A DNA stretch of 47,348 nucleotides from assembly GCF_000385215.1 (NCBI RefSeq), contig NZ_ARQK01000035.1:1-47348 (forward strand), in the 5' to 3' direction. Numbering within the stretch: position 1 is the first letter of the stretch; each line of letters begins with the position of its first letter. The stretch comes from Thioalkalivibrio thiocyanoxidans ARh2. GTDB lineage: Bacteria > Pseudomonadota > Gammaproteobacteria > Ectothiorhodospirales > Ectothiorhodospiraceae. Below, one piece after another: positions 1-47,348 of the stretch. Made by a program: the position numbers and the translations under genes. The notes beneath the pieces were generated by a model that was not told where the DNA came from, did not search any database, and was given only the letters and a program-made list of their open reading frames with translations.

Positions 1-1595
1 CCGCCGCAGGCGAGCGCATCCTCGCCGCAGGCGGCAACGCGTTCGATGCCGCCGTTGCCGTGACGGCTGCCCTGGGCGTGGTTGAGCCCTATGGCTCCGG
101 TCTGGGCGGGGGTGGTTTTTTCCTGCTCTTTGAGGCGGAGAATGACCGCAGCGTGATGCTGGACGCCCGCGAGACGGCGCCGGGCGAGGCACATCGTGAC
201 ATGTACCTGGACGACGATGGCGAGGTGGTCGAGGGCCTGTCGCTCGACGGTGTGCTTGCCGCTGGAATCCCCGGTATGCCAGCGGGCCTCGACCACCTGT
301 CCCGCCAGTACGGCAGCCTCGCGCTCGGCGATACGCTGGAGCCGGCGATTCGCCTGGCCGAGGATGGGGTCGAGGTGGGCGGACGCTATAACCAGATGGC
401 GAGTTTCCGCCACCGGGCGCTGCGTAATGGCGCCGACGCCGCGCAGATCTTTCTCGACAACGGGGCTGTGCCGGATGCGGGTATGCGCCTGGTGCAGCCG
501 GATCTGGCCGACACCCTGCGACGCCTGGCCGAAGAGGGCCGCGACGGCTTCTATACCGGGGCCTTGGCCGAGCGGCTGGTCGACGGGGTGCGCGAAGCAG
601 GCGGTATCTGGACGCTGGACGACCTGGCGGACTACGAGGTCGTCGAACGCGACCCCATTCACATCGAGTATCGCGGTGCGCGGATCACCACCGCCTCGCC
701 GCCGTCTTCGGGTGGCGTTGCCCTGGGGCAGATCCTGAACATCCTGTCGTTCTATGACCTCGACGAGCTGGCCCCGGACCTGCGGGCGCACCTGACCATC
801 GAGGCCATGCGTCGCGCCTACCGCGACCGTGCCGAGTATCTCGGTGACCCGGACCACGTCGACATGCCGCTGGAGCGGCTGCTGTCGCGCGACTACGCGG
901 CCGGGTTGCGCGCGACCATCCACCCGGACGAGGCCACACCCAGCCGCTACCTGCCGCTATCGGTGGACCCGCAGGCCGATGTCCCGGACCCGGCGCAGGC
1001 CGCCGAGAGCCCGGAGACGACCCATTTCTCCGTGATCGACGCCGACGGCAACCGTGTGGCCGCGACACTGACGCTGAACTACCCGTTCGGCTCCGGCTAT
1101 GTCGTGCCCGGCACCGGGGTCCTGCTGAACAACGAGATGGACGACTTCTCGGCCAAGCCGGGCGAACCCAATGCCTACGGCCTGATCGGCTTCGAGGCCA
1201 ACGCGATTGCCCCGTATCGGCGGCCCCTGTCGAGCATGAGCCCGACCTTTGTCGAGACCGACGATCGTGTGGCGATCCTGGGAACCCCGGGCGGCAGCCG
1301 CATCATCACCATGGTGCTGCACGGCATCCTGGGTGTGGTGGAGGGCCTGGATGCGGAGGCGATCGTGGAGCAGCCGCGCTATCACCACCAGTACCTGCCA
1401 GATCGCGTGGAACACGAGACCAGTGCCTTCGACATGGAGACGCGCGGGCAACTGGTCGCGCGGGGCCACCGCCTGGTGCCGCAGGTACGCCCATTTGGTG
1501 ACATGCAGGCGATCCTGTGGCATCGCGATGACGGGCGCCTCGAGGCGGCCTCCGATCCACGGGGCGAGGGCGGCGCCCGCGTGCTGTCCGAATAG
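1..1595 (+). CDS. ggt: Gamma-glutamyltransferase (partial, 5' end outside window)
   Basis: This is an Ntn-hydrolase that cleaves the gamma-glutamyl bond of glutathione and related compounds, usually in the periplasm. The reading frame is open from base 3, and the first visible residues give the family's GGNAFDAAVA stretch, so the true start and any signal peptide lie left of the window. About 530 residues are visible, against 550-580 for the family. The autoprocessing site is clear: the ETTHFS motif (codons 1014-1031) places the catalytic, new N-terminal threonine of the small subunit at 1017-1019. The glycine-rich PGGSRI segment near 1290 is also family-typical. The GTG at base 60 is an internal codon, not a start. 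The gene is convergent with rpsT, with a hairpin between them. Confidence 0.93.
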   Translation, partial: AAGERILAAGGNAFDAAVAVTAALGVVEPYGSGLGGGGFFLLFEAENDRSVMLDARETAPGEAHRDMYLDDDGEVVEGLSLDGVLAAGIPGMPAGLDHLSRQYGSLALGDTLEPAIRLAEDGVEVGGRYNQMASFRHRALRNGADAAQIFLDNGAVPDAGMRLVQPDLADTLRRLAEEGRDGFYTGALAERLVDGVREAGGIWTLDDLADYEVVERDPIHIEYRGARITTASPPSSGGVALGQILNILSFYDLDELAPDLRAHLTIEAMRRAYRDRAEYLGDPDHVDMPLERLLSRDYAAGLRATIHPDEATPSRYLPLSVDPQADVPDPAQAAESPETTHFSVIDADGNRVAATLTLNYPFGSGYVVPGTGVLLNNEMDDFSAKPGEPNAYGLIGFEANAIAPYRRPLSSMSPTFVETDDRVAILGTPGGSRIITMVLHGILGVVEGLDAEAIVEQPRYHHQYLPDRVEHETSAFDMETRGQLVARGHRLVPQVRPFGDMQAILWHRDDGRLEAASDPRGEGGARVLSE

Positions 1596-1643
1596 TTCTC
1601 CATTCGCGTCCAGCTGCCTGGCCGGATGTCCACGCACGCAAAA

Positions 1644-1713
1644 AGCCGCGCCTGGATCATCTCCGGGCGCGGCTCTATTGCGTGCGATCCGGTTCGGGGC
1701 CAGGCCCCGAACC
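1644..1713 (-). terminator. Hairpin terminator pair downstream of rpsT
   Basis: Two hairpins sit between the convergent ggt and rpsT genes. The distal one pairs 1645-1652 with 1666-1673 (GCCGCGCC/GGCGCGGC, with further inner pairs). On the minus strand it is followed by a T-run (plus-strand A-run at 1640-1644), so it fits intrinsic termination of rpsT. The proximal one, 1691-1701 with 1703-1713, is a perfect GGTTCGGGGCC inverted repeat without a T-run and may act on ggt or as a processing site. Confidence 0.75.
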
Positions 1714-1724
1714 GTCAGGGGCAG

Positions 1725-1994
1725 TTAGCCCTGGGCCAGATCGCGGATACGGGCGTTCAGGCGGCTCTTGTGGCGGGCCGCCTTGTTCCGGTGGATCAGC
1801 CCCTTGCTCACGGTCGCGTCGATGACCGGCACGGCCTTCTTGTAGGCCTCGCTGGCTGCCTGGGCATCACCCTGCTGCAGCGGCTTCAGTACGGCCTTCA
1901 TGGCCGTGCGGAAACGGGAGCGCAGCGCCACGTTGTGAGCGCGATTCTTGACCGCCTGACGGGCCCGCTTACGGGCAGAAGCAATATTCGCCAA
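1725..1994 (-). CDS. rpsT: 30S ribosomal protein S20
   Basis: S20 is a small basic primary binder of 16S rRNA in the 30S subunit. The 89-residue product has the typical N-terminus (MANIASARKRARQ), a conserved AHN...R.K core and the normal family length. The initiation codon is TTG (plus strand CAA at 1992-1994), as in the UUG-started rpsT of enteric bacteria. A GAGGGA ribosome-binding site lies just upstream. The non-AUG start fits the known translational self-limitation of S20. Its own promoter and terminator are visible, so it is probably monocistronic. Confidence 0.97.
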   Translation of the reverse strand: MANIASARKRARQAVKNRAHNVALRSRFRTAMKAVLKPLQQGDAQAASEAYKKAVPVIDATVSKGLIHRNKAARHKSRLNARIRDLAQG

Positions 1995-2041
1995 AGTACT
2001 TCCCTCGCGTTGACTTCGCTAGGTTCTGGAAAAGGCGGCAG

Positions 2042-2070
2042 AGCATACCGCTGGCCCCGGTTCGCGTCAA
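2042..2070 (-). promoter_or_regulatory. Sigma-70 promoter of rpsT
   Basis: On the minus strand, TTGACG (plus 2065-2070) and TATGCT (plus 2042-2047) are separated by exactly 17 bases, a good housekeeping promoter about 50 bp upstream of the rpsT start codon. This is a consensus match by eye. Confidence 0.72.
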
Positions 2071-2155
2071 CCTTGGGGCCCTGGTCCCATGGATGGCATC
2101 GCCGGGAAGCGGCGTCTACTGTATAAGGCAAGACCAACCCACAAGGAGAACCACG

Positions 2156-2686
2156 ATGTTTCCGCTCTCCCGCGCCCTTCGAGTTGCCCCCCTGCCCGGT
2201 TTCACGATGGCCCTGATGCTGACAGGCCTGCTGTTCGCCGCGCTGGCGTTCACGCCCCGCGCCGAGGCCATGGAACCCGAGGCCAAGGTGGTATATCACG
2301 CTGATTTCGAGGACCCCCGGCGCTTCTCCGCGATGCTGACCAGCATCAACAACATGATGACGCACTACCAGAACGAGTTCATGGATGTGGACGTGCGCAT
2401 CGTGTTCGTGGCGCACGGCATTCGCTTCCTGACGGATGACGACCTGGAAGGCTCGCCCTTCGAGGCCGACGAGGAGCTCAAGGAGCAGCGCGACGAACTG
2501 CGTGGCCGGCTGTCCAGCCTCGTCAGCACCCATGGCGTGCAGCTGGAGCTGTGCGAGATCACCCGCAGCCAGATCGGTCTCGACGAAGACCTGGTGTATG
2601 ACAACGTCGAGTTTGTACCCTCGGGCGTGGTGCGCATCGCCGAGCTCCAGAACGAGAAGGGATTCGCCTACCTCAAGATCGAGTGA
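2156..2686 (+). CDS. Secreted DsrE-family protein
   Basis: A 176-residue protein with an N-terminal hydrophobic signal segment (about residues 17-40, ending near ALAFTPRAEAM), followed by a DsrE/DsrF-like fold. It starts the mature part with KVVYHADFEDPRRF and ends with the family-like VPSGVVRIAELQ...GFAYLKI pattern. One cysteine is in the mature part (ELCEITRS), at the position where related proteins carry a putative sulfur-carrying cysteine. The start at 2156 is chosen because AAGGAG lies 7 bases upstream; an in-frame ATG at 2093 has no such site. A TATAAG box at 2122-2127 may be the -10. A terminator follows directly, so it appears to be a single-gene unit. A role in sulfur trafficking is suggested by family and organism, not shown. 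Confidence 0.75.
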   Translation: MFPLSRALRVAPLPGFTMALMLTGLLFAALAFTPRAEAMEPEAKVVYHADFEDPRRFSAMLTSINNMMTHYQNEFMDVDVRIVFVAHGIRFLTDDDLEGSPFEADEELKEQRDELRGRLSSLVSTHGVQLELCEITRSQIGLDEDLVYDNVEFVPSGVVRIAELQNEKGFAYLKIE

Positions 2687-2710
2687 TCGGTCCTGCAGTC
2701 CGTAACCCGA

Positions 2711-2734
2711 AGCCCCGCCTCGGCGGGGCTTTTT
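2711..2734 (+). terminator. Intrinsic terminator after the DsrE-like gene
   Basis: AGCCCCGCC (2711-2719) pairs perfectly with GGCGGGGCT (2722-2730), followed by a run of T. It lies 25 bases after the stop codon and runs up to the stop codon of the convergent uvrD. There is no T-run on the uvrD side, so it looks one-directional. Confidence 0.9.
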
Positions 2735-4946
2735 AGTGCTGGCCTAGGACCTCGAGCTTGGCGAAGCCTAACACCAGCCACTTGGATCCGGCGTGGGCGA
2801 AGTTCACCTGCACCCGCGCCGAGTTGCCGGAACCCTCGAACTGGGTGATCAAGCCCTCGCCGAACTTCGCGTGGTGCACGCGGGCACCGATGGACAGACC
2901 ATTGTCGCGGGCCGAGGCATCCGCGGTATCCAATGATCCGAAGCCTGCGGTGCGCTGGCGGCTGGCCGCGAAGCGCCCTGCGCCATATGGCGAGGCCTGC
3001 GGGCGCAGCACCTCCAGCGCATCTTCCGGGATCTCGTTGATGAAGCGCGAGGCGACGTTGTAGGACTCGCGGCCGTACAGGCGCCGGGTCTCGGCATGGA
3101 TCAGGTACAGCTCCTGCTCCGCGCGGGTCATGCCGACGTAGGCCAGGCGGCGTTCTTCCTCCAGCCGCCCCGGCTCCTCCAGCGAACGCGCGTTCGGGAA
3201 CAGCCCCTCCTCCAGGCCGGTCAGGAAGACCAGCGGGAACTCCAGTCCCTTGGCGGAATGCAGGGTCATCATCTGCACCGCGTCCTCGTGCGGGTCGGCC
3301 GCGCCCTCGCCGGCCTCCAGCGCGGCGTGGGCGAGGAACTCGGTCAGGCGATTGCCCTCACCTTCCTCGCTCTCGGCGGTGGGTTCCATGTCGAAGGCGC
3401 GCGCCGCGCCCACCAATTCGTCCAGGTTCTCCAGACGCGCCTCGCCGCGCTCGCCCTTTTCCTTCTTGTAGTGCTCGCGCAGCTGGGCGCGCTCGATCGC
3501 CTGCTCCACCTGATCGGCCAGCGGCTGACGCGGCAGCTCCTGCTGCAGGGTTTGGATCAGCTGCAAGAAGCCGGCAACCGCATTGCGCGCGCGCCCGGGC
3601 AGGGCGTCGGCGTCGACCGCATGGGCTGCTGCCTGGAGCAGGCTGGTGTTCGCTGCCTGGGCCGCCTGTCGCAGCCCCTCCAGGGTCTTTTCGCCGATCC
3701 CGCGCGGCGGCTGGTTGACCACGCGCAGGAAGGCGGCGTCGTCATCACCGTTGCCGGCCAGGCGCAGGTAGGCCAGGGCGTCGCGGATCTCCTGGCGCTC
3801 GAAAAAGCGCAGGCCGCCGTAGACGCGATAGGGCATACGCCGACCAATAAAGGTCTCCTCCAGCACACGCGACTGGGCGTTGGAGCGATACAGCACCGCG
3901 CACTCGCGGTACAGCCCGCCCTGGTCCACGTGGCGGGCGATGGTCTCGGCGACGAAGCGCGCCTCTTCCTGCTCGTTCAACGCGGTGTACAGGCGCACCG
4001 GGGCGCCCTCCTTGTCCTCGGTCCACAGCTCCTTGCCGAGGCGGCCGGCGTTGTGGCGGATCAGCGCATTGGCGGCGTTCAGGATGTTGGCGCTGGAGCG
4101 GTAGTTCTGCTCCAGGCGCACGACCTGGGTGCCCGGGTAGTCCTTCTGGAAGTGCTGGATGTTCTCGATCTTCGCGCCGCGCCAGCCGTAGATGGACTGG
4201 TCGTCGTCGCCGACCGCGAATACCGGGCTGTCGCCGGCCAGCAGGCGCAGCCAGGCGTACTGGATGTCGTTGGTGTCCTGGAACTCGTCGACCAGTACAT
4301 GGCGAAAACGCGTGCGGTAGTGCTCCAGCAGGGCCTTGTTGTCGCGCAGCAGCTCCAGCGAGCGCAGCATCAGCTCGGCGAAGTCCACCACCCCGGCACG
4401 CTCGCAGGCCTGCTGGTAGGTGGTGTAAATGCGCACCCACTGGCGCGCGACGGGGTCACCGGTATCCGGCAGGTGTTCCGGGCGCGAGCCCTCGTCCTTG
4501 CGCGCGTTGATGTACCACTGCGCCTGTTTCGGCGGCCAGCGCGCCTCGTCCAGCTCCAGGCCGCGCAGCACGCGCTTGACCATACGCAGCTGGTCGTCGG
4601 AGTCGAGGATCTGGAAGCCCTGCGGCAGCCGCGCGTCCTGCCAGTGCTGGCGTAGCAGGCGGTGGGCCAGCCCGTGGAAGGTGCCGACCCACAGCCCGGT
4701 GGCCGGGTGGCCCAGCAGCGCCTCGATGCGCCCGCGCATCTCGGCCGCCGCCTTGTTGGTGAAGGTAACCGCCAGCAGGCTGTGCGGGGCCACGCCCTCC
4801 ACGCCGATCAGCCAGGCGATACGGTGCACCAGCACGCGGGTCTTGCCGGAGCCGGCGCCGGCCAGCACCAGCAGGGGTTGTGGCGGGGCGGCCACGGCCT
4901 CGCGCTGGGCCGGGTTCAGGGAATCGAGCAGAGGGGAGACATCCAT
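2733..4946 (-). CDS. uvrD: DNA helicase II UvrD (superfamily 1A)
   Basis: An ATP-driven 3'-5' helicase for nucleotide-excision repair and mismatch repair. The 737-residue product shows all SF1A motifs in order: Walker A GAGSGKT at residues 30-36, TFTNKAA, DEFQDTN (motif II), GDDDQSIYGWRGA (III), RLEQNYRSS (IV), TLHSAKGLEFP (V) and RRLAYVGMTRA (VI). The C-terminal 60 residues (GARVHHAKFGEG...KWLVLGFAKLEVL) match the small Tudor-like domain that UvrD/PcrA uses to bind RNA polymerase. The frame stays open far upstream, but MDVSPLLDSLNPAQREAV at 4946 is the recognisable family N-terminus; the upstream extension is antisense to sucA and not real. It is divergent from sucA across a 177-bp gap. Confidence 0.95.
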   Translation of the reverse strand: MDVSPLLDSLNPAQREAVAAPPQPLLVLAGAGSGKTRVLVHRIAWLIGVEGVAPHSLLAVTFTNKAAAEMRGRIEALLGHPATGLWVGTFHGLAHRLLRQHWQDARLPQGFQILDSDDQLRMVKRVLRGLELDEARWPPKQAQWYINARKDEGSRPEHLPDTGDPVARQWVRIYTTYQQACERAGVVDFAELMLRSLELLRDNKALLEHYRTRFRHVLVDEFQDTNDIQYAWLRLLAGDSPVFAVGDDDQSIYGWRGAKIENIQHFQKDYPGTQVVRLEQNYRSSANILNAANALIRHNAGRLGKELWTEDKEGAPVRLYTALNEQEEARFVAETIARHVDQGGLYRECAVLYRSNAQSRVLEETFIGRRMPYRVYGGLRFFERQEIRDALAYLRLAGNGDDDAAFLRVVNQPPRGIGEKTLEGLRQAAQAANTSLLQAAAHAVDADALPGRARNAVAGFLQLIQTLQQELPRQPLADQVEQAIERAQLREHYKKEKGERGEARLENLDELVGAARAFDMEPTAESEEGEGNRLTEFLAHAALEAGEGAADPHEDAVQMMTLHSAKGLEFPLVFLTGLEEGLFPNARSLEEPGRLEEERRLAYVGMTRAEQELYLIHAETRRLYGRESYNVASRFINEIPEDALEVLRPQASPYGAGRFAASRQRTAGFGSLDTADASARDNGLSIGARVHHAKFGEGLITQFEGSGNSARVQVNFAHAGSKWLVLGFAKLEVLGQH

Positions 4947-5123
4947 GCGCGAATGGTAGGGAAACCGGTCCGGAATCGCACGTTCAGCACGCGGGACGTG
5001 TGCCTTCCGCCGCGCAAACGCGCTACTCTCGGTCACAGCCGTCATCGGCCCTGCGCGGGGAACCTCGCCGCCGAGACGAGTCCCAAGTAGTAACACCGAG
5101 CACGCACTATCGGACCATCGCGA

Positions 5124-7922
5124 ATGAACGACATGCCCTCGCTGCACCGGCTGGATACGCCGGTCTCCGGACAGGAATTGCACCCGGACAACCTGTTTTT
5201 TGCCGAGACCCTGCTGGAACGCTACCGCGAGGACCCGGAGTCGGTTCCGCCGGCATGGGCCGACTACTTCCGTTCGCTGGAGGGCGCGCCGCGCCGGGAG
5301 CGCCGGCGCTCCATGGACCGCCCGGACCTCGCTCACGAGCAGCTGCAGATTCGTGTGCTGCAGTTCATCAACTCGTATCGCTACCTCGGCCATTTCGGGG
5401 CACGCCTGGACCCACTGGAGCGGGAGGCTCCGGAGCCTCCCGTGGAGCTGAGCAGGGAGTACCATGGGCTGGACCGAGTCGGTCCGGATATCCTGTTCGA
5501 TCCCGGCTCCCTGTTCATCGAGGGGCCTGTTTCCCTGGACACGATCGAGCGGGTGCTGCACGAGACGTACTGCGCGAGTATCGGCGCCGAGTACATGCAC
5601 ATCGCGGCGACCGAGGAAAAGCGCTGGCTGCAGAAGCGTCTGGAATCGGCCCATGGCCACTTCGGCTTTGACGACAAGACGCGACTGGCGATCCTTGAGC
5701 GCCTGATCGCGGCCGAAGGGATGGAACGCTATCTGCACCGACGCTATGTCGGACAGAAGCGCTTTTCCCTCGAGGGCGCGGAGAGCCTGATCCCGCTGCT
5801 GAATGCGCTGGTCCAGCGCGGTGGCGCTGGCGGGCTGCAGGAGATCGTACTTGGCATGGCGCATCGTGGGCGCCTGAATGTGCTGATCAACCTCTTCGGC
5901 AAGGCCCCTTCCGAGCTGGCCGACGAATTCGAGGGGCGCCCTCGCGACGACCGCGGCACCGGCGACGTCAAGTATCACATGGGCTTTTCCTCGAATGTCG
6001 AGACGCCCGGTGGTCCGATCCACCTGGCGCTGGCATTCAACCCCTCGCATCTGGAGATCGTGACACCCGTGGTCGAGGGCTCGGTGCGCGCCCGCCAGGT
6101 GCGAGTCGGCGACCGCAGGGGCAACCGGGTCATGCCCGTGGTGATCCACGGCGATGCCGCGTTCGCCGGACAGGGCGTGGTCATGGAGACCCTGAACATG
6201 TCCCAGACCCGGGGGTTCTCCACCAAGGGCACGGTGCACGTGGTGGTGAACAACCAGATCGGGTTTACCACTTCGACCCTGAAGGACGCTCGTTCGACGC
6301 ACTACGCGACCGATGTCGCCAAGATGGTGAATGCACCGATTCTGCACGTGAACGGCGACGATCCCGAGGCCGTGGTCTTCGTCACCCAGGTCGCGCTGGA
6401 CTACCGCATGCGCTTCGGCAAGGACGTGGTGATCGATCTCGTCTGCTACCGCCGCCAGGGTCATAACGAGGCCGACGAGCCGGCCGCCACGCAGCCCCAC
6501 ATGTACCGCCGCATTCGCGACCTGCCGACCACACGCGAGCTCTACGCGCGCACGCTGATCGAGGCCGGGCTGACGGAAGAAAAGGCCCAGGATGAGGCGG
6601 TCGAGGCCTATCGAAACCGACTGGAAGCTGGCGAGCCGGTGGCCCTGGCCCTGCACGAGGACGGGCATGGCAGCACGACCAACTGGGGGCCGTACCTGCA
6701 CCAGACCTGGGACCAGGATGTGGAGACCGGTGTGGCCGCCGACCGGCTATCGCGCATGCTCGACCAGCTGTCGACCCCACCCGAGGGCTTTCAAGTCCAT
6801 CCGCGCGTGCAGAAGGTCCTCGATACCCGCCGCGCGATGGCCGCGGGCGAGCAGCCGCTGGACTGGGGCGCGGCCGAGACGCTCGCCTACGGGGCGCTGA
6901 TCCAGGACGGCTATCGCATTCGCCTGTCCGGGCAGGATTCCGGGCGCGGGACGTTCTTCCACCGCCATGCGGTGCTGCACGACCAGGAGACCGGGAAGGC
7001 ACTGGTGCCGCTGCGTCAGCTGGATCCGGATCATCCGCGCTTCTTGATCATCGATTCGCTGCTGTCCGAGGAGGGCGTACTTGCCTTCGAGTACGGCTAC
7101 GCGACTGCCGCACCAGAGGCACTGGTGATCTGGGAGGCGCAGTTCGGCGACTTCGTGAACGGTGCCCAGGTGGTGATCGACCAGTTCATCTCCTCTGGCG
7201 AACAGAAGTGGGGCCGTCTGTGCGGGCTGACGCTGCTGCTTCCTCACGGTTACGAAGGCCAGGGCCCGGAGCATTCCTCGGCCCGGCCCGAGCGCTTCCT
7301 GCAGCTGGCCGCGCAGGAAAACATGCAGGTCTGCGTACCAACCACGCCTGCGCAGATCTTCCATCTGCTACGCCGCCAGATGGTGCGTCCGTACCGCAAA
7401 CCGCTGGTCGTGATGACGCCAAAGAGCCTGCTGCGGCATCAGGACGCCGTCTCCGATCTCGAGGCGCTGGCGCATGGGCAGTACCAGACCGTGATCGACG
7501 ATGCGCGCATCGAGGATCCCCAGACCGTCAAGCGCGTGCTGCTGACCAGCGGCCGTATCTACTATGACCTGGCCGCCCGCCAGTCCGAGGGCGGCCACCG
7601 CGATGTCGTCATCCTGCGTCTGGAACAGTGCTACCCGTTTCCCGAGGCGCGCCTGACCGAATTGCTCGGGCGCTATCCGCACGCAGAGGAGTTCGTCTGG
7701 GTGCAGGACGAACCGGAGAACCAGGGGTATCTGCCGTTTGTCGCCCCGCGCATCAACCCGTTGCTGGCGGTGCGCGGCCAGACGCTGCATGCGGTTGCGC
7801 GCCCTCCGGCCGCCGCGCCAGCGGTTGGTTATCCGGAGGTCCACAAGGCGCAGCTGAAGGATCTGCTCGAGCGGGCGTTCGGGCCGATCAGCTCGCGCGA
7901 CACCCCGCACCCAACGCCCTGA
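5124..7922 (+). CDS. sucA: 2-oxoglutarate dehydrogenase E1 component
   Basis: The thiamine-diphosphate-dependent decarboxylase of the TCA-cycle 2-oxoglutarate dehydrogenase complex. The 932-residue length equals that of the enterobacterial enzyme. The N-terminal region has the short E1o motif ([16 protein letters not shown]). Later come [11 protein letters not shown], the [12 protein letters not shown] segment of the ThDP site, and [10 protein letters not shown]; the C-terminal transketolase-like half includes [18 protein letters not shown]. The start at 5124 has only a weak ribosome-binding site, but no better in-frame start is seen. sucB follows 34 bp downstream, so the two genes are one transcription unit. 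In an obligate chemolithotroph the complex could be minor or absent, so its presence says something about carbon metabolism here. Confidence 0.95.
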
Positions 7923-7956
7923 ACACAGAAACCAACGCACAGCACAAGGAAGCGAG

Positions 7957-9258
7957 ATGGCATCCGACCTTACCCCGATCGAGGTCCCCGAACTCCCGGA
8001 GTCCGTCGCGGATGCGACCGTGGTCGCCCTGCACAAGAAGGCGGGTGACACGGTCAAGCGCGATGAATTGATCGCCGAGCTCGAGACCGACAAGGTCGTG
8101 CTCGAGGTCTCCGCCCCATCTGCGGGCACCTTGACGGCACTGGAGGTCAGCGAGGGCGACGTCGTGAAGGCCGATGCGGTGATCGGCTATCTGGGCGCGT
8201 CCGACCAAGCGGACGAAAATGATATCGACGTCGAGGAAGAGGTGCCTGCGGCTCCCGCACCGTCCTCTGATGACTCCGGGGAGGCACCCGGACAGCCTGC
8301 CCGGCCCGAGGAGGATGCCCCGGCCCGCGACACGGCCACCGGTGCGCCCGGTCGCGCCTCCGGCAACGCACCGCCTCCCAGTCCCGCCGTGCGACGCCTG
8401 CTGCAGGAGGCCGGGATCAAGGCCGAAGACGTCGAAGGCACAGGCGAGGACGGCCGCATCCTGCGCGAGGATGTCGAGCGCGAGCAGGCGGCTCGATCGA
8501 GCCGTGGCGACAAATCTCCTTCGGGGTCGCCTCCCGGGCGCGAGCCGGCACCGTCCACAGGCGGCATCGAACGCGTTCCGATGACGCGTCTGCGCGCACG
8601 CATCGCCGAGCGGCTGCTGGAGGCCAAGCAGTCCACCGCGATGCTGACGACCTTCAACGAGATCGACATGTCCGCGGCGATGGACCTGCGCGCGCGCTAC
8701 AAGGAGACCTTCGAGAAACGCCACTCGATCAAGCTGGGCTTCATGGGCCTGTTCGTGGCCGCCGCCAGTCGCGCGCTGGAGCGCTTCCCGATCATCAACG
8801 CCGCGCTGGATGGCGAGGAGATCGTGTATCACCACTACAGCGACATCGGCATCGCCGTGTCCTCGCCGCGCGGTCTGGTGGTGCCGGTGCTGCGCGATAC
8901 CGGCAACGCCAGCGTGGCCGACATCGAGCGGCGCATCTGCGACTTCGCCGAGCGCGCCCGCGACGGCAAGCTGGATATCGACGAACTGCGCGGCGGCACC
9001 TTCACGATCACCAACGGCGGGGTGTTCGGTTCGCTACTCTCCACCCCGATCGTGAACCCGCCGCAGAGCGCGATACTGGGAATGCATACGATCAAGGAAC
9101 GTCCCGTTGCGGTAGACGGCGAGGTCGTGATCCGGCCGATGATGTACGTCGCCCTCTCCTACGACCACCGCCTGGTCGACGGGGCCGACGCCGTGCGCTT
9201 CCTGGTCGCGATCAAGGACGCAATCGAGGACCCGGCGCGCCTGCTCCTCGACGTCTGA
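7957..9258 (+). CDS. sucB: Dihydrolipoyl succinyltransferase (E2 of 2-oxoglutarate dehydrogenase)
   Basis: The core acyltransferase of the same complex, 433 residues. Domains in order: a lipoyl domain with the modified lysine K46 in [11 protein letters not shown], an Ala/Pro/acid-rich linker (about 85-130), a peripheral subunit-binding domain ([15 protein letters not shown]...DGRILREDV, about 131-168), and the catalytic domain ending in SYDHRLVDG with the active-site histidine near residue 404. AAGGAAG precedes the ATG. The usual third gene lpd (E3) does not follow; instead there is an inverted REP pair and then the convergent ubiB, so E3 must come from another locus. Confidence 0.95.
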
Positions 9259-9281
9259 CCCCGCCCGCCCCGGACCGCCCC

Positions 9282-9355
9282 CTGTAGGAGGCCAGCCCTC
9301 TGGCCGATAGCGACTTATCCAACGCCCCATCGGCCAGAGGGCTGGCCTCCTACAG
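9282..9355. repeat. REPIN-like element: two inverted REP units
   Basis: A perfect 27-bp inverted repeat (9282-9308 against 9329-9355) with a 20-bp spacer. Each arm has the anatomy of a REP sequence: a GTAG tetranucleotide (9284-9287) next to a short hairpin, GGCCAG-CCCT-CTGGCC (9290-9305). Two such units in mirror orientation make a REPIN, a non-autonomous element mobilised by a RAYT transposase in other gammaproteobacteria. It lies between the convergent sucB and ubiB and could also serve as a bidirectional transcription stop or mRNA stabiliser. No RAYT gene is present in the window. Confidence 0.8.
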
Positions 9356-9404
9356 TCGGCACCGACACGGCCCGTGACCGAACGGGCGAGTCGACTCGTG
9401 GCGT

Positions 9405-11090
9405 TCAGGTACGATCGACAGGGCGGCGGTACGGGCCTGGACGCAGGCCGAACAGCAGGATAGCGGCACCGACCAGGCCCAGCGGCCAGGCCGGCCAGGC
9501 CAGCCCCAGCCAGGTGGCAACGTCCAGCTGGGTCGCCAGTCCCGCCAGCGCGAGCAGTCCCGCACCTCCCCAGGCCTCATGGCGGCGGCGGTTCTGGCGG
9601 CGCAGCCCTTCTTCCAGGTCCTGAATCTGCTGGCGCAGGGCGGCGTCACGTTCGGAGCGCTGCTCCTCCACCGTCAGGGCCTTTTCCAGGTGCATGGGCA
9701 TCTCGGGCAGCTGGGCGAGCAGGCGCGGCAGGTGCTGCTGCGCATTGCGGATGAATGCGCGCACGCCCATGCGCTCGTGCATCCAGTCCTCGATGAACGG
9801 CTTGGCGGTGGTCCACAGGTCCAGCTGCGGATACAGCTGGCGGCCCAGGCCTTCGATGTTCAACAGGGTCTTCTGCAGCAGCACCAGCTGCGGCTGCACC
9901 TCCATGTTGAAGCGCCGCGCAGTCTGGAACAGGCGCAGCAGCACCTGGCCGAAGGAGATCTCGTCCAGCGGGCGCTGGAAGATCGGCTCGCAGACAGTGC
10001 GGATCGCCGCCTCGAATTCGTCCACGCGGGTGTCCTTCGGGACCCAGCCGGACTCCACATGCAGCTCGGCCACGCGCCGGTAGTCGCGGTTGAAGAAGGC
10101 GTGGAAATTCTCTGCCAGGTAGCGCTGGTCGGAGTCCAGCAGCGAGCCGACGATGCCGAAGTCCACCGCCAGGTAGGTCGGGTCGTCCGGGTGGGTGGCA
10201 TCGACGAAGATGTTTCCCGGGTGCATGTCGGCGTGGAAGAAGTTGTGCCGGAACACCTGGGTGAAGAAGATCTCCACCCCGCGCTCGGCCAGCAGCTTCA
10301 GATCCACATTACGTTCGCGCAGCGCGGCGATATCCGCGACCGGAATGCCGCCGATGCGCTCCATCACCAGCACGTTGCGGCGGGTGTAGTCCCAGATGAT
10401 CTCCGGGATGTACAGCAGGTGGCTGTCCTCGAAGTTGCGGTGGATCGCGGCGGCGTTCGCGCCCTCGCGGATCAGGTCCAGCTCGTCGGTGACGGTCTTT
10501 TCGTATTCGTCCACCACCTCGCGCGGGCGCAGGCGCTTGGCCTCGGACCAGTAGCGATCGGCCAGGTCCGCGATCAGGTGCATCACCTCGAGATCGGCGC
10601 GGATGGTCTTGAGGATGCCGGGGCGCACGACCTTGACCACGACCTCGCGCCCGTCCTGCAGCGTGGCCGCGTGTACCTGGGCGATGGAGGCCGAGGCGAT
10701 CGGGGTGTCCTCGAACGTGGCGAAGGCGATCTCGATCGGACGCTCGAGTTCGGACTCTATCAGCGCGCGCGCCTGCTCGAACGGGAACGGGGGCACCCGG
10801 TCCTGCAACCGGGCCAGCTCCACCGCGATGTCGTCCGGCAGCAGGTCACGCCGGGTGGACAGCATCTGCCCGAACTTGATGAAGATCGGCCCCAGGTCCT
10901 CCAGCGCGCGGCGGATGCGCTCGCCGCGCGTACCTTCGGTACGGCGAAACCAGTTCCAGGGCGCGAGGTAGAGCAGGAAGCTGAGTGGGCGCAGCGGCTT
11001 TAGCGTGAACAGGATGACATCGAGGCGATAGCGCACCAGGACCCGCGCAATGGTCCACAGCCGCAGCCCCCGGTACAGCGCGCGGCGCAT
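9405..11090 (-). CDS. ubiB: UbiB, ubiquinone biosynthesis regulatory protein kinase-like
   Basis: An atypical kinase/ATPase of the ABC1/ADCK/UbiB family, membrane-bound and needed for ubiquinone synthesis. The 561-residue product has the family's KxGQ signature ([16 protein letters not shown], about residues 70-85), the alanine-rich loop ([13 protein letters not shown]) that replaces the usual kinase P-loop, the lysine of [10 protein letters not shown], the HADMHPGN catalytic loop and the VDFG metal-binding motif. The last 45 residues form two hydrophobic helices, the C-terminal membrane anchor. It is the last gene of the minus-strand unit DUF971-ubiE-ubiJ-ubiB, and its ATG overlaps the ubiJ stop codon by one base (TGATG). 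Confidence 0.95.
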
Positions 11091-11710
11091 CAGGCCTGCC
11101 GGTCGTCAGGTGCGGAGGACTGTGCCTCCAGACGGCGCAGTCGGGCATCAAGGCGAGCAACGCCATCACGCAGGTCGGCGACGTCCTCGGCAAAGGCCTC
11201 GAAGGCCCCGCCGGCCGGCAGCCACTCGAGCTCGTCGCGCAGATAGTCGGCGGTATCCTCGGCGGAGCGGCGGCCCAGGTGGCGCAGGCTGCTGCGCGCC
11301 TGATCCAGCAGGTGGCGCAGCGGCCCGGCGGCCCCGGCGCCGGCAAAGCGCTCGAACAGCCCCTCCCAGTCGATCCCGGAGTCGCGCAGCGCATGCTGCA
11401 GATCGGAGAGGACGGTGGCGTCACCGGTGATGGTCAGCCCGGAGCGGTCGTCACGGCCCAGCGCCGCGGCCAGCGACAGCGGCGAGCCCGCCAGCTGCAC
11501 ATCCACCGGCTCCTCGACACCGCCGATGACCTGCAGGCGATCCGCGGCCCCGACCAGCGAAAGCGCGATCCCCGGCGGTTCGATCACGATCGCGATCGCG
11601 CGCCCGGCCAGGCGCGCCCGGTCCTTCTCCGGCGCGCTCGCCAGGTGCTCGTTCAGCGCGACCTCGATCAGGGCCGTGAACGGACTGGGCAGTGCGATGG
11701 GTTCGGCCAT
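11090..11710 (-). CDS. ubiJ: UbiJ, accessory factor with SCP2 lipid-binding domain
   Basis: A 206-residue protein in the conserved ubiE-ubiJ-ubiB position. The N-terminal half fits an SCP2-like sterol/lipid-carrier fold ([22 protein letters not shown]...[10 protein letters not shown]...[11 protein letters not shown]). The C-terminal 50 residues are rich in charged residues and heptad leucines ([21 protein letters not shown]), a likely coiled coil. UbiJ holds hydrophobic intermediates within the soluble Ubi complex. The assignment rests mainly on gene order, length and the SCP2 pattern. It is translationally coupled to ubiB by overlap and separated from ubiE by 7 bases. Confidence 0.9.
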
Positions 11711-11717
11711 GAAAACG

Positions 11718-12467
11718 CTACAGTTTCGTGCCGCGGTGCAGGGCGACGATGCCGCCGGTCAGGTTGTCATACTCGACCCGCTCCAGCCCGGCATCGCGCA
11801 TCATCCCGGCCAGGGTCTCCTGATCCGGATGCATGCGGATGGACTCCGCCAGGTAGCGATAGCTGTCCGCATCGTTTGCGACCAGCTTGCCCATCAGCGG
11901 CAGCATCTTGAATGAATAGACATCGTAGATCGGGCGCAGCGGCGCCATCGGCTGCGAGAACTCCAGCACCAGCACGCGCCCGCCCGGCTTGATCACCCGG
12001 CGCATCTCGGCCAGCGCGCGCTCCTTGCGGGTCACGTTGCGCAGGCCAAAGGCGATGGTCACGCGGTCGAAGTAGTCATCCGGATAGGGCAGCTGCTCGG
12101 CGTCCGCCTGCACGAAATCGAGGTTGCCCACATGGCCCTCGTCCAGCATGCGGTCGCGCCCGGCCTCCAGCATCGAGGCATTGATGTCGCAGACCACGAT
12201 CTGCCCCTTCGCCCCGACGCGCGGGGCAAAGGCCCCGGCCAGGTCCCCGGTGCCCCCGGCCAGGTCCAGGATCTTCATGCCCGGGCGCACGCCGGTGCGC
12301 TCCAGCGTGTAGCGCTTCCAGATACGATGGATGCCCATCGACATCAGGTCGTTCATCACGTCGTAGCGCGAGGCGACCGAGTGGAACACCTCGCCGACCC
12401 GCGAGGCCTTCTCGGACTCGGGGACGCTCTGGTAGCCGAAGTGGGTCTTGCCGGGCTCTTCTTTCAT
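11718..12467 (-). CDS. ubiE: UbiE, demethylmenaquinone/2-polyprenyl-benzoquinol C-methyltransferase
   Basis: A SAM-dependent C-methyltransferase of ubiquinone (and menaquinone) synthesis. The start at 12467 gives 249 residues ([17 protein letters not shown]...), matching the family N-terminus and length; the frame continues upstream over the preceding gene and is not used. The class-I SAM motif is [12 protein letters not shown], followed by [35 protein letters not shown] and the [13 protein letters not shown] signature. Its start codon is 2 bases from the stop of the upstream DUF971 gene, indicating coupled translation. Confidence 0.96.
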
Positions 12468-12469
12468 CG

Positions 12470-12835
12470 TCAGTGCGTCTTGCGCTCGTGGCCGGCTTCT
12501 TTCAGCCGATCCAGGTAATCCTGCCACAGACTTTCCTGCTCCGTGCCGAGCTTGTGCAGATAGTCCCAATCATAGATGCCGGTGTCGTGGCCGTCAGAGA
12601 ACTCCAGCTTCACCGCATAGTTACCGACCGGCTCGATCCCGGTGATGTTCACATCCTCCTTGCCCACCTGCAGCACCTCCTGGCCCGGCCCGTGCCCGCG
12701 CACCTCGGCCGAGGGCGAGTACACCCGCAGAAATTCGCAGGGCAGCTCGAAATGCGAGCCATCGGAGTAGGTCAGCTCCAGGATGCGCGACTTCTGATGC
12801 AACTGGATATCGGTGGGTCGGTGCTTACTGCTCAT
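12470..12835 (-). CDS. DUF971 (gamma-butyrobetaine hydroxylase N-terminal-like) protein
   Basis: A 121-residue soluble protein starting [21 protein letters not shown], with the family's [31 protein letters not shown] core and [30 protein letters not shown]971 proteins resemble the N-terminal domain of gamma-butyrobetaine hydroxylase; related proteins have been linked to Fe-S cluster handling. The biochemical role here is unknown. The start at 12835 is chosen for its GGAGG ribosome-binding site and the family N-terminus. It lies 2 bases upstream of ubiE, so it heads the ubiquinone unit. Confidence 0.85.
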
Positions 12836-13029
12836 GCGGCCTCCAGAATCCTCGGGTCCGGGCGGGCCCGGTAAGATCTTGCGTGACCGCCTAAAGCGGC
12901 CATCGTCAAAGGACTGCGAGGATACCAGCCCTGCAGGCCAGCGTGGCATCTCCCCGCGCATCGCAGGCCCGCCCCCGGGAGGATGCATCGCACGGGCGAT
13001 CCGGGACTATGTGCGAGAGCGTTGCTCGG

Positions 13030-13935
13030 CTACCCGGCGTCGCGGCCCCGCTCGGGGACGGGGGGCGGGGTGGCACGGGAGGAGACGCTGAGGGCGGTGA
13101 CTGTGACCAGGATCAGGGCCATCCCGATGATCTGAACCAGTGCCAGGCTCTCGTGCAGGATCACCACACCGAACAGTGTGGCCGTGACCGGCTCGATCAT
13201 TGCCACGATCGACGCGACTGCGGGAGCCGTGGTCCGCAGCCCGTTGATGTAGAAGGCGAACGACAGGCCGGCGCCGAAGACGCCGAGCGCAACGAACAAC
13301 GGCCAGTCGGTGGTGGTCAGGACGGCGGCCATCTGCGTGTTGTCGCCCGGCAGCATCAGCAGGATAACGAGTACGCCGAAGGCGATCGTGAGAATCGCCT
13401 GGGGGCTGCCGTGCTGGCCGGCGTACTTGAAGCCGAAGATGAAGATCGCGTAGGACAGGCCCGCAAGCAGGCCGGCACCGGCCCCGATCAGCGTCACGCC
13501 CCCCGCTCCGGTGTCGTAGATCTGGGTGAGCAGGACGATGCCCACCATAACCATCGCGATGGCCACCAGCTTGAGCGTGGTCGGGGTTTCCAGCCTCAGG
13601 GCGAAGGAGATGATGTAGACAAACACCGGGGCGCAGTACATCAGCGTGGCCGCGACCGCCACGCTGCCGTGCGCAATGCTGAGAAAATAGAACGCGAAGT
13701 TGCCGGCAACACCCAGCCCGGCCACGGCGGACCAGAACCACATCTTGCCGCTGCCCAGTCCACTGCCGCCCGGGCGCCAGGCGAGCCAGATCAGCACGAA
13801 CAGCAGGCCAATGGCGCCGCGGTAGAACGAGACCACGAAGGCGTCCCAGCCGTCGGCCATCAGGATGCCGCCGATCCCGCCCGACAGCCCCCAGAAAAAG
13901 GCTGCCAGCACCACCAGTCCCACACCCAGGCCCAT
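13030..13935 (-). CDS. EamA-family (drug/metabolite) transporter
   Basis: A 301-residue inner-membrane protein of the DMT superfamily with about ten hydrophobic helices arranged as two EamA repeats (first half VGLVVLAAFFWGLSGG..., second half AGLLAGLSYAIFIFGFKYAG...). The conserved features AVAATLMYCAPVFV and SIVAMIEPVTATLFGVVILHE mark the ends of the two repeats. The substrate cannot be told from the sequence; members export amino acids, metabolites or drugs. ATG 13935 is preferred over the TTG at 13938 because GGGAG lies at correct spacing for the ATG. It stands alone, separated from its neighbours by about 190 and 270 bp. Confidence 0.88.
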   Translation of the reverse strand: MGLGVGLVVLAAFFWGLSGGIGGILMADGWDAFVVSFYRGAIGLLFVLIWLAWRPGGSGLGSGKMWFWSAVAGLGVAGNFAFYFLSIAHGSVAVAATLMYCAPVFVYIISFALRLETPTTLKLVAIAMVMVGIVLLTQIYDTGAGGVTLIGAGAGLLAGLSYAIFIFGFKYAGQHGSPQAILTIAFGVLVILLMLPGDNTQMAAVLTTTDWPLFVALGVFGAGLSFAFYINGLRTTAPAVASIVAMIEPVTATLFGVVILHESLALVQIIGMALILVTVTALSVSSRATPPPVPERGRDAG

Positions 13936-14204
13936 CAAGAGCTCCCTTTGATCGTTTTTTTACGAAACGGGCCGCCATCGGGGACGGCCATAGCCGAGCT
14001 GCATCGACAACACGCCGAACCGCTGGTTAGAGCGGTGCCGACATCCCGCTTGGGCCTATGCAGGATACGCGGCCTGAAAGGTGAATCCAGACGGGGGAAT
14101 CCGACTATGGCTTTTCCCACCGCTCCGTTGGCGGGGCAAGAAGCGGCCCGGCGATGATCGGGCCACAGTGACCCGCGGGCGACAGACAGGGGCCCTAGCG
14201 CACG

Positions 14205-15215
14205 TCAGTAACCATCGAAGGCCGCGAGGACTTCGGCTTCCAGGACAGGCTCGTCTCCACTGTGGCGCGGCGAGAAATGGAAAGGAATGACCCGCCGCAC
14301 ACCAGCCTCGCGGGCCAGCCGCCCGGCCTGGCGCGCAGTCAGGTGGGCGGTGGCCGCTGCTCGAGGGGCAGCGGCATCGAGAAATGGGGCCTCGATGTAG
14401 AACAGGTCGGCGCCGCGGGCCAGTGCCACGATGGCGCGGCGGTTGGCCTCATGGAAGGCGACATCGGTGACGTAGGCGATCTTCTGCCCGCGTGTTTCCT
14501 GCAGCACCTCCTGACGCAGGTAGCCGAGCGGCAGCTCGCGCCGGTGCTCGCCGTGGCGGTCGTGCCAGGCGATTTCCACCGGGGTGTCGTCGGGCGCCTC
14601 CTCCCGAACCAGGCGCTTCAGGTGCGCGAGCCACGGCCCGGTCGGCAGGCCGAGGGCATCCAGCCGGTTGCGCCAGACATTGATGTGGGTCTTTTCCTCC
14701 AGCATGAAGCCGAGACAGGGGATGCCGTGATCGAGCTGTGCCGCGCGGATGCGGAAACCCGGTTCGTCGAGTAACACCCCGCCGGCAAATGCCGGCGGGG
14801 CGACATCCTGGCGGCGGAAGTTGTCGCCGGAACGAAACCGGGCGCGGGCATGGCGACCGTCTGCGGCGAACTCACTGACTTCAAACACCAGTTCGGTGGT
14901 GTAGTTGTGCAGCAGGTTCCAGGTGTAGCCCTGCAGGTGGTGGCCAGCATGCTCGATCAGGCCCGGTGGGCCGTGCAGCCGCAGGTGTGCATCGCGCCCG
15001 AGCAGCAGCCGCAGCAGGGTATCGAAGCCGATGAAGTGGTCCATGTGAGCGTGCGAAATGAACACATCCGACAACCGCAGCGCACGGCGCGGGGGCAGAG
15101 CACTCAACTCGCCGAGGTCGAACATCAGCGCGCGGCGCTGGAACAGGAAGTCGATATAGAGGGCCGGGTCGCCACAGGGGCCGTTGATCAGATGCGGATG
15201 GAACAGTGGCGTCAC
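14205..15215 (-). CDS. Metallo-beta-lactamase fold hydrolase, RNase Z-like
   Basis: A 336-residue MBL-fold protein with the zinc motif SHAHMDH (about residues 54-60), a later metal-ligand region YVTDVAFH and a C-terminal IPFHFSPRH. The arrangement FDLGE...HMDH...FHFSPRHSG is that of ribonuclease Z-type enzymes, which trim tRNA 3' ends. The canonical exosite is not obvious, so a general phosphodiesterase role is possible. The start codon is GTG (15213-15215). No neighbour suggests a pathway. The name RNase Z is by motif only. Confidence 0.8.
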   Translation of the reverse strand: MTPLFHPHLINGPCGDPALYIDFLFQRRALMFDLGELSALPPRRALRLSDVFISHAHMDHFIGFDTLLRLLLGRDAHLRLHGPPGLIEHAGHHLQGYTWNLLHNYTTELVFEVSEFAADGRHARARFRSGDNFRRQDVAPPAFAGGVLLDEPGFRIRAAQLDHGIPCLGFMLEEKTHINVWRNRLDALGLPTGPWLAHLKRLVREEAPDDTPVEIAWHDRHGEHRRELPLGYLRQEVLQETRGQKIAYVTDVAFHEANRRAIVALARGADLFYIEAPFLDAAAPRAAATAHLTARQAGRLAREAGVRRVIPFHFSPRHSGDEPVLEAEVLAAFDGY

Positions 15216-15408
15216 CGGCGATCGACCTCGTGGATGGCCCCGGGAGGACTTCGGGCATCATGGTTCCATTCTAGTCCACCCATCTCGCCAGACCGCTTGG
15301 TTGCCGCTGATTACCGGGACCAGCGGCATAGCCGTTTGCGGCCACAGGGACCCGCAAGCGCGGTCACCGCCTGGTCCGCCCGACACACTTTCTCGGCACG
15401 TATGGGGC

Positions 15409-15825
15409 TTAGTGGTGCGCGGAAACCGCAGCCGCAAACTCGCCGCAAAGCTCGTGAGGCGCCGAGTGGGAGATATCGCCCAGGGACAGCATGCCGACCA
15501 TCCGCTTGTCCTTGTTCATGACGGGCAAGCGACGGATCTCGCGCTCCTCCATGAGGTGTACGGCGTGCTCGAGTTCATCGTCCTCGAAGCAGTAGATGAT
15601 CCCGGAGGTCATGACATCGCGCGCCGTGAGGGACGCAACCTCTTTGCCTTCGGCGATGCCGCGGCAGACGATGTCGCGGTCGGTCAGCATGCCGATCAGG
15701 CGGTCGTTCTCGCCTATGGGGACTGCACCAATGTCCTTCTCGCGGAGCAGCTTTGCGATCTCGACGATCGGGGTATCCGGAGCGCACCACTCCACTCCAG
15801 TGTGCATCGCTGATTTGACGTGCAT
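15409..15825 (-). CDS. CBS-domain pair protein
   Basis: A 138-residue stand-alone Bateman module. Two CBS domains are visible: residues about 8-60 (MHTGVEWCAPDTPIVEIAKL...GAVPIGENDRLIGMLTDRDIV) and 70-125 (ARDVMTSGIIYCFEDDELEHAVHLM...IRRLPVMNKDKRMVGMLSLGDI). Such proteins bind adenine nucleotides and signal energy state to partners. The start at 15825 (MHVKSAMH) is chosen over longer in-frame starts because the upstream extension lacks family character and AAGG precedes this ATG. The partner is unknown. Confidence 0.85.
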   Translation of the reverse strand: MHVKSAMHTGVEWCAPDTPIVEIAKLLREKDIGAVPIGENDRLIGMLTDRDIVCRGIAEGKEVASLTARDVMTSGIIYCFEDDELEHAVHLMEEREIRRLPVMNKDKRMVGMLSLGDISHSAPHELCGEFAAAVSAHH

Positions 15826-15911
15826 CGCCTTGCCCTCGTTGCATGAAGCTCTCTCACCTATATAGCAAAAGGATTCAGCTCTGTCGGTGCCAATAATCTG
15901 ATGATTTCGGG

Positions 15912-16113
15912 TCCTGCCCCGGAACCTGGACGTGAACACGGCCGCGACACGCACCCCGGCGCGGGAACACTGGAGCATTGCCACGGCGCTGCCCTGCGGC
16001 CGTATCCGTACCACCCTTCACGATTCCCCTCTGTGGCCCCCTGCGCGCGGGGCAGATCCTGGCACGGAAGGGCCTGGGCGAGTTCCAGTTGCTGTTGGAC
16101 GACAACGTGTTCC
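15912..16113 (+). pseudogene. Mosaic relic of hypA/hypF with internal deletions
   Basis: Four blocks of this stretch match the intact hypA-hypF genes of this window in the same order and strand. 15912-15973 matches 22090-22156 (end of hypA and start of hypF, about 90 percent identical by eye). 15970-16043 matches 22546-22620, 16039-16101 matches 22767-22829, and 16096-16113 matches 23235-23252. Adjacent blocks share a few bases (CTGG, CCTG, TGGAC) at the joints, as left by deletions between short repeats. A 5-base deletion between two CGTG copies has removed the hypA stop and fused the frames. The frame reads NTAATRTPARE, as in HypF, then degenerates. It lies in the 406-bp gap between the CBS and BCCT genes. 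Confidence 0.85.
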
Positions 16114-16231
16114 GAAGGTCGTGACCAGCCTGAACAAGCAGCCACCCTTCAGCGTCCTCGGTCTACCTGAGGGCAACCTTGAGAGATCACACCTAACGGC
16201 TCGCGGGGGCGGCAGTGGAGTGCACGTCGCT

Positions 16232-17776
16232 CTATGGCCAGGGCGGCTGGACGCCCTCCACGCGGTACTCGCGCCGCAGGGCACGGTAGAGGTTGTAGGA
16301 AATGAACAACAGGATCACCGTGAAGGGCAGGCCGGCGGCGATGGAGCCGGTCTGCAGGCTGCGCAGGGCCTGCTCGCCGCCCACGATCAGCAGCGTGGCC
16401 GCCACGGCACCCTCGGTGATGCCCCAGATGACACGCTGGCGGGTTGGGGAGCGTTTGCTGCCACGGGAGACCAGGGCATCCACGACATGGGTCCCCGAGT
16501 CGGAGGAGGTGATGAAGTAGGTGGCGATCAGGATGGTGGCCAGAAGCGAGAACAGGAACTCCAGGGGCAGCTGCTGGAGGGTCATGTAGAGCGCGAGCGT
16601 CTCGTCCTCGGCCACGGCCTGGGCGATGCCGGCCCCACCGGCGGTGAAATGCTCCAGATGGAGGGCCGTCCCGCCGAACATCGCCATCCAGGCGAACACG
16701 AAAAGCACTGGCATCAGCAGGACGCCGCCCACGAATTCCCGGATGGTGCGCCCGCGAGAGACCCGCGCGATGAAGATGCCGACGAAGGGCGACCAGGCGA
16801 TCCACCAGCCCCAGTAGAAGATCGTCCATTCCTTGTGCCATTCGGATTCGCCCACCGCGTCGGTCCACAGGCTCAGGTGCAGGAACTGCTGCAGGTAATG
16901 GCCGCTGCTGTCGATCAACAGGCGAATGTTGAACAAGGTTGGCCCGGAGATCAGGAGGAAGAGCATCAGGGTCAGCGCCAGAACCAGGTTGAAGATGCTG
17001 AGCCATTTCAGTCCCTTGTGGAGACCGGAAACCACCGAGAGAACGGCGATGCTGGTAATCGCGGCAATCAGCCCGACCTGGTGCCAGACCGAGACCGGCA
17101 TGCCGAACAGGACGTTCAGCCCCGTATTGAACTGCATTACCCCCAACCCCAGGGATGTGGCGAGCCCGAAAATGGTCCCGAAAATGGCCAGGATGTCGAT
17201 GGTGTGACCGATGGGGCCGTAGATGCGGTCCCCGAGCTGGGGGTAGAAGATGGAGCGGATGGTCATGGGCAAGCGGTAGCGGAAGCTGAAATAGGCCAGA
17301 GACAGGCCCATGACCACATAGATTGCCCAGGAGTGCAGGCCCCAGTGGAAGAAGGTCAGCACCATCGCCTGATCCAGCGCCTCCAGCGTGCCGCCTTCTC
17401 CCCGCGGCGGGTTCTGGTAATGGAGGATAGGCTCGGCGATGCCCCAGAACAGTAGCCCGATGCCCATGCCCGCGCTGAACAGCATGGCGAACCAGGCGAA
17501 GAAGCTGAACTCCGGCCGCTCGTCCACGTCTCCCAGGCGGATGGATCCGTAACGGCTGAACAGCAGCCACAACACGAAGCCCACGAAGAAGGTGACGGCC
17601 AGAATGTAGAACCAGCCCAGGTATTCGGTGATGAAGTCGTGGATCGCGTCGAAGGTCTGCGCCGCGTTTTCGGGCAGGGCGGCCCCGTACAGCACGAACG
17701 AAACGACGATCACCGCAGCCCCGGTGAAGACCGGGGCATTGACTGTCTTGAAAAATGCCTTCAGCCAGTCGATCAC
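16232..17776 (-). CDS. BCCT-family transporter (betaine/choline type)
   Basis: A 514-residue inner-membrane carrier of the betaine/choline/carnitine transporter family with about 12 hydrophobic helices. Diagnostic features are the glycine stretch AGMGIGLLFWGIAEP (about residues 97-111) and the tryptophan-rich WTIFYWGWWIAWSPFVG followed by RVSRGRTIREF. The glycine stretch is like that of Na+-coupled betaine carriers. There is no long C-terminal regulatory tail; the protein ends soon after the last helix. Uptake of glycine betaine as an osmoprotectant fits a halo-alkaliphile. The initiation codon is GTG (plus 17774-17776) without a clear ribosome-binding site. It lies 22 bp after the PEBP gene, so the two are likely co-transcribed. 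Confidence 0.92.
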   Translation of the reverse strand: MIDWLKAFFKTVNAPVFTGAAVIVVSFVLYGAALPENAAQTFDAIHDFITEYLGWFYILAVTFFVGFVLWLLFSRYGSIRLGDVDERPEFSFFAWFAMLFSAGMGIGLLFWGIAEPILHYQNPPRGEGGTLEALDQAMVLTFFHWGLHSWAIYVVMGLSLAYFSFRYRLPMTIRSIFYPQLGDRIYGPIGHTIDILAIFGTIFGLATSLGLGVMQFNTGLNVLFGMPVSVWHQVGLIAAITSIAVLSVVSGLHKGLKWLSIFNLVLALTLMLFLLISGPTLFNIRLLIDSSGHYLQQFLHLSLWTDAVGESEWHKEWTIFYWGWWIAWSPFVGIFIARVSRGRTIREFVGGVLLMPVLFVFAWMAMFGGTALHLEHFTAGGAGIAQAVAEDETLALYMTLQQLPLEFLFSLLATILIATYFITSSDSGTHVVDALVSRGSKRSPTRQRVIWGITEGAVAATLLIVGGEQALRSLQTGSIAAGLPFTVILLFISYNLYRALRREYRVEGVQPPWP

Positions 17777-17798
17777 GACGGCGGCGAGAGGCTGGCCA

Positions 17799-18260
17799 TC
17801 ATGAGCCGCCCTCTTCCTCGTCCTCGTGGCGGAAATAGCCCGTCAAGGTGGTCTCGGCCAGGACGTGCCCGGACATGGCCTGCTCCACCTGGTCGCGCCA
17901 CGCGTTCGGCCCTACCTCCAGTGTAGTATCCAGCGCACAGAGCCGGAACCGATACCGGTGGGTGCCTGCGGGCGGGGCCGGTCCGGTGTAGTGGGCCTTG
18001 CCGAAGCCGTTCAACCCGCTCCGGGCCTCGTCGGGGACGTGGACGGCATCGATATAGGAGGTCTCTGGCGGCAGATTCCAGAGCAGCCAGTGGGTGACCG
18101 GACCGATGGCCGCGTCGATGTCCTCAAAGATCAGGACCAGACTCTTGCTGCCGGTCGGAGTGCCCCGGATGTCCAGCGGCGGGACGTCGTTTTCTTCGGG
18201 TGCGCTGAATTTTGCCGGTATCGGTCCGCCATCCTCGAAAGCATTGCTGGATAGTTCCAT
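17799..18260 (-). CDS. YbhB/YbcL-family PEBP protein
   Basis: A 153-residue soluble member of the phosphatidylethanolamine-binding (Raf kinase inhibitor-like) family. The pattern is intact: FEDGGPIPAKFSAP near the start, LVLIFEDIDA, the THWLLWNLPP strand, GFGKAHYTGPAPPAGTHRYRFRL and the C-terminal GHVLAETTLTGYF. The bacterial function is poorly known. GGGAG precedes the ATG. It is upstream of, and probably in one unit with, the BCCT transporter. Confidence 0.9.
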   Translation of the reverse strand: MELSSNAFEDGGPIPAKFSAPEENDVPPLDIRGTPTGSKSLVLIFEDIDAAIGPVTHWLLWNLPPETSYIDAVHVPDEARSGLNGFGKAHYTGPAPPAGTHRYRFRLCALDTTLEVGPNAWRDQVEQAMSGHVLAETTLTGYFRHEDEEEGGS

Positions 18261-19000
18261 GATCAGGCTCCCGGGCTGGGGACGGGGCGGCCTGCGGACA
18301 GATACCGAGACCCTACCTGAATATAATCTTCATCGCGGTATTATTCATGCAAGCCGGATATCGGCGGCGCCGATGCCCGGCTTGCCACACGCAACATCGG
18401 CAGGCGCTGCGCACACACGTGCGGCGTCGAACGGCATCGCGGACAATTCGCTCGTCCGGGCAACTCCCTCGAGCCCGATCACTGCGCCGTCTCCCGTGCC
18501 TCCCGGCGCGACCAGCCGGCACTTGCATCCCGGGTCATGGTCCCTGAGTCCCGGGGCCCTCGTTGCTCCGTTTTCTTCTTGCTCCTTCCAGCGCGCCGAG
18601 CGCTGGAAATGGCCAATATCTCGTCCATACTCCAGAGACCATGACCGGCCAGTGCCGATCCAGCGCGGATGATGGTTCCATCAGGGCAGTGCGAACAGGC
18701 TGACCGCGCCGCGCGCATACGAGACGGCACCGCATTGCGGCCGGTCATTGCCCCCGCGGGGATAGCCTGCATGCGAAGAAGCACGTTGCGGACCATCTCC
18801 GCGGATCAACGTAACGCGCGACAAGGCCACCGACGGGGGCGGGATGCCATGGCACGAGAGGAGATCAAACCTGGCCTCGACGTGGGGCGCCGTCACCTGC
18901 AACGCGGCATTCGCCACCCACACCCCACGCCATCCGATACCACCGGCCAGGCCGCGGGCGGGTTTCCAGAGAACGCCATCCATCTGGAGCGGGACACGCA
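18261..19000. other. 740-bp stretch without a convincing gene
   Basis: Short open frames exist on both strands but none has a family-like protein, a ribosome-binding site or matching codon bias. An AT-richer patch at 18318-18347 precedes a nested hairpin, so this part may hold the promoter of the PEBP-BCCT unit (read leftwards). The final 60 bases contain the leader of the epimerase fusion gene (GAGCGGGA before the ATG). The rest could be decayed coding sequence. Confidence 0.5.
18349..18385. repeat. Nested perfect hairpin in the non-coding stretch
   Basis: GCAAGCCGG (18349-18357) pairs with CCGGCTTGC (18377-18385). Inside it, ATCGGC (18360-18365) pairs with GCCGAT (18369-18374) around a GGC loop. 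There is no T-run on either side, so it is not a standard terminator. It could be an isolated REP-like unit or an operator; function unknown. Confidence 0.5.
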
Positions 19001-21466
19001 ATGACGCCTCCAGCAAAACCCATCATTGTGATCACCGGGGCCGCCGGCAACATTGGCAGCGCGCTGATCCGGGGGTTGCAATCCGACTACTTCGTGGTGG
19101 GGCTCGACCTGGTAGCCGCGAAAGAGGCAGACCTTGCCTACACCGTTGATCTGACTTCCGAGGAGTCAGTGTCCCGGGCCCTGGAAAAGATGGCCCAGGG
19201 TCGCACGCGCAAGATCGCGGCAGTGATTCATCTCGCCGCGTATTTCGACTTTACCGGCGAGGACTCGCCGGCCTACCAGGCCGTCAACGTCGACGGCACC
19301 CGCAACCTGCTCAAGGCCCTGCAGAACTTCGAGGTCGAGCGTTTCATCTATTCCAGCACCATGCTGGTGCACGCCCCGACCGTGCCCGGGCACAAGATCA
19401 CCGAGGACAGCCCCCTCGGGCCGCGCTGGGTCTACCCGCAATCCAAGCTGGATGCCGAAGCGGCGATTGAAAAGCACGCGGGTGATATCCCCTACACCCT
19501 GTTGCGCCTGGCCGGGCTGTATGACGAGCAGACCTGTGTGCCCACATTGGCCCACCAGATTGCCCGGATCTACGAGCGCGACATGGAGAGCCACCTCGGC
19601 ACGGGCGACACCAGCGTGGGACAGGCATTCGTTCATGTCGAGGACATGATCGATGCGTTCCTGCGCACCGTCGAGCGCCGCACCGAGCTCCCGCAACGCC
19701 ATGCGCTGCTGATCGGGGAGAATCACACCGAAAGCTACGAGGCGCTGCAGAACCGCATCGCCGCACTGCTGCACGGCGTGGACGACTGGCGCACCATCGT
19801 CGTCCCGGGGCCCCTGGCCAAGACCGGCGCATGGATGGAGGAAAAACTCGCTCCGGTAATCCCGGAGGATTTCGAAAAGGGGCGTACGCCGTTCATCCGG
19901 CCGTTCATGATCGATCTGGCATCGGACCACTACGACCTCGACGTCAGCCGCGCGGAAGAATTGGTCGGCTGGCGCCCGCGGCACTACATCTACGACGGCC
20001 TCGCGAAGATCACGGCGAACCTGAAGGAAGACCCGGCCACTTGGTATACGGCGAACCGCATTGATCCGCCGCACTGGGTGGATACCACCACCCCAAGCGG
20101 CCACGAGGCGGACAAGCTCCGCCACCGGCACGAGACCGCCTACGCGCGCGAGCATTACCACAACATTTGGGCGCCCATGCTGACCGTGGGCCTGGGAGGC
20201 TGGCTGGTAACGTCGCCAGCGACCCTCGGTTACGATTCCACCGCAATGGCGGCCAGCGACATCGTCGCCGGGCTGGTGCTGACGGCATTCGCATTGCTCT
20301 CGCTGTCCGTACACCAGCGCTGGGCTCGCTGGGCAAGCGCCGCGGTCGGCGTCTGGCTGCTGTTCGCGCCGCTGGTCTTCTGGGTGCCGAGCGCGGCCGC
20401 CTACCTGAACGGCACCCTGGTGGGGATGCTGGTCATCGGCCTGGCCGCGGCCGTACGCCCCGCGCCCGGCATCTCGCCGGTGGCGGCGACCACCGGCCCC
20501 ACCGCGCCACCGGGATGGAACAACAACCCTTCGGACTGGTTCCAGCGCATCCCGGTCATTGCGCTCGCCTTCGTCGGCTTTTTCCTGGCCCGCCACATGG
20601 CGGCCTACCAGCTCGGCCACATCGACGCCGCCTGGGAACCGTTCTTCGCTGGCACGCGTCCCGGCCTCAGCGGCACCGAAGATGTCGTCACGTCGGAGGT
20701 TTCCGAGGCCTGGCCCATTCCCGATGCCGGCCTCGGAGCCATTGTCTATGCCCTGGAGATCCTGATCGGGCTGATGGGGGCGGCCAACCGCTGGCGCACC
20801 ATGCCCTGGGTGGTCGCGGCCTTCGGTGTGCTGATCGTGCCACTCGGCATCGTCTCGATCACCTTCATCATTATCCAGCCCATCGTCATCGGCACCTGGT
20901 GCACACCCTGCCTGATTGCCGCCGCGGCGATGCTGTTGCAGATCGCCTACGCGTCCAACGAGTTCGTCGCCAGCGGCGAGTTCCTGTACCGCCGCTACAT
21001 GCTTGGTCGCCCGGTACTGAAGATCTTCTTCGTCGGCGATACCGATACCGGCCGCTCGGGCGTGGGCCGGGATGACTTCCGTCAGCCGGCGCTGCAGATC
21101 CTGAAGCAATCGTTCGGCACGGGCGTGGGCCTGCCGTGGAACCTGGCGCTGTGCATGCTGATCGGGGGCGGGCTGATGCTCACCCGGGTCACGCTCGGCC
21201 ATGACGGCGGCCTCGCCGACTGGGACCACCTGATCGGCGCCATGGTGATCACCGCCGCGGCGATCTCCATGGGTGAAGTGGCGCGGCCAGTGCGTTTCCT
21301 GATCATCCCGCTGGCACTGCCACTGTTCGTGACACCATTCATCTACGGGGCCGGGGCACTGTCGATCGTCGCCAGCCTGGCCAGTGCCGTGGCCCTGATC
21401 GCGCTGTGTATCCGCCGCGGCCCGATCCGTGGCCGCTACGGTCACTGGACCCGCTGGATCGTTTGA
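19001..21466 (+). CDS. Fusion: NAD-dependent epimerase, SPW-repeat membrane region, VKOR-like domain
   Basis: An 821-residue multi-domain protein. Residues 1 to about 340 are an extended short-chain dehydrogenase/epimerase: NAD motif GAAGNIG at 13-19, HLAAYFDF, and the catalytic YPQSK. Residues about 385-490 are membrane helices of SPW-repeat type (HNIWAPMLTVGLGGWLVTSPATLGY; WLLFAPLVFW). Residues about 510-821 carry further helices with WCTPC (Cys634 and Cys637), the redox CxxC arrangement of vitamin K epoxide reductase/DsbB-like proteins. The frame is continuous, so this is one protein with a soluble NAD domain attached to a membrane thiol-quinone module. Substrate and direction are unknown. 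It is flanked by gene-poor DNA on both sides. Confidence 0.8.
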   Translation: MTPPAKPIIVITGAAGNIGSALIRGLQSDYFVVGLDLVAAKEADLAYTVDLTSEESVSRALEKMAQGRTRKIAAVIHLAAYFDFTGEDSPAYQAVNVDGTRNLLKALQNFEVERFIYSSTMLVHAPTVPGHKITEDSPLGPRWVYPQSKLDAEAAIEKHAGDIPYTLLRLAGLYDEQTCVPTLAHQIARIYERDMESHLGTGDTSVGQAFVHVEDMIDAFLRTVERRTELPQRHALLIGENHTESYEALQNRIAALLHGVDDWRTIVVPGPLAKTGAWMEEKLAPVIPEDFEKGRTPFIRPFMIDLASDHYDLDVSRAEELVGWRPRHYIYDGLAKITANLKEDPATWYTANRIDPPHWVDTTTPSGHEADKLRHRHETAYAREHYHNIWAPMLTVGLGGWLVTSPATLGYDSTAMAASDIVAGLVLTAFALLSLSVHQRWARWASAAVGVWLLFAPLVFWVPSAAAYLNGTLVGMLVIGLAAAVRPAPGISPVAATTGPTAPPGWNNNPSDWFQRIPVIALAFVGFFLARHMAAYQLGHIDAAWEPFFAGTRPGLSGTEDVVTSEVSEAWPIPDAGLGAIVYALEILIGLMGAANRWRTMPWVVAAFGVLIVPLGIVSITFIIIQPIVIGTWCTPCLIAAAAMLLQIAYASNEFVASGEFLYRRYMLGRPVLKIFFVGDTDTGRSGVGRDDFRQPALQILKQSFGTGVGLPWNLALCMLIGGGLMLTRVTLGHDGGLADWDHLIGAMVITAAAISMGEVARPVRFLIIPLALPLFVTPFIYGAGALSIVASLASAVALIALCIRRGPIRGRYGHWTRWIV

Positions 21467-21857
21467 GCCTCCGCTGCGGGCACGGTCATCAATGGACGTG
21501 CCCCTGCGCCACCCGGATGTGCGCGATGCGCGGAATGCCGGGGCGAGCGGCAGGGCCACTTGGCCTATCATCTGGACATGGATGCACTGCTCGGAACAGA
21601 AGGCGCGCTGCGAAACAGCATGGGGGTACCGCCGCGGCCACGAAGGCCAGCCCGGTGATCATCACCGCGGACACCGCCACCACTGACCGGGCAGGGTCGC
21701 AGCATGGGTGCATCGAGGATGCGGCACCCCCGTATGTACCGCTGTACCGCGTACGCGCGCACGGGCAGAATGCTTTCGCCTCGACAGAGGTCTCTCGCAG
21801 CGCACCGTAAAACCTCCCCGGCGCACGCGTGCACAGAAACACAACCCCGGAGGAGCA
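21467..21857. other. 391-bp gene-poor stretch upstream of hypA
   Basis: No reading frame here looks genuine on either strand. It must contain the promoter of the hyp operon, since hypA has a strong GGAGG site just upstream of its ATG, but I cannot point to convincing -35/-10 boxes. An antisense stretch encodes a short hydrophobic run and may be decayed coding sequence. Confidence 0.5.
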
Positions 21858-22118
21858 ATGCACGAGTTTTCGTTGATGGCCGATTTGATGCGCAAGATCG
21901 AACAAGTGGCCACGGACCACAACGCCGAGCGGGTGACCCGGGTGCGGGTATGGCTGGGTGCTTTGTCGCATATCACGCCGGAGCACTTCCGCGAGCACTT
22001 CGAGGACGGCACCCGCGGCACACTGGCCGAAGGCGCCGAGCTGGAGGTGGAGACCTCCGACGACGAGACCCACCCCGAGGCGCAACAGATCCTGCTGCGG
22101 AGCCTGGACGTGGCGTGA
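21858..22118 (+). CDS. hypA: HypA-like nickel metallochaperone lacking the zinc domain
   Basis: HypA delivers nickel to NiFe-hydrogenase precursors. The N-terminal MHE nickel site and the family pattern (FSLMADLMRKIEQVA..., VTRVRVWLGALSHITPEHFREHFE, GTLAEGAELEV) are clear. The protein is only 86 residues against about 113, because the Cys4 zinc-ribbon segment is absent; there is not a single cysteine. Where the zinc domain should be, an acidic bridge SDDETHPEAQQ runs straight into the C-terminal strand ILLRSLDV. The DNA is in frame and well preceded by GGAGGAG, so this is a natural short form rather than a broken gene. It overlaps hypF by GTGA. Confidence 0.85.
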   Translation: MHEFSLMADLMRKIEQVATDHNAERVTRVRVWLGALSHITPEHFREHFEDGTRGTLAEGAELEVETSDDETHPEAQQILLRSLDVA

Positions 22119-24430
22119 ATACGGCCGCGACACGCACCCCGGCGCGGGAGCGCTGGCGCCTGCTCGTCACCGGCCGGGTGCAGGGCGTGGGCTTCCGGCC
22201 ATTCGTCGCGGCGCTGGCGCAGCGCCTGGCGCTGGCCGGCACAGTCGGCAACACACCCGAGGGCGTGGTGATCGAGGCCGAAGGGGACGCGGCCCGCCTG
22301 GATACGTTTCGTACGGGACTGGTGCAAGAGGCGCCGGCGGCCGCGCGCTTAGATGACATTTCCGTCACCTCCGGGGCCCCCACCGGCGAGAGCGGCTTCC
22401 GAATCACTGCGGGGCCGAACCGGGGTGGTGCCCCGGCCCTGGCCCCGGACCGTGCACCCTGCCCCGACTGCCTGGCCGAGATCCGCGATCCGGCGGCGCG
22501 GCGTTACCACTATCCGTTTACCGCCTGCACGGCCTGCGGGCCGCGCTGGAGCATTGTCACGGCGCTGCCCTGGGCGCGCGCCCACACCACCCTTCACGAC
22601 TTCCCGCTGTGCCCGGCCTGTCGGGCGGAGTTCGAGAACCCCGGGGATCGGCGTTTCCATGCGGAGGCCATGGCCTGCCCGGACTGCGGACCCCGGCTAG
22701 TACTGCGTGCGCCGGACGGCGCCGAACAGGCCACCGATGATGCGGCGCTGGAAGCCGCCGTGGCGACCCTGCGCGCGGGGCACATCCTGGCCCTGAAGGG
22801 CCCGGGCGGATTCCAGCTGCTGACGGACGCCACCCGCGAGTCCGCGGTTGCCCGCCTGCGCGCACGCAAGCAGCGCCCGGAAAAGCCGCTGGCGGTGCTG
22901 CTGCCGGACGGCGACTGGCTGGATTGTCTGGCCCACGTATCCGATGCGGAACGGGGACTGCTGGATGCCCCGGAGGCCCCGATCGTGCTCCTGGGTCGCA
23001 AGATTGATGCGCCGCTGGCCGGGAACATCGCCCCGGGGCTGAACCGCCTCGGGTTGATGCGGTCGGCCACGCCCCTGCACCAACTGCTGCTGGACGCGCT
23101 CGGCATCCCGCTGGTCTGCACCTCCGGCAACCGCAGTGGCGAGCCGCTTTGTATCTCCGGCGAGGAGGCCGTGGCCCGCCTGGGCGGGATCGCGGATGCC
23201 ATCCTCGACCACGACCGTCCGATTGCGCGGCCGCTGGATGACAGCGTGTTCCAGATCGCGGCCGGGCAGCCGCAGTGCCTGCGCCTGGGACGGGGAACCA
23301 TGCCACTGCGCATCCCGCTGCAACAGGCCGACCCGGTCACGCTGGCTCTGGGAGGTCACCTTAAGGCCGCGCCCGCGCTGGCCCTGACACGCGAGGTCGT
23401 GGTCGGCGCCCATGTCGGCGACCTCGACAGCGATCCGGCCCTGCGCCGCCTCGACAGCGAGGCCCGCGCACTGGCCGGCCTCTGCGGCGCGGATGTCGAA
23501 AGAATCGCCTGCGACCGGCACCCGGACTATGCCTCCACGGCGCTGGCCGAGGGCCCGGGCATGCCGGTCTTCTCCGTGCAGCACCACCACGCCCATGCCG
23601 CGGCCTGCCTGGCCGAACACAGGGTGCAGGCCCCGGCCCTGGCACTGGTCTGGGACGGTGCGGGGCTGGGTACGGACGGGGCGCTTTGGGGGGGCGAGTG
23701 CCTGACCGTGCACGCCGATGGTGGCTGGCAGCGCCGGGGTCACCTGCGCCCGTTCCGCCTGCCGGGGGGCGAGGCCGCGATCCGCGAGCCGCGCCGCGCG
23801 CTGCTGGGGCTGCTGCATGCGCACTTCGCGGGCGATACGGCGGCCCTGGCGGCCAGCCCGGCCCGGGCGCTGTTTGGCGATGCCGAGTGGCCACCGCTGC
23901 TCCGCGCCCTGGATCGCGGGGTCAATGCGCCCTGGACCAGCAGCGTCGGGCGGCTGTTCGATGCGGTGGCGGCCCTGACCGGACTGCGCACCGGCGCCGG
24001 CTTCGAGGGGCAGGCCGCGATGCTTGTGCAGCAGGCGGCAGAGGCCGCACCGGGGACGGTGGATGCCCCGGATCTCGAGCTGGAGAACGCGATGCCCTGG
24101 CAGGCGGACTGGGGCCCGCTGATCGCCGCCCTGCTGGCCGCGCAGGCGGCCGGTGCCACCCCTGAGGCGATCGCCGCCCGGCTGCATGTCGCGCTGGCGC
24201 GGTTCGCGGTCGCCGCCGCCCGGGTGGGTGACCGCAAGACCGTGGCATTGACCGGCGGATGCTTCCAGAATCGGCATCTGCTGCAATGCTGCGTGGCGGC
24301 CTTGCGCGACGCCGGCTTTCGCCCGCTGTGGCCACAGGCCGTTCCGCCCAACGATGGTGGACTGGCGCTGGGGCAGGCGGTGGTCGCGCGCCGCGCCGCA
24401 CACCCGGCCCGACCGGAAGGAGGAGACTGA
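22115..24430 (+). CDS. hypF: HypF carbamoyltransferase, NiFe-hydrogenase maturation
   Basis: HypF makes the cyanide precursor: it adenylates carbamoyl phosphate and transfers the carbamoyl group to HypE. The GTG start at 22115 overlaps the hypA stop (GTGA), giving 771 residues, the family length. Domains in order: acylphosphatase (GRVQGVGFRPF, residues 18-28), two zinc fingers (CPDC...CTAC and CPAC...CPDC), a YrdC-like domain (LKGPGGFQL, SGNRSGEP, LDDSVFQ), and a Kae1-like domain with VQHHHAHAAACLAEH near residue 490 and TGGCFQNRHL near the end. hypC starts 3 bases after its stop. Pieces of a second copy lie 6 kb upstream. Confidence 0.96.
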   Translation: MNTAATRTPARERWRLLVTGRVQGVGFRPFVAALAQRLALAGTVGNTPEGVVIEAEGDAARLDTFRTGLVQEAPAAARLDDISVTSGAPTGESGFRITAGPNRGGAPALAPDRAPCPDCLAEIRDPAARRYHYPFTACTACGPRWSIVTALPWARAHTTLHDFPLCPACRAEFENPGDRRFHAEAMACPDCGPRLVLRAPDGAEQATDDAALEAAVATLRAGHILALKGPGGFQLLTDATRESAVARLRARKQRPEKPLAVLLPDGDWLDCLAHVSDAERGLLDAPEAPIVLLGRKIDAPLAGNIAPGLNRLGLMRSATPLHQLLLDALGIPLVCTSGNRSGEPLCISGEEAVARLGGIADAILDHDRPIARPLDDSVFQIAAGQPQCLRLGRGTMPLRIPLQQADPVTLALGGHLKAAPALALTREVVVGAHVGDLDSDPALRRLDSEARALAGLCGADVERIACDRHPDYASTALAEGPGMPVFSVQHHHAHAAACLAEHRVQAPALALVWDGAGLGTDGALWGGECLTVHADGGWQRRGHLRPFRLPGGEAAIREPRRALLGLLHAHFAGDTAALAASPARALFGDAEWPPLLRALDRGVNAPWTSSVGRLFDAVAALTGLRTGAGFEGQAAMLVQQAAEAAPGTVDAPDLELENAMPWQADWGPLIAALLAAQAAGATPEAIAARLHVALARFAVAAARVGDRKTVALTGGCFQNRHLLQCCVAALRDAGFRPLWPQAVPPNDGGLALGQAVVARRAAHPARPEGGD

Positions 24431-24433
24431 CCC

Positions 24434-24688
24434 ATGTGCCTTGCGATCCCCGGCCTTATCGACGCGGTAGAGGGCGACGACCCGCTGTTCCGCCAGGCGC
24501 GGGTCCGCTTCGGTGGCGTGGCGCGCACGGTGTCGCTCGCCTGCACCCCGGAGGCCGGGCCCGGCGACTACGTGCTGGTGCATGCCGGCATCGCGATCGC
24601 CACTATCGACGAAGCCGCGGCCGAGCGTACCCTGGCGGCGCTGCGCGCGATCCCCGAGCACGAGCCGCCCGCGCCGGAGGGCCCGTGA
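24434..24688 (+). CDS. hypC: HypC chaperone
   Basis: A small chaperone that, with HypD, carries the Fe(CN)2CO group to the hydrogenase large subunit. The 84-residue protein begins MCLAIPG, with the essential Cys2, and shows the VRFGGVARTVSL and GDYVLVHAGIAIATID core. The C-terminal tail is proline/acid-rich. It lies between hypF (3-base gap) and hypD (GTGA overlap), in the normal gene order. Confidence 0.96.
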   Translation: MCLAIPGLIDAVEGDDPLFRQARVRFGGVARTVSLACTPEAGPGDYVLVHAGIAIATIDEAAAERTLAALRAIPEHEPPAPEGP

Positions 24689-25773
24689 GGCACCTGGACG
24701 AATACCGCGACCCGGCGCTGATCCTGCAGCAGGTCGCGGCCATCCGCGCGGCCTGCACCCGGCGCTGGACCCTGATGGAGGTCTGCGGCGGCCAGACCCA
24801 CGCGATCCTGCGCCACGGGCTGGACGACCTGCTGGCGGACTCGGTCGAGCTGCTCCACGGCCCCGGCTGCCCGGTCTGCGTGACGCCCACCGAGACCCTG
24901 GACCAGGCCGTGCTGCTGACCCGCCGCCCGGAGGTGATGCTGTGCACCTTCGGCGACATGCTGCGCGTACCCGGCGCGCTGGGCGACCTGAACGCCGCGC
25001 GCGCGGCCGGCGGGGATGTGCGCGTGATCTACTCGCCGCTGGATGCGGTCGCACTGGCGCGCGAACACCCGCAGCGCGAGGTGGTGCTGCTGGCGGTGGG
25101 CTTCGAGACCACCGCCCCGGCCGCCGCGATCGCGGTGCTGCAGGCCAAGGCCCTGGGGCTGTCCAACCTGTCGCTGCTGGTTTCGCACTCGCTGGTGCCG
25201 CCGGCGATGGAGGCCCTGCTGACGGACCCGGACCACCGCATCCAGGGCTTTCTGGCCGCCGGTCATGTCTGCACCGTGGAGGGTGCCGCGGCCTACCAGG
25301 CGATCGCCGAACATTTTCGGGTGCCCATCGTGGTAACGGGCTTCGAGCCGGTGGACCTGCTGACCGGGATCCGGGCCTGCGTGGAGCAGCTGGAACGCGG
25401 CGAGGCCCGGGTCGAGAACCGCTACGACCGGGCCGCCCGCGAGGACGGCAACGCGGCCGCGCGCGAGGCGGTCACCCGCGTGTTCGAGCCGGTGGAACGC
25501 GAGTGGCGCGGCATGGGCCGCCTGCCCGCCAGCGGGCTGGGCCTGCGCCCGGCCTACGCCCGCTTCGATGCCGTCGAGCGCTTCGGGGTCGCGCCGCCCG
25601 CAACCGGCGAAGACGGGCCCTGCATCGCCGGCGAGGTCCTGCGCGGACTGCGCCGCCCGACTGACTGCCCGGCCTTCGGCCGCGAGTGCACCCCGGACAC
25701 CCCGCTGGGCGCGCCGATGGTGTCCTCCGAGGGGGCCTGTGCCGCCTACCTGCACTACCGGGAGGGGGCATGA
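24685..25773 (+). CDS. hypD: HypD, Fe-S scaffold for Fe(CN)2CO assembly
   Basis: The 362-residue protein starts at a GTG overlapping the hypC stop. Family motifs are intact: MEVCGGQTHAI (about residues 32-42), LLHGPGCPVCVTP, CTFGDMLRVPG, VGFETTAP, GHVCTVEG and the C-terminal cysteines GECTPDTPLGAPMVSSEGAC-type region that bind the [4Fe-4S] cluster. HypD holds iron while cyanide ligands from HypE are attached. The stop overlaps the hypE start (ATGA). Confidence 0.96.
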   Translation: MRHLDEYRDPALILQQVAAIRAACTRRWTLMEVCGGQTHAILRHGLDDLLADSVELLHGPGCPVCVTPTETLDQAVLLTRRPEVMLCTFGDMLRVPGALGDLNAARAAGGDVRVIYSPLDAVALAREHPQREVVLLAVGFETTAPAAAIAVLQAKALGLSNLSLLVSHSLVPPAMEALLTDPDHRIQGFLAAGHVCTVEGAAAYQAIAEHFRVPIVVTGFEPVDLLTGIRACVEQLERGEARVENRYDRAAREDGNAAAREAVTRVFEPVEREWRGMGRLPASGLGLRPAYARFDAVERFGVAPPATGEDGPCIAGEVLRGLRRPTDCPAFGRECTPDTPLGAPMVSSEGACAAYLHYREGA

Positions 25774-26774
25774 CCACCGAGGTAGTCCGCCTGGCGCATG
25801 GCGGCGGGGGCCGACTGCAGGCGAAGCTGCTGGACGAGTTGATCCTTCCGGCACTGGGCACCCCGGCCCGCGGCGCCCCCGATGCGGCCGTGCTCGACGC
25901 AACGGACGGACGCCTGGCCATGACCACCGACAGCTTCGTGGTGCGCCCGCTGTTCTTTCCCGGCGGCGATATCGGCCGCCTCGCGGTGCACGGCACGGTC
26001 AACGACCTGGCGATGGCCGGGGCGCGGCCACTGTGGCTGACACTGGGACTGATCCTCGAGGAGGGGCTGCCCCTGGAGGACCTGCGGCGCATCCTCGCCT
26101 CCGTAAGGGCGGCCGCCGAAGAATGTGGTGTGCAGGTGGTGGCCGGCGATACCAAAGTGGTCGAGGCCGGACGTGGCGACGGGGCCTACCTCAACACCAG
26201 CGGGGTGGGCATCGTGCCGCAGGGTGTGCGGATCGCGCCGGATGCGATCCAGCCCGGCGACGTGCTGCTGGCCAGCGGCGATCTGGGCCGCCATGGCGTC
26301 GCTATCCTGGCCGCGCGCGAGGGCCTGGGACTGGACCCGCCGATCCCCAGCGACAGCGCCCCGGTCTCCGGGGCCGTAGCGGCGCTGCTGGCAACCGACG
26401 TGCCCGTGCATGCCCTGCGCGACCCCACCCGCGGCGGCACGGTGGCCGCGCTGCAGGAACTGGCGGATGCTTCCGGCTGCCGCGTGGTGCTCGACGATGC
26501 CACCATCCCGGTGCGCGAGGACGTGCGCGGGGCCTGCGAGATCCTCGGTCTGGACCCGTTGCACAGCGCTTCGGAGGGCCGCTTCCTGGCCGCCGTGCCA
26601 CAAGCCGAAGCCGAACGTGCCCTGAGCGTGCTGCGGTCACGACCGGAGACGGCCGGCGCCCTCGCCATCGGCCAGGCCGAGGCGGGCGAGCCCGCGGTCA
26701 TCCGACGTCTCGCGACCGGCGTGGAACGCCGCGTGATCCTGCCGGCCGGCGAACAGTTGCCCCGCATCTGCTAA
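25770..26774 (+). CDS. hypE: HypE, thiocyanate-forming dehydratase
   Basis: HypE dehydrates its carbamoylated C-terminal cysteine to a thiocyanate, the source of the cyanide ligands. The 334-residue protein has the PurM/AIR-synthase-like nucleotide site (HGGGGRLQAKLLDE, TTDSFVVRPLFFPGGDIG, GTVNDLAMAGARP) and ends in the obligatory PRIC, so the functional cysteine is the last residue. The start at 25770 overlaps the hypD stop. It is the last gene of the coupled hypAFCDE block; hypB is missing. Confidence 0.96.
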   Translation: MTTEVVRLAHGGGGRLQAKLLDELILPALGTPARGAPDAAVLDATDGRLAMTTDSFVVRPLFFPGGDIGRLAVHGTVNDLAMAGARPLWLTLGLILEEGLPLEDLRRILASVRAAAEECGVQVVAGDTKVVEAGRGDGAYLNTSGVGIVPQGVRIAPDAIQPGDVLLASGDLGRHGVAILAAREGLGLDPPIPSDSAPVSGAVAALLATDVPVHALRDPTRGGTVAALQELADASGCRVVLDDATIPVREDVRGACEILGLDPLHSASEGRFLAAVPQAEAERALSVLRSRPETAGALAIGQAEAGEPAVIRRLATGVERRVILPAGEQLPRIC

Positions 26775-26889
26775 GGGACCACGGAAACCGCCCGATGAAC
26801 TGCTCACGACGATACGGGATGACGGGCATGGCGGCGGCGCCCGCCGGGCATTATGGTGAAACTTACGGTTCAGTCAGGAGGAACCCACG

Positions 26890-27102
26890 ATGTCGATGCG
26901 CCCGTTGATTCCCGCAGTCCTCGCGCTCGCCAGCGGCCCCGCCCTCGCCCACCCGGGGCACGGCCATGGCGACGGCTTCTCACTGCTGCACTACCTGAGC
27001 GCCCCGGAGCATGTGGCAGGACTGGCGTTGCTCGCCGTGGTCGGAGGGGGCATTGCCGGCTGGTGGCTGCGACGCCGGCGTCGTCTCGACCGGCGCGACT
27101 GA
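26890..27102 (+). CDS. Small His-rich membrane protein
   Basis: A 70-residue protein with a signal peptide (cleavage probably after ALA-20), a mature N-terminus HPGHGHGDGF, one hydrophobic helix (about residues 43-60) and a basic tail RRRRRLDRR, so topology is N-out, C-in. AGGAGG precedes the ATG at correct spacing. The AHPGHGHG motif resembles the start of mature HupE/UreJ-type metal permeases, but the rest of that family is missing. Its position 115 bp after hypE suggests a link to nickel or hydrogenase maturation; this is inference. Confidence 0.7.
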   Translation: MSMRPLIPAVLALASGPALAHPGHGHGDGFSLLHYLSAPEHVAGLALLAVVGGGIAGWWLRRRRRLDRRD

Positions 27103-27279
27103 TCCCAACGCGCCGGCCCTCACTCTGACAGGGCTTGCGGTCGCGTAAATCTCCTGGTTCGGCACAGTTCCTGCTGGGGTTGCGGGGTGGGCCCGGAGCA
27201 GGAGCCGGACCCGCTTCACGACACCGACATGTGCGATCGGGGATAATCACGCCGCACCGAAAAGAGACGACAGCGCACC

Positions 27280-28230
27280 ATGACGGAACTGAAAAAAGCC
27301 ATCGAGCACCAGCGCGAGTACCTGGAGGCCCGGCTGCAGGAGCCGCTGGCCGAAATTGCAGCCCGTCTGAGCACGGCCTGGCCACAACGCGAGGCGCTGG
27401 ACTCGATCCTGGAGAAGGCGATCCGGCAGATCCCGGAGGTCACCTTCGTGTATGCACTCAATACCGAGGGCATCCAGCTGTCCGACAACATCTCACGCAG
27501 TGGCGTGCTTCCGGAACACTTCGGCCGCGACCGGTCGCAGCGCCCGTACATGAAGGAGGCGGTGCCGGCCGAGGGTTTCCTGCTGTCAGAGGCCTACATC
27601 AGCCTGCTCGGTCGGCGCCCGTCGCTGACCGCTTTGCAATTGGTGCGCGACGAAAACGGCACGGCACTCGGATTCCTCGGCGCGGACTTCGACCTGCGCA
27701 ACCTGCCGGACCTGTCGGAGGACCTCTACGAGGAACCCAGCGAGTGGCGCCAGATCAAGGGTGACCCGTCCATCCGCGGCACGCTGTTCCTGCAAAGCCG
27801 TACCGAGAGCCTGATGGACCAGAACATGGACACCGCGCTGGCCATCATCGAGGAACTGTTCACCGAGCGCGGCGTGTTCCAAGGGGTGTTCCACTTTTCC
27901 AGTTCGCGGGCGACGCTCTGGACCACCGAGGACCCCTACCGCTACCGCATCCTGACGCACGAATCGCTGGCCGATCCGGATGTCTGCCTCGCCTTCCCTC
28001 ACGAGCCATATCCGGAAGAGGCCCTTATCCCGAAGGAGGCCGTTGGCCGCGTACTGCAGGGGCTGAAGGCGCTGCGTTTCGCCGACGAGACCATCTACCT
28101 TCGCTCGGCCTCGGTAAACCTGTTCAACGGGATGGTCAGCCTGACCTTTTCCTGCGACGGCTCCCACTACATGACCTGGGACGACTTCCTCGGCCGCTCC
28201 ATCGACTTCTGGATCGGGGCGACCGGGTAA
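27280..28230 (+). CDS. PDC (Cache-like) sensor domain protein
   Basis: A 316-residue protein. Residues about 5-150 read like a PDC/dCache ligand-binding domain (helical stalk EYLEARLQEPLAEIAARL, then VTFVYALNTEGIQLSDNI, FGRDRSQRPYMKEAV, LSEAYISLLGRRPSLTALQLV, GFLGADFDLRNLP). The remaining 160 residues are a soluble domain I do not recognise. No signal peptide or transmembrane segment is evident, so this sensor seems to be cytoplasmic, and no output domain (kinase, GGDEF, MCP) is attached. The ribosome-binding site is weak. It lies 75 bp upstream of a PP2C phosphatase, so they may form a signalling pair. Confidence 0.7.
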   Translation: MTELKKAIEHQREYLEARLQEPLAEIAARLSTAWPQREALDSILEKAIRQIPEVTFVYALNTEGIQLSDNISRSGVLPEHFGRDRSQRPYMKEAVPAEGFLLSEAYISLLGRRPSLTALQLVRDENGTALGFLGADFDLRNLPDLSEDLYEEPSEWRQIKGDPSIRGTLFLQSRTESLMDQNMDTALAIIEELFTERGVFQGVFHFSSSRATLWTTEDPYRYRILTHESLADPDVCLAFPHEPYPEEALIPKEAVGRVLQGLKALRFADETIYLRSASVNLFNGMVSLTFSCDGSHYMTWDDFLGRSIDFWIGATG

Positions 28231-28305
28231 AGAAACGCCGGGCGCACTGACAGCGACCCGCCGCCTGGGCCATGATGGGCTTGGAACCCGGCGCGGAGAC
28301 AGGGG

Positions 28306-29136
28306 ATGGAGACCGCAACAGCCACGGAGATCGGCGGGCGGCGCGAGCAGCAGGACGCGGTCGGTGTATGGTCCTGTCCGGATACCCGGTGCGCATTGAT
28401 GGTCGTCGCGGACGGGATGGGCGGGCATGCGGGCGGCGCACAGGCCGCGCATACGGCCATCGCCACCGCCGAGCGCCTGTGGAACGAATGCGGCGGTCGC
28501 CCGGAGGGCCCGGCGGCGCTCCTGGAGCGCCTCTTTCGCGAGACCCACGCCGCCCTGCACAAACCCGGCGCGGCACCCGGTGACCAGCCCGGGACTACGC
28601 TGGTCGCGCTGTATGCCGGGCCGCAGCGGGCCTGGTGGGCCCACTGCGGTGACAGCCGTCTGTATCATTTCGAAGGAGAGCGCCTGATCACCCGCACGCG
28701 GGACCACACCCGGGTTCAGGCGCTGGTGGATGCCGGCGAGATCCGCGAAGAAGACATGGCGACCCATCCGGAACAGAACCAGCTCCTGCAGGCCCTGGGG
28801 GTGGTCGACCCGATACGGGTGGACCATGGCGAGGCCCCGCTGACACCCGATAGCCGCTTCCTGTTGTGCTCCGATGGGTACTGGGAACAGCTGGGTCCGG
28901 AGGAAAGCGCTCGGTGGCTGAACCAGTCGGATCTTCAGGCGGCCTGCATGAAAGCCGCCGCCCGCGCGGCGCAACGGGGTGGCACGCATGGCGACAATGT
29001 GGCCATCGCGGCCTGGCGCGCGCAGAGCATCGCCTCGCCGGGCCACCGCCACCTGCACGCCGCGGTCCGCCCGATGCTGCTGGGGGCCCTGCTCCTGCTC
29101 GCCGTACTGGCAATCCTCTTCTGGCCTGTGGACTGA
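28306..29136 (+). CDS. PP2C-family serine/threonine phosphatase, membrane-anchored
   Basis: A 276-residue Mn/Mg-dependent protein phosphatase. Metal-site motifs are present: GRREQQDA, VVADGMGGHAGG, GTTLVALYAGPQRAWWAHCGDSRLY, TRDHTRVQALV, and FLLCSDGYWEQL with GDNVAIA near the end of the domain. The C-terminus is a single hydrophobic helix (MLLGALLLLAVLAILFWPV), so the enzyme domain is held at the cytoplasmic face of the membrane. GGAG lies just upstream of the ATG. The next gene, a LysM/TPR lipoprotein, begins 2 bases after the stop. No Hanks-type kinase partner is in the window. Confidence 0.92.
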   Translation: METATATEIGGRREQQDAVGVWSCPDTRCALMVVADGMGGHAGGAQAAHTAIATAERLWNECGGRPEGPAALLERLFRETHAALHKPGAAPGDQPGTTLVALYAGPQRAWWAHCGDSRLYHFEGERLITRTRDHTRVQALVDAGEIREEDMATHPEQNQLLQALGVVDPIRVDHGEAPLTPDSRFLLCSDGYWEQLGPEESARWLNQSDLQAACMKAAARAAQRGGTHGDNVAIAAWRAQSIASPGHRHLHAAVRPMLLGALLLLAVLAILFWPVD

Positions 29137-29138
29137 AC

Positions 29139-30155
29139 ATGGCACGTCGTGTTGTCGGGGCAGCGCTGCCCCTTGTCGCCCTGCTGACCGGCTGCGCAAT
29201 GCTGGAAGTAGAAGACAAAGAACCGGTCACCGAGGCACCCGAGGTGTCAGAAGAAGCCGCTGCAGAAGGCCCCGCGCCGGCGGAAGACCTGACCATCGCG
29301 GAGATCATCGAGGCCCTGCAGGAAGGGGACATCGAACGGGCGGACCCGGCCCTGGACCGGTTCCTGGAGGGCGAGCCCGGTCACCGGGTCGCGCGCAGCC
29401 TGCGCGCGCAGCTGGATGCGGAGCCGCGCGAGGAGCTCGGTTCGGCCTACTTTTCGCACACGGTGGAGCCGGGCGAGACACTGGGCCAGCTGGCCCGGCG
29501 GTACCTGGGTGATGCCAATCGCTTCCTGATCCTTGCGCGTTACAACGATATCGAGCGCCCGTCGCGGCTGTTGGCCGGCCAGCGCCTGCGCATACCGGAG
29601 ACCGCCGCGCGCGAGGCGTCCGCCGACGATGCGGAGGGGCTCGACGAGCAACTGACGGCCCTTGGCGGAGGGGACGACGAGGAGGCCTACCTGCGCGCGA
29701 TCGAGGCCGACCTGGAGGCGGGGCGGTACGAGGACGCGCGCGACGGGGTCCGGCAGGCAGGTGCGCTGACCGACAACGGCCTTCACGCGCAGCGACTCGA
29801 GAAGCTGGAACGAGAAGCGACCAGTCGCTACTGGGGGCAGCGCGGGGACGAGGCCCGCGATGCGGGCGACACCGAGGCCGCACTGGCCGCCTACGGGCGG
29901 GCGCTGGAGGCCGACCCCGAGCTGGACGACGCCCGGGAGGCACGGGGGGAGTTGCGCGACAAGCGCAAGGAGGAGCTGCATTCGGCGGCAATCCGCCGCT
30001 ACCGCAACCAGGATCTGGAAGAGGCGATCGCCCTGTGGGACGAGGCGCTGGAGCTGGATCCCGAGTTCGAGGCCGCACGCGGATACCGCCTGCGGGCCCT
30101 GGAACTGCAGCGCCGCCTGGAGCGGCTGGGGAGTTCGGAAGAAGACGCCTCCTGA
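29139..30155 (+). CDS. Lipoprotein with LysM domain and TPR repeats
   Basis: A 338-residue predicted lipoprotein: signal peptide with lipobox LLTGC (lipidated Cys19), then an acidic linker, a LysM peptidoglycan-binding domain (YFSHTVEPGETLGQLARRYLGDANRFLILARYNDIERPSRLLAGQRLRIP, about residues 104-152) and C-terminal TPR-like helices (GDTEAALAAYGRALEADPELDDA; QDLEEAIALWDEALELDPEFEAA). It probably bridges peptidoglycan and protein partners in the periplasm. The ATG at 29139 is two bases past the PP2C stop, so the genes are coupled and a shared role in envelope signalling is likely. It is convergent with pyrE, with a 5-bp gap. Confidence 0.85.
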   Translation: MARRVVGAALPLVALLTGCAMLEVEDKEPVTEAPEVSEEAAAEGPAPAEDLTIAEIIEALQEGDIERADPALDRFLEGEPGHRVARSLRAQLDAEPREELGSAYFSHTVEPGETLGQLARRYLGDANRFLILARYNDIERPSRLLAGQRLRIPETAAREASADDAEGLDEQLTALGGGDDEEAYLRAIEADLEAGRYEDARDGVRQAGALTDNGLHAQRLEKLEREATSRYWGQRGDEARDAGDTEAALAAYGRALEADPELDDAREARGELRDKRKEELHSAAIRRYRNQDLEEAIALWDEALELDPEFEAARGYRLRALELQRRLERLGSSEEDAS

Positions 30156-30160
30156 ACCGG

Positions 30161-30796
30161 TCAGACCCCGTATTCGGCGCGGTAGGCGCGTAGCGCCTCG
30201 AGGTGCTCGGGGGCGCGGCCGGTCTGCTCCAGCATCTGCACCAGATCCCCAAGCCGAGCGACGCGCACGACCTCCAGGCCCAGGTCGTCCTCGACCTCCT
30301 GAATCGCCGATCGCTCGCCGCGGCCGCGCTCTTCGCGATCCAGGGCAATGGCCACGGCCACCGGCGTGGCGCCCGCCGCGCGGATCAGCTCCACCGATTC
30401 ACGGATGGCGGTGCCGGCGGTGATCACGTCGTCGACGATCAGCACGCGCCCGGCCAGCGGCGCCCCCACGATGTTGCCGCCCTCGCCGTGGTCCTTGGCC
30501 TCCTTGCGGTTGAAGGCCCAGGGACGGTCCATGTCGTGATCGCGGTACAGCGCCTCGGTGACGGCCGCGGCCAGCGGGATGCCCTTGTACGCCGGACCAA
30601 AGACCAGGTCGAAGGCGACCCCGGAATCGACGATCGCCTGCGCGTAGAACTCGCCCAGGCGCACGAGATCGGAGCCCCGGTTGAACAGCCCGGCATTGAA
30701 GAAATACGGGCTCACCCGCCCCGACTTGAGGGTGAACTCGCCAAAACGCAGCACGTCGCGTTCCAGGGCGTAGTCGAGAAAGGCATGGGCGGTCAT
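30161..30796 (-). CDS. pyrE: Orotate phosphoribosyltransferase
   Basis: Makes OMP from orotate and PRPP in pyrimidine synthesis. The 211-residue product has the normal length and motifs: [21 protein letters not shown] at the N-terminus, AYKGIPLA, the flexible loop [10 protein letters not shown] and the PRPP motif [13 protein letters not shown]. It is divergent from a Crc-like exonuclease III gene across 103 bp, the same neighbourhood as pyrE/crc in Pseudomonas. Confidence 0.97.
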
Positions 30797-30899
30797 CGCG
30801 AGGGCTCCGTCGGAAAACGCCGTATTCTGACACAGGCGCGGCTGGATTCATCATGCCGGCCCTTTTCTGCACGCGCGCGCGCCGGTATCGTTCCCGGCC

Positions 30900-31673
30900 A
30901 TGCGCATACTCTCGATGAACGCCAACGGCATCCGTGCCGCCGCCCGCAAGGGCTTCTTCGACTGGCTCCCGACGACCGAGGCCGACGTGGTCTGCATCCA
31001 GGAGACCAAGGCCCAGATCCACCAGATTCAAGGCGAGCCCTTCCATCCCCCCGGCTACCACTGCGCGTATGTGGACGCGGTCAAGCCCGGCTACAGTGGG
31101 GTCGCCCTGTACAGCCGGCGCCAGCCGGACGAGGTGATCACGCGCATTGGCTTCGAGGAGGCGGACAACGAGGGCCGCTACGTGGAGATGCGTTTCGGAA
31201 ACCTCTCCGTGGTGTCGCTCTACCTGCCCTCGGGCTCCTCGGGGGACCACCGGCAGGATTCCAAATGGCGGTTCCTGGACTTCTTCCGACCGTGGCTGGC
31301 CGAGCGCATGCAGGACGGGCGCGAGTGGGTGATCTGCGGTGACTGGAACATCGCCCACAGGGAGATCGACCTGCGCAACTGGAAATCCAACCAGAAGAAC
31401 TCCGGGTTCCTGCCCGAGGAGCGCGCCTGGCTGGATCACCTGTTTGACGAGATCGGGATGGTGGACGTGTTCCGGCGACTGGACGACCGTCCCGAGCAGT
31501 ACACCTGGTGGTCCAACCGGGGGCAGGCCTGGGCAAAGAACGTGGGCTGGCGCATCGACTACCAGATCGCCACTCCCGGTATTGCGGAGACCGCCCGGGA
31601 TCCGTACATCCATACGGACGATCGCTACTCCGATCACGCCCCGTTCTGGATCGACTATGACTACACGCCCTGA
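30900..31673 (+). CDS. Exodeoxyribonuclease III of the Crc-like clade
   Basis: A 257-residue EEP-fold (exonuclease III/AP endonuclease) protein. The order and wording of motifs are like Pseudomonas Crc (start MRILSMNANGIRAA, ALYSRRQPDEVITRIGFEEADNEGRY, GFLPEERAWLDHL, WWSNRGQAWAKNVGWRIDYQ). However, the catalytic residues lost in Crc are kept: the metal-binding Glu in CIQETKAQ, GDWNIAHREIDLRNWK and the final DRYSDHAPF. It is therefore probably an active DNA-repair nuclease (xthA/exoA type) at the crc locus rather than a catabolite-repression factor. The AmpG-like gene starts 18 bp downstream. Confidence 0.9.
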   Translation: MRILSMNANGIRAAARKGFFDWLPTTEADVVCIQETKAQIHQIQGEPFHPPGYHCAYVDAVKPGYSGVALYSRRQPDEVITRIGFEEADNEGRYVEMRFGNLSVVSLYLPSGSSGDHRQDSKWRFLDFFRPWLAERMQDGREWVICGDWNIAHREIDLRNWKSNQKNSGFLPEERAWLDHLFDEIGMVDVFRRLDDRPEQYTWWSNRGQAWAKNVGWRIDYQIATPGIAETARDPYIHTDDRYSDHAPFWIDYDYTP

Positions 31674-31691
31674 ACCCTCTCCGGGCCCCGC

Positions 31692-33116
31692 ATGAGCACG
31701 GCCGCCGAGTCGCAGAACCGCCCGCACCGCGACTGGCGCGCGGCCCTGGCCGTCTACCGCCACCCGCGGGTGGTGGGCATGCTGTTTCTCGGCTTTGCCG
31801 CCGGGCTGCCACTACTGCTGACCGGCGGCACCTTCACCGCCTGGCTCCGCGATCTCGGCGTCGAACTCGCCTCCATCGGTTTCCTCTCCTGGGTGGGCAT
31901 GGCCTACAGCATCAAGGTGCTGTGGGCCCCGATCGTGGACCGGATGCCACTCCCGCTGCTGACCCGGATCTTCGGGCGGCGGCGCGCGTGGATGCTGGCG
32001 GCGCAGGCGACCATCATGCTGGGACTGTTCGGGATTGCCTTCACCGATCCCACCGAACAGCTCTGGCTGGTCGCGGTCTGGGCGGTACTGACCGCCTTTG
32101 GCGCGGCGACCCAGGACATCGCGATCGACGCCTACCGTATCGAGGCGGTCAGCCAGGAACGCCAGGGTGCAATGGCCGCAGCCTATGTGTTCGGCTACCG
32201 GGTCGCGTTGCTGACCGCCGGGGCCGGGGCACTGCATATCGCGGCTGCCGGCAGCTGGAGCCTTTCCTATGCGGCGATGGCGACGCTGATGCTGGTCGGG
32301 GTCGTCTGCACCCTGATCGTGCGCGAGCCGGAAGTCGCCCCGCGTGACGCAAACACCGCGCAGCTGGAAGAGCGCGTAGTGCACTACATCAACAACACCG
32401 CCGACACCGGGCTCTGGCGCGCCTTCAAGGCCTGGTTTATCGGGGCCGTCATCTGCCCGTTCGTGGATTTCTGGCAACGCTTCGGACGGATCGCCCTGGT
32501 GGTAATCGCGTTCATCGCGATCTTCCGCATCAGCGACATCTTCATGGGGGTGATGGCCAACCCGTTCTATCTCGACCTGGGCTTCACCAAGGACGAGATC
32601 GCGAACATCGCCGCGGCCTTCGGCCTGGCAATGACCCTGACGGGGGCCGCCCTGGGCGGGCTGCTGGTGGTGCGTTTCGGCATCATGCGCATGCTGATCG
32701 CCACTGCCATCCTGGCCCCCGCGACCAACCTGACCTTCTCCTGGCTGGCGACGCTGGGGCCGGAAATCTACGGCCTGATATTCGCGATCATGGCGGACAA
32801 CCTTGCCGGCGGGATGGCGATCTCGGTATTCATCGCCTATCTCTCCAGCCTGACCAATTCGGCTTACACCGCCACGCAATACGCCTTGTTCAGCTCGATC
32901 ATGACCCTTCCGGGTCAGTTCCTGGCCGGCTTTACCGGGGTGTTCGCCGAGCACCTGGGCTGGTTCTGGTTCTTCGTCAGCTCCGCCCTCATCGGCATCC
33001 CCACCATCCTGCTGGCCCTCGCGCTAATGCGCTGGGCCAACCCCGACCACATGGCCCAGCCGGGCCGTCCCCGAGAATTCCAGGAGCCGCACGAGGAGTC
33101 CGAACCCACGCGCTAG
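31692..33116 (+). CDS. AmpG-like MFS permease
   Basis: A 474-residue major-facilitator protein with about 12-14 hydrophobic helices. The opening (LFLGFAAGLPLLLTGGTFTAWLRDLGV...IGFLSWVGMAYSIKVLWAPIVDRMPLP) is the signature of AmpG muropeptide (GlcNAc-anhydroMurNAc) permeases. The same holds for AVWAVLTAFGAATQDIAIDAYRIE and the GGMAISVFIAYLSSLTNSAYTATQYALFSS segment. It would import cell-wall fragments for recycling. No ampD or ampC is near. The start has no strong ribosome-binding site; it may be coupled to the exonuclease gene 18 bp upstream. Confidence 0.88.
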   Translation: MSTAAESQNRPHRDWRAALAVYRHPRVVGMLFLGFAAGLPLLLTGGTFTAWLRDLGVELASIGFLSWVGMAYSIKVLWAPIVDRMPLPLLTRIFGRRRAWMLAAQATIMLGLFGIAFTDPTEQLWLVAVWAVLTAFGAATQDIAIDAYRIEAVSQERQGAMAAAYVFGYRVALLTAGAGALHIAAAGSWSLSYAAMATLMLVGVVCTLIVREPEVAPRDANTAQLEERVVHYINNTADTGLWRAFKAWFIGAVICPFVDFWQRFGRIALVVIAFIAIFRISDIFMGVMANPFYLDLGFTKDEIANIAAAFGLAMTLTGAALGGLLVVRFGIMRMLIATAILAPATNLTFSWLATLGPEIYGLIFAIMADNLAGGMAISVFIAYLSSLTNSAYTATQYALFSSIMTLPGQFLAGFTGVFAEHLGWFWFFVSSALIGIPTILLALALMRWANPDHMAQPGRPREFQEPHEESEPTR

Positions 33117-33202
33117 CGTCCGGGGATGGTCATCACGAAAGATCGTCGACAAACCCAGGGATCACGCGTGCGCAGGCCGGGAGCTCCCGTCATCCGGGGG
33201 GT

Positions 33203-33244
33203 AAAAAACAAACGTCCGCCAGCGAAGAGCATCGCGGGCGGACG
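33203..33244 (-). terminator. Terminator of the apr operon
   Basis: On the minus strand, CGTCCGCC (plus 33237-33244) and GGCGGACG (plus 33213-33220) form an 8-bp stem around a 16-base loop that itself has four pairs. The stem is followed by TTTGTTTTTT (plus A-run 33203-33208). It lies 53 bases after the last small gene of the minus-strand sulfur operon. Confidence 0.9.
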
Positions 33245-33296
33245 CATGCGCCGTACCCCTTCAGAAAGAGGCACGGCCATCAAAGGCACCCTGGGT

Positions 33297-33461
33297 TCAG
33301 GGACGCTTCGGCGTCTGGTACTCGGCCTCTTTCTGGAAGGACTCCCAGATCGTCTCGTAACCGACAAAGCCCTTCTCGTTGGGCGGCATCTGACGGGTCA
33401 CGAGATAACGCGACTTGCCATCCGGGACCTGCGGATGTTTCTTCTCGGTATCCTGGCTCAT
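33297..33461 (-). CDS. 54-residue hypothetical protein at the end of the apr operon
   Basis: A short frame with ATG at 33461 preceded by GAGGTG, encoding a soluble, charged protein beginning MSQDTEKKHPQVPDGKSRY and ending YQTPKRP. The middle (QMPPNEKGFVGYETIWESFQ) has an aromatic, folded look. There are no cysteines and no membrane segment. It lies 92 bp after the SlyD-like gene and directly before a strong terminator, so it is probably the last gene of the aprMBA transcript. I do not recognise the family. Position, ribosome-binding site and codon use support it being real. Confidence 0.65.
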   Translation of the reverse strand: MSQDTEKKHPQVPDGKSRYLVTRQMPPNEKGFVGYETIWESFQKEAEYQTPKRP

Positions 33462-33553
33462 GTTTCGTTCACCTCGCTTCGATGAAAAAGAGGGGGTGGA
33501 GAGCTCTCGCCTCGCTCCCCCGACTTACTGACGGGCCGGGCGAACCGGCCCCC

Positions 33554-34066
33554 TCATTCGATGGGCACCGCGCGTCCGCTGTCGATCTCGGGGCCCGACT
33601 CCACCTTGCCACCATGCGCGATCTCTTCATCGGAGGCGTCACGCACCAGCAATACATTCAGCTTGAAAATCACCTGTCGGCCGCAAAGGGGATTGTTACC
33701 GTCGATGGTAATGCTCTTCTCGTCCATCCGCGTGACCAGAAAGCTCTTGGTCTGGCCGCGGTCGTTTTCCATCAGGATCGCCGTACCGACCTTGCGGTAT
33801 TCCTCCGGCACGTTCTCGATCGCCTCGGTAATCACCAGGGATTCGTCGCGCGGGCCATAGAGCGCGTTGCAGTCGATGGGGACCTCGATGGTCTCACCCT
33901 GCGCCTTGCCCTCCAGCTCGCCCATCACCTGGGGCGACAGGACCTCGTTGACGCCGTGCACGTACCCCAGCGGGAATTCGACCTCGGTCAGGACCTGGCC
34001 GGTTTTCTCGTCGATCACCTGATAGTTCAGTTCGACGTACTTGTTGTCCTTGATTACATCTGTCAT
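33554..34066 (-). CDS. SlyD-like FKBP peptidyl-prolyl isomerase
   Basis: A 170-residue cytoplasmic protein of the SlyD group. It starts IKDNKYVELNYQVIDEKTGQVL, with the FKBP strand, then FPLGYVHGVNEVLSPQVMGELEGKAQGETIEVPI, where the FKBP domain is interrupted by an IF-type insert (YGPRDESLVITEAIENVP...), and returns with ITIDGNNPLCGRQVIFKLNVLLVRDA, where SlyD has its highly conserved DGNHPLAG segment. The C-terminal His-rich metal-binding tail of E. coli SlyD is absent. The gene lies 16 bp after the 130-residue unknown and so in the apr transcript. A folding or cofactor-insertion role for APS reductase is a plausible inference. Confidence 0.85.
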   Translation of the reverse strand: MTDVIKDNKYVELNYQVIDEKTGQVLTEVEFPLGYVHGVNEVLSPQVMGELEGKAQGETIEVPIDCNALYGPRDESLVITEAIENVPEEYRKVGTAILMENDRGQTKSFLVTRMDEKSITIDGNNPLCGRQVIFKLNVLLVRDASDEEIAHGGKVESGPEIDSGRAVPIE

Positions 34067-34082
34067 TCAAAGTCCCGCAATC

Positions 34083-34475
34083 TCAGAAAATGGACGCACC
34101 GAAGATGCGTACCTCGCCGTCCTCGTAACCAAGGACCATGCGTCCGAGCCACTCCCCTTCCTTTATCGTGCTACGCACGCGATACAGGACGGTCACGTGT
34201 TCGCCACGACGAATGATGCCGAGGTAATCCCAATCCTCGCTCAGGTTGCGGGTCAGCTCGCTCTGGGCGAACTGCTTGCCCACCTCAACCTCGTTAAGGC
34301 CGAACAGCAGATGATAGGAGAACCGGCGGACGAACTTACCGTACTGGCCCTTATTCGAGTACTTGATCAGGTCGCTCCACATGGGGTGGGCGATCTCCAG
34401 GATCTCCTCGTCGGAGTGGTCGATGATGTTCATCGAGGTCTCCGGCGGTGTCTGTGCTTCAGCTGCACTGGTCAT
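34083..34475 (-). CDS. Unknown protein in the apr operon, possibly NTF2-like
   Basis: A 130-residue soluble protein (MTSAAEAQTPPETSMNII...). The start at 34475 is chosen because GAGGG lies 8 bases upstream; the longer frame has no such site. The core (IAHPMWSDLIKYSNKGQYGKFVRRFSYHLL ... VTVLYRVRSTIKEGEWLGRMVLGYEDGEVRIFGASIF) has the helix-then-curved-sheet rhythm of NTF2/SnoaL-like domains. This is pattern impression only. It contains no cysteine. It sits between aprA (114 bp) and the slyD-like gene (16 bp) on the same strand, so an APS-reductase-linked role is suggested by context. Confidence 0.7.
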   Translation of the reverse strand: MTSAAEAQTPPETSMNIIDHSDEEILEIAHPMWSDLIKYSNKGQYGKFVRRFSYHLLFGLNEVEVGKQFAQSELTRNLSEDWDYLGIIRRGEHVTVLYRVRSTIKEGEWLGRMVLGYEDGEVRIFGASIF

Positions 34476-34589
34476 CTTGAAACCCTCAGGTGTGGCGGTT
34501 GAAAGAGCAGGCCAATGCGCGCACGCACCGGCCATCGCGACTTCCTTGCTTGTTGGCGGGGCCGCGACCGACCCCGCCACGTTAGCACC

Positions 34590-36488
34590 CTAGGCTTCCT
34601 CTTTCTCGGGTTCGGCCGGGGCCTCGTCCTTGTCGACCAGGTGATAGCACGGCGCCTTCTCCATGGTGTACTCGCCCGTGTTCGGGTCACGACGAGAAAC
34701 GGTCAAATGATGCCAGTTCTTGTCGTCGAGCTTCATGTAGTCGCCGCGGTAGTAGTACCCCGGCCAGCGGGTTTCCTTCCGGAACAGCGTGTGGTGGAAG
34801 ACGCTCTCGGCCGTGCGCACGCGGTGCTTCAGCTCCCAGGCACGCAGCAGCTCGTGGATGTCCTCGGCCGCCAGCTTTTCCAGATCCTCTTCGAGGATAT
34901 GCATCTTCTTCAGGCCGATGTTGAGCAGCTTCTCGTTGGTCATGTAGCTGACCGTCACACCACCGCAGTATTCGTCCATCAGCTTCTGCAGGCGGTCGAG
35001 GCCCTGGCGCGGGTTGATATAGTTCGGGTTGACCGAACCGGCCACCACCTCGTTGCTGTAGATCTTGTAGTGCTCAAGCGGCTTGTAGATCTCTTCCTTG
35101 CGCTTGTTGATCTGCGAATCGGAGACACGGATGCCGTCGGCCTTGCCATCGTCGATGTACTTGCAAGCGGCCTTCGCGGCCAGGCGGCCTTCGGTAAAGG
35201 AACCGGAGGAGAACGCATGCGGCGTCCCGCCCACGGCGTCGCCCGCCCCGAAAAGGCCTTCGACGCTGGTCATGCGGTTGTAGCCCCAGAAGTATTCGGG
35301 CGGGGAGACATCCTCCGGACCGGAGCACCAGGCACCACAGCCCGTGGCGTGCGAACCCATCACGTAGGGCTCCGAAGTGGTCAGCTCGGGGTTTTCGTTC
35401 TTGGGGTCCACATCGGTGGCCGCCCACAGCACGGCCTGACCGACGGTCATGCCGAGGAAGTTCTCCCAGCCCACCTCTTCGAGGTGCGGATCCTGGAAGG
35501 CCTCCATGGTGACCATATGGATCGGGCCGCGGCCGGCATTCACTTCGTTGAGGAACGCATGGTTGCGCAGGCAGGTCGGGATCGGCCGGTGGGTCCGGTG
35601 GGAGACTTCCGGATCCAGGTATTCCTTGCCGACCATCTCCTGCAGCTGCGGCCACCACTTGGACTCGTACTCTTCGCCGTTGCAGTTCTGCGTACGCGTC
35701 TTCAGGTGCAGGAAGTAGGCGCCGACGGGACCGTAACCATCCTTAAAGCGGGCCAGCACGATACGGTTTTCCATCTGGGTCATCTTGGCGCCGGCATTGA
35801 TCAGCAGACCATAGGCCGAACCGGAAGACCAGGGCGCGTACCAGACGCGACCGGCACCTTCACCAACCGACCGCGGCTTGAAGATCATCGAGGCGCCGCC
35901 CGCGGCGACGATCACCGTCTTCGACTTGAAAACGTGGTAGTTGCCGGTGCGCACATTGAAGCCCACGGCGCCGGCCACCCGGTTTTCCTTGGACTCGTCC
36001 ATCAGCAGATGGGTGACACAGATGCGGTTGTAGATCGTGTCGGCGGACTTCTTGGCGGCCTCGGCCACGATCGGCTTGTAGGACTCGCCGTGGATCATGA
36101 TCTGCCAGCGACCCTCACGCTGGTAGGCGCCCGTCTTCGGGTCGCGCATCAGCGGCAGGCCCCACTCCTCGAACTGGTGCACGGTGGAATCCACGTGGCG
36201 CGCCATGTCGAACAGCAGGTCCTCGCGCACCATGCCCATCAGGTCGATACGGGCATAGCGCACGTGGTCCTCGGGATTGTTCTCGCCCCAGCGGGTGCCC
36301 ATGTAGCAGTTGATCGCGTACAGGCCCTGGGCAACCGCACCGGAGCGGTCGATGTTGGCCTTTTCGGCAATCACCACCTTCTTGTCCTGGCCCCAGAACC
36401 GGGCTTCCCAGGCGGCGCCCGTGCCGCCCAGGCCGGCGCCACAAACCAAGATGTCGATGTTGTCTTCGACGATTGTCTTGTAGGCCAT
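34590..36488 (-). CDS. aprA: Adenylylsulfate (APS) reductase alpha subunit
   Basis: The FAD catalytic subunit that, in sulfur oxidisers, works in reverse to join sulfite and AMP into APS in the cytoplasm. The 632-residue protein has the N-terminal dinucleotide motif DILVCGAGLGGTGAAWEARFWG (glycines near residues 17-22) and GAVAQGLYAINCYMG. The FAD-domain AAGGASMIFKPRS, YWF-type loops and the GLFGAGDAVGGTPHAFSSGSFTEGRLAAKAA stretch are typical of AprA and fumarate reductase-like flavoproteins. Its ATG overlaps the aprB stop (TGATG), so the two subunits are made in step. Confidence 0.97.
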   Translation of the reverse strand: MAYKTIVEDNIDILVCGAGLGGTGAAWEARFWGQDKKVVIAEKANIDRSGAVAQGLYAINCYMGTRWGENNPEDHVRYARIDLMGMVREDLLFDMARHVDSTVHQFEEWGLPLMRDPKTGAYQREGRWQIMIHGESYKPIVAEAAKKSADTIYNRICVTHLLMDESKENRVAGAVGFNVRTGNYHVFKSKTVIVAAGGASMIFKPRSVGEGAGRVWYAPWSSGSAYGLLINAGAKMTQMENRIVLARFKDGYGPVGAYFLHLKTRTQNCNGEEYESKWWPQLQEMVGKEYLDPEVSHRTHRPIPTCLRNHAFLNEVNAGRGPIHMVTMEAFQDPHLEEVGWENFLGMTVGQAVLWAATDVDPKNENPELTTSEPYVMGSHATGCGAWCSGPEDVSPPEYFWGYNRMTSVEGLFGAGDAVGGTPHAFSSGSFTEGRLAAKAACKYIDDGKADGIRVSDSQINKRKEEIYKPLEHYKIYSNEVVAGSVNPNYINPRQGLDRLQKLMDEYCGGVTVSYMTNEKLLNIGLKKMHILEEDLEKLAAEDIHELLRAWELKHRVRTAESVFHHTLFRKETRWPGYYYRGDYMKLDDKNWHHLTVSRRDPNTGEYTMEKAPCYHLVDKDEAPAEPEKEEA

Positions 36489-36967
36489 CAGTAGTACACC
36501 CCTTCTTTCAGTTTGAGACCGGCGGCCTCAAGCGTGTGCAGATCCCCCTCATCCATGCGGATGTACTTGGGCTCGTTGAACAGCAGCTGGCTGTCCCGCA
36601 TCGACTTGTCCGGCGCGGGCACGTCGGCCAGCTGCGGGATGTGCTTGCCCCAGGGCTTGGTGGTAATCGGCGACAGGAAATTCTTTTCCCGGCCATCGCG
36701 GAACTTGATCCGCCAGGCAATGGTGCCGCGCTCTTCGTCGCGGTCGACACGCACGCTGTGGCCCAGGGGCGCAAAGTCCGCGTAGCCACGTACGTCAATG
36801 GCGTGGTGCGGGCAGGCCTTCACGCAGGAATAGCATTCCCAGCACATGTTGGGTTCGATGTTGTAGGCGCGACGGGTGGTTTCGTCGATATGCATGATGT
36901 CTGACGGGCAGATGTCCACGCAGTACCCACAGCCATCGCAACGGGTCATGTATACGAAAGTTGGCAT
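36488..36967 (-). CDS. aprB: APS reductase beta subunit (iron-sulfur)
   Basis: The electron-transfer subunit, 159 residues. Two [4Fe-4S] clusters are bound by RCDGCGYCVDICPSDIM (residues 9-25) and MCWECYSCVKACPHHAI (residues 41-57). The C-terminal half is the AprB tail that wraps around AprA (KNFLSPITTKPWGKHIPQL...GLKLKEGVYY). GAGG lies 7 bases upstream of the ATG. It is 39 bp after aprM and overlaps aprA by one base. Confidence 0.97.
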   Translation of the reverse strand: MPTFVYMTRCDGCGYCVDICPSDIMHIDETTRRAYNIEPNMCWECYSCVKACPHHAIDVRGYADFAPLGHSVRVDRDEERGTIAWRIKFRDGREKNFLSPITTKPWGKHIPQLADVPAPDKSMRDSQLLFNEPKYIRMDEGDLHTLEAAGLKLKEGVYY

Positions 36968-37006
36968 GGTAATCCTCGATCGATGCTGATGTTCGGGTAA
37001 ATGGCT

Positions 37007-37855
37007 TTAGTAGTGGTTGGGCTCTTCACGCTGGATACCCTTCCCCATGTCCATCGGCGCGTCACGCAGCAACTCCATCGAGTGGCGCTGCTGTTGCTCG
37101 GGGTCGTCGCGCGTGAGGGTCGGGAGGTTCTCGGCGGAACCGTCGGCCCGGGTGAGGCGCTTCTGATAAGCCGCAGCGGGCTTGAAGAACATGTGCGCGA
37201 ACTTGGACCAGTAGACCGTCGCAAACAGGGTCGTGGTAGCCGCGAGGAACAGCGCGAAGAACAGCCAGCCGAGGGCGGTGCCCTGGGTCAGCGACCACAG
37301 GATGGCGAACGTCGACATCCCGAGCAGCGAAACGATGAACAGATCGGCACGGACCAGCTGGTACCAGCGACGACCTTCGCAATTCACATCGACGCGAATG
37401 AAGAACCAGAACCAATAACCACCAAAGGCGAGCGACAGGGCGCCCAGGTGCCACAGCAGCCCCCACACACCGGCGGCCGGCTCGGTCGGGTAGCTAAAGA
37501 TGAGCACGGCGGAGGAGACGACGAAAACGATAAAGCCCCACATGGTGAAGAGGTGGGAGGCGCGGCGCTTCGGGTTCTTGAATTCACCGGAGGTGATGAC
37601 CTCTTTCCCAATGGTCTGCATCGCCAGCGAGAATTTCTCGCCACCACTCACGGTACGGGTCGCGTTCTTTTCCGCTTTCTTGGCGTTCTCGAAGAAATAC
37701 GTGGCACTCCTCTTGTGCATCATGTCGAGGATCGTGCCAGCAGCCACCAGGATGACCATGAGCACGACATACCACTGCATTGCGGCTGGTGGAATAAACG
37801 CAGCCAGTTCGGCAAAGGGATTACTAGTGATCACGGCGTCAGGCCTCCTCAACAT
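37007..37855 (-). CDS. aprM: AprM, membrane anchor and electron partner of APS reductase
   Basis: A polytopic membrane protein of about 282 residues with around five hydrophobic helices (AMQWYVVLMVILVAAGTILDM, LFTMWGFIVFVVSSAVLIFSY, GLLWHLGALSLAFGGYWFWFF, LFIVSLLGMSTFAILWSL, GWLFFALFLAATTTLFATVYW). It is the AprM type found before aprBA in several sulfur oxidisers instead of QmoABC, thought to pass electrons from AprBA to quinone. The C-terminal 60 residues are hydrophilic and cytoplasmic. ATG at 37855 is taken; an in-frame GTG at 37870 would add five residues, and neither has a strong ribosome-binding site. First gene of the apr transcript. Confidence 0.9.
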   Translation of the reverse strand: MLRRPDAVITSNPFAELAAFIPPAAMQWYVVLMVILVAAGTILDMMHKRSATYFFENAKKAEKNATRTVSGGEKFSLAMQTIGKEVITSGEFKNPKRRASHLFTMWGFIVFVVSSAVLIFSYPTEPAAGVWGLLWHLGALSLAFGGYWFWFFIRVDVNCEGRRWYQLVRADLFIVSLLGMSTFAILWSLTQGTALGWLFFALFLAATTTLFATVYWSKFAHMFFKPAAAYQKRLTRADGSAENLPTLTRDDPEQQQRHSMELLRDAPMDMGKGIQREEPNHY

Positions 37856-37870
37856 GTCCAATTGGCCCAC

Positions 37871-38353
37871 CGAGTCTGTGATAAATCGATCTTTCGCTTC
37901 AAATCAAACTTGCTTGCCGCGACATAAGCCGAATGAATGGGTCGATATGCTAATTTAGGGAAACGCTAATCTATGGCGTCAACCGCCGCTTTATTCGGTA
38001 CCGGAAATCCGCCCTGAGCCGGCCTCGGTTTCGAAAGCCTTGGTACGCGGCCTTTTTGCGTCGCCAAGCCCATTGCGGCGGGCATCCCGATGACGAAATC
38101 CAGGCCCTGGCCCAGAGCCCCGGTCCGAGCCACATCGAGACCGCCCATGAAAGTTTCTTTGTGCCGACACAGGCTGAAAGGGGGTCAAGTAACCCGGCGC
38201 TTTATGGACTATCTTGTGCTACGTTCGGGTTCGACTCGCACTGCGACCGACCACGCGGCCGGCTGATCGCATGCGGCCCGAGCACGACATCCGGCGGCCA
38301 TGACCGCCCAACCCATGCAGTCCACATCCAGCGTCGGCAGGAGATAAAGCCCC
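37871..38353. promoter_or_regulatory. 483-bp divergent control region between aprM and sat
   Basis: This region lies between the divergent aprM operon and sat, so it must carry both promoters. The 37880-37975 part is clearly AT-richer than its surroundings and is the likely aprM promoter zone. A TTGATT/TTATCA pair with 17-bp spacing is readable on the minus strand but is a poor consensus match. At 37956-37973 the sequence TTAGGGAAACGCTAATC resembles the end of the dispersed repeat at 43954 and 47235. The sat-proximal part carries AGGAGA 10 bases before the sat ATG. No gene seen. Confidence 0.5.
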
Positions 38354-39544
38354 ATGATCAAACCGCACGGTGCAGACACCCTGAAGCCCTTGTTTGTCTA
38401 CGACCCCGAACAACATCACGCCCTGTTGAAAGAGGCGGAAACCCTTCCCTCCGTGGTGATCAGCTCCGCGGCCGCCGGCAACGCCGTGATGATGGGGGGC
38501 GGCTATTTCACGCCACTGACCGGCTTCATGAATGTCGCGGATGCGATGAGTTGCGCGGAGAACATGCGGACCACCAGCGGCCTGTTCTTTCCGGTCCCTA
38601 TTGTGAACCTGCTGGAGAACGCGGATGCCATCCGCGGGGCCCGGCGCATTGCCCTGCGCGACCCCAACATGGAAGGGAATCCGGTGCTCGCGATTCAGGA
38701 AGTCGAGGCCATCGAGGAATTCACTCCCGAGCAGATGGCAACCATGACCGAGAAGGTCTATGGCACCACCGATATGGAGCATCCCGGCGTCGCCGCCTTC
38801 AACAGCGTGGGCCGTGTCTGCGTATCGGGCCCCATCCAGGTGCTCCACTTCTCCTACTTCCAGGATGACTTCCCCGACACCTTCCGCACCGCGGTCGAGA
38901 TCCGCAACGAGATTGCCGAGCGCGGCTGGAACAAGGTCGTGGCCTTCCAGACCCGCAACCCGATGCACCGCGCCCACGAGGAACTGTGCCGCATGGCGCT
39001 GGAGCAGCTGGACGCCGATGGCCTGGTGATCCACATGCTGCTGGGCAAGCTGAAGCCCGGCGACATCCCGGCCCCGGTACGCGACGCCGCCATTCGCAAG
39101 ATGGCCGAGCTGTATTTCCCGCCGAACACCGTAATGATCACCGGCTACGGCTTCGACATGCTCTATGCGGGCCCGCGGGAGGCCGTACTGCATGCGCTGT
39201 TCCGACAGAACATGGGAGCGACCCACTTCATCATCGGGCGCGACCATGCCGGGGTCGGGGATTACTATGGGCCGTTCGATGCCCAGACCATCTTCGACAC
39301 CGAGGTCCCGGACGACGCGCTGGAGATCGAGATCTTCAAGGCCGACCACACCGCCTTCTCGAAGAAGCTCGGCCGCGTGGTGATGATGTGCGACGCGCCC
39401 GACCACACGAAGGAGGACTTCGTGCTCCTGTCCGGCACCAAGGTGCGCGAGATGCTGGGCCGCGGCGAGGCGCCGCCGGTCGAGTTTTCGCGCCCGGAAG
39501 TGGCGGAGATCCTGATGGACTACTACCAGAGCATCAACAAGTAG
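38354..39544 (+). CDS. sat: ATP sulfurylase (sulfate adenylyltransferase)
   Basis: In sulfur oxidisers, Sat turns APS and pyrophosphate into sulfate and ATP, the substrate-level step of the indirect sulfite pathway. The 396-residue homo-oligomeric type is recognised by VVAFQTRNPMHRAHEELC (active-site QTRNPxHxxHE, near residue 198) and FIIGRDHAGVG (near residue 295), with LSGTKVREMLGRGEAPP at the C-terminus. There is no APS-kinase-like C-terminal domain. AGGAGA precedes the ATG. It is divergent from aprMBA and is followed by its own terminator. Confidence 0.97.
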   Translation: MIKPHGADTLKPLFVYDPEQHHALLKEAETLPSVVISSAAAGNAVMMGGGYFTPLTGFMNVADAMSCAENMRTTSGLFFPVPIVNLLENADAIRGARRIALRDPNMEGNPVLAIQEVEAIEEFTPEQMATMTEKVYGTTDMEHPGVAAFNSVGRVCVSGPIQVLHFSYFQDDFPDTFRTAVEIRNEIAERGWNKVVAFQTRNPMHRAHEELCRMALEQLDADGLVIHMLLGKLKPGDIPAPVRDAAIRKMAELYFPPNTVMITGYGFDMLYAGPREAVLHALFRQNMGATHFIIGRDHAGVGDYYGPFDAQTIFDTEVPDDALEIEIFKADHTAFSKKLGRVVMMCDAPDHTKEDFVLLSGTKVREMLGRGEAPPVEFSRPEVAEILMDYYQSINK

Positions 39545-39548
39545 CGGG

Positions 39549-39607
39549 ACCGGGCTGCGGCCCGGTTCACCAGGAGAAGCGGTGGCGGGGAAACCCGCCA
39601 CCGTTTT
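39549..39607 (+). terminator. Double hairpin terminator after sat
   Basis: The first hairpin pairs ACCGGGC (39549-39555) with GCCCGGT (39560-39566). The second is a 9-bp perfect stem, GGTGGCGGG (39581-39589) with CCCGCCACC (39594-39602), closed by a GAAA loop and followed by GTTTT. The second is a standard intrinsic terminator for sat. The convergent CBS gene ends at 39612. Confidence 0.88.
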
Positions 39608-39611
39608 GCAT

Positions 39612-40217
39612 TCAGTAGGCCTTCGACAAGGCCGCCTGGATCTCGGCGAAAGTCCGCGCGACATCGAATGTCTGCACCGACACGCCCAGCTGGCGGCCAA
39701 TCTGCGTGGCCGAAAACATGCCACGGATGTGGGTCTCGCCGGTCGCCGGATCGGTCTGCCCGACGAGCGCATGCTGACGCCCCCAGTCCTTCAGGGTCGC
39801 GATGATGTCACCGACGTCGGCCTGCATCACCCGTTGCATGTCCAGGAGGTCCACATCCTCCAGGGGCGCCATCAGGTCACGCACCCGAAGGTCCTCGTGC
39901 CGCAAGCCACGCTCGTTGACCATCTGGATCGGGCGTTCCCCCTGCGTGTCGCGCGCCGTGATCAGACCGCGCACACGCCGCGCGTCGTCGACCACGATCA
40001 GCAGCCGCACACCCCTGGCAATCATCTGCTCCGTCGCCTGACCCAGTGTCGCGTCGGGACCGATCGTGGCCACCGGCACGCGGCGGAAATCGGTCAGCAC
40101 ACAGAGCGCCGAGGAGGCCAGCGTGACCCGCGGTTCCTCGTCGGTTACCTGCTGAAGCCCGGTTCCGGGAGCCGCCTTGCTCGATGGCAGGGGCTTGTGC
40201 GGAAATTCTGCGGTCAT
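39612..40217 (-). CDS. CBS-domain protein
   Basis: A 201-residue protein with a Bateman module: the first CBS domain at about residues 40-95 (DFRRVPVATIGPDATLGQATEQMIARGVRLLIVVDDARRVRGLITARDTQG) and a second at about 112-180 (RVRDLMAPLEDVDLLDMQRVMQADVGDIIATLKDWGRQHALVGQTD...IRGMFSATQIGRQLG). A 30-residue low-complexity N-terminus precedes them. No enzyme domain is attached. Being wedged between sat and soeABC suggests adenine-nucleotide sensing linked to sulfur metabolism, but only by position. It is convergent with sat. Confidence 0.85.
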   Translation of the reverse strand: MTAEFPHKPLPSSKAAPGTGLQQVTDEEPRVTLASSALCVLTDFRRVPVATIGPDATLGQATEQMIARGVRLLIVVDDARRVRGLITARDTQGERPIQMVNERGLRHEDLRVRDLMAPLEDVDLLDMQRVMQADVGDIIATLKDWGRQHALVGQTDPATGETHIRGMFSATQIGRQLGVSVQTFDVARTFAEIQAALSKAY

Positions 40218-40345
40218 CGCGTTTCTCCATCCAGGGTGGGAACCTAGACGATGCCCTGAGATGAACGCGCTGACAAGCGGGTCCCGCCGGAACCGAACAC
40301 CGGACAGAGCCGGACCATTCGAAAGGCTTCAGGGACCCTGACGGA

Positions 40346-40882
40346 TCACTCGACTCCCGCTGCCGCCTCTTCCGGCGTTGGCCGGATTTCGAACGACATG
40401 CTTTCGAGATCCCCCAGTGCCCAGGTCGCCTCGGGTGCGCCGAGACCGGCGACCGTGCCAGGGTTCACGACCCAGGTGGAGCCGTCCTGCACATGCGGCT
40501 GCTGGCGGATCTCGGTCTCGTGGCTGTGCCCGCAGCACACCAGATCGTAGTCCCCGGTGCAGGCCATTGCGTGGGCGTAGTGGGGATAGTGCGTGACAAA
40601 GATGCGGCGGCCACCCAGGGTGATGGTGGCATCCAGCCCGTAGTAGTGCAGCAGGCCGTTCGACTGGTGAGCGATGCGCGAGATCGCGACCGGGTCCCCC
40701 AGGTTGTTGCCATGCACCGCGTGGATCGGCACACCCAGCTTCAGTGATGCCCGCAGTGTGTTGCCGCCGATCACGTCGCCACAGTGGATGACCGCCTCGG
40801 CGCCCTCGGCAATCCCGGCCTCGATCGCGCGGGCCAGCATCGGGCCGCGGTCGTGGCTGTCGGAAACAATGCATACCTTCAT
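40346..40882 (-). CDS. YfcE/MJ0936-type metallophosphoesterase
   Basis: A 178-residue calcineurin-like phosphodiesterase with all metal-site blocks in order: VSDSHDRG (residues 6-13), HCGDVIGG, HAVHGNNLGD, THYPHY and CCGHSHETEI. Small enzymes of this type hydrolyse phosphodiesters with Mn2+; the natural substrate is usually unknown. It lies 128 bp upstream of the CBS protein on the same strand and is divergent from soeA. Confidence 0.9.
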   Translation of the reverse strand: MKVCIVSDSHDRGPMLARAIEAGIAEGAEAVIHCGDVIGGNTLRASLKLGVPIHAVHGNNLGDPVAISRIAHQSNGLLHYYGLDATITLGGRRIFVTHYPHYAHAMACTGDYDLVCCGHSHETEIRQQPHVQDGSTWVVNPGTVAGLGAPEATWALGDLESMSFEIRPTPEEAAAGVE

Positions 40883-41107
40883 CGGATTCGCGGGCCTCTG
40901 CTGTCAGGTTCCTGGCCCGAGACGATAACACTGCCGCGACCATCCCGACGTCTGCGCCGGATCCGGGCCCCAGATCGATGCGCAGATTGCGCCCGAAATG
41001 CCTTGTGGTGGACCCCCCGGAACTGCATAGTGGGAGTAACCCCGGGCGGCAGAAAGGGGGACGCAAGTATATCGTAATTGTCTAAACTATCAAGGCGTTA
41101 ACGATCT

Positions 41108-43969
41108 ATGGCACAGACCCCGTCGCACGAAATCAAGAACACCACCTGTTACATGTGCGCCTGCCGTTGCGGCATCCGGGTGCACCTGCGTGACGGGGAG
41201 GTACGGTACATCGATGGCAACCCCGAGCACCCGATCAACGAAGGCGTGATCTGCGCCAAGGGTGCCTCCGGGATCATGAAGCAGCATTCGCCGGCGCGGC
41301 TGACCCAGCCCCTGCGGCGCAAGGCCGGCGCCGAGCGCGGCGACGGCGAGTTCGAGCCGATCTCCTGGGAGGAGACATTCGAGATCCTCGCCGAGCGACT
41401 CGGACAGATCCGCGAGACCGACCCGAAACGCTTTGCGCTGTTTACCGGACGCGACCAGATGCAGGCCCTGACCGGGCTGTTCGCCAAGCAGTTCGGCACC
41501 CCCAACTACGCAGCGCACGGCGGCTTCTGCTCGGTGAACATGGCCGCCGGCATGATCTACACCATCGGCGGCTCGTTCTGGGAATTCGGCGGCCCCGACC
41601 TCGAACGCTCGAAGCTGTTCGTGATGATCGGCACCGCGGAGGACCACCACTCCAACCCGCTGAAGGTGGCGATCTCCAAGTTCAAGCGCCAGGGCGGTCG
41701 CTTTATCTCCATCAACCCGGTGCGCACCGGCTATTCCGCGATCGCCGACGAATGGGTCCCGATCCGCCCGGGGACCGACGGCGCCCTGCTGCTGGCGCTG
41801 ATCCACGAGATCATCAACAAGGGCCTGTACGACCGCGACTTCCTGGTACGCTACAGCAATGCCGGCCAGCTGGTGAACATGGACGAGGACCAGGACGAGT
41901 TCGGCATGTTTCTGCGCACGGAGGACCCGCCGGAAGAGGGCTGCTACGACGCGCAGAACCAGCTCTGGTGGGATCGCAAGACCGGACGGGCAGTGCCGAC
42001 CCATACCCGGGGGGCCGACCCCTTCCTGCTCGGGGAATTCAAGCTCGACGACGGGACCCGGGCAAAGCCCGCGTTCCAGCTGCTGCAGGACCGGGTCGCC
42101 GAGTACACCCCGGAATGGGCCGAGCGCGTCACCGGCATACCGGCCGAGGATATCCGCCGTCTGGCCCACGAGATGGGCGTGACCGCGCGCGATCAGCGCA
42201 TCGAGCTGCCGATCGCCTGGACGGACTCCTGGGGCGTCGAGCACGAGTCGGTCACCGGCAACCCGGTCTCCTTCCATGCGATGCGCGGGCTGGCCGCACA
42301 CTCGAACGGCTTCCACACCATCCGTTCGCTGTCGATCCTGATGTCGCTGCTGGGCACGATCGACCGCCCCGGCGGCTTCCGCCACAAGGCCCCGTTCCCG
42401 CGCCCGATCCCGCCCTGCGCCCGCACGCCGAAGGGGCCGGAGGGCGTGCAGCCCGGCAAGCCGCTGGACGGCATGGTGCTCGGCTGGCCGGCCAGCCCGG
42501 ACGACCTGTTCGTGGACGACAAGGGCGAGCCGGTCCGGCTCGACAAGGCCTTCTCCTGGGAGTACCCGCTGGCCGTGCACGGGATGATGCACAACGCGAT
42601 CACCAACGCCTGGCGGGGCGACCCCTACCCGATCGACACCCTGCTGATCTTCATGGCCAACATGGCGTGGAACTCGACCATGAACACGGAAGAGGTCCGC
42701 AAGATGCTGAACGACAAGGACGACAACGGGGAATACAAGATCCCGTTCCTGGTCGTGGCGGATGCCTTCCAGTCCGAGATGACCGCGTTTGCCGATCTGG
42801 TGCTGCCGGATACCACCTATCTGGAGCGCCACGACGTGATGTCGATGCTGGATCGCCCGATCTCCGAGTTCACCGGGCCGGTGGATTCGGTGCGCATCCC
42901 GGTGGTGCCGCCCAAGGGCGAGTGCAAGCCCTTCCAGGATGTACTGATCGAGCTCGGGTCGCGCCTGAAGCTGCCGGCCTTCGTGAACGAGAAGGGCGAC
43001 CGCAAATTCCGCGACTACCCGGACTTCGTGGTCAACTACGAGACCGAGCCGGGCTCCGGCATCGGTTTCCTGGCCGGCTGGCGCGGCAAGGGGGGTGAAA
43101 AATCCCTGCGCGGCGAGCCGAACCCCAACCAGTGGGAGATGTACGCGAAGAACAACTGCGTCTTCCAGTACGAACTGCCGCGCAGCTACCAGTACATGCG
43201 TAACTGGAACAAGGGGTATCTCGAGTGGTCGCAGCGCAACCGCATCACGCGCTATGGCGAGCCCGTCCTGATCCACCTCTACTCCGAGGTGCTGATGAAG
43301 TTCCGCGCCGCCGCCCAGGGCAAGGGGACCACGCGCAAGGTGCCGACGCACCTGGCCAAGCGCGTCGAGACCTTCTTCGACCCGCTGCCCTTCTACTACG
43401 ACCCGCTGGAACACCAGTCCACGGACAAGCACACCTATCCGCTGGCCGCGGTCACCCAACGACCGATGGCGATGTACCACTCCTGGGACTCCCAGAACGC
43501 CTGGCTGCGCCAGATCCATGCCCACAACCTGCTGTACGTGAACGCGCGCACCGCGCGGGCCGCCGGCATCGAGGACGAGGACTGGATCTGGGCGGAAAGC
43601 CCCTGGGGCCGGGTGCGCTGCATGGCCAAGTACTCGGAGGCTGTCGAGCCCGGCACCGTCTGGACCTGGAATGCGATCGGCAAGGCCGCGGGGGCCTGGA
43701 ACCTGACCCCGGGCGCCAACGAGTCACGCAAGGGCTTTCTGCTGAATCACCTGATCTCCGAGGAGCTGCCGGGGCATGACGGCCCGATCTCGAATTCCGA
43801 TCCGGTGACCGGTCAGGCGGCCTGGTATGACGTCCGCGTACGAATCTACAAGGCCGAAGAAGGGGAGCCGCAGGAGACCTCTCCCCAGTTCAAGCCGCTC
43901 AAACCGTATCCCGGCCAGTCCACACGGGCACGTGTTTTGAACTTCTTTGCGGGCCTGGGGAAACGCTGA
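41108..43969 (+). CDS. soeA: Sulfite dehydrogenase SoeA, molybdopterin catalytic subunit
   Basis: A 953-residue member of the DMSO-reductase family that oxidises sulfite straight to sulfate in the cytoplasm. The N-terminal [4Fe-4S] site is TTCYMCACRCGIRVHLRDG (Cys14, 17, 21) with the fourth Cys in GVICAKG. HGGFCSVNMAAG probably gives the molybdenum ligand Cys. There is no twin-arginine signal, which fits a cytoplasm-facing enzyme and separates it from exported PsrA/PhsA relatives. The ATG at 41108 has only a weak AAGG upstream. The last codons lie inside the terminal repeat of the element that follows. SoeB and SoeC genes are downstream, so SoeABC assignment is strong by context. Confidence 0.9.
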   Translation: MAQTPSHEIKNTTCYMCACRCGIRVHLRDGEVRYIDGNPEHPINEGVICAKGASGIMKQHSPARLTQPLRRKAGAERGDGEFEPISWEETFEILAERLGQIRETDPKRFALFTGRDQMQALTGLFAKQFGTPNYAAHGGFCSVNMAAGMIYTIGGSFWEFGGPDLERSKLFVMIGTAEDHHSNPLKVAISKFKRQGGRFISINPVRTGYSAIADEWVPIRPGTDGALLLALIHEIINKGLYDRDFLVRYSNAGQLVNMDEDQDEFGMFLRTEDPPEEGCYDAQNQLWWDRKTGRAVPTHTRGADPFLLGEFKLDDGTRAKPAFQLLQDRVAEYTPEWAERVTGIPAEDIRRLAHEMGVTARDQRIELPIAWTDSWGVEHESVTGNPVSFHAMRGLAAHSNGFHTIRSLSILMSLLGTIDRPGGFRHKAPFPRPIPPCARTPKGPEGVQPGKPLDGMVLGWPASPDDLFVDDKGEPVRLDKAFSWEYPLAVHGMMHNAITNAWRGDPYPIDTLLIFMANMAWNSTMNTEEVRKMLNDKDDNGEYKIPFLVVADAFQSEMTAFADLVLPDTTYLERHDVMSMLDRPISEFTGPVDSVRIPVVPPKGECKPFQDVLIELGSRLKLPAFVNEKGDRKFRDYPDFVVNYETEPGSGIGFLAGWRGKGGEKSLRGEPNPNQWEMYAKNNCVFQYELPRSYQYMRNWNKGYLEWSQRNRITRYGEPVLIHLYSEVLMKFRAAAQGKGTTRKVPTHLAKRVETFFDPLPFYYDPLEHQSTDKHTYPLAAVTQRPMAMYHSWDSQNAWLRQIHAHNLLYVNARTARAAGIEDEDWIWAESPWGRVRCMAKYSEAVEPGTVWTWNAIGKAAGAWNLTPGANESRKGFLLNHLISEELPGHDGPISNSDPVTGQAAWYDVRVRIYKAEEGEPQETSPQFKPLKPYPGQSTRARVLNFFAGLGKR

Positions 43970-44244
43970 ACAATGTACACACTCGCGTTGGCACCCCAGG
44001 TTTTCCGAGACAAGGCGCGGTGCGCAGCCGGTAGTGGTTCTACCGGCAAGAGCCGCAACGCAGGATCGGGGAACCTGGGGCGCCAACCCCACAACCCATT
44101 GAAAAGCAGGGGCTCGGCCGCTTTTGCATGCGCACGGCGTTGCGGCTCCCTTGTGCAGAGTGACTGCACGGCAGTCACCGCGCCTTGTTCGCACGCAAAA
44201 GCGACTCGAGCGCGAGTGCGCACATTGTGCAGCGTTCCCCCAGG
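43954..44244. repeat. Two-armed structured element with terminal inverted repeats between soeA and soeB
   Basis: Ends 43954-43987 and 44211-44244 are 34-bp imperfect inverted repeats (consensus end CCTRGGGAAACRCTGA). Between them are two hairpin arms. Arm 1 pairs 43987-44006 with 44068-44087 and has an apical 8-bp stem at 44027-44034/44040-44047. Arm 2 pairs 44112-44132 with 44190-44211 and has an apical stem at 44161-44167/44171-44177. Both arms keep the same inner motifs, ACAAGGCGCGG and GAGCCGCAACGC, while the stem sequences differ but stay complementary. The linker is 44088-44111. The right end abuts the soeB ribosome-binding site, and the left end overlaps the soeA stop codon. Confidence 0.82.
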
Positions 44245-44253
44245 AGGCAAGAA

Positions 44254-44985
44254 ATGACCCAACTCGCCCTCGTCATCGATCTCAACGTCTGCGTGGGCTG
44301 CCACGCCTGCGTGACCAGCTGCAAGGAATGGAACACCTCCGGCGATGCCGGCCCACTGGTCGACCAGAATCCCTACGACGCGGACCCCACCGGCACCTTC
44401 TTCAACCGGGTGCAGAGTTTCGAGGTGGGCGAATATCCGAACACCGAGACGGTGCACTTTCCGAAGTCCTGCCTGCATTGCGAGGAGCCGCCCTGCGTGC
44501 CGGTGTGTCCGACCGGGGCTTCCTACAAGCGCGAGTCGGATGGCATCGTGCTGGTCGACTACGACAAGTGCATCGGCTGCAAGTACTGCTCCTGGGCCTG
44601 CCCCTACGGCGTGCGCGAGGTGGATGCCGAGCGCAAGGTGATGACCAAGTGCACCCTGTGCGTGGACCGCATCTACAACGAAGAACTGCCGGAATGGGAC
44701 CGCAAGCCGGCCTGCGTGCGGGCCTGCCCGACCAATGCGCGGCTCTACGGCGATATCCATGACCCCGAATCGGTCGTCTCCAAGGCGATCCGCGAGGCGG
44801 GTGGCTACCAGCTGATGCCGGAATGGGGCACCAAGCCGGCCAACCACTACCTGCCGCGGCGCAAGACCCAGCTGACCATCCGCGAGGACGAGGTCGAACG
44901 CGCGGACAACCCGCTGAAGATCGACAGTCAGTTGCCGAAGCCCGGGCAGGACGAACCCTCGCTCGACGACGTCACCAGCTGGTAA
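44254..44985 (+). CDS. soeB: Sulfite dehydrogenase SoeB, four-cluster ferredoxin subunit
   Basis: A 243-residue electron-transfer subunit. Four cysteine groups for [4Fe-4S] clusters are seen: CVGCHACVTSC, CLHCEEPPCVPVC, CIGCKYCSWAC, and CTLC...CVRAC. The arrangement is that of DmsB/PsrB-type proteins, passing electrons from SoeA to the membrane subunit. Start at 44254 is set by AGGAGG 7 bases upstream and by the MTQLALVIDLNVCVGC beginning. It is separated from soeA by 284 bp filled by an inverted-repeat element, unusual for subunits of one complex. soeC follows after 17 bp. Confidence 0.92.
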   Translation: MTQLALVIDLNVCVGCHACVTSCKEWNTSGDAGPLVDQNPYDADPTGTFFNRVQSFEVGEYPNTETVHFPKSCLHCEEPPCVPVCPTGASYKRESDGIVLVDYDKCIGCKYCSWACPYGVREVDAERKVMTKCTLCVDRIYNEELPEWDRKPACVRACPTNARLYGDIHDPESVVSKAIREAGGYQLMPEWGTKPANHYLPRRKTQLTIREDEVERADNPLKIDSQLPKPGQDEPSLDDVTSW

Positions 44986-45002
44986 ACAGGGACGAAGACA
45001 CT

Positions 45003-45986
45003 ATGCATCCAGCCTTCTCGGTTATCTTTCTCACCACCCTGATCGGCGCCGGACAGGGCCTGTTTCTCGGTCTGTTCGGTGCCGAGGCACTGAGCCTTCT
45101 GGGCGTGCTGCCGCCCCCGGGTTCGGACTTCCTGGCGCTCGGTTCCGCGCTCGCGCTGGCCTTCCTGGTGCTGGGGCTGGTCGCCTCGTTCTTTCACCTG
45201 GGCCGGCCGGAACGGGCCTGGCGCACCGCTACCAAGTGGCGCACCTCCTGGCTCTCGCGCGAGGTGATCGTGCTCCCGGCGTTCATGGGCATGGTGTTCC
45301 TGTACGGCGCGGCCCATGCGTTCGGGTTCAACCCGCCCCTGGGTACGCTGGCCGGAGACATACCCATACTGCCGACCATGGTGCTCGGGGCGATCGGGGC
45401 GCTGCTGGCAATCGTGCTGTATGTCACCACCGCGATGATCTACGCCTGCATCAAGTTCCTGCAGGAATGGCACTCCCCGCTGACCGTGGTGAACTACACG
45501 GTGCTGGGGGCCGCCAACGGCTTTACCCTGGCGGCCGCCTATGCCGCCTGGGCCGGTGTACCACTGGTCCCCTTTATGGCGACGGTCGCAATCGTGCTGA
45601 CCGTTCTGGGGCTGGGAACCCGCAGCGCGTCGCTGATGCGCAACGCCCGCATCAAGTCAAAGTCGACGCTGCAGACCGCGATCGGGGTGAAACACCCGAA
45701 GATCCAGCAGAAGTCCCAGGGCTTCATGGGCGGGTCGTTCAATACGCGGGAGTTCTTCCACCACATGTCGGCGGCGTTCCTGCGCGGGATGAAGTGGATC
45801 TTCCTGCTGGGCGCATTCGTGATCCCGGCGATCCTGCTGCTGGTCGTGCTGGTCACACGGGTCGACCCGGTCAACCTGCTGATCGCCGCGTTCGTGATCC
45901 AGTATCTGGGCATGGTCGCCGAACGCTGGTTCTTCTTCGCCCAGGCGAACCATCCGCAGAACATCTACTACCAGTCGGTCGCCTGA
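45003..45986 (+). CDS. soeC: Sulfite dehydrogenase SoeC, DmsC-like membrane anchor
   Basis: A 327-residue integral membrane protein with about eight hydrophobic helices, DmsC family, which anchors SoeAB at the cytoplasmic side and hands electrons to quinone. Family markers are MHPAFSVIFLTTLIGAGQGLF, SFFHLGRPERAWRTATKWRTSWLSREVI and the C-terminal YLGMVAERWFFFAQANHPQNIYY. The ATG at 45003 is 15 bases after the soeB stop, with GGGACGAAG as a weak ribosome-binding site, so translation probably depends on soeB. Confidence 0.92.
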   Translation: MHPAFSVIFLTTLIGAGQGLFLGLFGAEALSLLGVLPPPGSDFLALGSALALAFLVLGLVASFFHLGRPERAWRTATKWRTSWLSREVIVLPAFMGMVFLYGAAHAFGFNPPLGTLAGDIPILPTMVLGAIGALLAIVLYVTTAMIYACIKFLQEWHSPLTVVNYTVLGAANGFTLAAAYAAWAGVPLVPFMATVAIVLTVLGLGTRSASLMRNARIKSKSTLQTAIGVKHPKIQQKSQGFMGGSFNTREFFHHMSAAFLRGMKWIFLLGAFVIPAILLLVVLVTRVDPVNLLIAAFVIQYLGMVAERWFFFAQANHPQNIYYQSVA

Positions 45987-45991
45987 AACCG

Positions 45992-46013
45992 CTGGGGGGC
46001 GGGCGCCCCCCAG
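45992..46013. terminator. GC-rich hairpin after soeC
   Basis: CTGGGGGGC (45992-46000) pairs perfectly with GCCCCCCAG (46005-46013) around GGGC. It starts six bases after the soeC stop and lies between convergent genes, but no T-run follows on either strand. It may be a Rho-aided stop or an mRNA 3'-end stabiliser. Confidence 0.5.
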
Positions 46014-46053
46014 CCCACCCGCAGCGAAGACCGCACTTCTCCAAACCCTTCCG

Positions 46054-47220
46054 TCAGGCCGCAGGCCAGCTCGCGGTCGCGATGCCTTCGCCCAGATCGA
46101 CCTCCACCAGGCGGCGGCGCACTTCCAGCAGCTTTTCCAGCAGGGCCGGCTCGACACGCTCGTAGGCCTCCGCGTCCGGCACCCGATTGACCACCACCCC
46201 CAGCAGCTCGGTGATCGCGTTGCCGATCGAGTTCTGGCTGATCGTGACGATCAGGCGACCCTCGTCGTTGCGGTAGATCAGCTGCTTGAAGGCCGGCTGC
46301 CAACGGATGGCATGGGCGTACTTGGCATCGGTGAAGCAGCGGTCGCGTACCTTCTTCGCGGTCTTCAGGAAATCGTTGTTGAACAACAGGACCTCCTCCA
46401 CTGCATCGGGGAAGTGCACGCCCTCGGGCATCGGCGCATTGCGGGTGGAGACCTGCGAGAAGAAGGTCCGGTAGAAGTCCAGAAAGCCCTGCAGGACCGC
46501 GTCGTATTCGCGCCAGAAGCGGATGTCCTTCAGGGCCTCGACGCCGCCCTGGATCTCCCAGCTCGGGAGGCCGTGCGGGTAGCCGGTCAGTCCCAGGCGC
46601 GCCTGTTGATCCGGCGCCGGACGCAGGATCTCCAGATCCAGCGCCCGGGTGAAAAACGCCCGGTAGACATCGCGCATGTAGGCCTGGAACAGGCTGTGCT
46701 GGCCGCCATCGGTCAGATTGGGATTGCCGGGATCCGCCAGTGGGGCATCAGCCAGCGTGGCCATCGGAAAGACGATGAAATGGTTGTGCAGCATGCGGAT
46801 GCTGGGCACGCCCGGCGCGGTCAGCGGCCAGGTCGCATCCAGGCTGGCCTCGCCCGCCAGCACCAGGGCCTCGGCCGGATCCGGGTACTGCTCCAGCATG
46901 TACTCGATGATCACCCCGTTCATCCGATTCCAGACATGCCGAACCGGCTCCGGCACCTGGGTGCGCCGCACCGGGCGCCCCATCGGGTCGAGGATGGTCT
47001 GCGAGGTGTTGTAGATGATGGAGCAGTCGAATTCGTTGCTGTGCCCCAGCGCCTTGCGATAAAGCAGGAGGTTCTCCGGGTTCACCAGCAGCCCGTTGTT
47101 GTTCACCAGGTCGGCGAGGTTTTCGGTGCTGTTGAAGAACTCGTTGGGTTTCATGCCCTCCGGTATGTCCAGGGGGATGGGCCGAAAGGGCGTGGTGATC
47201 TCGCGGGGGCCGGCTTGCAT
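46054..47220 (-). CDS. 388-residue protein of unknown family next to soeABC
   Basis: A soluble 388-residue protein, MQAGPREITTPFRPIPLDIPEG..., without signal peptide or membrane helices. It shows a HIT/GalT-like string, RMLHNHFIVFP (His residues near 145 and 147), where that superfamily would have HxHxH or HxHxQ, but the third position here is Ile. Other conserved-looking stretches are FDCSIIYNTSQTILDPMGRPVRR, GLPSWEIQGGVEAL and IRWQPAFKQLIYRNDEGRLIVTISQNSIGNAITELL. ADP sulfurylase-type adenylyltransferases of sulfur oxidisers are GalT-related and of similar size, so that is one hypothesis, held weakly. The start codon has TAGGAG 12 bases upstream, touching a repeat element. Confidence 0.7.
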   Translation of the reverse strand: MQAGPREITTPFRPIPLDIPEGMKPNEFFNSTENLADLVNNNGLLVNPENLLLYRKALGHSNEFDCSIIYNTSQTILDPMGRPVRRTQVPEPVRHVWNRMNGVIIEYMLEQYPDPAEALVLAGEASLDATWPLTAPGVPSIRMLHNHFIVFPMATLADAPLADPGNPNLTDGGQHSLFQAYMRDVYRAFFTRALDLEILRPAPDQQARLGLTGYPHGLPSWEIQGGVEALKDIRFWREYDAVLQGFLDFYRTFFSQVSTRNAPMPEGVHFPDAVEEVLLFNNDFLKTAKKVRDRCFTDAKYAHAIRWQPAFKQLIYRNDEGRLIVTISQNSIGNAITELLGVVVNRVPDAEAYERVEPALLEKLLEVRRRLVEVDLGEGIATASWPAA

Positions 47221-47234
47221 GGCGGTCGATTGCT

Positions 47235-47348
47235 CCTAGGGAAACACTGATGAATGTACACGCTCGCGCTCGAGTCGCTCTTGCGTGCGAACAAGGCGCG
47301 GCGACTGCCGTGCAGTCATTCTGCACAAGGGAGCCGCAACGCCGTGCG
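47235..47348. repeat. Second copy of the structured repeat, cut by the window edge
   Basis: From CCTAGGGAAACACTGA (47235-47250) to the end of the window, this sequence matches the reverse complement of 44131-44244 with only a few differences (roughly 90 percent or more by eye). It has the same ACAAGGCGCGG and GAGCCGCAACGC motifs and the apical stem GACTGC/GCAGTC (47303-47308/47312-47317). It is the left end of another element whose right half lies outside. Its end touches the ribosome-binding site of the leftward 388-residue gene. Confidence 0.85.

Follow-up and report, generated by a model that had tools for sequence, protein, structure and literature searches.

A two-armed inverted-repeat element between soeA and soeB in Thioalkalivibrio, probably a MITE with IS5-family ends

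Background

Bacterial MITEs such as Correia/NEMIS, ERIC, RUP and QMITE2 are, in the available portions of their descriptions (PMC3733652, PMC10969869, PMC2229807), short sequences without a transposase that carry terminal inverted repeats, duplicate their target, give rise to stable hairpin transcripts and have copies adjacent to genes, and all of these features recur in the Thioalkalivibrio element described here. The CIR repeats of Caulobacter and Brucella, as presented in the accessible text of PMC2229807, consist of two hairpin arms and a linker, again as in our element. Insertion sequences (ISs) of the IS5 family are reported to use YTAR as their target, and those with YTAR targets resemble the element in both termini and target (PMC10359306, available sections). 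A further process of relevance is template-switch (quasipalindrome) mutation, which according to the available part of PMC8794818 yields complementary double changes in stems.

For Thioalkalivibrio itself, the K90mix genome paper treats transposases in general terms in its available text (PMC3368412). Among the papers listed by literature searches on Thioalkalivibrio inverted repeats, MITEs and transposable elements (one of them loose) none dealt with such a family, and among those listed for IS5-family MITEs with YTAR targets none had a title on Thioalkalivibrio, both in a literature from which subscription journals were mostly absent. Here, a soda-lake bacterium carries, between genes that elsewhere overlap, a noncoding element foldable into two hairpins.

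Results

The window, meaning the whole 47,348-nucleotide stretch of T. thiocyanoxidans ARh2 that was analysed, contains a gene for a soeA-type molybdopterin oxidoreductase (41108-43969, + strand) followed by one for a soeB-type 4Fe-4S protein (44254-44985, + strand). Molybdopterin, 4Fe-4S and DmsC/NrfD domains are detected in the operon; among the NCBIfam matches listed there is no Soe-named model and no family at cut-off, and the genes are presumably soe, a name assigned by the first-pass annotation. Between them lies a core of 281 bp (43959-44239, + strand) with A-type ends and arm 1 first in its interior, delimited by the family alignment and its boundaries and recognisable as an insertion from empty sites. 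The target-site region is represented on the left by CTGG (43955-43958), which is CTAG in the empty site of two other genomes (G011 and G021), and on the right by CCAG (44240-44243), assigned by comparison of flanks and empty sites. The terminal inverted repeats, compared over 24 bases, occupy 43959-43982 (+ strand) and 44216-44239 (- strand).

Hairpin arm 1 (43987-44087, + strand, inverted repeat I1), with the apex GGTAGTGGTTCTACC, has a fold z of -7.92. Arm 2 (44119-44203, + strand, inverted repeat I2) is seen in the fold of 44105-44215, which taken alone has a z of -3.12, with 1 of 200 shuffles equally good. Each arm contains the motifs ACAAGGCGCGGTG and GAGCCGCAACGC once; they are inverted between the arms and reverse-complementary at 100% (44010-44022 with 44176-44188, and 44050-44061 with 44137-44148). 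Folded as RNA, 43940-44260 reaches -181.2 kcal/mol (z -8.86), a value that none of 100 shuffles equalled; the opposite strand folds to -202 (z -13.81). The core is without an internal ORF of at least 120 aa; frames do run through it or start inside it. At gathering thresholds, 0 Rfam families scored above threshold in the whole window, and no promoter or intrinsic-terminator patterns were found in 43850-44350. A second family copy begins at 47240-47348 of the window and is truncated by the contig end.

The soeA stop codon (43967-43969) sits within the element, which ends at the soeB Shine-Dalgarno sequence AGGAGG (44242-44247), upstream of the soeB ATG at 44254; both points had been made by the first-pass annotation and are correct. 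Self-comparison and folding likewise bear out the inverted repeat, the two arms and the two common motifs that it had described. Its 34-bp terminal inverted repeats stand in part: an outer repeat does enclose both arms, but it is imperfect (72-75%), and the boundaries are better placed at 43959-44239 plus four-base flanks.

Of 30 genus genomes searched, 20 allowed a comparison of both sides of the soeA-soeB junction, which was filled in four (G000, the ARh2 genome itself, and G001, G024 and G029) and empty in 16. Where the element is absent, the stop of soeA overlaps the start of soeB by 4 bases (12 genomes) or by 1 base (4 genomes); where it is present, they are separated by 284 bases, or 299 in G024. 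In G011 and G021 the empty site is GCGGGCCTAGGAGG, as against GCGGGCCTGG-element-CCAGGAGG when filled; SoeA ends in FFAGLGGKK in these two genomes and in FFAGLGKR with the insertion. The element inserted into CTAG immediately 5' of the overlapping stop and start: element bases 9-11 supplied the new soeA stop codon, the soeB Shine-Dalgarno sequence was preserved, and a 4-base overlap became a 284-base hairpin-rich spacer.

The ARh2 genome (2.77 Mb, 61 contigs) holds 40 scored copies of the family with 76-100% identity, out of 95 candidates. Matches to the terminal 22 bases of the element, at no more than 3 mismatches, number 94 in this genome, against 0 with a reversed control, and the arm-1 apex matches exactly 48 times. 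Across 58 genomes, with at most 13 candidates scored per genome and absences accordingly not firm, the family was present in the ARh2 genome, in 15 of 29 congeners and in 0 of 7 genomes of the same taxonomic family, and 1 of 21 other members of the class gave a weak match (E 4.5e-4). Of 369 genomes from the class, three contain the exact arm-1 apex: the ARh2 genome, one congener and one with a stray single match. Named genome contigs contain at least 105 loci, the 80 listed being all from Thioalkalivibrio; the family was not found in the plasmid and phage records searched. Before counting, copies were excluded if either end was incomplete or the flank too short. The site rather than the strain name served as the unit of independence; some strain names may duplicate numbered genomes.

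The 132 distinct full copies range from 246 to 342 bp. Copies at orthologous sites vary in length (e.g. 266, 280 and 295) through hairpin-like arm inserts of ~15 bases, which suggests exchange between copies. A reversed one-armed derivative of ~126 bp, with family ends and arm 2 only, is present in G025 (L207, ~2821-2945). Several contigs of the ARh2 draft (G000; e.g. C11, C16, C30, C42 and C47) start within family copies. Since copies break the ARh2 draft assembly, the family is probably undercounted there.

The flanks of the 132 copies conform to YTAR. Of these copies, 52 have an exact 4-bp duplication (shuffled mean 21.8, maximum 31), which the other 80 lack; 5-bp duplications number five against a shuffled mean of 0.7, and no other length between 2 and 9 is in excess. 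Where an empty counterpart is available, 18 of 32 copies have the offset expected for 4 bp, a few of the 32 being orthologous and the soeA-soeB site being counted twice. The YTAR target and the modal 4-bp net duplication fit the IS5 family, although the duplication pattern is not clean.

Family termini are found at both ends of 8 of 31 transposase loci retrieved from the genus (genomes G011, G013, G021, G022 and G029), which were located via the transposase domain and not via paired long MITE ends; at 340-5000 bp apart, the sequences searched contained one such pair, 3.7 kb apart, in G001. This partner IS measures 1172-1222 bp as trimmed here (~1.2 kb), and its three copies in G029 are 99.8-99.9% identical. 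The transposase frame is open over 321 aa in one copy and scores 319 bits against the NCBIfam IS5 family (cut-off 140); an IS5-family transposase of G029 lies on the minus strand of L336 (1462-2427). The MITE and the IS have up to 17-18 terminal bases in common, with no detectable similarity of the MITE interior to the IS past ~20 terminal bases. The left end of the IS is A-like in 8 of 8 cases, and the right end is B-like in one and ambiguous in the other seven, of which two were badly trimmed. Direct, non-palindromic 4-bp repeats border the IS at two loci (GTAG in L342 and TAAG in L325). A B-type MITE copy (L324, 1002-1317) immediately adjoins an IS5-family element; the junction reads CTAG. 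The partner transposase domain had no match in the ARh2 draft, where contigs break at repeats and absence is thus not proven. An IS701-type domain (DDE_5) was rejected as the mover, having a single match in 30 genomes, with mismatched termini. An IS5-family transposase, or a relative of it, may have moved the MITE in trans via the matching ends.

The element could instead be moved by another type of enzyme without target duplication, its IS5 likeness being limited to borrowed ends. Such a reading, which we consider improbable, draws on the stronger conservation of the inner two flank bases (next to the element) than of the outer two, and on three sites with unequal flanks, soeA-soeB among them, at which the empty sequence consists of the outer pair of bases from the left flank plus the outer pair from the right; these three fit a duplication-free insertion of an element longer by two bases at each end. 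It is opposed by the excess of exact 4-bp duplications, one of them a non-palindromic CAAG/CAAG pair with an empty CAAG site, and by a partner IS that has the same termini and direct 4-bp repeats of its own.

The RNAalifold consensus of the 132 copies contains 76 pairs, and when column pairs are ranked by covariation, stem pairs make up 12 of the top 20 and 15 of the top 50 (Mann-Whitney p 1.7e-22, a value not derived from independent events, as the copies are related and the subfamily split gives part of the signal). One outer pair shows all four Watson-Crick types (A-T 72, G-C 19, C-G 16, T-A 12). The wobble pairs are strand-symmetric, with G.T in 80 and A.C in 97 cells among the pairs common to the folds of both strands, and both strands fold about equally well, the + strand being more stable in 58 of 132 copies. 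A wobble excess in the arms under the + strand fold was discarded as a signal: it is mirrored in the fold of the other strand, and is therefore a product of pair selection.

Over 126 independent sites, a copy's own two ends are mismatched at 1.40 of 24 bases, compared with 5.99 when the ends come from different copies, and the same tendency holds within subfamilies (of 20 bases, 0.75 vs 2.43 in A and 0.67 vs 1.41 in B). By end type, 83 of the 126 sites are A/A, 41 B/B and 2 ambiguous, with 0 clear A/B. Rare end alleles are present at both ends 22 times (expected 0.74) and at one end 44 times. Rare paired changes are scarcer in the arms (arm 1: 12 at both sides, 122 at one; arm 2: 5 at both, 61 at one). 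Orthologous copies differ at 15 end positions altered at one end, 4 of which are adjacent in one copy and probably reflect one event, and at 1 position altered at both, the latter in comparison with an ALJ16 copy that has different flanks and may be a separate insertion. Ends matched per copy, combined with one-sided drift between orthologues, imply that matching arises between insertions and then decays.

End matching of this kind is compatible with template-switch correction, with ends being rewritten during transposition, or with movement that requires the ends to match. Template switching in resident copies predicts two-sided changes between orthologues, and as these are hardly seen, the orthologue counts speak against it. 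The covarying stems may well represent concerted evolution of inverted repeats at the DNA level, possible routes being template-switch or hairpin-templated correction, or a requirement of matched ends for mobility. Covariation, which the first-pass annotation had inferred from one copy, is supported on 132 copies, but its description as the mark of a selected fold was too strong, as concerted DNA-level change of the inverted repeats explains it at least as well.

Orientation relative to transcription was assessed with gene calls made for this analysis by hexamer scoring and left uncurated. At the 66 tandem sites out of 126 (19 edge, 2 intragenic and 39 convergent or divergent sites being left out), the + strand of the element runs with the co-directional neighbour genes in 52 (p 2.8e-6). 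A stricter test, with genes called per flank and 25 of the 126 sites excluded for short flanks, gave 41 vs 12 of 53 (p 8.2e-5). The bias was 40:7 in subfamily A and 12:7 in B; an earlier block count that included orthologues had stood at 19 vs 2 of 21. Replication strand gave no clear fit as its cause, with 16 sites on the same and 10 on the opposite side of the skew-defined strand (26 sites in long blocks). As symmetric ends should give the transposase no choice of orientation, selection after insertion is the likely cause. The bias is left unexplained by DNA-level processes and hints at effects on transcripts, which keeps a transcript-level effect of the element possible; a precedent for orientation-dependent effects on mRNA is given by ERIC in the accessible text of PMC2229807. 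In 43 of the 66 tandem insertions the element sits no further than 15 bases from the upstream stop codon, perhaps owing to the inclusion of TAG and TAA in YTAR.

Discussion

We conclude that the soeA-soeB element is very probably a MITE with IS5-family ends, presumably moved by a transposase acting in trans, and that its stems are best taken to reflect concerted DNA-level evolution and not an RNA regulating the operon. It is short and noncoding (281 bp, in a family of 246-342 bp with a few copies >300, the usual range being about 70-300), shares its terminal inverted repeats with an autonomous IS and belongs to a family with dispersed copies and empty sites. A MITE-like mobile element was one of two readings offered by the first-pass annotation, and it is the one that has held up: further copies were found (40 scored in the ARh2 genome, and the family in 15 of 29 congeners), 16 of 20 soeA-soeB sites are empty, 4-bp duplications at YTAR are in excess, and the termini recur on IS5-family elements in congeners. 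In our view the family is a true MITE family of IS5 type whose interior has two arms, and we found no description of it.

The other reading was a structured cis-acting RNA selected to adjust SoeA against SoeBC. The element is indeed placed for co-transcription, has a very stable fold and follows the direction of its neighbours at 52 of 66 family sites. A functional structured RNA would be expected to show strand-specific covariation and conservation at its locus, and neither was found: the site is filled in 4 of 20 genomes only, the family has many copies elsewhere, the wobble pairs do not distinguish the strands, and orthologous ends change one-sidedly in 15 cases and two-sidedly in 1. An RNA regulator at soeA-soeB is hence unlikely, and we give little credence to a conserved function of this type. 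Least probable is a REPIN-like repeat mobilised by a REP-associated tyrosine transposase, a reading prompted by the symmetric hairpin organisation and by the GTAG-tagged REPs of Thioalkalivibrio sp. K90mix (PMC3733652, available text), as REPs are palindromes of 20-40 bp, against 246-342 bp here, and the long terminal repeats of the family are shared with an IS of the DDE-transposase type.

Returning to the IS5-type MITE, it may be, as a tentative idea that we would not expect to hold in full, that a DDE-transposon-derived element has its ends rewritten to match at transposition through a hairpin-like intermediate, in a manner reminiscent of LTRs, and that the surviving copies are mainly those transcribed one way. 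Matched ends and orientation bias are the parts of specialist interest, and the many copies and empty sites would permit direct tests of both end matching and transcription-aligned orientation. More generally, a striking structure in an energy-metabolism operon is explained here by a mobile element whose insertion disrupted a stop/start overlap, and it offers a natural example of strong base-pair covariation that need not imply a functional RNA.

Compared with known systems, template-switch mutation acts on resident sequence (PMC8794818, available part), whereas orthologous copies of the MITE change almost only at one side. The GTAG REPs of K90mix, as described in the accessible portion of PMC3733652, are a class different from the Thioalkalivibrio MITE. 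CIR repeats are described without terminal inverted repeats in the available text of PMC2229807, unlike our element, which has them and of IS5 type. Compared with IS5-family ISs, the MITE is without a transposase gene and has only ~20 terminal bases in common with them. From Correia/NEMIS, ERIC, RUP and QMITE2, finally, it is set apart by two arms inside its terminal repeats, by its GC-richness and by ends that are matched in each copy, whereas Correia elements have mixed end types.
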